Under the pieces are notes generated by a model. The model did not search any database and was not told the DNA's origin. It worked only from the letters and a program-made list of their open reading frames with translations. From an uncultured Hyphomicrobiales bacterium (lineage in GTDB: Bacteria > Pseudomonadota > Alphaproteobacteria > Rhizobiales > Beijerinckiaceae), in contig CAIZEI010000175.1 of NCBI GenBank assembly GCA_903931945.1, positions 1-56,744 of the forward strand: DNA of 56,744 nt, in the 5' to 3' direction. The position numbers were made by a program, and so were the translations under genes. Below, piece by piece: positions 1 to 56,744 of the stretch; positions within the stretch are counted from its first letter, which is position 1; each line of letters starts with the position of its first letter.

Positions 1-1224
1 CAAATCAATCCCGTCGATGGTGATGCGCCCGCCCGTTGGGTCAAAAACGCGATGCAACAGGCCGAGTGCGGTGGATTTGCCTGAACCCGTCGATCCTACA
101 AGAGCGACTGTCTGGCCAGGCTCAACCTCAAAACTCGCGTCGTTCACAGCAATGCGGCGGTTATCGTAAGAAAAGCTGACATGCTCGAAGACGACCCTGC
201 CGATCAATCGGCCCGGGTCGATCGCGCCGGGCCGGTCGGCAACCGCAGGCTTTGTATCGAGGACCGCAAAGAATTCGTCGAGTTTTGGCACAATCGCCAC
301 AATCCAGTTGATGAAGCCGACCACCTGCTCCAGCCGCCCGATCAACATGGTGGAGAAACTCATAAAGGCGACGATCTCGCCGATGGTGGCCAGGCCGTTG
401 AGATGCAGCGCGACGCCGAGCATGAAAATGGCGAGCAGGGTCAATGTGGCTGAGGCGCGCGTCGCCACTGCGGCCAGCGCCCACCATGTCAGCACGGGCA
501 TTTGTGCAATAAGCAAATCCGCCGACACTTTGCGCAGTGCGGACGCCTCCGCCTCAACGCGCGTAAAACTCTGGATGACAGCGATATTTCCCAAAGCGTC
601 GGATGCCCGTTCGGCAAGATCGGTGTGGTATTGCTCGACCCTGCCTTGCAGACCTTCGGTGCGCCGCAAAACAAATGCCGTCAGCACCCCGAACAGCGCA
701 ACCATAACCATCAAGAGCGAGGCGAGGCGCCAATTGATGAACACCGAACAGGGCAGCAACACGAACAGAGCGACGAAAGCCGCACAATTCTCGCGGAAGA
801 AATTGAGCCACACGCTGGCCATGGTCGAGGCGCCGTCGAGCATGTTCTTAAGCAGCCGCCCGGAATGCACGCCTGAGTGATAGCTTAGCGGCAGATGCAA
901 CACGTGTTCGAAATATTGCGCCATCACAGCCAAGCGCCGTCGGTGCGACAACCGGTCCGCATGCAGCGCCACCAGCACCGAAGCCAGTATTGTGAACAGG
1001 GCAAAGCCGATCCAGGCCGCGACAAGTGGACCAAGCTCCGCCCACTGCAACACGCGGCCTTCGGTTTGCGCGCTCGCCAGTTTGTCGATGATGCGCCCGA
1101 ACAGAACGGGCTCTGCAAATTGCGCGACGGCAAGGCCGAGATTGGAGGCGACGAGAATCAGCGCCAGCGTCGACTCCGCGCCAAGCAGACCCAGAACCCT
1201 GACATAGACTTTCAAAAATGGCAT
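1..1224 (-). CDS. ndvA: NdvA/ChvA-like cyclic beta-1,2-glucan ABC exporter (ATPase-permease half-transporter), 3' end outside the window
   Basis: The reading frame runs off the left edge. 408 codons are present, covering the whole membrane domain and the start of the nucleotide-binding domain. The translation begins MPFLKVYVRVLGLLG and contains EPVLFGRIIDKL, LPVLTWW-like (MPVLTWW) and MLIGRLEQVVGF, which are hallmarks of the NdvA/ChvA family. Walker A is visible as GSTGSGKST near residue 370, followed by the usual LLHRVFDPTGG. The family forms a homodimeric inner-membrane exporter that sends cyclic beta-1,2-glucan to the periplasm, where it serves osmoadaptation and host interaction in rhizobia and agrobacteria. 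Walker B, the signature loop and the stop codon lie outside the window, so integrity cannot be judged. Other MsbA-type exporters are the alternative, but the membrane-domain motifs favour NdvA. It lies downstream of, and co-directional with, the enolase-superfamily gene, 118 bp away. Confidence 0.78.
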   Translation of the reverse strand, partial: MPFLKVYVRVLGLLGAESTLALILVASNLGLAVAQFAEPVLFGRIIDKLASAQTEGRVLQWAELGPLVAAWIGFALFTILASVLVALHADRLSHRRRLAVMAQYFEHVLHLPLSYHSGVHSGRLLKNMLDGASTMASVWLNFFRENCAAFVALFVLLPCSVFINWRLASLLMVMVALFGVLTAFVLRRTEGLQGRVEQYHTDLAERASDALGNIAVIQSFTRVEAEASALRKVSADLLIAQMPVLTWWALAAVATRASATLTLLAIFMLGVALHLNGLATIGEIVAFMSFSTMLIGRLEQVVGFINWIVAIVPKLDEFFAVLDTKPAVADRPGAIDPGRLIGRVVFEHVSFSYDNRRIAVNDASFEVEPGQTVALVGSTGSGKSTALGLLHRVFDPTGGRITIDGIDL

Positions 1225-1342
1225 GACATCGCAATCGATTGGCTTGAAACGGCGCCATGCGCCTGACGTGCGATGTTATAGGCCACCCACAGCCCGGCCA
1301 TCAATTCATTTGTCGAACGGCGCGCGCGAGACACGAGCAAGG

Positions 1343-2476
1343 TCAGAACGCATATTTCGCCAGCTTCGCTTCGTCGATATCTGCGCCGAATCCCGGCGCA
1401 TCGTTCGGCGTCAGCGTTCCATCGCGGAATTTGAAATCGCCTCTGAAAACATCGTCTTCCAGTTTGTCGAAAAAGTGGGTTTCGGCAGGCAGGCCCTGCA
1501 GCCAGGGAATGGCTGCGTGCAAATGCGCGCGCGGCATGGCGGCGAGGCGACTCTCCGAATCGGTGCCGATCAGCGCGGGGACGCCCGAGGCCTCGCACAG
1601 ATTGATGATCTTGAGAGATTCCGTGAGACCGGTTCGCCGCATCTTGATGCTGACACCGCCAATGCTGCGCGCTTGTAAATGCGCGTGAGCCTCGAACAAG
1701 GATTCGCAGCACTGATCGCCCAGCAGCGGAACCGGCAGACGCCCCGCCAAATCCGCCTGCCGGCGGATATCCGTAAAATCACAGGGTTCTTCGATAAAAC
1801 GGACGCCAAAATCGACAACAGAGGGCAGGACCGCGCGCGCCTCGGACTCGGCGTAGGAGCCATTGCAATCGATATAGATGACGACCTCATCGCCGACCGC
1901 CGAGCGGACGCCCTCGATCATGCGCAGGTCTTCGCGCGAGCGGCGCCAGGTCTTCAATTTGAGGCCGCGATATCCGCGCGTATCGCGCATTTTCCGGGCC
2001 TCGGCGATCTGCCCGTCGACCGTATTGCCATGCGCAATCCAGCTGAGCGGCATGGGACCGGGCGCAGCCCCGCCGAGCAGGCGCCAGACCGGCTGGACAA
2101 GAATCCTGCCACAGAGATCCCACAGTGCGATGTCGATCAGGTTCTTTGCGGCGCGGCAGTCGCGCACCGCGTTCAATCGTTCCATGATGGCCAGGCGACC
2201 CAGTGGATCGGCGCCGAGCAACCGGGGAGCGAAAAACGTTTCAAGTTGATAGGCGAGCGAGACCGCATCCTCGCCCGATTGCTCAAGGCGGCAATTGGTT
2301 TCGGCAAAGCCCTGTAAACCATTATCGAGCGTCAACCGCAGCAGCACATATTCGCCCGCCGATTGTTTGACGCTTTTGTAGGCGACAGCGCTTTTGAAGG
2401 GCAACCTGAGACGGAACGCTTTGACACCTGTGATTTTGAGATCGCAGGATGTTGCGGGTTTACTTACGGCGACCAT
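1343..2476 (-). CDS. Mandelate racemase/muconate lactonizing enzyme-like member of the enolase superfamily
   Basis: This is a 377-residue protein with the enolase-superfamily layout: an N-terminal capping domain to about residue 125, then a barrel. Catalytic-type residues are visible: the KxK pair K173/K175 (GLKLKTW), metal ligands D203 (YIDCN), E229 (FIEEP) and D254 (LLGDQ), and a lysine in SIKMRRTG on the opposite face. The family abstracts a proton alpha to a carboxylate, giving racemases, cycloisomerases or acid-sugar dehydratases; the substrate cannot be assigned. The start is the second of two in-frame ATGs, because GGGAG sits 7 nt before it and falls inside the first six codons of the longer version. 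It is divergent from the TctC-type binding-protein gene at 2685, which suggests that the solute bound there may feed this enzyme (inference). Confidence 0.85.
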   Translation of the reverse strand: MVAVSKPATSCDLKITGVKAFRLRLPFKSAVAYKSVKQSAGEYVLLRLTLDNGLQGFAETNCRLEQSGEDAVSLAYQLETFFAPRLLGADPLGRLAIMERLNAVRDCRAAKNLIDIALWDLCGRILVQPVWRLLGGAAPGPMPLSWIAHGNTVDGQIAEARKMRDTRGYRGLKLKTWRRSREDLRMIEGVRSAVGDEVVIYIDCNGSYAESEARAVLPSVVDFGVRFIEEPCDFTDIRRQADLAGRLPVPLLGDQCCESLFEAHAHLQARSIGGVSIKMRRTGLTESLKIINLCEASGVPALIGTDSESRLAAMPRAHLHAAIPWLQGLPAETHFFDKLEDDVFRGDFKFRDGTLTPNDAPGFGADIDEAKLAKYAF

Positions 2477-2684
2477 GATTTTCTCCCGTTTCATTTTGTT
2501 CAGAATATACCAAAGCGCAGGGGCGTCGACTCCGGCCCTGCGGCGAGCAGCGGCGATCGCGGATCATGCGTCGGTCGCCAGGGCGCCCCGTTCTTGAAGC
2601 GCCTATCGCAACAGCCCGCGAAAATGATGTACTGTCGATCTCGAAGCGTTATGCTGCCGTCAGATTTGGGGAGGGATGACAACA

Positions 2685-3716
2685 ATGCGCCTCTGTCTCG
2701 TCGGCCTTGCCTGGTTTGCCGGGATGAATTGCGCGCCCGTTTGGGCGCAATCGGATCCAGTCGCTGACTTTTATCGCGGCCAGACGATCAGCATCATCGT
2801 CGGCTCTGATCCGGGCGGGGGTTATGACGCTTATGCGCGTCCTGTGTCGCGCCATCTTGGCCGGTTGATTCCCGGCAACCCCGCCATCTCGGTCAAATAT
2901 ATGCCGGGCGCGGCCAGTCTGGTCGCGGCCAACTATCTGTTCAACAACGCGCCGAGGGATGGATTGCAAATCGGCGCGCTGCAACGCCAAATTCCGTTCG
3001 AGCCATTGCGCGGCGCCGAGGCGGCGCGTTACGACCCGTTCAAATTCGTCTGGCTTGGCAGCGTCACATCCGAGACCAGCGTATTGATCGTTTCAAAGGC
3101 GGCAACGCAGCGAACCCCCGCCGATGTGCTGACGCAGCCCTTGATTGCGGCAAGTCTCGGCGCCGGGACAGACAGCGAAGTCGAATCCATCGCAATGCAA
3201 CGCCTTCATGGCGCGCCAATCAAACTCATCAGCGGCTATCGCGGCACGCCTGAAGCGCTGCTGGCGCTGGAGCGCGGCGAGGTGCAGGGCGTCCATGGCA
3301 TTTCCTGGTCCTATATCAAATCCAAAAAGGCCGACTGGCTGCGCGATGGAGCCATTCGTCTGATCCTGCAAAGCGGATTGCAACTGCATCCGGATCTGGC
3401 CGGCGTTCCATCGATCAGGGACTTGTCCAGAACCGATGAAGAACGCGCTGTCTGGGAACTGATCCTTGCGCCAAAAGCCATGTCGCGACCCTTCGCGCTG
3501 CCGCCCGACACGCCCGCTGATCGCGCGGCCGCGCTCCGTCGCGCATTCGATGCGCTCATGACGGACCCCGCGTTCCTCGACGACATGGCCAAATCCCAGC
3601 TCGAAGCGCTGCCTATCGGCGGCGCGGACATCACGGCCTTGATGCAACGGCTATATGCGTTTCCGTCAACAACAATTCAACGCATGCGTTCGGCAATCGC
3701 AGTCGCCGCGCCGTAA
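2685..3716 (+). CDS. TctC/Bug-type periplasmic solute-binding protein, orphan
   Basis: A 343-residue exported protein with signal peptide MRLCLVGLAWFAGMNCAPVWAQ. The mature part starts with the DFYRGQTISIIVGSDPGGGYD block typical of tripartite tricarboxylate transporter binding proteins (TctC, also called Bug). PGNP, MPGAAS and NAPRDG motifs follow. The family captures carboxylates in the periplasm and hands them to TctA/TctB membrane proteins. No tctA or tctB homologue is present here. The start was placed at the second in-frame ATG because GGGGAGGG lies immediately against the upstream ATG (2676) but 9 nt before this one. It is divergent from the enolase-superfamily gene and convergent with the racemase-like gene at 3723, whose stop is only 6 bp away. 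The ligand is unknown. Confidence 0.87.
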   Translation: MRLCLVGLAWFAGMNCAPVWAQSDPVADFYRGQTISIIVGSDPGGGYDAYARPVSRHLGRLIPGNPAISVKYMPGAASLVAANYLFNNAPRDGLQIGALQRQIPFEPLRGAEAARYDPFKFVWLGSVTSETSVLIVSKAATQRTPADVLTQPLIAASLGAGTDSEVESIAMQRLHGAPIKLISGYRGTPEALLALERGEVQGVHGISWSYIKSKKADWLRDGAIRLILQSGLQLHPDLAGVPSIRDLSRTDEERAVWELILAPKAMSRPFALPPDTPADRAAALRRAFDALMTDPAFLDDMAKSQLEALPIGGADITALMQRLYAFPSTTIQRMRSAIAVAAP

Positions 3717-3722
3717 CCGGGC

Positions 3723-4496
3723 TCACAATTTGGCGGTGAAATCCTTGTAGTCGAGTTTTGCGCGCGGGTACGTCAGGGCGCTTTGCGTCCATTTGCGACT
3801 GACGCAGAGTTCGGCAAACCTGATGCCGATCGCCTTGGTGTTCAACACCTGCACGCCTGTGGCTTTGGCAAGGTCGTCGGGATCGACAATATAGGGGATC
3901 AGCGCGCCGCCCAGCGGCAGAATGATTTCCGCGCCGTCTTCATCGACAAGCTCCCGGATCAACTTGACCATGATGCCGAATATCTCATCCTCGCGTTCGC
4001 CCGCGTTGACGTAAACGCCGATCGGCTTCATGCCCGCGATGAATTGCTCAAGCCCGTTTGCGCGCATGATGCGGCGCGTGTAGGGCACATGACTTGGCAG
4101 CGGCACAGTCACGCCTACCCTGTCGGCCAGAACCAGCGCCGCATGCATCGAGGCGCGATTGAGGCCGATGACGGGAATGTCGACCGCAAGCCTGCCGCCA
4201 TCGACTCCGGGATCGAATGTATTGCTCGAAATGACGGCGTCATAGCCATTTTCCTGCGCCCAGAATATCTTGCGCACGATACCCGGCGTCTCCATCATGT
4301 GATGGAGACCGTTCAACTTGCTTTGCGCGCCGATGGATTCCATCACCTGCGCGCCCTCGTAATTGTCAGGAAAGCCGATCTCGACGGTTGTGCCCGCCGA
4401 CGCATAGGAGTTCAGCAATTTCGTAATCGCCTGGACATCGTAGGGCGGGCCTTTTTCGTCGGTTTTCGGGGCCTGATCGACAAACAGAATGCGCAT
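3723..4496 (-). CDS. Divergent Asp/Glu/hydantoin racemase-fold protein, copy A
   Basis: 257 residues starting MRILFVDQAP. The fold is recognisable from the (S)NTFDPG element near residue 91, which matches the CFxDPG block of hydantoin and aspartate/glutamate racemases, and from LPLGGALIPY near residue 195, which matches their LGCAGM block. The cysteines used for two-base racemisation are absent from both blocks. The only cysteine in the protein is in the C-terminal ELCVSRKW. By eye roughly three quarters of positions are identical to the copy at 5570, pointing to tandem duplication. It is the last gene of a three-gene operon (copy B, TctC-type protein, copy A) with a 57-bp gap upstream after start correction. 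It may be a racemase with altered chemistry, a lyase/isomerase of the same fold, or a binding protein. The substrate is unknown. Confidence 0.75.
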   Translation of the reverse strand: MRILFVDQAPKTDEKGPPYDVQAITKLLNSYASAGTTVEIGFPDNYEGAQVMESIGAQSKLNGLHHMMETPGIVRKIFWAQENGYDAVISSNTFDPGVDGGRLAVDIPVIGLNRASMHAALVLADRVGVTVPLPSHVPYTRRIMRANGLEQFIAGMKPIGVYVNAGEREDEIFGIMVKLIRELVDEDGAEIILPLGGALIPYIVDPDDLAKATGVQVLNTKAIGIRFAELCVSRKWTQSALTYPRAKLDYKDFTAKL

Positions 4497-4510
4497 GTTG
4501 GGTCTCCGTT

Positions 4511-5554
4511 CTATTTCTGGCTCAATGTGTCGAGAATGGCGCGCATCCGCGCAACGACGGGTTCCGGCGTCGAATTGATTTTTGCGATGACATCATCAAC
4601 TTCCGTCGATGTCATGGCGTTGCGCGGCAGGGAGAGACGCGCAGCCGCGTCAAGATAAACGGGATCGCGCATGGTCTCGTCGAATGCATGTTTCAAGGCG
4701 GCTACGCGATCTGCGGGAACGCCGGGCGGTATGATAAATCCATAGGCAAGTTCGTATTTCAGCGCGAAGAAGCGCAGCATCTCCTTGTCGCGTTCGTCGC
4801 TGACGATTTCATCGCCGGTTGGCACGTCGGGCAACTCCGGCTGCCTTTGCAACCCGAACTGCACGAGCACGCGAAGCTTCTTCTCCTTGATCCAGTCCGG
4901 CTTGGCGGACAGGATATTGGCAAGGCCCGCGCTATGGCCATGCAATTCGCCCCGCTCCATCGCAAGCAGCGTCTCGCCGATGCCCGCATAGCCCGGCACG
5001 ATTTTCATCTTGGCGGGCAATATCGCGTTCAGCACATAAGGAATTGTGAAACTGTCGGCGCCAACGCTGATGGCGCCCATCAGCGCGGGGATGGTTTTGA
5101 GATCTTCAATGCTCGAGATGGGCGCCTGATGCCAGACAAACAGCACTTGTGGTTGCCGCGCGGCGTTGCCAATCCAGGTGAAGCGGCTGATGTCAAAATT
5201 CAGCGAGCCCCCGGCCCGCGACAAAAGTCTCAGGCGCGGCTCAAGCGGAATTGCGTTGCTGGGCACGCCGATCGCCGTCCCGTCGCGCGGCGCCGAATTG
5301 TAAAGGTAATTGCTCATGACGAGGCTGCTGGCCGCCGGCATGTTTTCGACGGTGACATTTGGATTGCCCGGAATATGCGCGCCGAGCCGTTCGGCGACCG
5401 TGCGCCCCACAAGATCGTAACCGCCGCCTGCGGTCGCGCCGATGAGCAGCCGAATATTTTTGCCATGGTAGAAGGCTTCGACCGAATCCGCAGCGCGAGC
5501 AGGCGCGCTAACGATAAAAGCCGCCAAGCAGGACCAAAGAATTCGCGTGCGCAT
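4511..5554 (-). CDS. TctC/Bug-type periplasmic solute-binding protein between two racemase-like genes
   Basis: A 347-residue exported protein. The signal peptide is MRTRILWSCLAAFIVSAPARA, and the mature protein opens with a SVEAFYHGKNIRLLIGATAG-type block, followed by YDLVGR, IPGNPN, MPAAS and SAPRDG. These are the same family hallmarks as the protein at 2685. It should bind a carboxylate-like ligand in the periplasm. Two ATGs lie 6 bp apart; the second has GGAGA at 8 nt, whereas the first has it at only 2 nt, so the second is preferred. It sits inside a racemase/SBP/racemase operon with 15-bp and 14-bp gaps, which argues that the bound solute is the substrate or product of the flanking enzymes (inference). 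No permease genes are nearby. Confidence 0.86.
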   Translation of the reverse strand: MRTRILWSCLAAFIVSAPARAADSVEAFYHGKNIRLLIGATAGGGYDLVGRTVAERLGAHIPGNPNVTVENMPAASSLVMSNYLYNSAPRDGTAIGVPSNAIPLEPRLRLLSRAGGSLNFDISRFTWIGNAARQPQVLFVWHQAPISSIEDLKTIPALMGAISVGADSFTIPYVLNAILPAKMKIVPGYAGIGETLLAMERGELHGHSAGLANILSAKPDWIKEKKLRVLVQFGLQRQPELPDVPTGDEIVSDERDKEMLRFFALKYELAYGFIIPPGVPADRVAALKHAFDETMRDPVYLDAAARLSLPRNAMTSTEVDDVIAKINSTPEPVVARMRAILDTLSQK

Positions 5555-5569
5555 CGTCATTCTCCGCGA

Positions 5570-6340
5570 CTAGAGCCGTTGGGTAAAATCAGCAAGGGTC
5601 AGTTTTGCACGCGGATAGGTGATCGCGCTTTGCGTCCATTTGCGGCTGACGCAAAGTTCGGCAAAGCGAATCCCGATGGCCTTGGTGTTGAGAACCTGAA
5701 CCCCTGTGGCGGCGGCCAGCTCATCCGGATCGACCTGATAGGGAATCAGCGCGCCACCGAGCGGCAAAATGATTTCCGCGCCGCGCGCGACCAGATCATG
5801 GATGATCTTCACTGCAATTTCGAAAATCTCGGCTTTTCGCTTCTGCACATCGACATAGACATCGATCGCCTCCATCCCGGCGACGAATTGCTCAAGCCCG
5901 TAGGAGCGTAAAATTCGTCGGGTATAGGGAATGTGCGAAGGCAAAGGCACGGTGACGCCCACCCGATCGGCCAGCGTCAGCGCGGCGTGCATCGACGCCC
6001 TGAGCACGCCAATGACAGGAATATCGACCGCCAGGCGCCCACCGTCGACGCCCGGATCAAATGTATTGCTGCAAATAACAGCGTCATATCCATTTTCCTG
6101 CGCCCAGAAGATTTTACGGACGATGGCGGGCGTTTCCATCATGTGATGGAGCCCGTTCAGCTTGCTTTGGGCGCCGATGGTTTCCATCACCTGCGCGCCA
6201 TCCGAATTGTCGGGAAAACCCAACTCGATAACGGTTCCGGGCGAGGCGTAGGACATCAACTGTCGGGTGATCCGCTCGACATCGTAGGGCGGGTTCTTGT
6301 TGGCGACGAGCGGCGCCTGATTGAGGAAGAGGATGCGCAT
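5570..6340 (-). CDS. Divergent Asp/Glu/hydantoin racemase-fold protein, copy B
   Basis: 256 residues beginning MRILFLNQAP, paralogous to the protein at 3723-4496 over its entire length. It reads CSNTFDPGVDGG where copy A reads SSNTFDPG, so it keeps one cysteine next to the first active-site block, but the second block is again LPLGGALIPY without cysteine. The start was set at the internal ATG because it gives the same N-terminus and length as copy A; the 24 codons upstream resemble nothing. A weak ribosome-binding site (GGAAAC) precedes it. This is the first gene of the operon, so the promoter should lie in the 166-bp gap shared with the divergent ThDP enzyme gene at 6507. The conservation between copies suggests both are functional. 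Confidence 0.77.
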   Translation of the reverse strand: MRILFLNQAPLVANKNPPYDVERITRQLMSYASPGTVIELGFPDNSDGAQVMETIGAQSKLNGLHHMMETPAIVRKIFWAQENGYDAVICSNTFDPGVDGGRLAVDIPVIGVLRASMHAALTLADRVGVTVPLPSHIPYTRRILRSYGLEQFVAGMEAIDVYVDVQKRKAEIFEIAVKIIHDLVARGAEIILPLGGALIPYQVDPDELAAATGVQVLNTKAIGIRFAELCVSRKWTQSAITYPRAKLTLADFTQRL

Positions 6341-6506
6341 GATGTTTCCGGTCCCTTTAGCGTTCTGGTTCTGGCGGGCGAGCCCGATCAAATTTATAGC
6401 TTCATAAAACACAAAATCTTCGCCGCCGGAATAGGGGTTTCACAGGCGAAGCGATCATGTATAGGGCAATACGGGTTCGAAAGCGGGCCGGACCGGGGAG
6501 GATGCA

Positions 6507-8351
6507 ATGGACAAGCAGGGCAGACAGGATGCACGGGCGGTTGAACTCGCGACGGCGCGGTTCGATGGCAAGGACCCTTTGCAGAAAGTATCCAACGCGC
6601 AATTGGGCTGGGCCTCTGACGCCATGGCCGAGACCCTGCGGCGGCTCGATGTGCGCTACATCGCGCTGACCCCCGGCGCGAGCTATCGCGGGCTGCACGA
6701 CAGTCTGGTGAACTATCTTGGCAATCGCGATCCGCAAATGATGGTTTGCCTGCATGAAGAACACGCGGTCGGCATTGCGCAGGGCTATGCGAAAATCACC
6801 GAAAAGCCGATGGCTGTCGCTGTGCATTCGAATGTTGGACTCATGCACGCCACCATGGCGATTTTCAATGCCTGGTGCGGGCGCAATCCCGTTTTGATTC
6901 TGGGCGCGACCGGCCCCGGCGACGCCGAGGAACGCCGCCCCTGGATCGACTGGATACATACGGCCAAAGATCAGGGCGCGTTGATCCGTCACTACACTAA
7001 ATGGGACGACGAACCGCGCTCGGCGGGCGCAGCTGTCGAATCCATTACGCGCGCCTGGCAGATCGCCGCGACTCATCCTTTTGGCCCCACCTATGTTTGC
7101 CTCGATGTGGGATTGCAGGAGTCCAGACTCGAAAAGGAGATTCGCTTCCCCGATATGGCGCGTTTCCAGCCCGGCGTTCCCCCGGCGCCATCTGCAGCGG
7201 CGGTTGAGGAAGCCGCGCGGCTTCTGGTTCAGGCGAAAAAGCCCGTTATCCTGATGGGCCGCGTATCGCGCTCGCTTGTCGATTGGGATTTGCGCGTCGA
7301 GCTTGCCGAGGCGCTCGGCGCTGCTGTCCTGACGGACATGAAACTTGCGCCCGCGTTCCCAACCGAACACGAATTGCACCCGGTCGAGCCCCGATTCCGC
7401 CCGTCGCCGGAGTCGGCGCGTATCACCAAGGAGGCTGACGTCATTCTGTCGCTCGACTGGATGGACCTGAAGGGTTACTTCATCCAGACGCTGGGAAAGG
7501 ATGCCGAGGTCACAGCGAAGGTCATCCATTGCACGGTCGATGATTATCTCCACAATGGCTGGAGCATGGACCATTTCGGCCTGCCGCCCGCCGACCTGAA
7601 AATATTGAGCTCGCCCGATCAACTGGTGCGTCCGCTGCTGGAGGCGGTGCGCCGGCTGCGTGGCGCAAAAGCGAAAGCGGCGCCCAAATTCAGTCCGCGC
7701 GTGCCGCCGAAGCTGGCGTCGCCCCGCAAAACCGGCGTCATGGGCCTGCGCGATCTGGCGCTTGTTGTGCGCGCGTTCTGCGACGCGCGTGAAGTGACCC
7801 TTGCCGGCTATGCGCTTGGCTGGCCGTCCGATACCGTCAGTTTCAGGCATCCGCTCGATTATGCGGGGTTCGACGGCGGCGGCGGCGTTGGCTCAGGCCC
7901 CTCGAACGCCATCGGCACAGCGCTGGCGCTCAAGGGCTCCGGGCGGCTCGCGATGACGGTGATCGGCGATGGCGACTTCACCATGGGCGCAAACGCCTTC
8001 TGGACCGCCGCGCATATGGGCATCCCACTGCTCGTCGTGATCGCCAACAATCAGGTTTATTACAACGATGTCGCGCATCAGGAGCGCATGGCGGTCATGC
8101 GCGGACGTCCGGTCGAAAACAAATTTGTCGGGCAGGAGATGGTCCGCCCGACAATTGACCTCATCGCGATCGCCAAAGCGCAGGGGCTTGACGGAGAAGG
8201 TCCTGTGATGAACGCCGTGGACTTTGCCGCTGCGCTGGAGCGTGGCGAAAAAGTGGTTCGCGCCGGTGGACAATATGTCATCGACGCCCGCGTCGATGTC
8301 GGCGCGCCGGGCGAAGGCGATCGTGGGCATACCTCGGGCCGCAAGGATTGA
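6507..8351 (+). CDS. Thiamine diphosphate-dependent enzyme of the acetolactate synthase/benzoylformate decarboxylase superfamily
   Basis: 614 residues with the three-domain ThDP architecture: an N-terminal PYR domain with the cofactor-activating glutamate in LHEEHA (E84), a central domain of about 130 residues, and a C-terminal PP domain with the Mg/ThDP motif GDGDF at 487-491 ending in ANN about 26 residues later. Members make or break C-C bonds next to a carbonyl (decarboxylases, carboligases, oxalyl-CoA decarboxylase, acetolactate synthase). The sequence is not close enough to a known enzyme to name a substrate. GGGGAGG precedes the ATG at good spacing. It is divergent from the racemase/SBP operon and convergent with the CMD-like gene. 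No regulatory small subunit (IlvH) follows, which argues against a biosynthetic acetolactate synthase. Confidence 0.85.
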   Translation: MDKQGRQDARAVELATARFDGKDPLQKVSNAQLGWASDAMAETLRRLDVRYIALTPGASYRGLHDSLVNYLGNRDPQMMVCLHEEHAVGIAQGYAKITEKPMAVAVHSNVGLMHATMAIFNAWCGRNPVLILGATGPGDAEERRPWIDWIHTAKDQGALIRHYTKWDDEPRSAGAAVESITRAWQIAATHPFGPTYVCLDVGLQESRLEKEIRFPDMARFQPGVPPAPSAAAVEEAARLLVQAKKPVILMGRVSRSLVDWDLRVELAEALGAAVLTDMKLAPAFPTEHELHPVEPRFRPSPESARITKEADVILSLDWMDLKGYFIQTLGKDAEVTAKVIHCTVDDYLHNGWSMDHFGLPPADLKILSSPDQLVRPLLEAVRRLRGAKAKAAPKFSPRVPPKLASPRKTGVMGLRDLALVVRAFCDAREVTLAGYALGWPSDTVSFRHPLDYAGFDGGGGVGSGPSNAIGTALALKGSGRLAMTVIGDGDFTMGANAFWTAAHMGIPLLVVIANNQVYYNDVAHQERMAVMRGRPVENKFVGQEMVRPTIDLIAIAKAQGLDGEGPVMNAVDFAAALERGEKVVRAGGQYVIDARVDVGAPGEGDRGHTSGRKD

Positions 8352-8365
8352 GCGCAATGCGTTCT

Positions 8366-8971
8366 TCAGCACTTGCCGAAGGACGCCTGCCTCCCATCGG
8401 TCTCGATTTCGATGCGCAGAGCCTTTGTATAAAGTCCGGTGCCGACGTAATTGGCGACGGTCAGCGCGATTTCGTCAATCTCGCGGGGTGAATTGAGCCG
8501 CGCGAGCGTGGTCCATGTGGCGTCGTCGACATCGCCGCCTCCAGCCATTTGATCGACGAAGGCGAGGATCGACCGTTCGCGTTCATCAAAAAGCGGCGAA
8601 TTTCGCCACTGTTTCACGGCTTCCATTTTCTCCTGACTATAGCCGCAGGCCCTGATCATGGGAACATGCTGGTTGATTTCATAGTCTGATCCCACAATCA
8701 CCGCCGTCCGCATGATGGTCAGCTCCCGGAGAATGCGCGGCGTCACTGCATCGTTGCGCAGGGCAAGGGCGAACTGTCCCGCAGCCCGCGCAATCTCCGG
8801 CGTATGCGCGCGCGCAAGCGTGAGATTGAGCATATCGGGGCCGGGTGTTTTGAGAATGTCCGGCGATTGTCCGGCAACACCCGGAAGGCGCGACACCTTT
8901 GGGCCATCGGCCAACGCCGGAAGGCTCAAAACAAAAAAAGCGACAAAGACAGGCGTTGCTATTCTGCGCAT
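8366..8971 (-). CDS. Exported carboxymuconolactone decarboxylase (CMD/AhpD-like) family protein
   Basis: 201 residues with a signal peptide, MRRIATPVFVAFFVLSLPALA, which is unusual since most CMD-family proteins are cytoplasmic. The CMD core is recognisable: helices with REL and IMR, the segment ending INQHVPMIRACGYSQEK, and a C-terminal NYVGTGLYTKAL. There is no CxxC pair as in AhpD, so a peroxidase role is unlikely; the protein has one cysteine in ACGY and one as its last residue. GGAGG stands 6 nt before this ATG. An upstream in-frame ATG at 9028 would bury the signal peptide and has no ribosome-binding site. It is divergent from the exported cytochrome c protein at 9158 and could act with it in the periplasm (inference). 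Confidence 0.8.
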   Translation of the reverse strand: MRRIATPVFVAFFVLSLPALADGPKVSRLPGVAGQSPDILKTPGPDMLNLTLARAHTPEIARAAGQFALALRNDAVTPRILRELTIMRTAVIVGSDYEINQHVPMIRACGYSQEKMEAVKQWRNSPLFDERERSILAFVDQMAGGGDVDDATWTTLARLNSPREIDEIALTVANYVGTGLYTKALRIEIETDGRQASFGKC

Positions 8972-9157
8972 GGGCGTCCTCCGTATGAACGCAAGACTTG
9001 CGCGGATTGTGAAGGGAGGCAAGCGCATTGAAACTCCGCCGCCCGATTTTTCCCGTGCGTACTTGCGGCGGGCTCCTCAAGAGTGCAAACTGGCGGTTGA
9101 AAAATGTCAGCGGCTCCTCTCGATGAGGGCGTATGACATCATTCCGGGAGGTTGCGC

Positions 9158-11353
9158 ATGTCCAGAAGTCACCACCACGCGAGTCTGTCAGCGGCAATTT
9201 TCGCCGCCCTGATGTCGACAACCATCCTTTCGGCCCGCGCGCAGGCCCCCGCCATCGGCGACAAGGACATTGGCGGCGTCGTCACCAGCGCCAGCGGTCC
9301 GGAGGCTGGCGTTTGGGTGATTGCGGAAACCACCGATCTGCCGACGAAATTCGCGAAGATTGTCGTCACCGACGACGCCGGGCGATATGTGATCCCCGAT
9401 CTTCCCAAGGCGAAATACAAAATCTGGGTGCGCGGCTACGGCCTCGTCGATTCTCCAAAGGTCGATGGCGAGCCGGGCAAGGCCCTGTCGCTCAGCGCTA
9501 CGATCGCTCCGACGCCGGCCGACGCCGCGAAATATTACCCCGGCATGTACTGGTATTCGATGGTGAAAATCCCGGCGCTGGATCAGTTTCCTGGCACAGG
9601 GACAGCCGCTGGCGGCAACGGCGTTCCGACCTTCATCAAAACCCAGGGCGACTGGATCGATACGATCAAGAATTCCTGCCAATCCTGCCATGCGCTGGGC
9701 AGCGAGAACATCCGCAATCCGCATGTGAAGGATCTTGCGGCCTCGGTCGGGCAGGCCTCGTTCAATACGTCCGCCGATATGTGGATGCGGCGTATTGCGT
9801 CGGGGCAGGCGATGGCCGGCATGAACACCGCTATCGCGCGGCTTGGGCCGGAACTCGGCCTGAAAAATTTCGGCGACTGGACGGATCGCGTCGCCAAGGG
9901 CGAATTGCCTGCGGAAAAGCCCTCGCGCCCGACCGGAGTCGAGCGCAACATGGTTATCAGCCTTTGGGATTGGGCCGAACCCTTTACCTATATGCATGAC
10001 GCGATTTCAACCGACAAGCGCAATCCCAAACTCAACGCCAATGGCCTGATCTACGGTTCGCCCGAGGAATCCACCGACAACGTGCCAGTTCTGGACCCGG
10101 TCAACAATAAGACCTGGTTCCTCAAGCACCCCTTCTCCGATCCTAAAACGCCAACGACATTCAACGACCCGAAGGGGCCGTCGGTCTTCTGGGGCGAGGA
10201 ACCGATCTGGGACAGCCACACCAGCATCCACAATGTGATTTTCGACGAGAAGGGGCGCCTGTGGCTCTCCGCGCGCGGTCGCGGACTCGACAATCCCCCG
10301 CAATGCAAACAGGGTCCGGACGCCCTGCCAGACGCCAAAGTTGCGCCGATCGCCGCCAGCGGACGCCAGCTCTCGATGTTCGATCCGAAGACGCAGAAAT
10401 TTACGCTCATCAACACCTGCTTTGGCACCCATCACGTCTATTTCGGCCACGACAAGGATGACACCTTGTGGACGAGCGCGGGTGGCCCCGCCGCGGTCGC
10501 CATCGGCTGGCTGAATACGAAAGTGTTCGACGAGACGGGCGACGTGAACAAGGCGCAGGGCTGGGCGCCGGAGATTGTCGATGTGCCCGGGCTTGGCAAG
10601 CGCGCCGGCGATTTTGTCGACGAGAAATCGCCGATCGACCCCAACAAACAGAAACGCGTGATCGCGGGCTTCTACGCCGTGCAGCCAAGCCCCATCGACG
10701 ATTCGATCTGGGGCCAGTCGATGGATATCGGCTTTTCCCGCCTGTCGCAGCCGGGCTATCTCATCCGTTTCATTCCCGGCGCAGACCCGGCGAACACCGG
10801 CCTGACCGAACTGTTCCAGCCCCCGAAGGGCACATTCGGGCCGCGTGGCGTTGACGTTGACACAAAGGGCGTCGTCTGGACAGCGATGGCGAGCGGGCAA
10901 CTGGCGAGCTTCGATCGTTCGAAATGCAAGGAGCCGCTGAAAGGCCCCAACACCGTCACCGGCGAGCAGTGCTATGAGGGCTGGACGCTTTATCCCTTCT
11001 CGGGCCCCAAAATGAATGGGGCGGATGTCGTCGCAGAACACGCCTATTACGTCTGGGTTGATCGTTACAATACCCTTGGCCTTGGCAATGACGTGCCGCT
11101 GGCGATGACCAATGGCGGCGAGGCCATCACGGCGCTCGTGGGCGGCAAAATGGTGGTGTTGCGTGTGCCCTATCCGGCAGGCTTCTTCACCAAAAATGTC
11201 GATGGCCGGATCGACGACGAGAACGCCGGCTGGAAAGGCCGGGGCCTGTGGACGACATCGGGCACGCGCGCCATGTTCCACAACGAGACCGGCAAGGGCG
11301 AGCGCCCGCGCGTCTTCAAAATCCAGATGCGACCGGACCCGCTGGCGCATTGA
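9158..11353 (+). CDS. Large exported protein: carboxypeptidase-regulatory-like domain, cytochrome c motif and C-terminal propeller
   Basis: 731 residues. The signal peptide ends about SARAQ. Residues ~35-120 form a beta-sandwich like the carboxypeptidase regulatory domain (GVVTSASGPEAGVWVIAE). A single covalent haem site CQSCH is at 174-178, with later methionines that could be the sixth ligand. The C-terminal ~450 residues carry repeated segments such as DEKGRLWLSARG, KDDTLWTSAGG and DTKGVVWTAMASG, like the blades of the streptogramin lyase (Vgb) propeller. The start is the ATG with GGGAGG 6 nt upstream; a TTG two codons earlier is poorly spaced. Exported propeller proteins with c-haem often donate or accept electrons for a periplasmic dehydrogenase, but no substrate can be named. 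It is followed co-directionally by a racemase-like gene and a flavin monooxygenase. Confidence 0.8.
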   Translation: MSRSHHHASLSAAIFAALMSTTILSARAQAPAIGDKDIGGVVTSASGPEAGVWVIAETTDLPTKFAKIVVTDDAGRYVIPDLPKAKYKIWVRGYGLVDSPKVDGEPGKALSLSATIAPTPADAAKYYPGMYWYSMVKIPALDQFPGTGTAAGGNGVPTFIKTQGDWIDTIKNSCQSCHALGSENIRNPHVKDLAASVGQASFNTSADMWMRRIASGQAMAGMNTAIARLGPELGLKNFGDWTDRVAKGELPAEKPSRPTGVERNMVISLWDWAEPFTYMHDAISTDKRNPKLNANGLIYGSPEESTDNVPVLDPVNNKTWFLKHPFSDPKTPTTFNDPKGPSVFWGEEPIWDSHTSIHNVIFDEKGRLWLSARGRGLDNPPQCKQGPDALPDAKVAPIAASGRQLSMFDPKTQKFTLINTCFGTHHVYFGHDKDDTLWTSAGGPAAVAIGWLNTKVFDETGDVNKAQGWAPEIVDVPGLGKRAGDFVDEKSPIDPNKQKRVIAGFYAVQPSPIDDSIWGQSMDIGFSRLSQPGYLIRFIPGADPANTGLTELFQPPKGTFGPRGVDVDTKGVVWTAMASGQLASFDRSKCKEPLKGPNTVTGEQCYEGWTLYPFSGPKMNGADVVAEHAYYVWVDRYNTLGLGNDVPLAMTNGGEAITALVGGKMVVLRVPYPAGFFTKNVDGRIDDENAGWKGRGLWTTSGTRAMFHNETGKGERPRVFKIQMRPDPLAH

Positions 11354-11374
11354 GCGGGCGGTAGAGCGCCTGCA

Positions 11375-11414
11375 AGCGCGTCCTTCTCCCCATAAGTGAG
11401 GAGAAGGACGCGCT
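11375..11414. terminator. Perfect 15-bp inverted repeat downstream of the cytochrome c/propeller gene
   Basis: Arms agcgcgtccttctcc (11375-11389) and its exact complement (11400-11414) enclose a 10-nt loop. There is no run of T after it, only ccaataaattt. It could be a factor-independent terminator with a weak U-tract, an mRNA 3'-end stabiliser, or a copy of a dispersed palindromic repeat. It separates the 9158 gene from the one at 11440. Confidence 0.55.
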
Positions 11415-11439
11415 CCAATAAATTTCGGAACGGAACCCC

Positions 11440-12192
11440 ATGACCTCCCCCCTCTCCATCGAATCCTCGACCGGCTACGCGCGGGCGCGGGTCGGCCTGA
11501 TCATTCCGTCGAGCAATCGTCTCAGCGAGCCTCAGTTCCGGCGGTTCCTGCCTGCCGATGTGGCGGTCCACGTGACGCGCCTGCGCATGACCGGCAAACA
11601 TTCCAAGCCGCTTGGTCCGCTGCTGGTAGATGTCGCTCAAGCAGCCGGCGCGCTCGGCGACGCCAAATGCGATGTCATCGTGTTTCACTGCACCGCCAAT
11701 TCCATGGAGCACGGGCTGGAGGGCGAACGAAAAATTCTCGACGCCATCGTTGCCGCTTCCGGCGCCCAGGCGCTCTCCACGGCGCAGGCGGTCGTCGAGG
11801 CTTTCCGCGCGTCGAACATCAAAAAACTGGTGATGATTTCCCCTTATGTGCAATCGCACAACGATCACGAAAAGGACTATCTGGCGGCGCTGGGATTTGA
11901 GACCGTGCATGACGTGGCGCTGAAACTGCCGCCGAGCGATGGCTATCTGGCGTTTCCGCCCGCGCAATGGATCGAGGTTGCTCGCGCCAACGCGCGCGCG
12001 GAAGCAGACGGTTATTTCCTGAGCTGCACCAATACAACCCAGATCGATGTGATTTGCGCTTTGGAGACCGCGTTTAACAAGCCTGTCGTCAATTCCAATC
12101 AGGCGACGATATGGGCGGCGCTGAAACGTATTTCGGGCAAACTTGGCGTCGCGCCCTCAATCCCCGGGCTCGGCGGCCTGATGCTGCGGTAG
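11440..12192 (+). CDS. Maleate isomerase/arylmalonate decarboxylase-like protein of the Asp/Glu racemase superfamily
   Basis: 250 residues. Unlike the racemase-fold pair at 3.7-6.3 kb, this one keeps both active-site cysteines: C84 in VIFHCTANS and C196 in FLSCTNTTQ. It also has the N-terminal IIPSSNRLSEP block typical of maleate cis-trans isomerases, with SSN and EP. Known members isomerise maleate to fumarate (NicE in nicotinate degradation) or decarboxylate arylmalonates, acting in the cytoplasm without cofactors. The 57-bp gap to the downstream flavin monooxygenase and the shared direction suggest co-transcription. Together they could be the ring hydroxylation and late isomerisation steps of an aromatic or N-heterocycle pathway, but that is inference. 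Confidence 0.8.
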   Translation: MTSPLSIESSTGYARARVGLIIPSSNRLSEPQFRRFLPADVAVHVTRLRMTGKHSKPLGPLLVDVAQAAGALGDAKCDVIVFHCTANSMEHGLEGERKILDAIVAASGAQALSTAQAVVEAFRASNIKKLVMISPYVQSHNDHEKDYLAALGFETVHDVALKLPPSDGYLAFPPAQWIEVARANARAEADGYFLSCTNTTQIDVICALETAFNKPVVNSNQATIWAALKRISGKLGVAPSIPGLGGLMLR

Positions 12193-12249
12193 GCCCCGCT
12201 TGCGAAACCGGCGATCGCCGCTAAAATCGCTTCGATCGGAGATATCGCC

Positions 12250-13422
12250 ATGAACGTCATGCAGAAGGTCGCGGAGGGACTGACCCGCGAAGAGTTGATC
12301 GCCCGCGCGGAAAAGCTGGCGCCCAAACTTGCCGAACGCTCCGCCGCATGTGAGGCGCAGCGCAAGGCGCCCGTTGAAACAGTGCAGGATTTTGTCGATC
12401 TCGGGCTCTTGCGCATCTGCCAGCCCAGGCGATATGGCGGTTATGAGCTTGGCTACGATGTGCTTTGCGAAGTCAGCCAGACGCTGGCGCGCGGCTGCGG
12501 GTCGCAGGCCTGGGTTCATATGGTGCTGGCCGACAATCCGCTCAAACTCAGCGCTTTCAGTCTTGAGGCGCAGGACGAAATCTGGGGCGCAAATTCCGCG
12601 GCAAAACTCTGCGTTGCAGTGGCGGCAGTCGGTAAGGCCAGGCGCGCGCCGGGCGGCATAGTCTGGAACGCCGTGCATGGATTTTCCTCAGGCGTCGACC
12701 ATGCCGACTGGGTGATTTGCGGCGGTCATATTTACGAGGATGGCAAGGAGCCCCTGGGCTGTTTTGCGGTTATGAAGACCAGCGAGGTCGAGATCATCGA
12801 CGACTGGCATTCGATGGGGCTCGCCGGCAGCGGCAGCAAGAGCTTCCGCGTGAAAGATGTGTTCGTGCCCGAACATCGCGTGCTGCTGAAGAAAGACTAT
12901 GACGCCGGCACGTCGCCCGGCACGCTGTTTTACACATCGGCTGTGTCCAAACTGCCGCGCGGCGGCGTGTCGGCAGTCAGCTATACGGCTGTTTGTGTAG
13001 GCGTCGCCGAAGGGTTTCTCGAAAATTATCTCGCCTTTACCGGGCCGCGAAAATCGCGCGGCACGCCGGTCGCCGATGGTGTGGGCGTGCAAATTGGCGT
13101 TGGCCTCGCATCCGTCGAAATCGAGGCTGCCTCGCGGCTTTATCTTGGCGCAGTGCGCGAGACCATGCAGACGCTGGAACGCGGAGAGGACGTAAGCAAA
13201 CTGATGGGTGTGCAGGGCAAGCGAAACGCTGCTTTCGCTTGCCAGCTTGCAACCAATGCGGTGCAAAAACTCTTCAACGTCGCCGGCGGGCGCGCGCTTT
13301 ATACCGACAGCGTGTTGCAAAGGCAGTTCCGCGATTGCTTTGGCGCGGCGGCGCATCATTCGGTGGTGTGGGATGGCGCCGCAGCTGAATATGGCAAGTA
13401 TGTTTTGGGACTTCACAGGTAG
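12250..13422 (+). CDS. Flavin-dependent monooxygenase of the acyl-CoA dehydrogenase fold (HsaA/HpaB-type group D)
   Basis: 390 residues with the acyl-CoA dehydrogenase fold: an N-terminal helical domain, a central beta domain (WNAVHGFSSGVDHADW, DDWHSMGLAGSGSKSFRV) and a C-terminal helical bundle (GGRALYTDSVLQRQFRD, HHSVVWDG). The GLAGSGS and GGRALY motifs and the absence of the usual catalytic glutamate environment match group D hydroxylases such as HsaA and the Acinetobacter-type p-hydroxyphenylacetate hydroxylase oxygenase, which use reduced flavin from a separate reductase. No reductase gene is adjacent. A cytoplasmic aromatic hydroxylation is the best guess; DszC-like S/N-oxidation is possible. 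GGAG precedes the ATG at about 9 nt. It follows the racemase-like gene in the same direction. Confidence 0.8.
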   Translation: MNVMQKVAEGLTREELIARAEKLAPKLAERSAACEAQRKAPVETVQDFVDLGLLRICQPRRYGGYELGYDVLCEVSQTLARGCGSQAWVHMVLADNPLKLSAFSLEAQDEIWGANSAAKLCVAVAAVGKARRAPGGIVWNAVHGFSSGVDHADWVICGGHIYEDGKEPLGCFAVMKTSEVEIIDDWHSMGLAGSGSKSFRVKDVFVPEHRVLLKKDYDAGTSPGTLFYTSAVSKLPRGGVSAVSYTAVCVGVAEGFLENYLAFTGPRKSRGTPVADGVGVQIGVGLASVEIEAASRLYLGAVRETMQTLERGEDVSKLMGVQGKRNAAFACQLATNAVQKLFNVAGGRALYTDSVLQRQFRDCFGAAAHHSVVWDGAAAEYGKYVLGLHR

Positions 13423-13456
13423 CTTTGGACATTGCGAAGGCCGCCAAGCGAAAATC

Positions 13457-13999
13457 CTAAACCTCGCTGAAGCCGCCCCGGCGCGCGTGCCGCCACAGCG
13501 CCGCCGCCTTGCGCAAAAAGCCACCCCGCGTTCTGGTGAGGCCTGCCTCCTGCAAGGCCATCCGGATCGCGGCCTTCAGTGGTTCGATCTGCTCACGGGC
13601 CCAGTCATGCACGCGCAACAGCCATATATAGAGCCTTGCAAACCAGCCGATGGACAGCAGCTTGTCCCGGTTGGTCTTGAATAGAAAAGACACGACGGCG
13701 AGTTTGAGCACATCAGTGCCAATATAGGTGACGATGCCCGGAAGCCATTGGCGCTTGGCGAACAGCCAGAAGGCGACGAGCTTGCCCGGTTCCAGGATGA
13801 TCAGCGGTATGAGAAAAACAACCAGCGTTGGATAAGGCGGCAACCTCGCCATGAAATCGGCGATGGCGCGTTTCAGCCCTTCGAGCGGAATGAGATCGAC
13901 AATCGACTTGATGAAGGGATGCAATATGTCCCAGAACCAGGAGGCGCCAAGAAAGGCCAGCGCCAGCGCAGTCCAGCACCATCGCCTGAAGCGGCGCAT
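13457..13999 (-). CDS. Conserved-looking small membrane protein of unknown function
   Basis: 180 residues starting MRRFRRWCWTALALAFLGAS. There is one hydrophobic segment at the N-terminus, a second around residues 58-75 (LVVFLIPLIILEPGKLVAFW), a third weaker one near 90-105, and a basic C-terminus. I do not recognise a named family. A longer version starting 17 codons upstream adds residues without hydrophobic or motif content and with no better ribosome-binding site, so the internal ATG is preferred. It is convergent with the flavin monooxygenase, with a 34-bp gap, and divergent from the ruvA region. Probably an inner-membrane protein; no role can be inferred. Confidence 0.6.
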   Translation of the reverse strand: MRRFRRWCWTALALAFLGASWFWDILHPFIKSIVDLIPLEGLKRAIADFMARLPPYPTLVVFLIPLIILEPGKLVAFWLFAKRQWLPGIVTYIGTDVLKLAVVSFLFKTNRDKLLSIGWFARLYIWLLRVHDWAREQIEPLKAAIRMALQEAGLTRTRGGFLRKAAALWRHARRGGFSEV

Positions 14000-14108
14000 C
14001 GGAAAACCCTTTGAAATTGGATCTCTCCCGGGAAGGCCCGAATCGCACATGCTTATACGCCAAACCGGCCCTGTCGCATAAATCCGGCTCCTGGCCTAAG
14101 CTCTTGTG

Positions 14109-14246
14109 ATGGACACGCGCGATTCCTGCGCTGCCTGGGTTCGCCTTTCGGTCAGTCTGGCGCTGGCGACATTGGGCGGCGCGGCCTTCCGGTCCGCCGT
14201 TGTCGCAGTATCTTGGCGCATGGCGTTTTTGAATGGCGTGATATGA
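14109..14246 (+). pseudogene. Possible remnant of an MFS transporter N-terminus upstream of ruvA
   Basis: A 45-codon frame encodes AWVRLSVSLALATLGGAAF followed by RSAVVAV. This resembles the first transmembrane segment of MFS permeases (RLxxSLxxxTxGGxGMWSVVVALP) but stops at once, and no continuation is found in any frame. Its TGA overlaps the ATG of a further 31-codon frame that itself overlaps the ruvA start. There is no convincing ribosome-binding site. I read it as decayed transporter DNA in the place where ruvC would normally be. It could also be a chance frame. Confidence 0.3.
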
Positions 14247-14334
14247 AACCTGCTCAATCCGGGGATCGTCGCATTCCTGATCACGAGACGGGGCGACAGC
14301 AAACCGGCAATGGCGATATGAAAGCGTTGCAACC

Positions 14335-14952
14335 ATGATCGGCAAACTCAAGGGCCTGATTGACAGCTATGGCGAGGACTTTGTCATCCTCGACGTGCAT
14401 GGCGTCGGCTATGTCGTGCAATGCTCCACCCGAACGCTGCAAAATCTGCCAAAGCCCGGCGAGGCGGCGGCGCTCGCCATCGAAACGCAGGTGCGCGAGG
14501 ACGCGATCCGCCTGTTCGGGTTTACTAACGACAGCGAGCGCGACTGGTTCCGCCTGTTGCAAACCGTTCAGGGCGTGGGGGCCAAGGTGGCGCTCGCGAT
14601 CCTCGGCGTGTTGCCGCCCGGCGAACTGGCGACCGCGATCGGAACGCAGGACAAAGCGATGGTGTCGCGCGCGCCGGGCGTCGGCCCGAAACTCGCGGCC
14701 CGCATCGTCGCGGAATTGAAAGACAAGGCGCCAGCCTTTGCAGCGCTCGATCCCGCCGTCGCGCGGCTGGCGGGCGTCGAGGACGCGAAAGCTGCGCCCG
14801 GGCCGGTGCAGGACGCGGTCTCGGCTCTGGTCAATCTTGGCTATGGACGCCCGCAGGCGGCGGCGGCTGTTGCAGCCGGTCTCAAGGCTCTGGGCGAGGA
14901 TGCAGAGACCAGCGCGTTGATCCGGCGGGGATTGCGGGAACTGGCGGGGTGA
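14335..14952 (+). CDS. ruvA: Holliday junction branch migration protein RuvA
   Basis: 205 residues, the normal RuvA length. Domain I (OB fold) starts [23 protein letters not shown]-like and includes GVGYVV. Domain II has two helix-hairpin-helix motifs: [17 protein letters not shown] near residue 73 and [15 protein letters not shown] near 107. After an alanine/proline-rich linker, domain III ([19 protein letters not shown]) is the part that contacts RuvB. RuvA tetramers bind four-way junctions and load the RuvB motor. The usual neighbours are missing: ruvC is not upstream and ruvB is not downstream, where the tmRNA gene begins within about 60 bp. No strong Shine-Dalgarno is seen before the ATG. 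Confidence 0.96.
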
Positions 14953-14976
14953 GTTTGGCTGTCGTGGCGATTGCCC

Positions 14977-15005
14977 TTTCAATGCCGCACTTTCGAGCCT
15001 ATATT
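14977..15005 (+). promoter_or_regulatory. Candidate sigma-70-type promoter of the tmRNA gene
   Basis: TTTCAA (14977-14982) and TATATT (15000-15005) are separated by 17 bp. Initiation about 7 nt downstream would start the transcript near 15012, just before the acceptor piece of the permuted tmRNA. The -10 box is good and the -35 is weak. Confidence 0.45.
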
Positions 15006-15011
15006 GCTCTG

Positions 15012-15290
15012 GCTACCCGCAAGGGAGACTATGGCGATAAATGGTCATCGGAATAAGCCTTTCGGACCCGGGGGCGGTACCCGGCGCCTCCACCAGAGCC
15101 CATCGAAGGTTGGGTTCTTGCGGGGGCGAAACAGGTTCGACGAGGGGTGTAAAGGGTGTGCTTTTGCTCGGCATGATACCGCCGTTATCGGGTCAATCTT
15201 ATAGTTGCCAATGACAACTATGCTCCCGAGGCTCTCGCCGCGTAATGCGGTGCTGGTTTCGGAAAACAAGTCCTTAGGGGTAGCACTCTA
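15012..15290 (+). ncRNA. ssrA: Transfer-messenger RNA, circularly permuted two-piece form (ssrA)
   Basis: The gene is permuted as in alphaproteobacteria. The acceptor piece comes first, with a T-arm (CCGGG-GGCGGTA-CCCGG) and the 3' strand CGCCTCC ending in an encoded ACCA at 15092-15095. After a 26-nt intervening loop the coding piece starts at 15122 with GGGGGCG, which pairs with CGCCTCC as a seven-base acceptor stem including one G-U. The tag frame GCC AAT GAC AAC TAT GCT CCC GAG GCT CTC GCC GCG TAA (15207-15245) encodes ANDNYAPEALAA, a typical alpha tag ending in AA. tmRNA rescues stalled ribosomes and marks the product for proteolysis. Outer boundaries are estimated (start from the promoter, end before the terminator-like hairpin). 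Confidence 0.95.
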
Positions 15291-15301
15291 AGGCGGGGCC
15301 C

Positions 15302-15336
15302 GGAGGCGCCTGGCAACAGAAGCCTCCACTTTCCTT
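15302..15336 (+). terminator. Probable terminator after the tmRNA gene
   Basis: GGAGGC (15302-15307) pairs with GCCTCC (15322-15327) around a 14-nt loop and is followed by a T-rich stretch, actttcctt. It overlaps the stop of the convergent gene at 15335 and may serve both directions. Confidence 0.45.
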
Positions 15337-16828
15337 ACTTGCCTGCCGGTCCACCCAGAGAATTGCCGTTGACCGTCATTTTCCCATCCGCCCCCATGGC
15401 GAGCGCCCATTGCGCCGAACCATCCGGGCCAGGCTTGGACAACAACCGCGCCATACCCAGCATGGCAACAGCCTGCTGAGCGCTTTTGTCGGTTTTGGCC
15501 GCGTCTGCGATAGCCCGCTGAATGGCGTCGAGGCCCATAGCTCGTATGGTTACAGAACCCAGCGGTTTCAGGCCAGGACCGACATTGGCCTCGCCGCTGG
15601 CGGAAATCTTGTAGCCAGCGCCAGAGATGCTGAAATCGGCGAGTTTCATATTAGCCAGCCCGTCCGGCAGCAATTTTGACACCAGACCAGCCCCCTCATT
15701 GGCGGGAATGGGCGGCTTGGACTCAAGGTTGAATGCCGCAATGGCCGCTTCCGCGAATCGGGCGAGATCATAGCCCGTAATTGACAGATCGGCGGACACG
15801 TCCTTGGGCGTGAGCGCGACGCTCCAGGCTGGCAACAGACCTGCCGGCAATGCGACGCCTTTCAGCGCAATGGTTTCCCGCAACAGGCCATTTTGCCCGG
15901 CGCCGTTCAGGCCAAACCCGACAACGGCTTCACTTGCGGCAAAATGCTGCCCCCCCATCGCGGTGACCGCAACATCGCGCACATCTGCGGAGACATCCAG
16001 ATGCCCGAACACCGGCAAAGCCGAACGCAAAAGCGGCTTCAGTTCCGCCTGCGCCCCGGCGATGGCCTCCTGCGAGGGATGCGCCACAAACCACGCCCAT
16101 AGATCGAGCAGCGCCGAATTGCGAATGGCTTCAATCCGACCTTCGGATTTGACCGCGCCAAGCGATAATTCAAAATCGAGCGCCGGTGCGCCTGCAGGCG
16201 TTCCAGCCGAACCGCCCATAGATATATGCTGTTTCGTGTCCTGGATCGTCTGGACGAAGGCGTATGTCACTGAGTCAGGACCTGAGGCCCCGCCCGTGAT
16301 TTCAGTATGAATTCCATTTGAAACACGCGTCACATTGGCCGCAGGCCCTTGTCCTGATGCGTCGATTGAATGCATCGAGAGCGTCCTGATATCGGACCTT
16401 CCCGATATTACCGCCCCTGGCGCGGGGTCGAACAGACTGTCGCTACTGACGCCTTCAGCCTTCAATTCGCCGGACGCGCCGGCCGACTTGTAGGAAAAAG
16501 CAAAATCATCCGCCTGGATGATCCGCCATTTTCCATCGGGTTGTCTGGTCAGCTTCATCGTCATAGGCTGAGGCGTGACCGTGAAGGCCAGACCGCTCTG
16601 CGACGCCTTCGCGGCCAAACCTGAGAAATCGAGAGAAGCGGTATAAGAGTCGCCCGCTGGCGCCATTGTCAGCAGGGGATGATCGCCTTGCGCTACGGGG
16701 CCAAAATATTTTTCAAATTGCCGCACAATCCCCGCGGCTTCTTCGGGCGTCGCAGGCGCGGCGACCGCGCGAATGGCTGGCGCAAACAGAATCAATCCGG
16801 TCAACGCCGGGTAAAATACGTATTTCAT
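15335..16828 (-). CDS. Exported protein of unknown function, about 500 residues
   Basis: 497 residues. The signal peptide is MKYVFYPALTGLILFAPAIRAVA. The mature protein is rich in alternating polar/hydrophobic beta-type segments (SYTASLDFSGLAAKA, VTPQPMTMKLTRQPDG, ADDFAFSYKSAGA) and in repeated 'ISGAGYKISASGEA' and 'LSITGYDLARFAEA' patterns, suggesting a large beta-rich periplasmic domain of the kind seen in DUF945/DUF2125-like proteins. I do not recognise a defined family. The chosen start restores the signal peptide and has GGGGAT 5 nt upstream; an ATG ten codons earlier would push it inward. It is divergent from sspB (186-bp gap) and convergent with the tmRNA gene. Confidence 0.72.
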   Translation of the reverse strand: MKYVFYPALTGLILFAPAIRAVAAPATPEEAAGIVRQFEKYFGPVAQGDHPLLTMAPAGDSYTASLDFSGLAAKASQSGLAFTVTPQPMTMKLTRQPDGKWRIIQADDFAFSYKSAGASGELKAEGVSSDSLFDPAPGAVISGRSDIRTLSMHSIDASGQGPAANVTRVSNGIHTEITGGASGPDSVTYAFVQTIQDTKQHISMGGSAGTPAGAPALDFELSLGAVKSEGRIEAIRNSALLDLWAWFVAHPSQEAIAGAQAELKPLLRSALPVFGHLDVSADVRDVAVTAMGGQHFAASEAVVGFGLNGAGQNGLLRETIALKGVALPAGLLPAWSVALTPKDVSADLSITGYDLARFAEAAIAAFNLESKPPIPANEGAGLVSKLLPDGLANMKLADFSISGAGYKISASGEANVGPGLKPLGSVTIRAMGLDAIQRAIADAAKTDKSAQQAVAMLGMARLLSKPGPDGSAQWALAMGADGKMTVNGNSLGGPAGK

Positions 16829-17014
16829 AAGGATCCCCAATTGTTTCCTGCCGGACATCGGCCAATAGGACCCCGATTTGGTGAATTAATTGTGGCCAGA
16901 CCGGACAGCGCAACACGGCCACGATTGCCAGCGCCGCCCGGCTCGGCTAGTTGGTTCGGGTAACTCGGGCGTTCAGGGCTGCTTCGGCGGCTGGCGGCAA
17001 CACGCGGAACCAGT

Positions 17015-17623
17015 ATGTCAGACGATGTCATCCGCTACGACCTTCTCGTTCAGGAAGCCATGCGTGGCGTGGTTCGTAAAGTTTTGGCCGACGCCGCGCG
17101 CAACGGATTGCCCGGCGATCATCATTTCTACATCGCCTTCCGCACCGGCGCGAGGGGAGTCAAACTCTCCCAGCGCATGAAGGAACGCTTCCCCGAAGAA
17201 ATGACCGTTGTGCTGCAATTCCAGTTCTGGGACCTCGCCGTAACGGAAACGGCCTTCGAGGTCGGTCTTTCCTTCGGCAATGTGCCTGAAAAGTTGGTGG
17301 TGCCTTTCGACGCAATTGTGGGTTTTTCCGATCCGTCCGTCGATTTTGGGCTGAAAATCTCCATCCAGGAGCCAGAGACAGAAAAAGGCGCAAACGACGC
17401 AGAGCCCGCCAAACGCGCGCCTGCGCGCCCTGCTGGCAAACTGCCTCCTCGTATCGCTGACAAGGCCCCGCGTGGGGCCGGTTCGGAACCCGCCGAAGTC
17501 AAGCCTGCCAGACCGGCGCCAGGCGCTAAAACAAAGAGCGAAAAGCCCACGGCAGGACTCGATGGCAAGCCCGACGCCGCCGCCAAAGTCGTTTCCATCG
17601 ACGCCTTCCGCAAAAAGCCCTAA
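17015..17623 (+). CDS. sspB: ClpXP adaptor SspB, alphaproteobacterial type
   Basis: 202 residues. The N-terminal ~120 residues form the SspB substrate-binding domain (MSDDVIRYDLLVQEAMRGVVRKVL-type start, GDHHFYIAFRT, VVLQFQFWDLAVTETAFEVGLSFG). A Pro/Ala/Lys-rich flexible linker follows, and the protein ends in VVSIDAFRKKP, which corresponds to the short ClpX-docking tail of SspB proteins. The adaptor grips the N-terminal part of ssrA tags and delivers tagged proteins to ClpXP in the cytoplasm. The ssrA gene lies only 1.7 kb upstream, so tag and tag-reader are close neighbours here. The start has only a weak ribosome-binding site, but alternatives would cut the conserved domain. Confidence 0.93.
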   Translation: MSDDVIRYDLLVQEAMRGVVRKVLADAARNGLPGDHHFYIAFRTGARGVKLSQRMKERFPEEMTVVLQFQFWDLAVTETAFEVGLSFGNVPEKLVVPFDAIVGFSDPSVDFGLKISIQEPETEKGANDAEPAKRAPARPAGKLPPRIADKAPRGAGSEPAEVKPARPAPGAKTKSEKPTAGLDGKPDAAAKVVSIDAFRKKP

Positions 17624-17732
17624 ATATTCGCGATCCTGAGACTGTGAAGGACGTTCGCGGGTGGAATTTCTCGCGCGTTGAAGAACCGCCCGACCTAGCA
17701 GACCCGCCGCGCAAACCCCCACTCCGACACCT

Positions 17733-17770
17733 TGAGCATTTCAAGTTTCTTTCAAACATGAAAATGCTCT
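17733..17770. repeat. Imperfect inverted repeat in the leader of the triple binding-protein operon
   Basis: TGAGCATTTCAAGTTT (17733-17748) and AAACATGAAAATGCTCT (17754-17770) are near-complementary with a 5-nt loop. GAGCATTTTC/GAAAATGCTC palindromes of this style occur as dispersed repeats in Rhizobiales genomes (recollection, not checked). It lies 37 bp before the ATG at 17808, so it could also be an operator or mRNA hairpin. Confidence 0.55.
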
Positions 17771-17807
17771 AGACTTGTCGCCGAGAATACCCCCGGGGAG
17801 GAATTTC

Positions 17808-18845
17808 ATGACGCCGCTATGCAGATTTGTTCTCGCGGCTCTGTGCACGATGGCGATGGCGGCGCCCACTCGCGCTGCGAACACCAAGGTCACAATCGGC
17901 GGCACATTATCAGCCACAGATATCGGCCTGTGGGTTGCCGATAAAAAAGGCTATTTCCGCGACGAGGGGATCGATGCCGATTTCATCACATTCGATTCCG
18001 CCGCCAGAATGATTGCATCGCTGGGATCCGGCGAACTCGATGTCGCAGCAGGCGGCCATTCTGCAGGTCTTTTCAATGCGGTTGGGCGCGGCATCGATAT
18101 TCGTATCGTCGCCGACAAGAGCCAGAATGTGACAGGCCGCAGCAGCATCAAAATGCTGGTGCGCAAGGACCTCGTGGACTCAGGCCGCTACAGAACCTAT
18201 GCAGACCTCAAAGGTCTGAAAGTGGCGGAAGCTGCGCCCGGCGGATCGGCGCAACCGATCCTCGTCAAATTTCTGGAAAAGGCCGGCTTGAGTTACGATG
18301 ATGTCGAGCACGTCTACATGTCGTTTCCGCAAATGACAATCGCCTTGCAGAACAAGGCGATTGACGTCGCATTGCCCGCCGAACCCTCAGTCACGCAGGC
18401 GCTCCGACTTGGCGGCGTTGTTGCTGTCGCCAACGATTACGACGTCTATCCCGTACATGAAGTCTCGGAAATCATGTATTCGGGCGGGTTTGCGACGAAA
18501 GACCCGGCGCTCGCGCAAAGATTTATGAAGGCGTTTCTGCGCGGCGTGCGCTATCACAACGACGCTTTGGGCCCGAATGGCGAATTTGCCGGCCCGCAGG
18601 GCGACGAAATCGTGGCAGTTGCAACCCAATATGGACCATTCAAGGACCCTGCCGTCTGGCGCTCGTTCATTCTGAGTTATTGCGGTCCCGATGGAACGCT
18701 GAATGTTGCAAGTTTGAAGGAAGATCTCGATATTTTTCGCAAGCTCGGATTGATTACGTCGGATGTGACGATAGACAAGGTCATCGATACGCGTTTTACC
18801 GACGCTGCCGTAAAGGAACTCGGACCCTACCAGAGGAAGCAATAG
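17808..18845 (+). CDS. SsuA/THI5-like (NMT1 family) periplasmic substrate-binding protein, first of three
   Basis: 345 residues. The signal peptide is MTPLCRFVLAALCTMAMAAPTRA. The mature sequence has the family pattern: the ligand-pocket entrance GLWVADKKGYFRDEGID, then FDSAARMIASLGSGELDVAAGG, the hinge segment DLKGLKVAEAAPGG, and DVEHVYMSFPQM. These proteins bind aliphatic sulfonates, nitrate/taurine-like compounds or pyrimidine precursors in the periplasm and normally feed an SsuBC-type ABC transporter, which is absent here. GGGGAGGA precedes the ATG at 6-7 nt; a TTG eleven codons upstream lacks one. The 17-bp gap to the next gene implies an operon. The residue pattern is closest to the second protein of the trio. 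Confidence 0.88.
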   Translation: MTPLCRFVLAALCTMAMAAPTRAANTKVTIGGTLSATDIGLWVADKKGYFRDEGIDADFITFDSAARMIASLGSGELDVAAGGHSAGLFNAVGRGIDIRIVADKSQNVTGRSSIKMLVRKDLVDSGRYRTYADLKGLKVAEAAPGGSAQPILVKFLEKAGLSYDDVEHVYMSFPQMTIALQNKAIDVALPAEPSVTQALRLGGVVAVANDYDVYPVHEVSEIMYSGGFATKDPALAQRFMKAFLRGVRYHNDALGPNGEFAGPQGDEIVAVATQYGPFKDPAVWRSFILSYCGPDGTLNVASLKEDLDIFRKLGLITSDVTIDKVIDTRFTDAAVKELGPYQRKQ

Positions 18846-18862
18846 TGACGGCGAGGACGAAT

Positions 18863-19900
18863 ATGCAATACGCATTGCAGGCGGCGATCGCTGGATTAAT
18901 CGCAATGCTGGTATTGGCGGCGCCCGCCCATGCGCAGTCCCCATTCAAGCTCAATGTTGGCATTACCAATTCAGCTAGCGATGTCGCGCTTTTCGTCGCA
19001 GACGCGCATGGCTATTTCAAGCGCGAGGGGCTCGATGTCAATTTTGTAAAGTTCGATTCGGCAGCTCGCATGATTGCGCCATTTGCATCGGGAGAACTTG
19101 CGGTAGGCGCAGGCGGGCCCTCGGCAGGCCTGTTCAACGCGGTTGGCCGGGGTATCGATATTCGGATCGTTGCTGACAAAACCTCGACGGTTCCCGGACG
19201 GCCCATCAATTTCCTCGTCGTGCGAAAGGACCTCGTGGAGTCCGGACGTTACAGGACGCTTTCGGATTTACGGGGCATGAAAATTGGAGGAGCGGCGCCG
19301 GGCGGGGCCGCGACAGCAACGCTCGACAGATTGCTCGCCATGGCGAACCTCACAACTAACGACGTCGAGCGTGTTTATCTGGCCTTCCCGCAGCAGGTGA
19401 TCGCTCTGCAAAACAAGGTGGCGGACGCCGCCATGCCAACCGAACCCTTTGTCACAACTGCCGTCAACAATGGCTCTGGCGTCCGCATCATCGGAGATGA
19501 TGTCATCTATCCCGGCCATCAACTGGCGACGCTGTTTTACACCGGGCCGTTCGTGCAAAAGAACCCTGACGAAGCCAGACGTTTCATGCGGGCCTATATA
19601 TCCGCCGCACGCGATTACAACGATGCGATCGAAGGAACCCATCTTGCCGGCCCGAAAGGCGAGGAAATGATTTCCATTCTCACGCGCTATTCACTCGTCA
19701 CCGACCCGGACGTGCATCGGTCCCTGACCGCAGTGAATATCGATCCTGACGGGAAGCTCAATATCGCCAGCCTGCGCGAAGACATCGATATTTTTATCAA
19801 GGAAGGGCTGATCGAAGGCAAGGTTGACGCCAACAAGGTCATTGATACGTCGTTCGCCGAAGCTGCCGTTAAAGACCTTGGACCGTATATACGCAAATAG
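18863..19900 (+). CDS. SsuA/THI5-like substrate-binding protein, second of three
   Basis: 345 residues. The signal peptide is MQYALQAAIAGLIAMLVLAAPAHA. It repeats the pattern of its upstream neighbour: ALFVADAHGYFKREGLD, FDSAARMIAPFASGELAVGAGG, GLFNAVGRGIDIRIVADK, DLRGMKIGGAAPGG and a C-terminal FAEAAVKDLGPYIRK. The shared RYRTLSDLRG and VGRGIDIRIVADK strings show that the first two genes arose by tandem duplication and then diverged in the pocket region. The ATG has GAGGA at about 6 nt. A GTG overlapping the previous stop by 1 nt is an alternative that would lengthen the signal peptide by six residues. No transporter membrane component follows. Confidence 0.88.
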   Translation: MQYALQAAIAGLIAMLVLAAPAHAQSPFKLNVGITNSASDVALFVADAHGYFKREGLDVNFVKFDSAARMIAPFASGELAVGAGGPSAGLFNAVGRGIDIRIVADKTSTVPGRPINFLVVRKDLVESGRYRTLSDLRGMKIGGAAPGGAATATLDRLLAMANLTTNDVERVYLAFPQQVIALQNKVADAAMPTEPFVTTAVNNGSGVRIIGDDVIYPGHQLATLFYTGPFVQKNPDEARRFMRAYISAARDYNDAIEGTHLAGPKGEEMISILTRYSLVTDPDVHRSLTAVNIDPDGKLNIASLREDIDIFIKEGLIEGKVDANKVIDTSFAEAAVKDLGPYIRK

Positions 19901-19938
19901 ACCGGATCGAAAATGAACAACAAACGCCTGAGGGGGCA

Positions 19939-20952
19939 ATGAACAGAAAAGCGCATTTCGCCGTTTTGCTGCTGAGCGTTCTTTCCTTTGCAACGCCAAT
20001 CCGGGCGAATGAACTCGTCCCCGTGCAGTATTCTTCGCTGGGCGGGGCCACCGATGCAGGGGTCTATCTCGCTGACGCCCTCGGATTTTTTAAGGAACAG
20101 GGGATCGCTGTCACCACAAATCTGATGACAACTGTTCCTTCGCAGATTGCCGAAATGGCGACCGGTCGTCTCGATGTCTCCGGTATTGCCTTGTCGCCGG
20201 GGATATTCGCGGCTTCGGCGCGCAACATCGGATTGCGCATCGTCGGCGACAAGCAAAGTCTGCGTCCCGGATTTTCCTCGACGCGCATTCTCGTGCGCCC
20301 GGACCTGATGAAGGCGACAGAGGAAGAAACCGTGCGCGCATTGCGGGGCAAGCGCATGGCGGGTCCGGGGCGCACCACCATCGGTTTCTATCTCGTCGCA
20401 TCCCTGTTCCGGAAATATGGCATGGATGTCGGCGATTTTGATTTCGTGGAAATCCCGTTGCCGGATATTGTTGCAGGACTCGCTTCGGGAGCAGCGGACG
20501 GCGCGCTTGTGGTTGAGCCCATTGGCTCGCGCGCGGTGAAGGCGGGCGTCGCCACGGAGCTATCCGATTGCGCTGAGTTTGTGCCGCCGGGCGGCAGCGT
20601 AACGCCGCTGGTTTATTCCGAGCAATTCGCGCAAAAGCGAGAACTCGCAACCGGTTTCATGAAGGCCTATATGCGCGGCGCAAGGGTCTTTGTCGACGCC
20701 TTTGCGAAGGGCAGGGATCGCGAGAACGTCATTGCCGTCATCGCCGAACACGCTAAAATCCCCGTTGACGTTGTGCGCAATGCATTTCCCGGCGGGCTCG
20801 ATCCCAACCAGCGCATCTCCATCGCGTTTCTCGACAAGGTGCAGCGCTTTTACATTGAGCAAAAGCTGCTCGAAAAGCCTGTCGATCTCGACAGGCTCGT
20901 AGATATGTCATTCGCCGATACGGCGCTGAAGGAGCTCGGAATCTATGAGTAA
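19939..20952 (+). CDS. SsuA/THI5-like substrate-binding protein, third of three, more divergent
   Basis: 337 residues. The signal peptide is MNRKAHFAVLLLSVLSFATPIRA. The motif order is the same as in the two upstream proteins (GVYLADALGFFKEQGIA, MATGRLDVSGIAL, RNIGLRIVGDKQS, ALRGKRMAGPGRTT), and the C-terminus FADTALKELGIYE parallels theirs, but overall similarity is clearly lower. So the trio consists of a recent pair plus an older relative. GAGGGGG precedes the ATG at 3-8 nt. A hairpin (20960-20994) right after the stop and a new promoter-like sequence suggest that the transcriptional unit of the three binding proteins may end here, separate from the dioxygenase gene downstream. Confidence 0.87.
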   Translation: MNRKAHFAVLLLSVLSFATPIRANELVPVQYSSLGGATDAGVYLADALGFFKEQGIAVTTNLMTTVPSQIAEMATGRLDVSGIALSPGIFAASARNIGLRIVGDKQSLRPGFSSTRILVRPDLMKATEEETVRALRGKRMAGPGRTTIGFYLVASLFRKYGMDVGDFDFVEIPLPDIVAGLASGAADGALVVEPIGSRAVKAGVATELSDCAEFVPPGGSVTPLVYSEQFAQKRELATGFMKAYMRGARVFVDAFAKGRDRENVIAVIAEHAKIPVDVVRNAFPGGLDPNQRISIAFLDKVQRFYIEQKLLEKPVDLDRLVDMSFADTALKELGIYE

Positions 20953-20959
20953 ACAGGAC

Positions 20960-20994
20960 AACGGGCGACCGGATCATTCCGCGGACCGCCCGTT
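20960..20994 (+). terminator. Hairpin after the third binding-protein gene
   Basis: AACGGGCG (20960-20967) pairs perfectly with CGCCCGTT (20987-20994), with three further base pairs possible inside. There is no T-run, so it is either a weak or Rho-assisted terminator or an mRNA-end protecting stem. Confidence 0.4.
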
Positions 20995-21020
20995 ACGCGC
21001 CGGCGCGAAAGCGATATAAT
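20993..21020 (+). promoter_or_regulatory. Candidate promoter before the TauD-type dioxygenase
   Basis: A perfect TATAAT (21015-21020) lies 16 bp after TTACGC (20993-20998). The -35 overlaps the last bases of the preceding hairpin. Start of transcription would be near 21027, about 60 nt before the GTG at 21087. Confidence 0.45.
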
Positions 21021-21086
21021 CCCGGAAGACCAATGGCAGGCCGACGAATTTGCCATCGCAAGATGCAAGATAGAGGAGTTGTTGCG

Positions 21087-21914
21087 GTGAACTTCGAGGA
21101 AATTTCCGTTACGCCGTCATCGCCGCATGTTGGAGCGGAGATCGACAATATCGATTTGACCAGGCCGCTCAGCGACAGACAATTGAAGGAGCTCCGCGCC
21201 GCTTTCCTGAAATATGGCGTCATCTTTTTTCGCGAACAGGATATCGGTTTTGAACACCAGATGGCGCTGGCCGAGCGCTTCGGCCATGTGCATATCCATG
21301 TCGGGGGGGAAGGAACGGCCTCAAAACCTGCTCCGGGCTATCCTGCGATCCGGCTTCAGCATTTTGACAAGGATTCAAAGCGGATTTCCGGAGAGGTCTG
21401 GCATTCCGACCAGAGTTGCGCCGAAATTCCGCCTGCCGGTTCAATCCTGCAGCAAAAGATTATCCCGCCTGACGGAGGCGGCGACACTTTGTTTGCAAGC
21501 TGTTATGCAGCCTATGACGCCCTGTCGCCACAGATGCAGGCGTTTCTTGAACCTTTGTCCGCAGAGCACGATGGCGCCAAGCTCTTCGATCGCGGAACCA
21601 AAACCGTTTACCCCAAGGCGGTGCATCCGGTTATCACACGCCACCCGGAAACAGGCCGCAAGGTGTTGTTCGTTAACGCTGGCTTCACAACGCGCATTGT
21701 GGACTTGCCCAAGGATGAAAGCGAAGCAATCCTGAACTACCTGTACGCGCATATCGCCAAACCTCATTGGCAGATGCGGTTCCGCTGGCGACCCAATTCC
21801 ATTGCGTTCTGGGACAATCGCTGCACGCAGCATTTTGCAATCTGGGATTATTGGCCGAATGTGCGATCCGGCTATCGTGTGCAATTTGAGGGCGCTGTAC
21901 GCCCGGACCGATGA
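21087..21914 (+). CDS. TauD/TfdA-family Fe(II)/2-oxoglutarate-dependent dioxygenase
   Basis: 275 residues, the usual length. The Fe(II) facial triad is visible: H106 and D108 in WHSDQS and a distal H249 in CTQHFAIWDYW. The 2-oxoglutarate-binding arginine is in SGYRVQ near the C-terminus. The family hydroxylates taurine, alkyl sulfates, 2,4-D and similar compounds next to the heteroatom so that the product falls apart. The start is a GTG with GAGGAG 8 nt upstream, giving the standard N-terminus; an ATG eight codons earlier has no ribosome-binding site. It lies directly after three SsuA-like binding proteins, a pairing expected for sulfonate use, but no sulfonate-specific residue can be confirmed by eye. 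Confidence 0.9.
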   Translation: MNFEEISVTPSSPHVGAEIDNIDLTRPLSDRQLKELRAAFLKYGVIFFREQDIGFEHQMALAERFGHVHIHVGGEGTASKPAPGYPAIRLQHFDKDSKRISGEVWHSDQSCAEIPPAGSILQQKIIPPDGGGDTLFASCYAAYDALSPQMQAFLEPLSAEHDGAKLFDRGTKTVYPKAVHPVITRHPETGRKVLFVNAGFTTRIVDLPKDESEAILNYLYAHIAKPHWQMRFRWRPNSIAFWDNRCTQHFAIWDYWPNVRSGYRVQFEGAVRPDR

Positions 21915-21962
21915 GACCGAAAAAGCTCGCCATATCGGGTTCAAGGGGATGGGAACGTCAGT

Positions 21963-24059
21963 ATGAGCAAACCTGCGCGTGTTTCGATGTTTCAGCGCCG
22001 CCTGACGCAGGCCGCTGCGCTGACGCTCGCATTGATGGCTTTGGCTTCCGTGCCGGCTCAGGCGCGCATCATACGCATCGTGATCGACCAGAGGGAATCC
22101 CCTGCCTTCGATGGCGACAATTACGGCGCTGCGGGACAATATGAAACACTGACCGGGCGCGCCTATGGCGTGCTCGATCCTGCCGATCCGCACAATTCGG
22201 TGATCCAGGATATTCAACTTGCGCCCCGCAATGCGCAGGGGCTCGTCGAATATATGACGACGTTCCAGATCAGCAAGCCAATTGACCTTGGCAAGAGCAG
22301 TGGCCTGCTCTGGCACGATGTTCCCAATCGCGGCTCGCGCGCACGCTTTGCAATCGAAGAACGCAGGAACGGCGACATCTATCTCAGCAATGGCTGGCAG
22401 GGCGACAAATCCGGCTCGACGGCCCCCGACCCTGACCACGAATATCTGGACGCGCCTGTTGCGCGTAATCCTGACGGCTCGGCGATCACAGGGCTGGTTT
22501 TGGGCCGGATCATGAACGAAAGTGGACCGGACTCCCGACCGTTGATCGTTCATAACAATCCGGTTCCCTATCACCCCGCCTCGCTTGACACGAATCTTGC
22601 CACGCTCACGACCCATGACGCTGAAGCCATGGACGGAACGGTCGGCGCGACCAGCCTCATTGCGCCTTCAGACTGGGCCTGGGCGAAATGCGGCGCGTCC
22701 AATCCCTTTCCCGGAACGCCGGACGCAACGCAGATTTGTCTTCGCAACGGGTTCGACCCCGGCTTGCTGTATCAGGTCGCCTACACAGCAAAAGACCCCT
22801 ATGTGCTTGGAATCGGCTTTGCGGCTTTCCGCGACGCGGGCGCATTTTTTCGTCTTGAGGCCCATGACGCCGAAGGCGCGCCCAATCCGCTTGCAGGTCA
22901 TGTCAAATGGTCGATCAGCCGCGGCGTGTCGCAATCGGGTAATTTTTTGCGACAGTTCCTGCATCTTGGCTTCAATCAGGATGAAAACCAGCGTCAGGTC
23001 TATGATGGCGCATGGCCGATTATCGCGGGACGACGAATCAGCCTGAATGTCCGGTTCGCGCAGCCCGATGGCGTGCTGATGCTTTATCAGCTTGGCAGCG
23101 AGGGTCCGCAATGGTGGACGCCTGCGCCAGATCCGGTGCGCGGCCTGTCTGCCGCGGGCATTCTCGACCGCTGCACTGCAACCAAAACCTGTCCCAAGAT
23201 TATCGAACATTTTGGCGCGGCCGAAGTTTGGGCCCTGAAGCTGACGCCTGAATGGGTGGGCACACAGGGAATTGAAGATCTTCCACTGCCAGATAATGTG
23301 CGCCGATATTATATTCCCGGCACGGCGCATGGCGGTGGCGCTGGGGGATTTAGCGTCAAGCCATTGCCGCCTCCGGCCTGTCCTGGAGCCGAATGGGGTC
23401 GTGGCATTCTATCGGCAAACCCCCTGCCGCATACAGAGACCGCCAACGCCATAAGGACGCATTTTCGGAACTGGGTCATGAAGAACGAGGCGCCGCCCGC
23501 AAGCCGTTATCCGACTTTAAAGAGCGGATTTCTGGTTGATGCGACCAAGGACGCGTTGGGATTCCCGACGATCCCCGGCGTGCCCGCCTCGGCGCCGACT
23601 GGATTGATCAATCCTGTTCTCGATTACGATCTTGGACCGGATTTCAACGCGCTGGACGGGTCTGGCGCCGCCACGCTCGTCCCCCCGGCCATCAAACATG
23701 TGATCGCAATGAAAGCGCCGCGCGTCGACGCCGATGGCAATGAACTCGGCGGCGTGCCGGTTGTTTTGCACGAGGCGCCGCTTGGTTCGTATCTCGGCTG
23801 GAACATCACTGCGGCAGGTTTTCACCGGGGGCAAGAATGCAACTACGCCGGTGGAATGATTCCATTTGCAAAAACAAAACAGGAGCGACTTGCCAGCGGC
23901 GATCCCCGACTGTCGCTGGAAGAGCGTTACGTCAACCATGACGGCTATGTCGCTGCTGTGGAGATCGCAACGAAGAAGGCTGAGGCGTCAGGCTTTTTAC
24001 TTGCCGACGATGCGGCGGCGCTCATTCGCGCCGCCAAAGACAGCGACGTGCTGAATTAA
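21963..24059 (+). CDS. Large exported alpha/beta hydrolase-domain protein
   Basis: 698 residues with an N-terminal signal peptide ending near SVPAQA. The sequence RIIRIVIDQRESPAFDG and LTGRAYGVLDPADPHNSVIQD matches a family of long secreted proteins annotated as 'alpha/beta hydrolase domain' (Abhydrolase_10 type). The probable nucleophile elbow is GVSQSG near residue 323, with a late histidine candidate in HGGGAGGF. Seven or more cysteines in the middle and C-terminal parts may form disulfides. The 48-bp gap after the dioxygenase implies co-transcription. A periplasmic esterase or lactonase that releases a small acid for the adjacent binding proteins and dioxygenase would be consistent, but the substrate is unknown. 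It is convergent with the SDR gene at 24093. Confidence 0.78.
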   Translation: MSKPARVSMFQRRLTQAAALTLALMALASVPAQARIIRIVIDQRESPAFDGDNYGAAGQYETLTGRAYGVLDPADPHNSVIQDIQLAPRNAQGLVEYMTTFQISKPIDLGKSSGLLWHDVPNRGSRARFAIEERRNGDIYLSNGWQGDKSGSTAPDPDHEYLDAPVARNPDGSAITGLVLGRIMNESGPDSRPLIVHNNPVPYHPASLDTNLATLTTHDAEAMDGTVGATSLIAPSDWAWAKCGASNPFPGTPDATQICLRNGFDPGLLYQVAYTAKDPYVLGIGFAAFRDAGAFFRLEAHDAEGAPNPLAGHVKWSISRGVSQSGNFLRQFLHLGFNQDENQRQVYDGAWPIIAGRRISLNVRFAQPDGVLMLYQLGSEGPQWWTPAPDPVRGLSAAGILDRCTATKTCPKIIEHFGAAEVWALKLTPEWVGTQGIEDLPLPDNVRRYYIPGTAHGGGAGGFSVKPLPPPACPGAEWGRGILSANPLPHTETANAIRTHFRNWVMKNEAPPASRYPTLKSGFLVDATKDALGFPTIPGVPASAPTGLINPVLDYDLGPDFNALDGSGAATLVPPAIKHVIAMKAPRVDADGNELGGVPVVLHEAPLGSYLGWNITAAGFHRGQECNYAGGMIPFAKTKQERLASGDPRLSLEERYVNHDGYVAAVEIATKKAEASGFLLADDAAALIRAAKDSDVLN

Positions 24060-24092
24060 AATCGCGTGGCGCGAGGCAATAAATCCCTGAAA

Positions 24093-24932
24093 TCACGGCG
24101 CGCGCAACACTGGCGGTTCCAGCGCGGCTATCGCTCCGGCCTCGATTCCCATATCGGGCAACCAGAATTTACCAACGTATCGTTTGCCATTGATTCCGTC
24201 CGACAACGTTGAGGCGAGCCACAACATGGGCGCGATCATCACTTCGGGCTCCAGCAGTTTCTGCCCGGTGATTTCGGCATTCCGTTTGCCCATGGGGGAC
24301 ACAAAGTCCGTATTGACCGCCCCGCCGGGAATGAGCGAATTGCAGGTCACGCCCGTTCCCTCAAGGTCCTGCGCCCAGATCAGGGTTTCAGCCTCAATCG
24401 CCGTCTTGCTGACGCCATAGGGCGAGTTCTGCTTGCGCTGCATTGTCGAAAGACTGGTGGTGACATTGACAATGCGGCCCCATCCGCCACGGATCAGCAA
24501 AGGCGCGGCGACGCGCGACATAAAATAAGTCCCGATGACATTGGTCTCGATCACGTCCATCCATCGATCGGGATCGGTTTCCCAGAACTTCATGCTGGAG
24601 TAATTGGGCCCATTTTCGAGATGCGCGGGACCTTTACCCGCATTGTTGACGAGAATGTGGAGGCCGCCGAACAAACGCGCTGTTTCCGCCACGGTGCGAT
24701 CGCAATCCTCTTTGCGCGTGATGTCGCAAGGCATCGCAAGCGCTTTGCCGTGACCGGGCTTGAAGGCGACTTCGGCGACTGCCCGCCCGGCCTCCCCCAC
24801 ATTCAGGTCCGCAAAAACGACGTTGGCGCCTGCGCGCACCATCGCCTGCGCCATCGCGCGGCCAAGCCCGGCGGCGGCGCCGGTGACAATGGCGACGCGA
24901 CCATCGAGACGCAGAGATGCGACTGTTGTCAT
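24093..24932 (-). CDS. Short-chain dehydrogenase/reductase (SDR), last gene of the hydratase-like operon
   Basis: 279 residues of classical SDR type. The cofactor motif TGAAAGLG is near residue 17, NNAG near 92, a catalytic serine in NVTTSLS around 147, and the YxxxK pair in YGVSKTAIE near 160. It oxidises or reduces a hydroxyl/keto group with NAD(P) in the cytoplasm. It has GAGGACGAT directly before the ATG and follows the nitrile hydratase-like alpha gene by only 7 bp, so it belongs to that operon. A dehydrogenase acting on an alcohol, aldehyde or hydroxyamide produced from a nitrile is possible, but nothing in the sequence fixes the substrate. Confidence 0.88.
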   Translation of the reverse strand: MTTVASLRLDGRVAIVTGAAAGLGRAMAQAMVRAGANVVFADLNVGEAGRAVAEVAFKPGHGKALAMPCDITRKEDCDRTVAETARLFGGLHILVNNAGKGPAHLENGPNYSSMKFWETDPDRWMDVIETNVIGTYFMSRVAAPLLIRGGWGRIVNVTTSLSTMQRKQNSPYGVSKTAIEAETLIWAQDLEGTGVTCNSLIPGGAVNTDFVSPMGKRNAEITGQKLLEPEVMIAPMLWLASTLSDGINGKRYVGKFWLPDMGIEAGAIAALEPPVLRAP

Positions 24933-24939
24933 ATCGTCC

Positions 24940-25587
24940 TCATCGATTTGGAGCGCTGGCGCGAGCGACGCCGATCATCGAATCGCGCGTAACCAGCGCC
25001 GCAAGTTCAGCCTCGCCAAGGCCCTGCGTTCCCTCCGGTCGTTCAGGTACAACCAGAAAGCGCATATCTGCGGTCGAATCATGAACACGCACAACAACAT
25101 GTTCTGGCACATGTGTGCCGAATTCGGCGAGCACAGCGCGGGGTTCGCGCACCACGCGCGCGCGATACGCCCGACTCTTGTACCAGCTTGGCGGCAGACC
25201 GAGCAGATCCCTCGGATAACATGAACACAAAGTGCAGACGACGACGTTATGTTCGCCCGCCGTGTTCTCGATCGCAACAAGCTTTGCAGTCGTCATTTCG
25301 AAGCCAAGTTCCGAAACAGCGCCATTTGCATCATCCAACAACCGTTTTCGGAATGCGGGATCTGTCCAGGCTTTGGCGACGACGCGGGCGCCATTCGCCG
25401 GCGTGATGGAATCGCGACGCTCGATCTGGCGGCGCACGTCATCCGCGCTGACAACGCCTTTTTCGATCAGCAGTTCCTTCAGCGCGATGCCGAGGATTTG
25501 ATAATAGGAATGCACCTTGTCATCAGGCTGCGGCGGTGCGTGCACAGAGCCGTGCTCATGATCATGGAGATGATGTTCCTCGCTCAT
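24940..25587 (-). CDS. Nitrile hydratase alpha / thiocyanate hydrolase gamma-like metal-binding subunit with His-rich N-terminus
   Basis: 215 residues. The metal site VCTLCSCYP (C118, T119, C121, S122, C123) is the claw-setting motif of nitrile hydratases. A threonine in the second position is the form found in cobalt enzymes and in thiocyanate hydrolase, while iron enzymes carry serine. LLGLPPSWYKS and YRARVVREPRAVLAEFG follow as in the family. The N-terminus MSEEHHLHDHEHGSVH holds six histidines in 16 residues, not typical of the catalytic core and possibly a metal-binding tail. GGAGAGG precedes this ATG, whose ATGA overlaps the stop of the upstream gene. The beta subunit is split into two genes upstream, in the order known from scnB-scnA-scnC. 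Substrate (nitrile or thiocyanate) is undecided. Confidence 0.85.
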   Translation of the reverse strand: MSEEHHLHDHEHGSVHAPPQPDDKVHSYYQILGIALKELLIEKGVVSADDVRRQIERRDSITPANGARVVAKAWTDPAFRKRLLDDANGAVSELGFEMTTAKLVAIENTAGEHNVVVCTLCSCYPRDLLGLPPSWYKSRAYRARVVREPRAVLAEFGTHVPEHVVVRVHDSTADMRFLVVPERPEGTQGLGEAELAALVTRDSMIGVARASAPNR

Positions 25588-25865
25588 GTGAGCCTCTCCA
25601 GCCAATGTTCGTAAAGGTCGGCCTCGATCGCGTCGATTGCCGGGCCTGCATAATCGGACCAAAGATCGATCGCGCGAAAGCGCACTTTATAGACGCCTTT
25701 TTTTAGCCCGGGCAGGCCATATGCGGCGGTTTCAGCATTGTCGAAATTGCCGAAGAATTTGATGACTTCGCCGGTTTTCCCACGCAGATAGACTGGTGTG
25801 CGGATATGGCCAGGTGGAAAATCCTCGCGCACGCGGATCGGCGTTCCAGGAGCGAGGCGCGTCAT
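25584..25865 (-). CDS. Nitrile hydratase beta C-terminal domain-like / thiocyanate hydrolase alpha-like subunit
   Basis: 93 residues starting MTRLAPGTPIRVREDFPPGH. This corresponds to the SH3-like C-terminal half of nitrile hydratase beta: FxxGxxVRV-type start, HIRTPVYLRGKTGEVIKFFG, VYKVRFRAIDLWSDYAG and D(L)YEHWLE. In thiocyanate hydrolase the same domain is a separate subunit (ScnA). Start and stop both overlap the neighbours by 4 bp (ATGA), so the three subunits are translationally coupled in fixed stoichiometry. A longer in-frame extension upstream exists only because it reads through the previous gene in another frame. Confidence 0.83.
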   Translation of the reverse strand: MTRLAPGTPIRVREDFPPGHIRTPVYLRGKTGEVIKFFGNFDNAETAAYGLPGLKKGVYKVRFRAIDLWSDYAGPAIDAIEADLYEHWLERLT

Positions 25866-26197
25866 GGCGATTCCATGCCGGATTCGAGTTCGCCGGAGGC
25901 AGCCAGTCTTTGACGCACCAGCGCGACCCGCGCGTCGATTTCGTCCTGCGTAAGGGCGCCCTTGTCGATTAAAAGTCGGCACAGCGCCGCCGTCCAGCGT
26001 TCGTAATAGGCGAGCGTATTATAGGCGTCATGGCCAAGCGCTTCCACCGCCGCGCGGTTTTCATGCGTATTGACAAGCCCGATCGCGCCAACTGCGGCGC
26101 GCAATCCGTCGATCTGTTTCTCCCAGAAGGTCAGCGGATGCGCCTCAGTGTCAACCGGGCCATCCTGCAATCCTCCGACATCGTGGGGCCCACGCAT
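25862..26197 (-). CDS. Nitrile hydratase beta N-terminal domain-like / thiocyanate hydrolase beta-like subunit
   Basis: 111 residues starting MRGPHDVGGLQDGPVDTEAH, the counterpart of the MNGIHDLGG start of nitrile hydratase beta. Helical segments FWEKQIDGL, HENRAAVEALGHDAY and TLAYYERWTAALCRLLIDKG follow, the last being a well-known element of the family. It corresponds to ScnB of thiocyanate hydrolase and also resembles the small activator proteins of cobalt nitrile hydratases. As the first gene of the four-gene operon it lies 113 bp from the divergent binding-protein gene, across two palindromic boxes. No separate activator or cobalt transporter gene is visible in the window. Confidence 0.82.
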   Translation of the reverse strand: MRGPHDVGGLQDGPVDTEAHPLTFWEKQIDGLRAAVGAIGLVNTHENRAAVEALGHDAYNTLAYYERWTAALCRLLIDKGALTQDEIDARVALVRQRLAASGELESGMESP

Positions 26198-26222
26198 AGC
26201 AACTCCCTTTGCCGCCGATCAT

Positions 26223-26285
26223 TGTGCCACAGGCCCGACGAAGCGCAATAGCCTGCCGTTGCGTGGGCGCCCGCACTGTGGCACG
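26223..26285. promoter_or_regulatory. Twin operator-like palindromes between the hydratase operon and a binding-protein gene
   Basis: Box 1 is TGTGCCACA (26223-26231), a perfect TGTG-N-CACA palindrome. Box 2 is TGTGGCACG (26277-26285) with one mismatch. Extended, GTGCCACAG and CTGTGGCAC form inverted arms. Centres are 54 bp apart, close to five helical turns, which suits a regulator bound on one DNA face controlling both divergent genes. The regulator is unknown and no regulator gene adjoins the site. Confidence 0.45.
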
Positions 26286-26310
26286 GTTCACAAAAATCGG
26301 GGAGGCGCCG

Positions 26311-27345
26311 GTGCGCATGCAATTCAGATATCACATCTTCATTTTGGGACTGCTGGCGGCGTGGACAACATCCGCCCGCGCGCAAGAGCCGTCGCCTGAC
26401 CTGATCGCCAGGGCCAAAACCGAAGGCTCCGTTGTTTATTATACCGATCTCATCGTCGATCAGATTGTGCGCCCGCTCGTGACCGCGTTCGAGGCAAAAT
26501 ACGGCGTCAAGGTGGAATATTCCCGCGCCGACAGCCAGGATACGATCATCAAGATCATGGGCGAGCATAAGGCCGGACGGATGCAGGCCGATATTTTCGG
26601 TCTCACCAGCGGCCTGAAAACGCTCGTGGATGCAGGCGCTGTGCGACAGTTCGATCCCGCCAGCGCCGCGGCTTTGGAACCCCAATTCAGGGACCCCGGA
26701 CATTACTGGGTTTCGTCAAATTTTTATGTGATGACGCCCGCCGTCAATACAGACCTGGTGGCCGAAAAGGACCGTCCGAAATCCTATGACGATCTTCTCG
26801 ATCCCCAATGGAAAGACAAAATGGTCTGGAAGCCGAACGACATTTCCGGGGCGCCCGGCTTTATAGGCAATATTTTACGCACAATGGGCGATGACAGAGG
26901 CATGGACTATCTGCGCAAACTCAGTGGCCAAAACATCAAATCCATCAGCGCGAGCGCCCGCGCCGTGCTCGATCAGTTGATTGCCGGGGAACATCCGCTT
27001 GCGCTGCAAATCTTCAACCACCATGCCGCTCTCAGCGCCAAAAAGGGCGCGCCATCGCAATGGCTTAAAATCCAACCTGCAATGGTGCAGATGACGGTCG
27101 AAGTCCTGACCACAGGCTCGCCGCATCCTGCGGCTGCGGAACTCTTCGTGGATTTCCTGTTGTCGGCAGAAGGACAAGCGCTCTTTCAAAAGGCCGACTA
27201 CTTCCCCACGCGCAAGGGCGTGTCGCCCTCGATGCCTGAATTGGCGCCCGACAGCGGCGGTTTCAAAGCCAATTTCTTCGGCCCTGCGGACATCGACCGC
27301 GACTATGAACGCTGGGCGAGAATTTATGGCGATCTCTTCCGATAA
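26311..27345 (+). CDS. Extracellular solute-binding protein, family 1 / Fe(III)-AfuA-like, orphan
   Basis: 344 residues. The signal peptide is MRMQFRYHIFILGLLAAWTTSARAQ. The mature protein has the pattern of AfuA/FbpA-like binding proteins: KTEGSVVYYTDL, FEAKYGVKVEYSRAD, ADIFGLTSG, DDLLDPQWKDKMVWKPND and a C-terminal FLLSAEGQALFQKADYFPTRKGV. Such proteins bind Fe(III), phosphonates or small organic acids for an ABC importer, none of which is nearby. A GTG with GGGGAGG at 5 nt is chosen as start; the ATG two codons later has it at 11 nt. It is divergent from the nitrile hydratase-like operon and shares its regulatory boxes, so it may respond to the same compound. Confidence 0.83.
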   Translation: MRMQFRYHIFILGLLAAWTTSARAQEPSPDLIARAKTEGSVVYYTDLIVDQIVRPLVTAFEAKYGVKVEYSRADSQDTIIKIMGEHKAGRMQADIFGLTSGLKTLVDAGAVRQFDPASAAALEPQFRDPGHYWVSSNFYVMTPAVNTDLVAEKDRPKSYDDLLDPQWKDKMVWKPNDISGAPGFIGNILRTMGDDRGMDYLRKLSGQNIKSISASARAVLDQLIAGEHPLALQIFNHHAALSAKKGAPSQWLKIQPAMVQMTVEVLTTGSPHPAAAELFVDFLLSAEGQALFQKADYFPTRKGVSPSMPELAPDSGGFKANFFGPADIDRDYERWARIYGDLFR

Positions 27346-27353
27346 GGCGTGAC

Positions 27354-28433
27354 TTATTTCGTCCGCATCGTATTTTTGCCCTCTTCGATATAGCCGCTGA
27401 AGAAAGCGATCAGTTCAGGATTTGGCGCGGCTTTTTGCATCAGGATGTCGCGCGCGCGTGTGCTTGTATCATACTCTGGCGCAAAGCGCATTGTTGTTTC
27501 AGCATCGCGGCGAAACTCTTCATCCGTCTTGAGCGCTTCAAGTCCCGCCTTGATTTCCGCAAGCGCCTGAGGCGGCGTATTGGGCGCCATCAGGAGCACG
27601 CGCTCATAGCCGCGCGCGACGGTGTTGATCGTATCGAATGCGTTCCAAAGCCGCCCCTCCGGCGCCCGTCCGCGAACCTCGCGGAAATAGTCCCAGAATG
27701 ACAGAGCTTCAATGCCGGTCGCGTCCGTCGGGCGCGGCGTCTCAGACTCATTGGCGTAGTCAAACCACAACGGCATGGCTTCGCCCTTGACAACGAGCGC
27801 AGGCTCCACAGCCGCGCGATAGGAGGGCAGGGATTCCGAAGTCATCTGAACTTCGCCGCGTTGCAAGGCGAGCCGCGTGTCCGCCGCTCCTGGATAGCCC
27901 GTGACATAGCGGTAATTCATCCCGAGGAGATCGAGCTGCAGCCGCAAACGCAGGTCCTTGTCAACGTCGATCGCAAGGCCCCCCATCCAGACTTCCCTGG
28001 CTTTCATAAAGTCTTCCGGCGAATTCAAGCCACCGCCGATATCGCGACGCCCGTAAGTGACGCTAACGCCCGAGCCGGTGCCCGCGAACGTCATTTTCGA
28101 AAGTTCGACCTTCAGGCTCGATGCGCCCATGACGGACGCGCCCGCGACAGTCGAAAAGAATCCCAGCGTGAGACCATCGCCGGGCGCAACCTGACCGAGC
28201 CAATTTGCCGCAACATTGCCAGCTGCGCCCGTCATAATACGCGGAATGACCGCCGGATTGCCTGGCAAATGTTTGCCAAGATGGCGCGAGAGCAGTCTTG
28301 CTTCCGTATCTGTAGGTCCGCCTGCAGACAGATTGACCAGCAGGCTCAGCTGTTTGCCGCGATAGAATTCCTGCGCGGTGAGGGCCGAAGGCGCCAAAGC
28401 GAGTCCGGCAATCATGAAGGCTGTTTTGAACAT
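27354..28433 (-). CDS. TctC/Bug-type periplasmic solute-binding protein, orphan
   Basis: 359 residues. The signal peptide is MFKTAFMIAGLALAPSALTAQ, followed by EFYRGKQLSLLVNLSAGGPTDTEARL, HLPGNPAV, MTGAAGNVAANWL and VAPGDG, a divergent version of the TctC pattern. The PTDTEAR element in place of the usual GGYD suggests a different ligand pocket from the other family members in the window. GGGAGGAAAG precedes this ATG well; the long upstream extension has no signal peptide or ribosome-binding site. It is convergent with the gene at 26311 (8-bp gap) and lies downstream of gcrA in the same direction, 79 bp away. Confidence 0.85.
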   Translation of the reverse strand: MFKTAFMIAGLALAPSALTAQEFYRGKQLSLLVNLSAGGPTDTEARLLSRHLGKHLPGNPAVIPRIMTGAAGNVAANWLGQVAPGDGLTLGFFSTVAGASVMGASSLKVELSKMTFAGTGSGVSVTYGRRDIGGGLNSPEDFMKAREVWMGGLAIDVDKDLRLRLQLDLLGMNYRYVTGYPGAADTRLALQRGEVQMTSESLPSYRAAVEPALVVKGEAMPLWFDYANESETPRPTDATGIEALSFWDYFREVRGRAPEGRLWNAFDTINTVARGYERVLLMAPNTPPQALAEIKAGLEALKTDEEFRRDAETTMRFAPEYDTSTRARDILMQKAAPNPELIAFFSGYIEEGKNTMRTK

Positions 28434-28512
28434 GCCTTTCCTCCCTGTGTTGGAAAGAGGATAGCACGATTCATGCGGTCGGCCAGACGCCGACGGCGCA
28501 ATATAGCGATGC

Positions 28513-29058
28513 TCAGGCTTGACGCTGTTGCTGCATCCGCCGTTCCCGATCCCGCTCGCGCCGCCTGTCCTGAACCGGCTGATAAGCAATCCGCGCATGC
28601 GGACCGCAATAGGAAACCCCTATGGGCGAAGGGCTGCCACAATACCGGAACTCGGGCGAAGTGGGATCGCCGAGCGGCCATTTACACATGGATTCGCGTA
28701 GTTCCAGAATGGTCACACGCTCGCTGATCGGGATGACAACATTTTCCACCTGCCGGGGAACAACAGCTGTCTCGATTTGCGGTGAGTAAGCAAGCGCCGT
28801 CGCGCCATGGCTGACGGGTCCGCCGCCGGAACTCTTGTTTGGCGTCCGGTTGAACCCATTGTCCTGCCGGGGCGTGCGTGAGCGAGGCGCCGGCAAATTC
28901 GGCGTTTTGGCTCGACCCGCAAAGCCCAATCGGTGCACCTTTCCGATCACAGCGTTGCGCGTAATGCCATTGGCGAGCTCCGCAGCGATCTGGCTGGCGC
29001 TTTTGCCATCCATCCACATCTTTTTGAGAGTCTCAACACGTTCATCTGTCCAAGACAT
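28513..29058 (-). CDS. gcrA: GcrA cell cycle regulator
   Basis: 181 residues. The N-terminus MSWTDERVETLKKMWMDGKS and the following SASQIAAELANGITRNAVIGKVHRLGF are the GcrA DNA-binding domain with its helix-turn-helix. A low-complexity Pro/Thr/Asn linker comes next, and the C-terminal MCKWPLGDPTSPEFRYCG-type segment is the sigma-70-interacting domain with conserved cysteines. GcrA binds promoters carrying CcrM-methylated GANTC and stimulates sigma-70 transcription of cell cycle and division genes in alphaproteobacteria. An upstream extension of 30 codons lacks conserved content; MSWT is the universal GcrA start and has a GAGGG-type site before it. The upstream region contains five GANTC sites. 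Confidence 0.95.
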   Translation of the reverse strand: MSWTDERVETLKKMWMDGKSASQIAAELANGITRNAVIGKVHRLGFAGRAKTPNLPAPRSRTPRQDNGFNRTPNKSSGGGPVSHGATALAYSPQIETAVVPRQVENVVIPISERVTILELRESMCKWPLGDPTSPEFRYCGSPSPIGVSYCGPHARIAYQPVQDRRRERDRERRMQQQRQA

Positions 29059-29097
29059 TCCGCCGCCCTCGATTTGCTCGCGCGCGCAGTATTTTCG

Positions 29098-29296
29098 GAA
29101 TCGAGAATGAATCGCCGTTGCGGTCTCCCGCCGTCGTCGCTCATTCATACAATCTCTACGAAAAGGTCCGCCGCACGAAATGTCGTTGCCGACAAAGAAA
29201 GGCTACACTACCGCACGAATCGCGCGCAAGAGTCTGTCGTGCGCGATTAACGTTTTCCCCAGATGCTTGTGGCCGCAATGTCACGATTTCTGAATC
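29098..29296. promoter_or_regulatory. Cluster of five GANTC (CcrM) sites upstream of gcrA
   Basis: GANTC occurs at 29098-29102, 29109-29113, 29217-29221, 29230-29234 and 29292-29296. Random sequence of this length would give less than one. GANTC is the CcrM methylation target and the signal read by GcrA. The 395-bp divergent gap (29059-29453) that holds them has no gene and is the only gap above 300 bp in the window; it must carry the promoters of gcrA and of the dehydrogenase gene. Confidence 0.6.
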
Positions 29297-29453
29297 AAAC
29301 CGTGAACAGATATCCAATGCGGCGCAAAATTCCCGAACCGCGTTGTTTAAAGTCCGATGCCCGGACGCATTATGGGGGTCGCGAGGCGTCACCGCCTCGG
29401 CTAAGATTAACGCCGAACCTGTCCGCTCCCGGATGCTAAATCATCGAGCCCAA

Positions 29454-30419
29454 ATGACAAATGTGCTAGTGACGCTGACTTTGCCGCCGGCCATCGGCGA
29501 GCGTTATGCGAACCATCTGCGCAATGCGTTTCCGCAACTGACTGTCAACCTCGTCGATCATCATACGAAAGTAGATCCCTTCATCGAAAACGCCGAGGTT
29601 CTTGTGACATTCGGTCCGATGATGGACAATCGGGTTTTCACCAAGGCGAAAGCGCTGAAATGGGTGCAGGCGCTGGGGTCCGGCGTTGACGGGATCGCAG
29701 ATCAGCCTGCATTCCGGGATGAAATCATTCTGACAAACATCCGCGGCATTCATGGCGCGCCCGTAGCGGAAGCCGCAATTGCAGCGATGCTCTCTATGGC
29801 CCGCGATATCCCGCGCAGCGTCAGAAATCAGGATGCGATGGCGTGGGAGCGATGGCCGTCGCGGGTGCTTGCAGGCAAAACCGCAGTCATAATTGGCGTC
29901 GGGCTGATTGCCGAAGCGCTAGCGCCGTTATGCAAGTCGTTTGGCATGACGGTCATCGGCGTTACCGGCGCGCCGCGCGCGCTGCCAGGATTTGACGAGT
30001 TGGCGCCATCAAGCGACCTGCTCAAAACACTGGAACGCGCTGACCATGTCATTCTGCTTGCGCCGCACACGCCCAAAAACCATCGCATGATCGACGGGGC
30101 GGCATTTGCGTCGATGAAGCGTGGCGTCTTTTTTACCAATCTGGCCCGTGGCGGGCTCGTCGATGAAGACGCTCTCATATCGGCGCTGCTGGATGGCCGC
30201 GTCGGCGCTGCCGCGCTTGACGTGTTCGACCGCGAGCCACTGCCTGCAGATCATCCTTTTTTCAAAATGAAAAATGTGCTCGTGACCGCGCACCTAGGCG
30301 GCTTTTTTGTTGAATATCCCGACATGGCGATCCCCATCGTCGAGGAGAACATGCGCCGGTTTCTTGCTGGCGATTTCGCGCATATGATCAATCTGGTGAA
30401 AATGCAGGAGCTCAAATGA
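29454..30419 (+). CDS. D-2-hydroxyacid dehydrogenase family protein
   Basis: 321 residues with the D-isomer-specific 2-hydroxyacid dehydrogenase layout: a catalytic domain split around a central NAD-binding domain. The nucleotide motif is GVGLIAEAL near residue 145, where the usual third glycine is alanine. Catalytic residues are present: an arginine in LARGGLVDED, the glutamate in DREPLP and the histidine in TAHLGGFF. It should reduce a 2-keto acid or oxidise a D-2-hydroxy acid with NAD(P)H. The start is taken at the ATG of MTNVLVTLTL; another ATG seven codons earlier is possible, and neither has a strong ribosome-binding site. Its TGA overlaps the ATG of the next gene (ATGA), so both are translationally coupled. 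Confidence 0.85.
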   Translation: MTNVLVTLTLPPAIGERYANHLRNAFPQLTVNLVDHHTKVDPFIENAEVLVTFGPMMDNRVFTKAKALKWVQALGSGVDGIADQPAFRDEIILTNIRGIHGAPVAEAAIAAMLSMARDIPRSVRNQDAMAWERWPSRVLAGKTAVIIGVGLIAEALAPLCKSFGMTVIGVTGAPRALPGFDELAPSSDLLKTLERADHVILLAPHTPKNHRMIDGAAFASMKRGVFFTNLARGGLVDEDALISALLDGRVGAAALDVFDREPLPADHPFFKMKNVLVTAHLGGFFVEYPDMAIPIVEENMRRFLAGDFAHMINLVKMQELK

Positions 30420-31612
30420 CAATCAACGAACGAGTCAATTCACCGATTTCGTCAACCGAACTCGAACGCCGCTGGGCGGCTGTCCGCAAATCTATGGAAG
30501 CGGCGCACATCGATGTGCTCATTATGCAAAACAACAATGATTTCATGGGCGGCTACGTCAAATATTTCACCGATTTTCCAGCCACCAACGGATACCCGCT
30601 GACAGTCATTTTTCCACGCGACGATCTCATGACGATGATCGGTCAAGGTCCGTTTGGTCACGATCAAATGCTGACCGGTGGAACCGACGGCGTGCGGCGT
30701 GGTGTCACGCGATTGATGTCGTCGCCAAGTTTCACACCAGTCAGCTACACGCGCGAATATGACGCCGAACTTGCGGGCAGGGCGCTGGCGCCATATGCGA
30801 AAGCGGTTATCGGACTCGTCGGTTCATCGCAATTGCCCTACGCATTTGTCGAGCATTTAAAGCAGGGCGCGTTGGCCGGCGCGACTTTCGTTGAAGCATC
30901 GGATCTGGTCGATCAAGTCCGTTCGATAAAAAGCGCCGAGGAAATTGCCGGCTTTCGCAAATCCTGCGCGATGCAGGACGCCATGATGACCAAAGTGGGC
31001 AAGCGTCTGCGCCCCGGCCTTCGGGATCAGGAAGTCGTTGCTATCGCACGCCGGGTTGCTGCGGACTGGGGCAGCGAGCAAGGCTGGTATATGGCTGCCT
31101 CGGCGCCCGTCGGCATGAGCGCGCCGATGGCGCCGCCACATTTGCAAAACCGCATGATCCGTGAGGGCGATCAGTTCTGCATCCTTCTGGAGAATTCGGG
31201 TCCCGGCGGTTTCTACACGGAACTTGGCCGCACATTTGTTCTGGGCAAGGCCAGTCAGGAAATGCGCGATGAATTCGCCTTTGTGCTTGAGGCGCGGAAA
31301 TTTGCATTGTCCCTGCTGAAGGAAGGGGCTGCCTGCGCAGACATCGCGGATGAATATAACGCATTCATGCGCAAGAATGGCCGTCCGGAGGAAAAGCGCG
31401 TGTTCTGCCACTCACAGGGCTACGATATGGTGGAGCGACCGCTGGTGCGCGCCGATGAATCCATGCGCATCGGCGCCAACATGGTGCTCGCGTGCCACCC
31501 AACTTATGTAACGACAAATACCTATAGCTGGATTTGCGATAACTTCTTCATCGGCGGCGTAGCGCCGGAGCGATTGCACAGCTTTTCGGAAAGCATCATC
31601 GAAATCGGGTAA
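30416..31612 (+). CDS. M24-family (creatinase/Xaa-Pro aminopeptidase fold) protein with substituted metal ligands
   Basis: 398 residues: a creatinase N-terminal domain (to ~150) and a pita-bread C-terminal domain. Metallopeptidases of this family use two Asp, one His and two Glu. Here the Asp-Asp block reads LLENSGPGGFYTELGRTF (Glu/Asn in place of Asp), the HGxG block reads FCHSQGYD (His kept), the first Glu block reads LACHPTY (His instead of Glu), and the last Glu block reads ICDNFF. The dimetal centre is therefore probably lost, as in creatinase, which works without metal. A C-N hydrolase acting on a small amidino or amide compound is a better guess than a peptidase. It is translationally coupled to the D-2-hydroxyacid dehydrogenase. 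Confidence 0.82.
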   Translation: MTINERVNSPISSTELERRWAAVRKSMEAAHIDVLIMQNNNDFMGGYVKYFTDFPATNGYPLTVIFPRDDLMTMIGQGPFGHDQMLTGGTDGVRRGVTRLMSSPSFTPVSYTREYDAELAGRALAPYAKAVIGLVGSSQLPYAFVEHLKQGALAGATFVEASDLVDQVRSIKSAEEIAGFRKSCAMQDAMMTKVGKRLRPGLRDQEVVAIARRVAADWGSEQGWYMAASAPVGMSAPMAPPHLQNRMIREGDQFCILLENSGPGGFYTELGRTFVLGKASQEMRDEFAFVLEARKFALSLLKEGAACADIADEYNAFMRKNGRPEEKRVFCHSQGYDMVERPLVRADESMRIGANMVLACHPTYVTTNTYSWICDNFFIGGVAPERLHSFSESIIEIG

Positions 31613-31631
31613 CCGCCACGCGCCGGATCGA

Positions 31632-32237
31632 TCAGAAGACAGTGCGCTGCCGAATCGCTGCTGACAGCGTGCCTTCATCGAGATAATCAAGTTCGCCGCC
31701 AACGGGCACGCCATGCGCCAGGCGCGTCACCTTGACTTCGAGATGAGTCAAAAGGTCAGTGATGTAATGAGCCGTCGTCTGTCCATCGACAGTCGCATTG
31801 ACCGCGATAATGACCTCGCGAACGCCATCGGCTTCAACGCGTATCGGCAGACGTTCGAGATTGAGCTCTTTGGGACCCACGCCATCGAGAGGCGACAATG
31901 CGCCTCCGAGCACGTGGTATCGCGCGCGCATGGCGCCGACGCGTTCCAGCGCCCAGAGATCGGCGACGGTTTCCACGACTAGAAGGATCGTGGGATCGCG
32001 TCGCGGGTCGCAGCAAACAGCGCATGGATTGCTTGTGTCGATATTGCCGCAGTCCGTGCACACAACAATGCGATCGTGAGCGACTCGCATTGCATCGGCG
32101 AGCGGGCTCAACAATTCTTCGCGCTTGCGGATAAGGTGCAGCGCGGCGCGGCGCGCAGACCTTGGCCCAAGCCCCGGGAGGCGCGCCAGCAACTGAATCA
32201 GTCGCTCAATCTCCGGGCCCGCGATTCGTTCAGCCAT
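31632..32237 (-). CDS. recR: Recombination mediator RecR
   Basis: 201 residues, normal length. It has the N-terminal helix-hairpin-helix ([18 protein letters not shown]), a C4 zinc finger (CTDCGN ... CAVCCD) around residues 60-78, and the Toprim domain beginning [15 protein letters not shown] and including [16 protein letters not shown]. RecR works with RecO/RecF to load RecA on gapped DNA. It is the last gene of ffs-dnaX-ybaB-recR, with a 15-bp gap from ybaB, the standard arrangement in many bacteria. Confidence 0.97.
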
Positions 32238-32252
32238 AACTGCGCAAGCCGT

Positions 32253-32576
32253 CTAGAAAGGCAACTTCATTCCGGGCGGCAAGGGCAGCCCGGCGGTGAC
32301 TGATTTCATTTTTTCCTCGATCAAACGCTCGCCCTTCTTGCGCGCCTCCTGATGCGCGGCAAGGATCAAATCTTCAACGATTTCCTTCTCTTCGGGCTTA
32401 AGCAGGGACGCATCGATGGCGATATTCTTCATCGCGCCCTTGGCTGTCAGCGTCACACGCACCATTCCCCCGCCGGACTGCCCTTCGACCTCGGTCTGTT
32501 CGAGCTCGGATTGCATCTCGTGCATTCTGGACTGCATTTCCTGAGCTTTTTTCATCAGCCCCATGATATCTTTCAT
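32253..32576 (-). CDS. ybaB: YbaB/EbfC-family nucleoid-associated protein
   Basis: 107 residues, MKDIMGLMKKAQEMQSRMHE at the start, then the compact YbaB domain (GGGMVRVTLTAKGAMKNIAID, EEKEIVEDLILAAHQEA) and a C-terminal TAGLPLPPGMKLPF. The start has GGAG 7 nt upstream; a longer frame upstream overlaps the dnaX 3' end and is not conserved. YbaB forms dimers that bind DNA and is almost always co-transcribed with recR and dnaX, as here. Confidence 0.95.
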   Translation of the reverse strand: MKDIMGLMKKAQEMQSRMHEMQSELEQTEVEGQSGGGMVRVTLTAKGAMKNIAIDASLLKPEEKEIVEDLILAAHQEARKKGERLIEEKMKSVTAGLPLPPGMKLPF

Positions 32577-32625
32577 TTCAATCTCCTGATGTCCAAAAGT
32601 ATGACTACGACGCGAACCCGACCCG

Positions 32626-34500
32626 TCAGAGATCGTCTTCCGTAATGTCGTCATCGACGTAGCCAACTTCATCATCTCCCGATCTGGCGGGAATCGCGAT
32701 AGCTGCCGTCGTTGGCTGTGGTTCGTTCGCTGGCGCGCGAATTGCGACAATCTCGGCGCCCGGAAAAAGCTCCAGCACGCTGCGCACCAGCGGTATCGCC
32801 CTTGCGCCCGTCATCTTATCGCGTTCGCGCGCTTGCATCTGCTCGCGTAAAGTAGGCGCGCCATCTTCTCTCGACACCGCGACCATCCAGCGTACGCCTG
32901 TCCATTCCTGCAATCGGCGCATCAACGATTGGGCGACCTGCGCCGATGCGCCCGGAACAATCGCAATTTCAATCGAGGCTTGCTCAAACCGAACGAGCCT
33001 GACATCCTGCTCCAACGCGATCTTGAGCTGAACGTCGCGATGAACGCCTGCGAGCGCCACAATGTCCTCGAATGTTTTCAACTGCACGCGGGGCTGCGAT
33101 TCGTTGCGGGCAATCGGCTGACGCTGCGCGAGGGTTGATGGGGCCGGCGCGCGCGCGCCGCCAGGGGCCGCCGCGCCGGCCGATCCGCCACCGCCTGAAG
33201 GCGCCGCGCTACGCGCCAAAGCGGCGCCGCCTGTCGCGCTGGTCCATTGTTTCAGCGCGTCTTCGGGGCTCGGCAGCGTGGATGCGTGCGCCAGCCGCAC
33301 AAGCGCCATATCCGCAGCAGCCATGGGACGCGGCGAATCTTTTATATCCTGCATACCCTTCGACAGGATTTGCCAGGCGCGGGTCAATGTCTGGATTGAA
33401 AGCGCTTTTGCGAAAGCTGACCCGCGAGTAAATTCCTGCTCGCTCATCGACGTGTCGCGCGGCGTGCCCGGAACGAGCTTGAAACGGGTCACAAAATGAA
33501 TGAATTCAGCGAGCCCTGCGAGTGACTGATAGGGATCCGCGCCGAGATCATATTGCTCCTTTAGAATGCCCAGCGCATGAGCAATATCGCCCTTCATCAG
33601 CGATTCGAATAAATCGATCACGCGTGAGCGGTCGGCAACGCCAAGCATTTCTCGCAAACTTTCGGCGGAAATGGACTCATGCCCGGCGCTCGACCCATGC
33701 GCAATGGCCTGATCGAGTAATGAAAGCGCATCGCGCACCGAACCTTCGGAGGCGCGGGTCACCAGCGCCAGCGCGTCGTCATCAATTGCGACAGCTTCCT
33801 TGTTGCAGATGGACCTGAGGTGAGCGATCAGAACGTCCGGCTCGATGCGCCGCAGATCAAATCTCAGGCAGCGTGAACGCACTGTGATCGGAATTTTCTC
33901 GATTTCAGTCGTTGCGAAAAGAAATTTGACATGTGGCGGCGGTTCTTCCAGCGTCTTCAATAGCGCATTGAAGGCTGGCTTGGACAGCATGTGCACTTCG
34001 TCGATAATATAGACTTTTGTCCGCGCCATCACTGGCCGGAAACGTGCATTTTCGATGACCTCGCGGATGTCATCGACGCCAGTGTGCGATGCCGCATCCA
34101 TCTCGATCACATCGATGTGGCGGCTTTCGATAATCGCCTGACAATGCAAACCCGGTTCCGGCATCGAAACGGTCGGCGCATCGATGGCGGGCCTGCCACC
34201 CTTCGCAGGCAATTCATAATTGAAGGCCCGCGCGAGAATACGGGCGGTCGTCGTCTTGCCGACCCCGCGCACTCCGGTCAAAAGATAGGCTTGATGGATT
34301 CGACCGATTTTGAACGCATTGGTCAGCGTGCGAACCATCGGCTCCTGACCAATCAAATCCTCAAAAGTTGAAGGCCTATATTTGCGCGCAAGCACACGGT
34401 AGGCGCCGCCATCGGTTGAAGACGCGAGTCCGGACTCCAACGCCAACAGCGTCTCGTTCGCCCCATGGGCGGCGTCTGGGTTGCTGGGCGCGTCGTTCAT
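32626..34500 (-). CDS. dnaX: DNA polymerase III subunits gamma/tau (DnaX)
   Basis: 624 residues. The AAA+ clamp-loader module is clear: Walker A GVRGVGKT at 76-83, Walker B/DExx in IIDEVHMLSKPAFNALLKTLEEPP, and the sensor RSRCLRFDLRR. Instead of the four zinc-binding cysteines of enteric DnaX there is only HCQAI in that region, which I recall as normal for alphaproteobacteria. An Ala/Pro/Gly-rich linker around 420-470 leads to the tau-specific C-terminal domain (VQLKIALEQDVRLVRFEQ). No obvious programmed-frameshift heptamer was noticed. The ATG of MNDAPS is preferred over a GTG four codons upstream. It drives sliding-clamp loading and holds the replisome together. Confidence 0.96.
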   Translation of the reverse strand: MNDAPSNPDAAHGANETLLALESGLASSTDGGAYRVLARKYRPSTFEDLIGQEPMVRTLTNAFKIGRIHQAYLLTGVRGVGKTTTARILARAFNYELPAKGGRPAIDAPTVSMPEPGLHCQAIIESRHIDVIEMDAASHTGVDDIREVIENARFRPVMARTKVYIIDEVHMLSKPAFNALLKTLEEPPPHVKFLFATTEIEKIPITVRSRCLRFDLRRIEPDVLIAHLRSICNKEAVAIDDDALALVTRASEGSVRDALSLLDQAIAHGSSAGHESISAESLREMLGVADRSRVIDLFESLMKGDIAHALGILKEQYDLGADPYQSLAGLAEFIHFVTRFKLVPGTPRDTSMSEQEFTRGSAFAKALSIQTLTRAWQILSKGMQDIKDSPRPMAAADMALVRLAHASTLPSPEDALKQWTSATGGAALARSAAPSGGGGSAGAAAPGGARAPAPSTLAQRQPIARNESQPRVQLKTFEDIVALAGVHRDVQLKIALEQDVRLVRFEQASIEIAIVPGASAQVAQSLMRRLQEWTGVRWMVAVSREDGAPTLREQMQARERDKMTGARAIPLVRSVLELFPGAEIVAIRAPANEPQPTTAAIAIPARSGDDEVGYVDDDITEDDL

Positions 34501-34540
34501 GGGGCGAAACACTGTCCGGCCCGCATCCGGACCTTGAACG

Positions 34541-34642
34541 AATTGGTGGGAGGCTGGACGGAGACCCGCCCTGTCTCGTTAGGGCTGCTTCCTTCCGGAC
34601 CTGACCCGGTTGGCGAGTGGAACGTCCACCACCAACCTCCCG
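34541..34642 (-). ncRNA. ffs: Signal recognition particle RNA, small bacterial (4.5S) type
   Basis: On the minus strand the RNA contains GGTCAGGTCCGGAAGGAAGC, continuing AGCC, the universally conserved SRP domain IV tip that binds Ffh. The ends GGGAGG and CCTCCC are complementary, closing a hairpin of about 100 nt. It lies 40 bp upstream of dnaX in the same direction, a common arrangement. Boundaries are estimated from the stem ends and the promoter position. Confidence 0.93.
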
Positions 34643-34647
34643 CGCCC

Positions 34648-34676
34648 TATTTGGACCATGGCGCCTGCTTTCGCAA
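34648..34676 (-). promoter_or_regulatory. Candidate promoter of ffs
   Basis: On the minus strand TTGCGA (34676-34671) is followed after 17 bp by CAAATA (34653-34648). Transcription would start near 34641, matching the predicted 5' end of the SRP RNA. Confidence 0.5.
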
Positions 34677-34762
34677 GCCGGTTCCTGCATCCCGGCCAAA
34701 CGGATTTTGCCGGGATGCGCAGCTCGCCTTAATGTCCTGGCGCTTGAACCGGGAACGCCAGA

Positions 34763-35785
34763 ATGACAAATCTTGTTTCGTTGCGCGAACTTTCAGCCGA
34801 GACCGGGTATTCCGGCTTCCCGCTCGACCGCTTGTCTGACAAGCGCGACGATCTCAAGTTCGTCAGGAGTTTGCAGGCTGACCCCGCCGCCAGGACACTC
34901 ATCATTGCGCGGGATATGCCTGTGGCCAAGCGCGCGGGGGCGACGCTCGACCCCTGGTTCAGCCTCCCCGAGGCCGCCGCCGTCGGTGAAGCGAGCGACA
35001 GAGCGCTCCTGGGTACTCGCGCGACGGGGCCAGTGTTCGCGACCTTGCTCAGCGACGAGGCCTCCAGTCTTAATGATACTCCTGCTGAGTCAGGCTTTCT
35101 GGATCACCGTGCGATCCGGATTCCAGGCAGGAGTGACCTTGAAATTCAGGATTTACGGTCACTTGCCCTCGCTGGCGCCTTCGATGGCCCAACAACCGCT
35201 ATGATGGCCTGCGCCAAAAGTCTGCTTTACTGGCACGCGCGCCACAAATTTTGCTCGTGCTGCGGTGAGAAATCATATTTGGCGGCAGCCGGCTGGCGCA
35301 GGGAATGTCCGGCCTGCCACGCGACTCATTTTCCACGCACCGATCCCGTCGTCATTATGCTGGGAATTGATGGCGAACGCTGCCTTCTGGGTCGGCAACC
35401 GCGGTTTCCAAAAGGCATGTATTCCGCATTGGCCGGATTTCTTGAGCCAGGCGAAACGATTGAGGAGGCGGTTCGGCGGGAAATCCGCGAGGAATCTGGC
35501 GTTATCTGCAGCCGCGTGCAGTATCTGGCGTCGCAGCCCTGGCCATTTCCGGCCTCGCTGATGATCGGCTGCATTGCAACCGCCGTATCGACCGAAATAA
35601 TCATCGATCGGACGGAACTTGAGGACGCCCGCTGGTTTTCGCGGGCGGAAGCGCGAGCCATGATCGAAGGCCGGCGCCCCCACGGATTGACCGCGCCGCA
35701 CCCTTTGGCGATCGCCCACTATTTGCTCCGCGCCTGGGCCTTTCCCGAACCCAACGGAGCGTCCGGGCCAGATTTCCCCGGTTGA
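34763..35785 (+). CDS. nudC: NAD(+) diphosphatase / NAD-cap hydrolase NudC
   Basis: 340 residues. It contains an N-terminal NUDIX-like domain, a zinc ribbon (FCSCCGEK ... CPACHATHFPRTDP), the Nudix box GFLEPGETIEEA...REIREESGV (225-247, with the RExxEE core intact) and the NudC-specific SQPWPFPASLM, where the SQPWPFPxS array distinguishes NADH pyrophosphatases from other Nudix enzymes. It hydrolyses NAD(H) to NMN(H) and AMP and removes NAD caps from RNA 5' ends. It is divergent from ffs-dnaX. The ribosome-binding site before the ATG is weak (GGGAACG). Confidence 0.95.
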   Translation: MTNLVSLRELSAETGYSGFPLDRLSDKRDDLKFVRSLQADPAARTLIIARDMPVAKRAGATLDPWFSLPEAAAVGEASDRALLGTRATGPVFATLLSDEASSLNDTPAESGFLDHRAIRIPGRSDLEIQDLRSLALAGAFDGPTTAMMACAKSLLYWHARHKFCSCCGEKSYLAAAGWRRECPACHATHFPRTDPVVIMLGIDGERCLLGRQPRFPKGMYSALAGFLEPGETIEEAVRREIREESGVICSRVQYLASQPWPFPASLMIGCIATAVSTEIIIDRTELEDARWFSRAEARAMIEGRRPHGLTAPHPLAIAHYLLRAWAFPEPNGASGPDFPG

Positions 35786-35919
35786 AGAAAGCAAAATGTC
35801 GGCAAACGGCGATTCGCCGATTGCGAAAGCGTCGCGCTCGTGGTACTAGTCCCTTATTCCAACACGATTATTTTAGTTTAGGTATTACCCGTTATCGTCG
35901 TTGGAGGCCCAGCAAACCG

Positions 35920-36648
35920 ATGAATGCCAAGTCGTCAAAATCACGGGTAGTGACTGCCTCTGAGGGGGCTCCGATCCGTCAGCGCGCGAAGCGTCTACCA
36001 GCCGAAGCCCGCAAAGAAATCATTCTGAAAGAAGCTTCAGATTTTTTTGCGGAGAATGGCTTTGCCGCCTCAACGCGCGATCTGGCCGATAGAATTGGCG
36101 TGCGGCAAGCGCTCCTTTACAAATATTTCCCGTCAAAGGAAGCGCTGATTGAGTCGGTTTTCAGCCGGGTGATTGAGGAGCGCGAAGCAAGCCCGCGTGG
36201 AGCGCTGAGCGCCAACGAAAATCTGTCGCTCACGGTGCGCATTGCAGATGTCTATGATCATATGGCGACGCTGGCCAACGGGTCGGGCGTACGCCTGATC
36301 AGTCGAGCGATGTTGCAGGATCAACCGATTGGCATTCGCCTGGCGGCCTTTCTGAAACAAAAGCTGTTCGACCCTATGCTTTCGGAAATTCGCCGCCTTG
36401 AGGGATTGCCCGGCATTGTGACAAAGCCCATGCTTCTAGCCGAGTTCGAGTTGATCATGGCGTTCCACGCCTCCGCGCTGTTTTTCATTTTGCGGCGGGA
36501 TTTGCAAAACATGCCGCTGCCAAAAAGCGCGCCTCTGTTCTTCCACGTCATTATCGAGGCGTTTTTGACAGGCGCGCGCGCCAGCTTGCGAGACCTTCAC
36601 GCAGGCAAGCTTCCTGTTGAACTTTCCGAGATCAAGGGCGCCCCATAA
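35920..36648 (+). CDS. TetR/AcrR-family transcriptional regulator
   Basis: 242 residues. The HTH is classical: RKEIILKEASDFFAENGFAASTRDLADRIGVRQALLYKYFPSKEALIE near residues 27-74. The C-terminal ligand-binding part contains MLLAEFELIMAFHASALFFILRRD. It has a basic N-terminal tail (NAKSSKSR) before the HTH. GGAGG stands 12 nt before the ATG, a rather long spacing. A frame opening inside the end of nudC would add 46 unlikely residues. The neighbours on either side (nudC; HdeD on the opposite strand, convergent) give no clear target. Confidence 0.88.
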   Translation: MNAKSSKSRVVTASEGAPIRQRAKRLPAEARKEIILKEASDFFAENGFAASTRDLADRIGVRQALLYKYFPSKEALIESVFSRVIEEREASPRGALSANENLSLTVRIADVYDHMATLANGSGVRLISRAMLQDQPIGIRLAAFLKQKLFDPMLSEIRRLEGLPGIVTKPMLLAEFELIMAFHASALFFILRRDLQNMPLPKSAPLFFHVIIEAFLTGARASLRDLHAGKLPVELSEIKGAP

Positions 36649-36727
36649 ATCCACTCATGTCCCTGACGAATTGATGAGAATTGGGTGCGACGCCAAAGCC
36701 TTGGCGCTTTAATTTTTTGCAAGCGAT

Positions 36728-37315
36728 TCAACCGCGCAGAGACTGCGCCCTGCTGCGCAACGCCATCCCCAGGCCAAGCCAGCCTGCGCCTGCAAAGATA
36801 AGATCGACGCCGAGAATTGTGCCGAGTACAATCTGGCTGTCGCCGGGCCAACCCAGAACGACCACCAAACCAAAAACAATTGTGACCGCCGCCGAAAGCA
36901 ATGCCCCCCAGCGCGGGCTGCCCAAAGGCAGGTGGAACGACACGAAGGTGCGCACCAGCCCGGACGCGATCAGTCCCGCGCCCAGCATAAGCGTAAAGAC
37001 TTCCGCCGCCATCATCGGTCGTGAAATCGCGATCAGTCCGGCAAGCGCGTAGAGAATCCCCGCCATAGCCCACAGAAACAGGCGTCCCCAACCGCGCGCG
37101 CTCAAACCGATGGATATTTCGACAACTCCGGCCAGAATCATCAAAAAGCCAATGCTGAAAACAGAAGCGAGTGTGGCGATCGCCACAACGCCCAGCGCCA
37201 GAATGCCGAGCCCCGCCAGCAAAACGCCAAAACCAATGAAATATGGCCAACGGCTTTCCAGCTGGCGCAGACCTTCAGCAAGAGAGTGAGGAACTGGCGC
37301 GGGCGCATCGATCAT
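36728..37315 (-). CDS. HdeD-family membrane protein (DUF308)
   Basis: 195 residues with six hydrophobic segments in three pairs, spanning most of the protein from residue 25 to 185. GFLMILAGVVEISIGL, ALAGLIAISRP and LGTILGVDLIFAGAGWLGLG are the repeated DUF308 units found in E. coli HdeD, linked to acid resistance at high cell density. No catalytic residue is known for the family. It lies convergent with the TetR gene and downstream of, and co-directional with, the TctC-type gene at 37349 (33-bp gap), so the two may share a transcript. Confidence 0.85.
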   Translation of the reverse strand: MIDAPAPVPHSLAEGLRQLESRWPYFIGFGVLLAGLGILALGVVAIATLASVFSIGFLMILAGVVEISIGLSARGWGRLFLWAMAGILYALAGLIAISRPMMAAEVFTLMLGAGLIASGLVRTFVSFHLPLGSPRWGALLSAAVTIVFGLVVVLGWPGDSQIVLGTILGVDLIFAGAGWLGLGMALRSRAQSLRG

Positions 37316-37348
37316 CGAAAGCTCCTGATAATATCAAGACTGTGACAG

Positions 37349-38365
37349 TCACAGTCCACCGGCGATGACACGCGCCGGGCTAACGATGTTATCAGGCGTC
37401 GAATAGATATTTTCAACGATTTTCAAAGCTTCGCTGGCGTTCTTGGGCGCGACAGGATGCCGGATTTTTGCCGCATCGGCGAGGAATTCGGGATCGCGCA
37501 TCGTTTCATCGAAAGCTTTTCGCAAGATCGCGAGGCGTTCTTCTGGCACGCTGGACGCCGCAATGAAAGGCCGCCCCAATTGCCCCGAGCCTGTCAAAAG
37601 TTCAATGATCTTGCTGGATTTATCATCGGGGGCGATATCGGCCATATAAGGAACATCAGGCGGCATTCCGGGCGCCAGAATGGGAGCCGTGCGCATCAAC
37701 GGATTGACCTTTTTGCCATCAATCCAGTCCGCAGGCAGACTGACCCAGGCGCCGCAATCGCCATCGAGTTCGCCACGTTCGATGGCGATTCGCTGCTCCG
37801 CGCTGCCGGGATAACCCAACACCTGTTTGATGTTCACGCCGAATATATTTTTCAGAATGTTCTGGCCAACGAAAGCGGATGTTCCAGGCCCGACATCGCC
37901 CATATGGACTTCCGGGCGCGCGCGGACCTGATCGAGCGTTTTCAATCCAAGCGATCCCCATGTGTAACAGGCGGAAATGTCTTGATTAACACTTCCGATC
38001 CAGGCGTATTTTCGCAAGTCTGCTTTGACACGTTCAGGAAAAATCCTTGAATCTGCTATCAGGCCGAAATTGAACGTATCGAGGAATGTCCCGTCGCGAG
38101 GGGCGATGGTGTCGAGATATTGCATTCCGGTCAAGCTCGCGGCGCCTGGCATATTCGTAATAACAACATCAGGTTTGCCAGGCACATGAAGACCCAAATG
38201 GCGCGACAACAGCCGCGCAACAATGTCGAAACCGCCGCCGGACGAGAAGCCAACAATGATGGTGATTGTCTTTCCCTTGTAAAAGTCCTGCGCAGCGGCA
38301 GGCGGCGCGATGCCCGCCAGACCTGCCAGACCCAGCGCCGTCAGACCTGCTTTCAACCGCCCCAT
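37349..38365 (-). CDS. TctC/Bug-type periplasmic solute-binding protein, orphan
   Basis: 338 residues. The signal peptide (MGRLKAGLTALGLAGLAGIAPPAAAQ) leads into DFYKGKTITIIVGFSSGGGFD, then HVPGKPDV, MPGAASLTG and IAPRDG, the typical TctC signature. The chosen ATG follows GGGGGA by 3 nt; an ATG eleven codons earlier would bury the signal peptide. It is the fourth TctC-type protein in the window without TctA/TctB. It probably forms an operon with the HdeD gene downstream and is divergent from the KAP NTPase gene across a 274-bp region in which no further signal was recognised. Confidence 0.86.
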   Translation of the reverse strand: MGRLKAGLTALGLAGLAGIAPPAAAQDFYKGKTITIIVGFSSGGGFDIVARLLSRHLGLHVPGKPDVVITNMPGAASLTGMQYLDTIAPRDGTFLDTFNFGLIADSRIFPERVKADLRKYAWIGSVNQDISACYTWGSLGLKTLDQVRARPEVHMGDVGPGTSAFVGQNILKNIFGVNIKQVLGYPGSAEQRIAIERGELDGDCGAWVSLPADWIDGKKVNPLMRTAPILAPGMPPDVPYMADIAPDDKSSKIIELLTGSGQLGRPFIAASSVPEERLAILRKAFDETMRDPEFLADAAKIRHPVAPKNASEALKIVENIYSTPDNIVSPARVIAGGL

Positions 38366-38639
38366 GCTTCCCCCATCCGTTTCGCTGAGCCGGCGCATAT
38401 CATAACAAGATCGCGGACGATTGGGCTAGCGCGGTCTGGAGGCAAAAGGCGTTGAAACAATGCAGCCGCAGAATGTTTGGAATTGCCGCCAACAGGTTCA
38501 AGCAATCGTGACTGTGGGTTATGGAAATGGGCGCGAGCCTTGACGCGTCGCTCTACTCAACAGATGCATTACAGCGCTGCGCTGACCTGGGTTTTGTCGT
38601 ATCATGGCGCATGGTGCTTCATGATTGCAGGAACTGACA

Positions 38640-40565
38640 ATGCCTTCGACGACCCGCGAAACCTCGCAAGAGCCATCTCCTGCAGCGCCCGGCGCGGGCG
38701 CCGACGGCGACTTTTTCGGGCATGACGCCATTCTGGCGCCCGTCGCCGAAAGCGCTCTGCTGATCGCCGGGACGACGCCGCTTGCCATTGGCGTATTTGG
38801 GGGACCCGGCTCCGGAAAAACGTTGGCCATGCGCCGGTTGCAATTTCGCATCGAGGCGCTCGCCGCCGCCGCCGCGCGGCTCCGCATCAGCCCCTTTCTG
38901 ACGCGTCCGGTCATTGTAAATCTCACAGCAGCGGAATTTGCCTGCGACCCGGCGCCTCTTGCTGCCGGAGCTCTGCGGATGGCGTTGACGAAATCTGGCG
39001 GGGATTTTGCCGCCATCGCGGCGGAAACGGCAGAGGCGATCGCCGATCCCCACACGTTCGCCAGAGACATCGCCGGGCGGCTCGACGCCGCGCGCGACCG
39101 TCTCGACCTCGAACGTAAGGCGCTGGATGATCTTGAAGGCCGTAAAAACCGTCTGCTTGATACGATCCTTTATGAAGCCTCGGGATCGCGCATTGACGCA
39201 TTCGCGCGCGCGCGCCGAAGCGTTATCGATTCACGATTGCGCGGTTTTGGTTTTGATGGCGATAGTCTCAAAGCGTTCAAAGAACTCGCGCGCGAGGCGT
39301 CCGAACGACCGGGCCGCTGGGGCAAGCTGGCTGCATTCACGAATGCCTTGTGGGCTTACAAAGGGCAGCTATCGTTGCTGGTCCGGGCGCTGCTTCTTTA
39401 TCTTTTTGCCTGGGGATGTTCCATCGCCAACGACAACGCAAATGTCTGGCTTTCGGCGTTACGCAGCCTTGGCGACAGCGTGGCTCCAGTGGCTAATTTT
39501 GCTGAAGGGCGCCTCGACTGGCTGGAACGCGCGCGGCAAGGCGCGCTGTTGCTGGCGCTGGCGTTTTTAGCGCTGAACGTCTGGCGCGCATTGCGGTTCC
39601 TTTTGCCAATCTGGCGCGGCGCGCAGATTCTATCAGGTGACGCTGTGCAGCGCAGGGGCCAGATCGAAATCGCGTTGGCGCACCAGACGCGCCGGGTCGA
39701 TACGCTTGTCCAGGACATCGAACATTTGTCTGATGTGTCTGCGCAGGCGAGCGCGCGCGCCGAAGGGCGCCCGGCTCTCGGGGCCGCGTCAACGGTTCCC
39801 GGTATCGGAACCGAAGCGCCTGAAGTCATGGCCCGCGCCTTTATCGCCGGGATTGCAGCCTGCGTGGCCCGAGGGGAAGCGGGCAAGCCTCAGCGGATCG
39901 TTTTCTGCCTTGACGGGTTTGAAGCTTTGTCGCCTGAACGCGCTGCGGAAGCGCTGAACGCCTGCCATCAATTTTTTGCTCAACCCGGTTTTGTCCTGGT
40001 CGCGTCGGTCGATCCGCATCTGCTCCTGGCAGCAGGGACGAGCGCAGTAGAATCCACTGCGCGGTTTGAGCGCTGGTTTGATATTCCTGTCAATCTGCCG
40101 GACGCCAGCGCCAACCCTGAGGCCGTTTCCGCTTACGCCCGTGCGCTGATGAACCGATCGCTCCTTCCCCAGCCCGCGCCAATCGATGCCAGTCGGTCCA
40201 GCCTGAGCAGCGCGCCGACGCCGGTGGAAATCGCGCTCATATCCGCGCTCGCGCCTGTTGCCGCGGTTTCACCCCGCGCGACGCGGCGATTTGTGCAGAC
40301 CTATAATCTGGCGCGTACGCGATTTGCAGACGCCTCGGCGCTGGCGTTCATGCTGGCGCTCGACACAGGCGCAACCTCCGGCGAACTGGCGGCCGTCGGA
40401 GCGGCTCTGGACGCGCCGCCCGAATCCCCTCTCGAAGTCGACCCCGAACATCGCCGCCTGGCTTTTGCGCTTGCTGCGGTCAACGAAACACGCGCCGAAC
40501 CGCTTGGCGTCGGGGCGGCGAGCGCCGCTTGGGCGATTGCCCGCGATTACCGGATGCCACAGTAG
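38640..40565 (+). CDS. KAP-family P-loop NTPase with inserted transmembrane segments
   Basis: 641 residues. Walker A GGPGSGKT is at 54-61 and a Walker B-like FCLDGFE at 422-428. The ~360-residue insert between them contains two hydrophobic segments (LLLYLFAWGCSI around 260 and ALLLALAFLALNVW around 310). This layout, a P-loop split by membrane helices, defines the KAP NTPases, which include PifA-type phage-exclusion proteins and animal Kidins220/ARMS. The Asp after Walker B, usually DD, is DG here. Function is unknown; membrane-anchored signalling or phage-defence roles are known for relatives. AGGAA stands 6 nt before the ATG. It stands alone, divergent from a TctC-type gene and convergent with an aldolase (10-bp gap). 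Confidence 0.82.
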   Translation: MPSTTRETSQEPSPAAPGAGADGDFFGHDAILAPVAESALLIAGTTPLAIGVFGGPGSGKTLAMRRLQFRIEALAAAAARLRISPFLTRPVIVNLTAAEFACDPAPLAAGALRMALTKSGGDFAAIAAETAEAIADPHTFARDIAGRLDAARDRLDLERKALDDLEGRKNRLLDTILYEASGSRIDAFARARRSVIDSRLRGFGFDGDSLKAFKELAREASERPGRWGKLAAFTNALWAYKGQLSLLVRALLLYLFAWGCSIANDNANVWLSALRSLGDSVAPVANFAEGRLDWLERARQGALLLALAFLALNVWRALRFLLPIWRGAQILSGDAVQRRGQIEIALAHQTRRVDTLVQDIEHLSDVSAQASARAEGRPALGAASTVPGIGTEAPEVMARAFIAGIAACVARGEAGKPQRIVFCLDGFEALSPERAAEALNACHQFFAQPGFVLVASVDPHLLLAAGTSAVESTARFERWFDIPVNLPDASANPEAVSAYARALMNRSLLPQPAPIDASRSSLSSAPTPVEIALISALAPVAAVSPRATRRFVQTYNLARTRFADASALAFMLALDTGATSGELAAVGAALDAPPESPLEVDPEHRRLAFALAAVNETRAEPLGVGAASAAWAIARDYRMPQ

Positions 40566-40575
40566 ACAGCCCGTT

Positions 40576-41325
40576 TCAGATATCCCAATCGACCGGCACG
40601 CCGCCATCAGACTGCGCGCTCTCGACGTAAAAACGCCAGAGCTTGTTGACGTGCCGACCGCGCAGAAAATATGTCTCGAAAGATGCGATATCGGCGTCTG
40701 ACAGCGGGTTCAATTTGCCCAGGACAGCGGCGTGATACATCGCCTGCGCATTCTCGACAAAATGGATGGAATCATTGAGCACAGCCTCGACCGATTCCGC
40801 GCAAATAACCTGTCCATGCGCACGGATTTGCAATGCATAATGTTCGCCAAGCGTCTTGACCACAGCCCGGCCAAGTTCGGCATTGGCGACATGGGCCGGA
40901 TCTGGATGCGTCGGTATCCCCGATTTCCAGCGGATCGCGTGGTTTTTGACGACGCGCAGCGGCACGCCCTCGACCAGTGTGAAAGAATTGGTGAGATCGT
41001 GGTGGAAATGCGCCACCGAATTCACATCCGGACGAGCCCGGAGAATTTCTCCATGCAGCGACACTTCTGCTGGCGGGCGTTGACCTTCTGGCCCTTCCAG
41101 AACCTCGCCCTCGTAATTGCAGACCAGGAGATGATCCGGGCGCAGACCCGAGCGCGGCACGTCAATCGGCTGGATCAGGAAAGCTTCCCGTCCAGGCAGC
41201 CGGGCGGAGACATGGCCGCTGTAACTCATGATTTTCTCACGCACGAGAAGAAGTGTCGCTGCGGCGACTTTCATGCGCAATTGCAAATCGCTGTTGGGGC
41301 GAACAGGCGCCGCGTGCTGGTTCAT
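40576..41325 (-). CDS. Class II aldolase/adducin-family protein
   Basis: 249 residues. The AraD/FucA-type fold is recognisable: SYSGHVSARLPG near the N-terminus, the acid/base glutamate in PAEVSLHGEI and metal-binding histidines in VAHFHHDLTN, with a third in IRAHGQVICA. Such enzymes cleave sugar phosphates, decarboxylate or dehydrate related compounds using Zn or Mn. The substrate is unassigned. Two adjacent ATGs follow GGAGG; the second has the better spacing (5 nt against 2 nt). It is divergent from the chorismate mutase gene, with a 202-bp gap. Confidence 0.87.
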   Translation of the reverse strand: MNQHAAPVRPNSDLQLRMKVAAATLLLVREKIMSYSGHVSARLPGREAFLIQPIDVPRSGLRPDHLLVCNYEGEVLEGPEGQRPPAEVSLHGEILRARPDVNSVAHFHHDLTNSFTLVEGVPLRVVKNHAIRWKSGIPTHPDPAHVANAELGRAVVKTLGEHYALQIRAHGQVICAESVEAVLNDSIHFVENAQAMYHAAVLGKLNPLSDADIASFETYFLRGRHVNKLWRFYVESAQSDGGVPVDWDI

Positions 41326-41527
41326 CATTTCCTCCGGACAAAATCGCGTTCGGCTGTGATTTGCGCCGAACATGAGGGATTGTCCAGTACCCCCGCAAAT
41401 CCGGACCGACCCGTGTCCGCCGAAGATTCGGGGCGAGAGCCTCATCGACGGGACCGCTTTGCCAAGCCCGCCGCGCCTCGTTAAACCAGAGCTCGTACCG
41501 CCAGCAACGCACCGGACGCCCACGACC

Positions 41528-42370
41528 ATGACCGAACCGGACAAACTTCTTGGGGAGATGCGCCAGAACATCGATCGCATCGATCTGGCCATGCACGAAT
41601 TGTTGATCGAGCGCGGCGAGATCATCGACCGGCTGATTGAAATCAAGGCTCGACAGGGCGGCGGTTCGGCATTTCGACCGGGCCGCGAAGCCTCAATGAT
41701 GCGCGCCCTGGCTGAACGGCATCGCGGTTTGCTGCCGCTCGATACGGTCGAAGGCATATGGCGCATCATCATTTCGACTTTCACCTATGTGCAGGCGAAT
41801 TATTCTGTTCATGCCGATGTCGCCAACGGCGATGCGGCCATGCGCGATTCCGTGCGCTTCCATTTCGGGTTCACTGTACCTTTGGTCTTTCACAATGGTC
41901 CGTCCGCCGTGATTGCGGCCGTCGCCGGCTCGCAGGGCGATCTTGGCATGGTCAGGCTCGATAGCGGCCCGGCCTCCGGGGCCTGGTGGACCGCGCTGGC
42001 CGGCCAGAGCGCGCCGAAAATTATCGCACGGCTGCCATTCGTCGAAAGACCGGACCACCCGGCGGGAATGCCCGTCTTTATAATCAGCAAGCCGCTGGCT
42101 GAAGCCGCGGCGACAGAAGTGCGGATCATAATGGTCACGCTTGACCGCTGGCGCGAAGGCATAGCTCTGGCGATTGCGCGATGCGGCGGCGAGATCCTTG
42201 AAAACGCAGCCAGCGGTATCGGCTTGTCGCTGCTGGTGGCAATTCCTGGTTCGACAGATGAAGATGCGTTGCGGCAGGCCTTGCGCGCAGCGGGCGCAGG
42301 CGATATCCGCATCGCGGATGCTGGCAGCCACGCCTCACGTTTTGAGGCGCCGCCCCGCGCGCCGCAGTAA
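41528..42370 (+). CDS. Chorismate mutase (AroQ class) with a C-terminal prephenate dehydratase-like extension
   Basis: 280 residues. The first ~90 form an AroQ chorismate mutase: MTEPDKLLGEMRQNIDRIDLA-type helix 1 with IDRID, LIERGEIIDRLIEIKARQ and RPGREASMMRAL. The remaining 190 residues (LVFHNGPSAVIAAVAGSQGD, MPVFIISKPLAEAA, EVRIIMVTLDRW) look like a degenerate prephenate dehydratase followed by an ACT-like domain; I see no confident dehydratase catalytic motif. It converts chorismate to prephenate. It heads a run with hisC and tyrC, so it supplies tyrosine and possibly phenylalanine synthesis. The ATG has no strong Shine-Dalgarno; a frame extends upstream but is unlike the family. Confidence 0.85.
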   Translation: MTEPDKLLGEMRQNIDRIDLAMHELLIERGEIIDRLIEIKARQGGGSAFRPGREASMMRALAERHRGLLPLDTVEGIWRIIISTFTYVQANYSVHADVANGDAAMRDSVRFHFGFTVPLVFHNGPSAVIAAVAGSQGDLGMVRLDSGPASGAWWTALAGQSAPKIIARLPFVERPDHPAGMPVFIISKPLAEAAATEVRIIMVTLDRWREGIALAIARCGGEILENAASGIGLSLLVAIPGSTDEDALRQALRAAGAGDIRIADAGSHASRFEAPPRAPQ

Positions 42371-42433
42371 GCCAAGTTAACTCAATTGCCATTTTCCGGC
42401 GCTGCCGGCATGGCCACCAGTGTCTGGATCAAG

Positions 42434-43540
42434 ATGACGACCACCTCCCGCCCTGTTCCCCGAGCCGGCATCCTGGACATCGAGGCCTATGTGCCGGGTA
42501 AAAGCAGTGCGCCGGGCGCCAGCAAAGTCCACAAACTTTCCTCCAACGAAACGCCGCTTGGCCCCTCGAGGCGTGCAGTTGAGGCTTTCAAAAGCATTGC
42601 TGGACATCTCGAGTCCTATCCGGACGGGGCCGCCACAAAACTCAGGGAAGCGATCGCGCGGCGCTTTGGGCTCGACCCCCAGAGAATCGTCTGCGGCAAT
42701 GGCTCGGACGATTTGTTGCATCTTCTCGCCACAGCCTATATCGGCCCGGGGGATGAGGGCATTTTCACCGAGCATGGATTCCTGGTCTACAAGATCGCCA
42801 TTCTGGCGGCGGGCGGAAAGCCTGTCATCGCCCCCGAAACCCATCTCACCGCCAATGTGGACGCGATTCTTGCCCTCGTGAGCGAGAAGACCAAAATTGT
42901 CTATATCGCCAATCCCAACAATCCCACCGGCACCTATCTGCCCTTTTCCGAGATCAAGCGTCTGCACGCCGGCATGCCTCCCCATGCTCTGTTGGTTCTT
43001 GATGCCGCCTATGGCGAATACGTGAACCGGAATGATTATTCCGCAGGGCTGGAACTGGCGTCCGCCTGCGAGAACGTCGTCATGACCCGAACCTTCTCGA
43101 AGATTCACGGTCTGGCGGCGCTTCGCATCGGCTGGGCCTATGCGCCTGAACCCATCTGCGACGCGCTGAACAGGATTCGCGGGCCATTCAATCTCAACGC
43201 GGCTGCGATCGCCGCCGGAATTGCAGCCATTGAGGACACGGCCCATGTTGAAATGGCGGCGGCTCACAATGCAAAATGGGTCCCCTGGGTCACGCAGGAG
43301 ATTTCCGCGCTCGGGCTGCAAGTGACGCCGAGCGTCGCAAACTTTGTGTTGATTCATTTTCCACAAACGCATGGCCGCACGGCGGTCGACGCCGAGCTGT
43401 ATTTGACCGCTCGCGGCCTCGTGCTGCGCAACGTCGGCTCCTACGGTCTGCCGCATGCCCTTCGGATGACCATCGGCGCCGAAGAAGCAAACCGGTTGGT
43501 CGTCGCCGCACTTTCAGATTTCGTCAAACAGGCGGAGTGA
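42434..43540 (+). CDS. hisC: Histidinol-phosphate/aromatic aminotransferase (HisC type)
   Basis: 368 residues of fold-type I aminotransferase. The N-terminus [19 protein letters not shown] and [12 protein letters not shown] are HisC hallmarks. NPNNPTG is near residue 160 and the PLP lysine sits in [15 protein letters not shown] near 222. Located between chorismate mutase and a prephenate/arogenate dehydrogenase, it most likely transaminates aromatic keto acids or prephenate for tyrosine/phenylalanine, possibly with histidinol phosphate as a second substrate. The ATG with GGATCAAG just upstream is chosen; an ATG 24 nt earlier is possible. It is 63 bp from the upstream gene and 9 bp from the downstream one, consistent with one operon. 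Confidence 0.93.
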
Positions 43541-43549
43541 GCTATTTCC

Positions 43550-44494
43550 ATGAGCGACTCCTCACCGAAATTGATTGGACGCCTGGCCATTATTGGCGCT
43601 GGCCTGATCGGCTCTTCGATCGCCTGGGCGGCGCGTCAGCGTGGCGTAGCGGAAGACATCGCGGTCGCGGACGCCTCGCTTTCAGTGTGTGACAGGGTCC
43701 TGGAACTTGGATTTGCCGATACGGTTTCGACAGATCCCCGCCAGGCCGCCGCAGAGGCTGATCTTGTCATATTTTGTGCTCCGGTTGGCGCCAATGCGTC
43801 GATCATTCAGGCCATTGCGCCCCAATTGAAAGCAGGTTCGATTGTCTCCGATGTCGGATCAGTCAAGTCGGCTGTGGTGTCTGCGGTGCTGCCCCATCTG
43901 CCGCCCGGCGTCCACTTTATCCCCGCCCATCCGGTTGCCGGCACCGAGTTTTCCGGGCCGGATGCAGGTTTTGCGGAACTTTTTGACAATCGCTGGTGCA
44001 TTCTGACACCGCCAGAAGGCGCAGATCCCGCTGCCGTATCGCTTATGCAGGACTTCTGGAGCCGCATTGGGTCGCGAGTCGAAATCATGTCGCCCGGTCA
44101 TCATGATCTTGTATTGGCTATCACCAGCCATGTCCCGCATCTCATCGCCTATAATATCGTTGGCACCGCCGCCGATCTTGAGGCCGTGACGCAAACAGAA
44201 GTTATCAAATTTTCAGCAGGCGGCTTTCGCGATTTCACACGTATCGCGGCTTCCGACCCGACGATGTGGCGGGATATTTTCCTCAATAACAAGGAAGCCG
44301 TTCTTGAAATGCTTGGGCGGTTCAACGAGGACCTCGCCGCTCTGCAGCGGATGATCCGGTGGGGCGACGGCGATGGTTTGTTCGAGCTTTTCACGCGGAC
44401 CCGCGCAATCCGGCGCGGTATTATCGAACAGGGTCAGGAAACGCCAGCGGCGGATTTCGGCCGGCGCGGGCCGTCGTCCAGCAAGACTCAATAA
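43550..44494 (+). CDS. tyrC: Prephenate/arogenate (cyclohexadienyl) dehydrogenase
   Basis: 314 residues. An N-terminal Rossmann domain with GAGLIGSS near residue 17 and a dimerising C-terminal domain. The catalytic histidine block is PAHPVAGTEFSGPDAGFAELF near 125; GSVKSAV, TSHVPHLIAY and FRDFTRIAASDPTMWRDI complete the TyrA/TyrC signature. It oxidatively decarboxylates prephenate or arogenate with NAD(P) as the last ring-forming step of tyrosine synthesis. Third gene of the chorismate mutase-hisC-tyrC operon. Its last 7 bp overlap the end of the convergent DUF2125 gene. Confidence 0.94.
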   Translation: MSDSSPKLIGRLAIIGAGLIGSSIAWAARQRGVAEDIAVADASLSVCDRVLELGFADTVSTDPRQAAAEADLVIFCAPVGANASIIQAIAPQLKAGSIVSDVGSVKSAVVSAVLPHLPPGVHFIPAHPVAGTEFSGPDAGFAELFDNRWCILTPPEGADPAAVSLMQDFWSRIGSRVEIMSPGHHDLVLAITSHVPHLIAYNIVGTAADLEAVTQTEVIKFSAGGFRDFTRIAASDPTMWRDIFLNNKEAVLEMLGRFNEDLAALQRMIRWGDGDGLFELFTRTRAIRRGIIEQGQETPAADFGRRGPSSSKTQ

Positions 44495-45549
44495 AGCGGT
44501 TTGAGGGCGAATGGCAGCCTGAGCGGTCCCAACAATGCGCGACCATCGGCCAGAGTCAGGACGACATGCGTCGCACCGGGTTTACCCAGCGCCTCGCCCT
44601 GATCCGGCTTGCCGGTCAACCCGCCCAGGAGGTTCCCGATCGCCAGCGCGGCCGCCGGGATTCCAAAACGCGCCATCACGTCAGTCAGGCCGCTCGCGGC
44701 AACGTCGATATGGCCGCGCAAGCGATGGGCGTCATCGATATCAAGCGCGCCATTCGCCTCCAGATCCAGCTCGCCCCTCTCGACGTGCAAAGCCTTTATT
44801 TCGGCTTGACCTCCGGCGCGGCGCCAGCGGGCAAGCGCCCGACCGCCGGACATTCGCAGCACGGAATCAATTCGTGTTCCCGTCACAGCCAACGACATAT
44901 TTGTCGGGTCTTGGCCCCCAAGCGCCTGGTCCAGGACTGGGGTCGCCAGATTGTGCGCCTCGGCGACAAGATCGCAAGATGTCGCAAGAACCGAGTTGGA
45001 CCGAATATGAACATCGACCGATTGCGCAACCGCCGTGGCTTGAGCAAAACCAAAACCCTGTCCCTCGATCGCAGCCCCCTCGATATGCAGGGAACCCAAC
45101 AGCAAAGCGCCATCGCTGGCGCTCCAGGCGGCAGTCATCCGATTCCATTGCACCGTGATCGACGCCGCGCCCGGTCCGATCGATGCCTTGAATGGCGAAG
45201 TTATGGTCGCCGTGATCAATCCAGGTTGAAAGACATGGGCTCCGGCGAGAATATCGCCGACCGAACCCTCGACTTTCAATTTGTTTGACAGGCCCGAGAA
45301 TGTCGGCCTGGCGCAGTGAAGCTCAATTCGGAAGGGAAATCCGCCAAGCTTGCGTTCGCCACAGGTCCAAATCCGGCCTGCGGCGTTTTCCTGCGCGAAC
45401 CATTCATCAAGCGCTGTCTCGGTGGCGCCCGCCGCGAGTTTCCACGCCGCCAGCCAGCCGCCGGCTCCGAGCAGAGCCAGCGCAGGCAGCAAGACTTTCA
45501 AGCTCAATCGCAATTCGGGAGTTCCATTGACCAGGCGCATCGCCTTCAT
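44488..45549 (-). CDS. DUF2125 family envelope protein
   Basis: 353 residues. A single N-terminal transmembrane segment (LLPALALLGAGGWLAAWKL) is followed by the DUF2125 start WFAQENAAGRIWTCGERKLGGFPFRIELHC, with the characteristic GFPFRIE. The rest is beta-rich and ends LPFALKPLY. The family is widespread in alphaproteobacteria and of unknown function, probably anchored in the inner membrane facing the periplasm. The start could be this ATG or the ATG three codons later; both leave the membrane anchor intact. Convergent with tyrC, overlapping by 7 bp. Confidence 0.85.
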   Translation of the reverse strand: MKAMRLVNGTPELRLSLKVLLPALALLGAGGWLAAWKLAAGATETALDEWFAQENAAGRIWTCGERKLGGFPFRIELHCARPTFSGLSNKLKVEGSVGDILAGAHVFQPGLITATITSPFKASIGPGAASITVQWNRMTAAWSASDGALLLGSLHIEGAAIEGQGFGFAQATAVAQSVDVHIRSNSVLATSCDLVAEAHNLATPVLDQALGGQDPTNMSLAVTGTRIDSVLRMSGGRALARWRRAGGQAEIKALHVERGELDLEANGALDIDDAHRLRGHIDVAASGLTDVMARFGIPAAALAIGNLLGGLTGKPDQGEALGKPGATHVVLTLADGRALLGPLRLPFALKPLY

Positions 45550-45635
45550 AGGCTGTGACAACGTCTCGCGTCCACCATGCTTTCAACCGACGCCTTGCCG
45601 GAGTATAGGCAGCAAAACAAAGCGGACGGCGCGCC

Positions 45636-46205
45636 ATGGACGGCAAAGGCGATTTCTGGGTGTTCGGTTATGGCTCGCTCATGTGGCGTCCGGGCTTCCC
45701 CTATGGCGAGCGGCGGCTCGCGCTTGTTCGAGGATACCACCGTCGCCTTTGCATCTATTCGCATGTGCATCGCGGCACCCCGGATCGCCCGGGTCTGGTG
45801 CTGGGTCTTGATCGCGGCGGCTCCTGCCGCGGCGTTGCATTTCGTGTTGAGGGCGCGCAACGCGATCGCGTCATTGCCTATTTGCGCGAGCGCGAACTGG
45901 TGACGTCTGTTTATCACGAGCAATGGATATCGATAAACGTTGAAGGGCATACGGCCCCCCGACGTGCGTTAGCCTTCGTTGTCGACCGCACGCATTGCCA
46001 ATACACAGGCAAACTTGGCCGCGAGGTCTCATTGCAACTGATAGAACAGGGCATCGGTCTATCGGGCGACAATCCCGAATATGTTCGCAACACGGCCGCC
46101 CATTTGCTCGAATTGGGGATCAGGGATCGTGACCTCATCTGGTATTGCGACAAGCTCGGAATGCATTTGCACGCGAATAATCAGGCGGATGTCTCGGCAA
46201 GATAG
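45636..46205 (+). CDS. ChaC-family gamma-glutamylcyclotransferase
   Basis: 189 residues. FWVFGYGSLMWRPGFPY at the start is the substrate-binding YGSLMW signature of ChaC proteins, and LRERELVTSVY carries the likely catalytic glutamate. YVRNTAAHLLELGIRD closes the domain. ChaC enzymes split glutathione to 5-oxoproline and Cys-Gly in the cytoplasm. The ribosome-binding site is weak. The last 25 bp overlap the end of the convergent plsC, including both stop codons. Confidence 0.9.
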   Translation: MDGKGDFWVFGYGSLMWRPGFPYGERRLALVRGYHRRLCIYSHVHRGTPDRPGLVLGLDRGGSCRGVAFRVEGAQRDRVIAYLRERELVTSVYHEQWISINVEGHTAPRRALAFVVDRTHCQYTGKLGREVSLQLIEQGIGLSGDNPEYVRNTAAHLLELGIRDRDLIWYCDKLGMHLHANNQADVSAR

Positions 46206-46939
46206 GTCTTGAGGGAGGGGTCCAGGGCCAAAGATTCTGCGATCAACCGGTTCGTGGCGCCTTCGATCCGGGCCGAGAGAACCCGCAAGAATTCGCTCCG
46301 TTCGAGTCCCGGCGGGATCGGCTCCAGAAATTCAACGAGAATGGTCCCGGGTCGTCGAAGAAACGCGCGGCGTGGCCAAAAAAGACCGGCATTCAGCGCA
46401 ACGGGGAGGCAGGGCGCACCCGATTCGGAATAGATCTTTGCGACGCCAAATTTATAATCCGGCGGCGCGCCGGGCTGTCGGCGCGTGCCTTCGGGAAAAA
46501 TGAAGACCTGGCGACCCGCACGCAAGGCCGCGCAGGATTTTTGGGTCGCCTCCGAAAGAGCGGCAGTCCCACGCGACCGGTTGATCGCAATCTGCCGGGC
46601 GCGAACCAGATACCAGCCAAAGAGCGGGATATAAGTCAGTTCGCGCTTCAAAATGTAAGAAAAGTCCCTTGCAAACGGCACCAGCGAAAATGTTTCCCAG
46701 GCTGATTGATGCTTGGGCGCAATGATGAAACCGCCCTCCGGAATGTTCTCCATGCCGCGGTATTCGGCCTTAAGCCCACAGATCCTCCACAACAACCAGT
46801 TGGTTGTATTCGCCCAGAGCCGCGCCAATCCCATGATCGCCCGCGGCCCCACAAACAACGTCGGGATTCCCAGAATCATCAGGACAATTGTGTTCAGATA
46901 GAACAGAACGTTGAACAGCAATGACCGCGCAAAAATCAT
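46181..46939 (-). CDS. plsC: 1-acyl-sn-glycerol-3-phosphate acyltransferase (PlsC family)
   Basis: 252 residues. An N-terminal membrane segment (LLFNVLFYLNTIVLMILGIP) precedes the acyltransferase motifs: HQSAWE at 77-82 (HX4E, a variant of the usual HX4D), a GREL-type RELTYIPLFGW, FPEGTRR near 147, and PCLPVALNAG. It adds the second acyl chain to lysophosphatidic acid at the inner membrane. The first in-frame candidate start lies 21 codons upstream inside a hydrophilic stretch; the chosen ATG gives the normal length. It follows ftsX in the same direction (55 bp) and overlaps the convergent ChaC gene by 25 bp. Confidence 0.92.
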   Translation of the reverse strand: MIFARSLLFNVLFYLNTIVLMILGIPTLFVGPRAIMGLARLWANTTNWLLWRICGLKAEYRGMENIPEGGFIIAPKHQSAWETFSLVPFARDFSYILKRELTYIPLFGWYLVRARQIAINRSRGTAALSEATQKSCAALRAGRQVFIFPEGTRRQPGAPPDYKFGVAKIYSESGAPCLPVALNAGLFWPRRAFLRRPGTILVEFLEPIPPGLERSEFLRVLSARIEGATNRLIAESLALDPSLKTYLAETSA

Positions 46940-46994
46940 GTGCGTGACACCGATACCGAGAGAGTGACTTGCGGAAAGCCGCAAGCGTTTTGAT

Positions 46995-47975
46995 CTAGCC
47001 AAGGCCGCTCAAATGTCGAAACACAATTGAACGCGACACCGAGCCCGTCAAGCCGGCAATGCCGAGCGCTATCACAGCAATCAGGATATATCCTGCCAGT
47101 CCGAGGGAAAATGTGCCAAACAGCGCGCCGATTTCGTCGCCCGCAGCCGTATGCGTCCGCCATGACAGGAACAGACTGGAGGCGGCGAAAACAAGAATCG
47201 CGGCGCCACCGCCAATCACGCCTCCTCGCAGACCGAGCCGCAAGAAATGCCGCTGGAACTGTCTGGCGATGAACGAGTCCTCGGCGCCGACGAAGTGCAG
47301 GACATTGACGATTTCACTGTTGCCCGCCATCGCGCCACGCGTTGCAAACGAGACGGCCAGCGCCATTGCGATCAACACCAGCAGAAATATGATCCCGACG
47401 ATAATGACGAGTGTTCCCGCCATGGTCGCCAGCCGTTCCATCCACAAGGTATGATCGTCCAGCGAGGCGGTAGGCGCTTTCTGCGCGAGTTCAATTTTCA
47501 ACGAAGCAATGTCCGGTTTCGCCGAAGCCTTGCGTTCGAGAACGATCAACCTGGGAATGGGCAGTTCGCCAAGATCAAGCCCCGTGCCGAGCCAGGGTTC
47601 CAGCAACGCTTCTGAATCCCTTTTGCTGTACACCTGCACTTTGACAATCCCCGCGATCTTTTGCGCCACGGCGGCGGCGGCTTCGACATCCGCCTCGATG
47701 TCCCGACCGGAACGGGGCTTGACCTGGATCGTCAACTCACGGGAAATTGTGTCCGTCCAGCCACGCGAGGCGTCATTAACCAGAATGCCGGCGCCCGCCG
47801 CGATCGCCGCCAGGAAAGTCATGATCGCGATAACAGTCACCAGCGCGCGTCCGGCGATCGTATCGGCAGGGATCAGCGGCATGTTCCGTTTCAGCGGCTC
47901 TGCAAAATCGCCGGCGCCTTCAGCTTCTACTGCAACGTCCCGGAATCGCGATCCCATGTGCTTGAAATCAATCAT
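46995..47975 (-). CDS. ftsX: Cell division ABC transporter permease FtsX
   Basis: 326 residues with the FtsX topology: an N-terminal cytoplasmic tail, TM1 (ALVTVIAIMTFLAAIAAGAG), a periplasmic domain of ~120 residues, and three more TM segments (LVIIVGIIFLLVLIAMALAV; GGVIGGGAAILVFAASSLFL; LAGYILIAVIALGIAGLTG). EIVNVLHFVGAEDSFIARQFQ is the conserved cytoplasmic loop contacting FtsE. The FtsEX complex controls peptidoglycan hydrolases at the septum. Its ATG lies inside the last codons of ftsE (8-bp overlap), a sign of translational coupling; longer upstream frames merely read through ftsE. Confidence 0.95.
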   Translation of the reverse strand: MIDFKHMGSRFRDVAVEAEGAGDFAEPLKRNMPLIPADTIAGRALVTVIAIMTFLAAIAAGAGILVNDASRGWTDTISRELTIQVKPRSGRDIEADVEAAAAVAQKIAGIVKVQVYSKRDSEALLEPWLGTGLDLGELPIPRLIVLERKASAKPDIASLKIELAQKAPTASLDDHTLWMERLATMAGTLVIIVGIIFLLVLIAMALAVSFATRGAMAGNSEIVNVLHFVGAEDSFIARQFQRHFLRLGLRGGVIGGGAAILVFAASSLFLSWRTHTAAGDEIGALFGTFSLGLAGYILIAVIALGIAGLTGSVSRSIVFRHLSGLG

Positions 47976-48630
47976 AGATATGCAAATGCCCCTCACCCAG
48001 AACGAGGCGGCGCGCGCCGTCAAACTGGTCCATGAGCGCCAGATCATGCGTCGCAATCACCACAGCCGTGCCAGACTTGTGCAATTCAATGAACAACCGC
48101 ATCAACCTGTGCGCAAGATTGGGATCGACATTGCCGGTGGGCTCATCGGCCAGCAGCAATTCGGGGCGCACGATTAACGCGCGGGCAATGGCGGCGCGCT
48201 GTTTTTCGCCACCCGACAACACAGGCGGCAAGACGTGCATGCGGTCGCCAAGTCCAACCCAGCGCAAGAGCTCAACGACTTCGGGCCGATAGGTCCTCTC
48301 CTCCCTGCCCAGAACGCGCAGGGGCAGCGCCACATTCTCATAGGTCGTGAGGTGATCGAGCAGTCGGAAATCCTGAAACACAACGCCAATTCGCCGTCGC
48401 AGCGCAGTCATCTCGGATTTATCGAGCGTCGCCGCATTCTTGCCGAACAACTTGATAAAGCCTCGCGTCGGCTTCAGCGACAACAGAACGAGACGCAGCA
48501 AAGTGGTTTTGCCAGCGCCCGAGGGGCCGGTCAGAAACTGGATCGATTGGGGCTCGATCTGGAAGCTGATGTCACGCAACACCTCCGCTCCCATGCCATA
48601 GCGCAATCCTACATTCTCAAATCGAACCAA
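47968..48630 (-). CDS. ftsE: Cell division ATP-binding protein FtsE
   Basis: 220 residues. Walker A GPSGAGKTTLLRL near 36, the Q-loop VVFQDFRLL, the ABC signature LSGGEKQR near 137 and Walker B LLLADEPTGNVD near 160 are all intact, and RFENVGLRYG with YENVALPLRVLG are FtsE-typical. It powers FtsX. The start is a TTG preceded by GAGGA at about 6 nt; no ATG alternative would keep the conserved N-terminus. First gene of ftsE-ftsX-plsC, divergent from the DUF3426 gene with a 106-bp gap. Confidence 0.96.
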   Translation of the reverse strand: MVRFENVGLRYGMGAEVLRDISFQIEPQSIQFLTGPSGAGKTTLLRLVLLSLKPTRGFIKLFGKNAATLDKSEMTALRRRIGVVFQDFRLLDHLTTYENVALPLRVLGREERTYRPEVVELLRWVGLGDRMHVLPPVLSGGEKQRAAIARALIVRPELLLADEPTGNVDPNLAHRLMRLFIELHKSGTAVVIATHDLALMDQFDGARRLVLGEGHLHIYD

Positions 48631-48736
48631 AGTTTTCCTCGCTTCGGGATCGGCGCATGGCGTCCATCCCCGTAAACCTCCGAATCGCCGGCGACGGCCT
48701 TCACTTTAACCCGGCCTTAACCAAACCCGAAGCCAT

Positions 48737-49264
48737 ATGGACATCAAGCGCAAGGCGACATTCACCGCTTTTTGCGGAGTTTCGTCCGCCTCCGGGGAAC
48801 CTGCTGTGACGTCACAATCCAAATCTGGCCTTTTGCTCGCGTCAGTGGCGGCGCTGGCGAGCGGTATGATCCTGATGGCGCGTCGCGAACAGGTGGTGCG
48901 CGCGTTCCCCGCTTCGGCGGGCGCCTATGCCGCAATCGGCCTGCCAATCAACCTGCGCGGTCTTGAGTTACGCAATGTGCGCTCAAAACTTCTGAATGAT
49001 GGCGGACAAAAAGTGCTGACTATCGAAGGCGATATAGCCAACATCACGCCCAACGGCGGCAAGGTTCCCGACATTCAGGTGTCCGTTCGAAATTCGGCCG
49101 GCCTTGTGATCTACACGTGGAATTCGCCAGCGCCGAAATCAGAGCTTTCCTCAGGCGAAAGCATCTATTTCCGCGCGCGTCTTGCGGCCCCCCCGGCAGA
49201 GGCAAATGATGTCAAGCTCCAGTTCGCCGAAGCTGAACCCATAGTGCGCAAGGCAATCAAATAA
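48737..49264 (+). CDS. DUF3426-type protein lacking the N-terminal zinc ribbon
   Basis: 175 residues. A transmembrane segment (SGLLLASVAALASGMILMA) is followed by IGLPINLRGLELRNVRSKLL, GQKVLTIEGDIANITPN, VSVRNSAGLVIYTWN and LSSGESIYFRARLAAPPAEA, the DUF3426 domain. Relatives beside ftsE normally start with an MJ0042-type CxxC zinc ribbon and are nearly twice as long. No such ribbon is found here or in the 106 bp upstream. A GTG at 48806 with GGGGAA 6 nt before it is an alternative start giving 152 residues beginning directly before the membrane segment. Function unknown; an inner-membrane protein. Confidence 0.78.
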   Translation: MDIKRKATFTAFCGVSSASGEPAVTSQSKSGLLLASVAALASGMILMARREQVVRAFPASAGAYAAIGLPINLRGLELRNVRSKLLNDGGQKVLTIEGDIANITPNGGKVPDIQVSVRNSAGLVIYTWNSPAPKSELSSGESIYFRARLAAPPAEANDVKLQFAEAEPIVRKAIK

Positions 49265-49284
49265 TTGGCAAGCCATCGGGACGC

Positions 49285-49788
49285 CTATGGCGCGATCTCC
49301 TTGCATATCTCGACGTCAGAGCCCCAATATTCGATGCAGCCATCGCGCGTCATGGGTCCCTTGCCCATCACCCGTGCGAACAGGAATTCGACAATCAGAT
49401 TGATTTCCCGTGGCGCGAGGGTTGCGGGGGGATCGGTCAGACCGAGGCCAGATTTATCAAGATTGCCCAATTTCATCCCGTAGCACCGCCCATCGCTGTA
49501 TGCGAGGCGATCAAAAGCGGGCATTCCCGTTCCGGGCCTGCCGCATTGGATGGTCGTGGCGACTGTTTTGCGGTCAAGGACAGATTCCCGCAAATTGGCG
49601 CCATCCGGCATCTGCGAATCGATCTTGCGGCCATCCCCAGCCCAGCCATGGCAGGTCTGGCAATTGGCCTTGGCGCGAAACAATTTCATCCCCGCCGCGA
49701 CATCGGCGGCGTCGGCTTCATCCGCATGAGCCGCACCGGAAAAAATAGCGGTCAGGGACAAAACCACAAATCGTGCAGTCCATTTCAA
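49285..49788 (-). CDS. Exported class I cytochrome c
   Basis: 167 residues. The signal peptide, read from a TTG start, is MKWTARFVVLSLTAIFSGAAHA. The haem site CQTCHG is near residue 45, and the axial methionine is probably in GTGMPAF near 92. Several further cysteines (CGRP, GRCYG, RDGCIEYWG, EICKE) could form disulfides. No ATG or GTG is in frame at a suitable place; TTG with GGAG 9 nt upstream restores the signal peptide. Divergent from the exported unknown protein at 49861 (72-bp gap). A soluble periplasmic electron carrier, partner unknown. Confidence 0.82.
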   Translation of the reverse strand: MKWTARFVVLSLTAIFSGAAHADEADAADVAAGMKLFRAKANCQTCHGWAGDGRKIDSQMPDGANLRESVLDRKTVATTIQCGRPGTGMPAFDRLAYSDGRCYGMKLGNLDKSGLGLTDPPATLAPREINLIVEFLFARVMGKGPMTRDGCIEYWGSDVEICKEIAP

Positions 49789-49860
49789 AACTTTGAACTC
49801 CAGGTTGAATTCTACGTCCGGGATAATACCATCCTCCCGATTTGACCAGATCGGGAGGCA

Positions 49861-50616
49861 ATGCTGGCTTTTTTCCGCGCTGCGCTGTTTGGGAGCCTCG
49901 CCATTTGCGCTGCGGCCGCGCAGGAGGCGCCTCGAAAGACGGTTTGGGACCTGACCCCCGGCGCCCCGCTGACGGCGCTGCCCGATATCGGCGAATATCG
50001 AGGCTACGCCTGCGGCGCCAATGGCGGTCCACCCCGGCAAGCGTTGGCCGGCTTTGCCGATTTCATGCGCTGTCCGGTTGACGCTGATGGTTTGCGGGAG
50101 GTCTATTTTGAATATGACGACGAGCTGGAATATGCCGCCCGCGCACACGGCGATGAACAGGGCGTCAATCTCTACGCAGGAACAGTCGAACGCGGCTTTC
50201 CTCTGATTGTATCGGCTCTCTTCGGCCAGGACGGGAAATTGCGCGGCGTTCGCATGGTAACCGATTCCCGGCCTGATTACCGCCGCGATGCTACAGAAGC
50301 CGATATTGCCAGACGCGCAAACGCCTACCTGTTTGGCAACGCGATGGCGGCGCGGTTTGATATCGACCCCGAAAAGGATTGCACGAAACTGCCGCCATCG
50401 GAGGGCGAAAACCCGGTCGGCGGCGTTTTCATCAAGCTTGAATGCCACAAGCATGACCCCGCGACTGGATTTGAAATAAAGTTGTCGTCCCGCTTGCTCC
50501 GCAAGCCAGGTCAATCGGCCCGCGACCCCAGGCTGACCTCAAAATTGACCAAAGGAGAATTTGAAAGCCTGGCGCGGCTCGAAATATGGGCGGCGGGAGA
50601 ACCAACGCCGCGTTGA
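49861..50616 (+). CDS. Exported protein of unknown function
   Basis: 251 residues with a signal peptide ending at CAAAAQ and GGGAGG before the ATG. The mature part is hydrophilic with four or five cysteines ([28 protein letters not shown]) that could form disulfides, and repeated acidic-aromatic runs ([12 protein letters not shown]). I do not recognise a family. It is divergent from the small cytochrome c and upstream of rpmB, which has its own promoter in between. A periplasmic partner of the cytochrome is conceivable only from position. Confidence 0.65.
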
Positions 50617-50641
50617 TTCTTCAGGGAGGGCCAGCCGGCGC

Positions 50642-50670
50642 TTGACGGTTTTGCACCGCTCCCGTATAGG
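50642..50670 (+). promoter_or_regulatory. Strong sigma-70-type promoter of rpmB
   Basis: TTGACG (50642-50647), a 17-bp spacer and TATAGG (50665-50670). Transcription would start near 50677, leaving a leader of about 145 nt before the rpmB ATG. Confidence 0.7.
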
Positions 50671-50777
50671 CTGCCGCTCTGACGGGCTGGAAAGTACGGG
50701 TTCGACCTATGCTGCGCGCGGGCCTCGCCTGGTTTTGGCGAAATCGCTAGGAAATTTGTATCCGGTATCTGGCCGGA

Positions 50778-50800
50778 ACTCCGCTCGTGGCGGGGTTTTT
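50778..50800 (+). terminator. Terminator-like hairpin in the rpmB leader (candidate attenuator)
   Basis: ACTCCGC (50778-50784) and GCGGGGT (50790-50796) form a 7-bp stem with a 5-nt loop followed by TTTTT (50796-50800). It ends only 21 nt before the rpmB start and lies downstream of the strong promoter, so read-through must be regulated or constitutive. It cannot simply be the terminator of the upstream gene, which ends 160 bp earlier. Confidence 0.6.
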
Positions 50801-50821
50801 GAATTTGAAAGGAAGCGTGTC

Positions 50822-51121
50822 ATGTCCCGCCGTTGCGAGCTGACCGGCAAGGCCGTGCAGGTTGGCAATCTTGTCAGCCATTCGAATATCAAGACCAAGA
50901 CCCGGTTCCTGCCCAATCTGTGCAGCGTGACCTTGATTTCCGACTCGCTCGGGCGTTCGATCAAGCTGCGCGTCGCGGCTGCGGCTATTCGCTCAGTCGA
51001 GCATCGTGGCGGCCTGGACGCTTTCCTGCTGAAAGCGCGCGACATCGAGCTGTCTCAGCACGCGCGCGAGCTGAAGCGTGAAATCGTCAAGAAGCGCGCC
51101 GAGAGCCCTGCGGCGGCCTGA
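50822..51121 (+). CDS. rpmB: 50S ribosomal protein L28
   Basis: 99 residues, [20 protein letters not shown] at the start, then the L28 core [30 protein letters not shown] with [17 protein letters not shown]. The alpha-type C-terminus is extended and basic ([15 protein letters not shown]). It binds near the E-site region of the large subunit. AAAGGAAG precedes the ATG. A longer in-frame extension runs across the promoter and leader and is not coding. Expression appears to be controlled by the leader at 50677-50821, and two hairpin terminators follow. Confidence 0.97.
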
Positions 51122-51149
51122 CGTATTGGCTCCGGTTTGAATGATTTCA

Positions 51150-51177
51150 GGGCGGCCCCGATGGGACCGCCCTTTTT
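51150..51177 (+). terminator. Rho-independent terminator of rpmB
   Basis: GGGCGGCCC, a CGAT loop, and GGGACCGCCC (one bulged A) followed by TTTTT at 51173-51177. A textbook intrinsic terminator 29 bp after the rpmB stop. Confidence 0.85.
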
Positions 51178-51191
51178 GACATTGTAAAAGC

Positions 51192-51225
51192 ATCCGGGCG
51201 CAGTTCCCACTGCTCCCGGATTTTT
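51192..51225. terminator. Bidirectional terminator between rpmB and the convergent phosphoesterase gene
   Basis: ATCCGGG (51192-51198) pairs with CCCGGAT (51215-51221), with an inner GCAGT/ACTGC pairing across a G-A mismatch. TTTTT follows on the plus strand and a shorter T-run on the minus strand. It lies 5 bp from the end of the convergent gene. Confidence 0.72.
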
Positions 51226-51229
51226 CAAT

Positions 51230-52597
51230 TCATTTCCCGAGATCAAGCGCATTTGTAAGGTCTGCCACGCCAGCGTCGCGCGAACCCAGGGGCTCCAGAC
51301 CATAACGCGTCTCGATCAGCTTCAGAATGGAGGTCGTGTCATATTGGGTATGATCAATAAAGCCTTTTTTGGCGAACGGCGAAATGATTAAAGTGGGGAC
51401 ACGCACGCCAGGACCCCATTTGTCGACCTTCGGCGGCGCGACATGGTCCCACATACCGCCATTCTCGTCGTAGGTGACGATGATGACAGAGTCCTTCCAG
51501 ATCGGGCTTTTCTCAATCATCCGGATAAGGTCAGCTGTGTGATGTTCGCCTGAAGCAACGCTGGCGTATCCAGGGTGTTCGTTATCCTCGCCGACAGGCT
51601 TGAAGAAGGTCACCGGCGGCAATTCGCCCTTTTCGATCCCTTCGACCAGATCGAGTTCGTCTTTCAGATGCGCCTTGGCGCCCGGCGTGCCCAGCGCCGT
51701 GTCTTTGAACATGGCGAAGACCTGATGGTGGAACTGAAAATCAGGATCGGGTTTGCCTGCCACTGCGTCATCCCAACCGCCCGAGTACCAGGCCCAGTTG
51801 ACATTCTTCTCGTTCAGGCGATCACCGATGTTCGGCATCTCCTGAACGGGCAAAAGGCGTTTGGGGTCCGTGATGCTGGCGGCGTGCGGACCATTGAGCG
51901 GCTGCGCGGTGTTCACCGCATAGCCGTCCGGCGTAATCGCGCCGTCCTTTGTGATGATGCCCTTGTCGTCGACCTGGGCAATCAGATCGACCGGCGCATC
52001 GGGCCATTTGGGCGCGCAGGCGCAGACAAGATAGAAATGATTCAGGAATGAGCCGCCAAAGGCTGCGTGAAAGAAGTTATCCGCCAGCACATATTTCCTG
52101 GCGTAGTCCCACATCGGAGCTTTCGAGGCGTCGTAATAACCCATGACCAGAGAGCTGGCGTCGGACCAGGCGACGAACTTGTCCATCTTGCCGCCATCGA
52201 TCTGATACTGCTCCTGGTAGAAGCGATGCCAGGCGTCGCCCGTAACCTGATTCAGTCCAGCATAGGCATCGGCGCGATAGGGTCCATTCGGCAGATTTGT
52301 GGGGAAGCGACTGTCAGGCGCGAATTTGACATTGCTGTTCAGCACCGGCGGCAGCGTGTCATAGGGCTTGCCATCCTTGTCGACCTGTTTGGCGGCGTCG
52401 CCGGCGTTGGCGATCCCGTTGGCGCCGGGGAACATCCCATAGAGATGGTCGAAGCCGCGATTTTCCAGATAAATCACGATGATGTGGTTGATCTTGTCGA
52501 GGCCGGGGACCGGTTTGGGCGCCTCGGCGCGCGCCGCGCCGGAGAGGAATGTTGCGGCGAGACAGACCGCAGCGAAGGCGGGGTGAAAATATCTCAT
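51230..52597 (-). CDS. Exported phosphoesterase-family protein (phospholipase C/acid phosphatase type)
   Basis: 455 residues with signal peptide MRYFHPAFAAVCLAATFLSGAARA. The family signature ENRGFDHLYGMFPGANG lies near residue 50, corresponding to the ENxSFDH block of phospholipase C and AcpA-type acid phosphatases, and the metal-binding VIIVTYDENGGMWDHV with HVAPP lies near 380. It should hydrolyse phosphate esters in the periplasm; substrate unknown. The start was moved to the ATG with GGAG at 8 nt, removing 66 upstream residues that bury the signal peptide. No Pho box was recognised upstream. Convergent with rpmB and divergent from cysS. Confidence 0.87.
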   Translation of the reverse strand: MRYFHPAFAAVCLAATFLSGAARAEAPKPVPGLDKINHIIVIYLENRGFDHLYGMFPGANGIANAGDAAKQVDKDGKPYDTLPPVLNSNVKFAPDSRFPTNLPNGPYRADAYAGLNQVTGDAWHRFYQEQYQIDGGKMDKFVAWSDASSLVMGYYDASKAPMWDYARKYVLADNFFHAAFGGSFLNHFYLVCACAPKWPDAPVDLIAQVDDKGIITKDGAITPDGYAVNTAQPLNGPHAASITDPKRLLPVQEMPNIGDRLNEKNVNWAWYSGGWDDAVAGKPDPDFQFHHQVFAMFKDTALGTPGAKAHLKDELDLVEGIEKGELPPVTFFKPVGEDNEHPGYASVASGEHHTADLIRMIEKSPIWKDSVIIVTYDENGGMWDHVAPPKVDKWGPGVRVPTLIISPFAKKGFIDHTQYDTTSILKLIETRYGLEPLGSRDAGVADLTNALDLGK

Positions 52598-52879
52598 TAT
52601 GGAAGCTCCAACCAGGAAAGGGCCGGCAATGCCTAGACCCTGTTTGTGATGTTTTTGTTGCATTTTAATGACAACTTCTTCGGCCTTCTTTAACAGGGGC
52701 TGTCGCGCATGTCGCTCTGGTAAACTTGACGTGGCTGCACGCCTGCCCCATTGTGACGGGATGACGCGTTGCTCCAGTATTCGCCGGACCATCATTATCA
52801 GCTAGCCCAGCGCTGGCCGGAGCCGTCTTGTCCTGAAAACTTCAGTCGACGCCCCGGGCCAGCAAGGCTTGAGGGACCC

Positions 52880-54280
52880 ATGCCAAATCTACGGCTCTAC
52901 AATACGCTGACGCGCACAAAGCAGGACTTCGCGCCCATCGATCCAGCGAACGTCCGCGTGTATGTCTGCGGACCGACGGTCTATGACTTTGCCCATATCG
53001 GCAACGCCCGTCCGGTCATCGTCTTTGACGTGCTGTACCGGCTGCTGCGGCACTTATACGGGCCGGCCCACGTCAAATATGTCCGCAATATCACCGATGT
53101 CGATGACAAGATCAACGCTCGGGCGGCCCGGGATTTTCCAGGAACGCCGCTGAACGAAGCCATCCGCCGGGTTACCGAAACCACCGCCAACCAGTTCATG
53201 GCCGATGTGAAGGCCTTGGGCTGTCTCGAACCGGATGTGCAGCCTCGTGCGACTGACAACATCCGGGAAATGATCGCAATCATCGAAACGCTGATCGCCA
53301 GGGGACATGCCTATGTCGCCGCCGGCGAAGTTCTCTTCGAGGTCGGCACAATGCCCGACTATGGGGCTTTGTCGCGCCGCGCGCAGGAAGATCAGAAGGC
53401 GGGCGCGCGCATTGCTGTGGAAGCGCACAAGCGCAACCCTTCGGACTTCGTGTTGTGGAAATTGTCGAGCGCGGATGAGCCGGGCTGGAAAAGCCCATGG
53501 GGCCTTGGGCGTCCCGGCTGGCATATCGAATGCTCGGCGATGAGCAACCGCTATCTGGGAGAGACCTTCGACATTCATGGCGGCGGGCTCGACCTGATTT
53601 TCCCGCATCACGAAAACGAAATCGCGCAATCGCGTTGCGCCTTTGGCCATGACATGATGGCGAATGTCTGGATGCACAACGGATTTCTGCAGGTGGAGGG
53701 CGAGAAAATGTCCAAGAGCCTGGGGAATTTCGTGACGATTCATGAGTTGCTGACGGGGTGGAAGGGTTACGCATGGCCTGGTTCGGTAATTCGATTTGCA
53801 ATGCTGCAATCGCACTATCGGCAGCCAATTGATTGGACATTGACTCGTCTTGAGGAGGCTGCCGCTAAACTATCTGCATTTCGGCAATGGACGCAGGGAT
53901 CTCCTTCGAGCGAGCCCTCGCCAGCAATGATTGAAGCCCTTTCGGATGATTTAAACACGCCTGAAGCTATTGCGGAAATCAATCGCCTGTTCGAAATGTT
54001 GCGGCGTGGTGGTCCTGACGCAGGAATAGCTGGTATGCTTAAGGCGAGTTGCGAATTCCTTGGGTTGCACTTGGCCGAAGTAAATTTGAATCAAATGCTA
54101 CGTGCGTCGCGTAACGATCTCGATGAAGCCAAGATTGCGGCCCTCATCTCCGCCCGCATCGCCGCCCGGCAACACAAAAACTGGGCGGAATCCGACCGCA
54201 TCCGCGATGAACTCCTCGCGATGGGAATCCAGATCAAGGACAACAAGGACGGAACGACGACGTGGGAGGTGAAGCGATGA
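52880..54280 (+). CDS. cysS: Cysteinyl-tRNA synthetase
   Basis: 466 residues. C30 (zinc ligand, VCGPTVYD), the HIGH motif HIGN at 39-42, zinc-site elements WHIECSAMS and HHENEIAQS, and KMSKS at 276-280 ([12 protein letters not shown]) are all present. It charges tRNA-Cys. GAGGG stands 4 nt before the ATG. The stretch 53725-54120, encoding the C-terminal part of the anticodon-side helical domain, is visibly richer in A+T (about 50% GC against about 60% around it) and uses codons such as TTA, CTA and GGT that are rare in neighbours. A weak promoter-like pair TTGCTC/CATTAT lies at 52769-52798. Confidence 0.96.
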
Positions 54281-54311
54281 CGCCTTTCACTATCTCAATG
54301 AGCGCGCGCCA

Positions 54312-54468
54312 ACCCTCTCCCAGAGGCAGAGGGGCCCGCCGGAGGCGGGGGGTGAGGGGTTTCGCTCACGTCGATTATTTTAATCCGCTGCCCGGATTCG
54401 CACTCCCACGCACATTCAACCCCCTCACCCGGCCCCTCCGGGGTCACCCTCTCCCTCTGGGAGAGGGT
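54312..54468. repeat. Pair of 48-bp inverted repeats in the cysS-GNAT gap
   Basis: Arm 1 (54312-54359, starting accctctcccagaggc) and arm 2 (54421-54468) are inverted copies of about 80% identity by eye, separated by 61 bp of A+T-richer DNA. Each arm contains its own smaller palindromes (CCTCTCCC...GGGAGAGG). This is the look of dispersed REP/BIME-like elements of GC-rich proteobacteria. No gene is seen in 54281-54518. Confidence 0.7.
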
Positions 54469-54518
54469 TTACCAGCTTTGTTCTTGAATGCCCCGACCTC
54501 TTTTGGTGGGGGCCGCCC

Positions 54519-55025
54519 ATGACCGCCCTCCGCCCCTTCCTCCCCGCCGACACAGCGATACTTGCCGATATTTTCTGCGCCGCGATCGAGGTTCTGACAC
54601 AGGAAGATTACAGCGATGGCCAACGCGCGGCATGGATGGCGGTGTCCGACGACATCGAAACGTTTCGCAAGCGGCTCGCAGGCGCGCTGACGCTGGTAGC
54701 GCTGGTTGACGGACAACCTGCAGGCTTTGCGTCGCTGAAAGGCGCCGATTGCATCGATATGCTCTATGTTCACCCCGACCATATCCGGGCGGGCGTCGCC
54801 ACAACGCTGATCGATGCGCTGGAAAAACTCGCCATGGCGCGTGGCGCGACATCGCTGAGCGCCGATGCAAGCGATACAGCCAAGCCCTTTTTCGCCAGGC
54901 GCGGTTACATTGGCCGCTCGCGAAATGTCATACCGCTTGGCGATGAATGGCTCGCCAATACGACAATGGTCAAAGCAGTCGCCGAATCGGTCGATTTGCA
55001 AAATTTGCCGAAAGTTCTGCATTGA
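54519..55025 (+). CDS. GNAT-family N-acetyltransferase
   Basis: 168 residues. The N-terminal LRPFLPADTAILADIFCAAI and the acetyl-CoA-binding motif A, IDMLYVHPDHIRAGVATTLIDAL around residues 78-100, define the GNAT fold, followed by FFARRGYIGRSRN. GNATs acetylate small molecules or protein N-termini; the substrate is unknown. It has GGGGG upstream of the ATG and lies 31 bp from cimA, so they may be co-transcribed, with the inverted-repeat element separating them from cysS. Confidence 0.9.
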   Translation: MTALRPFLPADTAILADIFCAAIEVLTQEDYSDGQRAAWMAVSDDIETFRKRLAGALTLVALVDGQPAGFASLKGADCIDMLYVHPDHIRAGVATTLIDALEKLAMARGATSLSADASDTAKPFFARRGYIGRSRNVIPLGDEWLANTTMVKAVAESVDLQNLPKVLH

Positions 55026-55056
55026 AAACGGCGCTGCGCCAGAAAATGGGACCGCA

Positions 55057-56649
55057 ATGATGCGCGAACGCCTCACCCTGTTTGACACGACGCTGCGCGA
55101 TGGCGCGCAGACGACTGGCGTCGATTTTTCGCTCGACGACAAACGCAATATCGCTCGACTGCTCGATGAGCTTGGCGTCGATTATGTTGAGGGCGGCTAT
55201 CCCGGCGCCAATCCGCTCGACACGGAGTTTTTTTCGAAGAAGCGCACACAATCAGCCCGTTTTGCCGCTTTTGGCATGACCAAGAAGGCTGGCCGCTCAG
55301 CCGAAAACGATCCGGGAATCGCCGGCTTGATGGCGGCTAAAGCCGATACAATCGTTTTTGTCGCAAAGACCTGGGATTATCACGTCCATGTCGCGCTCGG
55401 CTGCACGCTCGACGAAAATCTCGAGTCGATTTCCGATTCAATTTCCTACGTGTGCAAGAATGGCCGCGAGGTCATCCTCGATTGCGAGCATTTTTTCGAC
55501 GGCTACAAAGCCAATCCTGATTACGCCCTGCAATGCGCCCGCGCAGCGCTGGCCGCCGGCGCGCGCTGGATCGTGTTATGCGACACCAATGGCGGAACGC
55601 TGCCGCACGAAGTCGAGCACATCGTCCGCGAGGTTGCGCAACACATACCCGGCGATCGTCTCGGCATTCATGCGCATAACGATACTGAAAATGCTGTCGC
55701 CAATTCATTGGCGGCAGTGCGCGCCGGCGCGCGGCATATTCAGGGCACGTTGAACGGACTTGGCGAGCGCTGTGGCAACGCCAATCTGATTTCGCTGATT
55801 CCGACGCTTCTTCTGAAGGCTGAATACGCCGGGCGTTTTGAAACGGGAATTGCTCCCGACCGCCTCGCGGGCATCACAAAAATCAGCCACACGCTGGATG
55901 AACTCCTGAACCGGCCTCCCGATCGCCACGCGCCCTATGTTGGCGCATCGGCGTTTGCGACCAAGGCAGGCATTCATGCGTCCGCTGTGGTCAAGGACCC
56001 ACGCACATATGAGCATGTGACGCCTGAAAGCGTGGGAAATACACGCCGGGTCCTCGTTTCCGATCAGGCGGGAAAGTCCAACATTCTGGCTGAACTCGAC
56101 CGACTCGGAGTCCGGATACAAAAAGACGATCCACGGGTTGGCCGCATTCTCGATGAAATCAAGGAAAAGGAAGCCCTCGGCTACGCCTATGAAGGGGCGG
56201 ACGCCTCATTCGAATTGCTGGCGCGCCGCGCGCTGGGTGAAGTTCCGGATTATTTCGATGTGCGGCGCTTCAGTGTCAGCGTGCATCACCGGCCGGATGC
56301 TTCCGGTCGACTGGTCAGCATGTCGGAAGCCATCGTGAAGGTGAGCGTCGATGGCGAAGTTATGATTTCTGCGGCCGAAGGCAACGGACCCGTCAATGCG
56401 CTCGACCTCGCCTTGCGCAAGGACCTCGGCAAGTATCAAAAATTCATCGCGAACATGGAATTGCTCGATTACCGCGTTCGCGTGTTTCAGGGCGGCACCG
56501 ACGCGGTTACCCGCGTTCTGATTGAATTTGGCGATGGCGTTGAAGATTCCTGGTCGACTGTCGGCGTGTCGGCCAATATCATCGACGCTTCATTTCAGGC
56601 CCTGACCGACGCCATTGTCTACCGGCTCTATAAAGCGGGCGCGCGTTAA
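55057..56649 (+). CDS. cimA: (R)-citramalate synthase
   Basis: 530 residues. The HMGL-like barrel opens with LTLFDTTLRDGAQTTGVDFS, whose DTTLRDG binds metal and substrate. ILDCEHFFDGYKANP and CDTNGGTLP match the CimA subgroup, HAHNDTENAVANS carries metal-binding histidines, and NGLGERCGNANL is a family hallmark. A C-terminal LeuA-dimer regulatory domain (residues ~390-530) is complete. It condenses acetyl-CoA with pyruvate to citramalate, giving 2-oxobutyrate for isoleucine without threonine. Two adjacent ATGs exist (55057 and 55060); the upstream frame reaching into the GNAT gene is not coding. Confidence 0.94.
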   Translation: MMRERLTLFDTTLRDGAQTTGVDFSLDDKRNIARLLDELGVDYVEGGYPGANPLDTEFFSKKRTQSARFAAFGMTKKAGRSAENDPGIAGLMAAKADTIVFVAKTWDYHVHVALGCTLDENLESISDSISYVCKNGREVILDCEHFFDGYKANPDYALQCARAALAAGARWIVLCDTNGGTLPHEVEHIVREVAQHIPGDRLGIHAHNDTENAVANSLAAVRAGARHIQGTLNGLGERCGNANLISLIPTLLLKAEYAGRFETGIAPDRLAGITKISHTLDELLNRPPDRHAPYVGASAFATKAGIHASAVVKDPRTYEHVTPESVGNTRRVLVSDQAGKSNILAELDRLGVRIQKDDPRVGRILDEIKEKEALGYAYEGADASFELLARRALGEVPDYFDVRRFSVSVHHRPDASGRLVSMSEAIVKVSVDGEVMISAAEGNGPVNALDLALRKDLGKYQKFIANMELLDYRVRVFQGGTDAVTRVLIEFGDGVEDSWSTVGVSANIIDASFQALTDAIVYRLYKAGAR

Positions 56650-56675
56650 ACGCGTCTTTGCGAAACCGGGTCGGG

Positions 56676-56744
56676 TTAGCTGTCGCTTGACGGACCACAC
56701 CAGCCCGGCAGATAGCCGGCATCCTTCGAACGCGCAAATGCAAG
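56676..56744 (-). CDS. Possible C-terminal end of a gene running in from the right edge
   Basis: On the minus strand the last 69 bp read LAFARSKDAGYLPGWCGPSS plus DS and a TAA. The composition looks protein-like, and a gene convergent with cimA would be natural here, but 22 codons are too few to recognise a family or exclude chance. Confidence 0.3.
   Translation of the reverse strand, partial: LAFARSKDAGYLPGWCGPSSDS

Follow-up and report, generated by a model that had tools for sequence, protein, structure and literature searches.

The locus described here raises the question of which enzyme is encoded when a nitrile hydratase beta chain is divided between two genes and followed by a metal-binding subunit, and of how such an enzyme could obtain its metal. 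The window, that is, the whole stretch of DNA analysed (56,744 nucleotides), carries the following features at this locus.

25862-26197, minus strand: betaN, N-terminal half of nitrile hydratase beta (AnhD-type), 111 aa; PF21006, E 3e-22; TIGR03888 positions 1-100
25584-25865, minus strand: betaC, C-terminal half of nitrile hydratase beta (AnhE-type), 93 aa; PF02211, E 6e-17; TIGR03888 positions 138-225
24940-25587, minus strand: alpha, metal-binding subunit of the cobalt type, 215 aa; PF02979, E 3.8e-80
25540-25587, minus strand: His-rich N-terminal tail of alpha, MSEEHHLHDHEHGSVH
25219-25236, minus strand: CTLCSC metal-binding motif, alpha residues 118-123 (VCTLCSC in alpha)
25210-25212, minus strand: alpha Arg126, equivalent of ScnC Arg136
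24093-24932, minus strand: short-chain dehydrogenase/reductase (SDR), 279 aa; PF00106, E 6.5e-42

The genes run in the order betaN-betaC-alpha-SDR, all on the minus strand, at the coordinates given in the original prediction. Coordinates and domain matches agreed with its proposal of a beta chain split into two genes and followed by the metal subunit, with a 4-base ATGA overlap at both betaN/betaC and betaC/alpha, and the cobalt-type VCTLCSC and the His-rich tail that it had read in the metal subunit were indeed present. The SDR, taken then as a fused operon partner, is there as a partner, but 7 bases separate it from alpha, and it is thus neither fused to nor overlapping that gene. The two beta halves scored 70.7 bits (betaN) and 65.2 bits (betaC), both below the single-gene beta cut-off (TIGR03888, 152.2). 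The same separate-frame order recurs in 77/80 relatives (the best 80 of 457, a set therefore biased to the window's clade), which supported that betaN, betaC and alpha are not chance open reading frames; in the remaining three relatives (L006, L010 and L074) the contig ends just upstream of alpha.

Several lines of evidence favour a nitrile hydratase. Alpha scored 259.7 bits on the nitrile hydratase model TIGR01323, above the curated cut-off of 249.85, and its predicted fold resembles that of nitrile hydratase alpha, with 7qoy_A as the best match (E 4.3e-22). The PDB sequence matches and the fold matches of the window proteins also pointed to nitrile hydratases. In the alignment, betaN R48, which we take to be the equivalent of beta-Arg52, is kept in all split (33/33), fused (23/23) and thiocyanate hydrolase (SCNase, 2/2) rows, and betaC R22, presumably the equivalent of beta-Arg157, is kept in 33/33, 23/23 and 1/1 rows, respectively. 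We consider it fairly likely that the operon encodes a three-subunit, cobalt-containing nitrile hydratase, with the SDR as a probable co-transcribed partner and with cobalt loading most likely proceeding without a dedicated activator. Such an enzyme would turn nitriles (R-CN) into the corresponding amides (R-CONH2), with catalysis at a cobalt bound by the CTLCSC of alpha, in an active site completed by betaN and betaC, each with its conserved beta arginine. It was originally regarded as possibly a new hydratase; however, the gene order recurs in the 77 relatives, has been described from a few bacteria and is published, with no activator gene alongside, for Streptomyces canus (PMC7329996), and the window enzyme adds a member to an already known kind of three-subunit nitrile hydratase.

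The locus had also been described as thiocyanate hydrolase-like. We have therefore weighed the reading in which the enzyme is an SCNase, converting thiocyanate to carbonyl sulfide and ammonia. SCNase genes run scnB-scnA-scnC, the split order seen in the window, the His tail is common to window alpha and ScnC, alpha Arg126 corresponds to ScnC Arg136, and in the tree the SCNases and the Arg class come together at 100/100. This kinship to the ScnBAC/three-subunit group stood. However, alpha scored only 208.8 bits on the ScnC model TIGR03887 (curated cut-off 291.45), against 359.2 bits for the Roseomonas ScnC used as positive control (L115), and none of the 398 sampled genomes, that of the window included, passed this cut-off. 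The stretch from KAW to CTLCSC has 43 residues in window alpha vs. 55 in T. thioparus ScnC (by-eye count). In the tree, the window is placed in a clade of 7 rows (100/100) that does not contain the two SCNases; these form a branch of their own (100/100), although clade and branch both lie inside the wider Arg-type group. The arginine at the ScnC 136 position is shared across split betaN-betaC-alpha loci and is hence not diagnostic of an SCNase. Based on the family cut-offs and the tree, an SCNase identity was rejected, and we regard it as highly improbable.

We have then searched for an activator. The original prediction had found none nearby, and the search agreed with this and extended it to the genome: up to E 1, the only TIGR03889 match in the whole window genome was an 18.7-bit partial one inside betaN (cut-off 46). 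The PF21006 search of the same genome, also up to E 1, returned betaN and, below threshold, a stretch of alpha, with no extra betaN-like gene, and the PF02979 search found a single alpha gene. As the genome is 98.49% complete (4.76% contaminated), an activator gene may lie on a missing contig. P15K-type activators belong to SCNases, and the TIGR03889 model may overlook them; the Roseomonas SCNase record contains an extra betaN-like stretch that reached only 15.5 bits on PF21006 (E 3.5e-4).

The distribution of TIGR03889 was followed in a sample of 398 Pseudomonadota genomes, 58 of them with the family, in which the 61 loci were found by a ScnC-model search that possibly missed distant alphas. 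TIGR03889 was absent from all 7 genomes with only an Arg-type split enzyme and present in all 49 genomes with a non-Arg cobalt-type enzyme. Among the 46 relatives' genomes searched (46 of the 80 relatives, best of 457), 45 had no activator match, and the single one with an activator has a second, Trp-type locus beside it. The absence of an activator sits on one deep branch, so that these genomes are not independent cases. In addition, AmNHase and CtNHase, whose activator genes are present, are cited as active without activator (PMC7329996), and a missing activator thus tells little on mechanism.

The His-rich tail had been proposed to be the enzyme's own metallochaperone, taking the place of the missing activator. 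It is present in a genome where no activator was found, and at least 3 clustered His occur in 79/80 relatives (best 80 of 457), the exception being L010, at a contig end. Alpha residues 1-21 have a pLDDT under 50 in the structure prediction, which points to a probably disordered tail with the potential to bind metal. In the Monosiga enzyme, removal of (His)17 reportedly reduces the activity made without activator; the protein lacking (His)17 is also said to retain cobalt and much activity, which argues in the opposite direction. His clustering was scored as the highest count in any 20-residue stretch within the in-frame residues (60 at most) that precede the alpha domain, and the counts can thus take in residues ahead of the true start. 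On this measure, at least 3 clustered His were found in 46/49 fused-beta cobalt-type loci vs. 9/9 Arg-type split loci of the 398-genome sample (Fisher p 1.0), and at least 5 in 33/49 vs. 8/9 (Fisher p 0.26). All genomes of those 49 fused loci have an activator. Some split relatives have only 3-4 His. T. thioparus ScnC has a tail too, with which the window tail aligns; this partly bears out what the original prediction had named as speaking against its proposal. The comparison of fused and split loci led us to reject the idea that the tail stands in for the activator, a role that we find very unlikely; the His tail is common in the nitrile hydratase family as an accessory feature.

At alpha residue 126 an Arg stands where most nitrile hydratases with a fused beta have Trp: the position is Trp in 45/49 fused-beta loci of the 398-genome sample and Phe or His in the others. 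The arginine was found in 80/80 relatives (best of 457), in 9/9 sampled loci of split betaN-betaC-alpha type and in 4/4 split plasmid loci; the sample contains 9 Arg-type loci, all split. Judging by PDB titles, the position has been mutated both ways in crystal structures, as R136W (3vyg) and aW116R (3vyh). Arg126 and its link to activator absence had been overlooked in the original prediction.

On the alpha tree, split vs. joined beta takes 3 changes and Arg vs. not-Arg only 1. The best tree nests SCNase in the Arg class, and a tree that keeps split enzymes and SCNase separate was not rejected (AU p 0.093), in a comparison where a long branch leads to the two SCNases and only one of the pair contributes a betaC to the concatenated tree. 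Two loci of the Trp type, L094 and L157, have the order alpha-betaN-betaC, with stop and start codons overlapping or abutting behind a purine-rich stretch. For L094, a frameshift in an originally fused beta was considered and rejected, as both loci look like true splits; beta was thus probably split more than once. In both, an activator adjoins the locus, hence splitting alone is not tied to activator loss, and these loci led us to reject the split beta as its cause. Arg-type split enzymes occur in records named Alpha-, Beta- and Gammaproteobacteria, Nitrospirota, Planctomycetota, Cyanobacteria and Actinomycetota. A broader reading, which we put forward tentatively and hold to be possible but rather doubtful, would place the window in a class that is both deep and widespread, with split beta, Arg after CTLCSCYP and no known-family activator. 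In this reading, SCNases would have arisen from or beside that class, the arginine would suit cyano compounds of a small anionic or strongly polar kind, and betaN would be both subunit and cobalt chaperone.

The features of the locus were compared with those of known systems. The two-subunit cobalt nitrile hydratases (e.g., Geobacillus 2dpp, Pseudonocardia 1ire, Pseudomonas putida 3qxe) share the fold, CTLCSC and both beta arginines, and in the sampled loci this type often has the His-rich tail as well; they differ in having one beta gene, Trp/Phe/His at the Arg126 position and an activator gene. T. thioparus ScnABC (PDB 2dd4) has, like the window, separate chains for the two beta halves, a His-rich tail, CTLCSC and Arg after CTLCSCYP, but window alpha is under the ScnC cut-off, stands apart in the tree and is 12 residues shorter between KAW and CTLCSC. 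In the toyocamycin nitrile hydratase ToyJKL the beta is also split, and the enzyme differs in belonging to an antibiotic pathway. By its description, this Streptomyces rimosus enzyme has three subunits (cited in PMC7329996). The description of S. canus AnhD-AnhE-AnhA matches the window in the betaN-betaC-alpha order, the separate beta halves and the lack of an activator (PMC7329996), whereas the window's relatives are alphaproteobacterial and an SDR follows alpha in the window. A Streptomyces plasmid homologue (L117) with the gene order of the window falls in the same Arg-type group. As described, the beta-His-rich stretch-alpha order of the Monosiga brevicollis enzyme mirrors betaN-betaC-tail-alpha (PMC2603476, PMC3323583), but that enzyme is eukaryotic and a single fused beta-alpha protein.

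The maturation of the enzyme can be viewed in the light of S. canus CGMCC 13662, whose AnhD-AnhE-AnhA is described as a three-subunit cobalt enzyme with no activator gene in the genome and with AnhD acting in vitro as a metal and subunit-swapping chaperone (PMC7329996). By analogy, we propose that betaN doubles as cobalt chaperone: a betaN-alpha complex would take cobalt under reducing conditions, and betaN would swap the cobalt-loaded alpha into the enzyme, both steps as reported in vitro for AnhD, and the disordered His tail may assist in retaining the cobalt. ToyJ, the alpha of the toyocamycin enzyme, is cited as enough on its own both for activity and for complete modification (Nelp 2014, as cited in PMC7329996), so window alpha may acquire its metal by itself, in which case no chaperone role of betaN would be required. 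Alpha would then load and oxidise its metal site unaided and betaN would be purely structural; however, S. canus maturation in vitro needed AnhD, and its authors hold the AnhD mechanism to be distinct from that of the toyocamycin enzyme (PMC7329996), which makes such self-loading appear very improbable to us. An unrelated chaperone encoded elsewhere, e.g., a COG0523 GTPase, could also mature a nitrile hydratase, as COG0523 proteins serve Fe-type enzymes (PMC2770081). This seems unlikely, since these activators are described for the Fe type (PMC2770081), whereas the CTLCSC of the window is of the cobalt type, and no activator protein was needed in vitro in the S. canus precedent (PMC7329996).

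Returning to our preferred reading, the SDR is probably in the same operon as alpha. It directly follows alpha in 8/80 relatives (best 80 of 457), at 71-81% identity, and the solved chains closest to it are various SDRs. Two clusters common to 6 close relatives look housekeeping-like by eye, and further clusters are common to up to 17 more distant loci, mainly of Rhodobacteraceae type. Against the preferred reading, the operon showed no recognisable amidase and the window's genome gave no match to CbtA; in its favour, that genome has, elsewhere, 3 amidases over the cut-off and 2 NicO-type Ni/Co transporters. FmdA_AmdA had no match there.

The analysis recasts what was first seen as a new hydratase carrying its own chaperone tail as a member, open to testing, of a class that has been little studied. 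Activator-free cobalt hydratases would be useful because activator expression can be difficult (PMC3680314). The Arg/Trp position allows the two classes to be told apart easily at the sequence level and gives access to the question of how thiocyanate hydrolases and nitrile hydratases are related. If the broader reading were true, the Arg-class enzymes of environmental Alphaproteobacteria would differ from the industrial enzymes in substrate range and maturation route, and the SDR in the window's branch would use the substrate or the product of the hydratase.

The arrangement given by the original prediction, a split beta subunit with ATGA overlaps and a metal-binding subunit carrying VCTLCSC and a His-rich start, was found at the locus. 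The four genes, with their Pfam/NCBIfam matches, are:

25862-26197, minus strand: betaN, N-terminal half of the nitrile hydratase beta subunit (NHase_beta_N)
25584-25865, minus strand: betaC, C-terminal half of the beta subunit (NHase_beta_C)
24940-25587, minus strand: alpha, metal-binding subunit (NHase_alpha)
24093-24932, minus strand: SDR (adh_short)

Given the ATGA overlaps joining betaN, betaC and alpha and the gap of only 7 bases between alpha and SDR, the four genes are likely carried on one transcript. Alpha has 215 aa, the first 16 being His-rich, and its AlphaFold2 model had a mean pLDDT of 84.9, with residues 1-21 below 50. The top Foldseek matches in the PDB were cobalt-type nitrile hydratase alpha chains, and the first thiocyanate hydrolase (SCNase) gamma chain appeared at rank 21 with TM-scores similar to those of the top matches. 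Alpha (24943-25587, minus) also exceeded the TIGR03793 NHLP RiPP leader cut-off (56.5 vs 50.9 bits), probably through the kinship of NHLP leaders, which are related to nitrile hydratase alpha. The genome encodes amidases and NicO-type transporters elsewhere, away from the operon. A 414-aa ORF past the neighbouring binding-protein gene (27354-28598, minus) had no Pfam/NCBIfam match at E 0.001.

We have compared the locus with the best 80 of 457 related stretches in public prokaryote genomes (relatives). Separate frames for betaN, betaC and alpha, in the order of the window, were present in 77/80, two of these having a second betaN; in the remaining three, a contig end adjoined alpha or betaC-alpha, and in none of the 80 did betaN and betaC share one frame. 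In L023, one of the 77, betaN-betaC (3440-4110) lay ~3.8 kb from alpha (7908-8597). Tandem betaN-like pairs preceded betaC-alpha in L016 (1951-2940) and L058 (4780-5449), possibly a duplicate evolving into a dedicated chaperone. Among plasmid records, those of Planktothrix and Streptomyces had the betaN-betaC-alpha layout and those of Agrobacterium and Polymorphobacter the order betaC-alpha-betaN. The latter order was seen in loci L118 and L119, adjoining DUF302 and CbtA/CbtB or HoxN/NixA-type cobalt/nickel transport genes.

The SDR, proposed as operon partner, directly follows alpha in the window, and the same pairing was restricted to 8/80 relatives (L005, L007, L008, L009, L015, L019, L020 and L034; 71-81% identity, directly after alpha). 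At least 400 bases downstream of alpha were available in 77/80 loci, L007, cut by the contig end, being outside these. The SDR partners alpha in part of the window's clade only.

In 398 evenly drawn Pseudomonadota genomes, the window's included, 58 encoded an alpha of the family, at 61 loci: 9 split betaN-betaC-alpha (counting the window's, and L092 and L093, identical over the tree stretch), 49 fused cobalt-type, 2 fused iron-type (CSLCSC) and one split alpha-betaN-betaC (L094). All 9 split betaN-betaC-alpha loci carried Arg directly after CTLCSCYP, as did 80/80 relatives, the 4 split plasmid loci and both ScnC (SCNase gamma) sequences; there the 49 fused cobalt-type loci had Trp (45), Phe (2) or His (2), and L094 had Trp. 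With this column masked, the 41 Arg rows of the 99-row alpha tree all fell beyond one branch (SH-aLRT 99). A concatenated 59-row tree, which left out L094, separated 24 fused from 33 split and 2 SCNase rows at 100/100. Both beta arginines were kept in every aligned split, fused or SCNase row having that stretch, and Tyr followed CSC in 33/33 split, 22/24 fused and 2/2 SCNase rows. According to PDB titles, the Arg/Trp position has been mutated both ways, as ScnC R136W (3vyg, the change being visible also in the sequence itself) and Pseudonocardia nitrile hydratase aW116R (3vyh).

Window alpha passed the nitrile hydratase equivalog model and failed the thiocyanate hydrolase model, the reverse of Roseomonas ScnC. 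The window grouped with two uncultured Rhizobiales sequences (100/99); the surrounding clade (100/100) has 7 rows, all Hyphomicrobiales-type except for a MAG whose record names a gammaproteobacterium. The two SCNases clustered with L117-L119 within the Arg class (99/89). The suggested new hydratase shared the Arg class with the SCNases and stood in a separate clade; an alternative tree holding the split enzymes apart from SCNase was not rejected (AU p 0.093). In the Roseomonas SCNase locus (L115), the betaN and betaC domains share one frame, CbtA/CbtB genes are present, and an extra weak betaN-like stretch follows scnC (5630-6136), perhaps a P15K-type activator.

Of the 58 genomes, 49 had a match above the cut-off of the activator model TIGR03889. 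The other nine comprised seven in which an Arg-type split enzyme was the sole one of the family (G000, G095, G099, G226, G280, G388, G390) and two with iron-type enzymes (G237, G286). Where both Arg- and Trp-type enzymes occurred (G016, G139), the activator adjoined the Trp-type locus, judged by coordinates. Among the genomes of 46 of the 80 relatives, which were searched likewise, the activator was absent in 45, and the single exception had a second, Trp-type locus at the activator's place. This shows that the Arg-type class lives without the TIGR03889 family; as the pattern rests on one deep branch, it does not demonstrate many separate losses. The Arg/split/activator pattern was not found stated in the titles or abstract openings that searches of an open literature collection brought up, most subscription papers lying outside it, and we do not claim it as unpublished.

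Two explanations for the missing activator were weighed against these data. Beta splitting alone does not account for it, given two Trp-type enzymes of order alpha-betaN-betaC that have a split beta and an adjoining activator, their betas apparently split independently:

L094, minus strand: betaN 1137-1520, betaC 790-1227
L157, minus strand: betaN 3236-3568, betaC 2889-3464

The His-rich tail had been proposed as a metallochaperone replacing the activator. Over a 20-residue span preceding the alpha domain, at least three His were present in 9/9 Arg-type split vs 46/49 fused cobalt-type loci (Fisher p 1.0), and at least five in 8/9 vs 33/49 (p 0.26). These data do not tie the tail to activator absence, and the proposal was not supported. 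T. thioparus ScnC starts MSADHDHDHDHDHDHK, which aligns with the window's tail, and eukaryotic opisthokont fusion enzymes, as described in PMC3323583 and PMC2603476, link beta to alpha through a His-rich stretch, the same place as the tail. A tail of this kind is usual in the family.

The closest studied case, with the gene order of the window, is AnhD-AnhE-AnhA of S. canus, for which PMC7329996 describes no activator gene, cobalt insertion under DTT, and AnhD as a metal and swapping chaperone within an AnhD2A complex. Against a chaperone role of betaN stands ToyJ, the alpha subunit of another three-subunit enzyme, which that paper cites as needing no partner. By analogy with AnhD, betaN would act as the chaperone in the window's enzyme.
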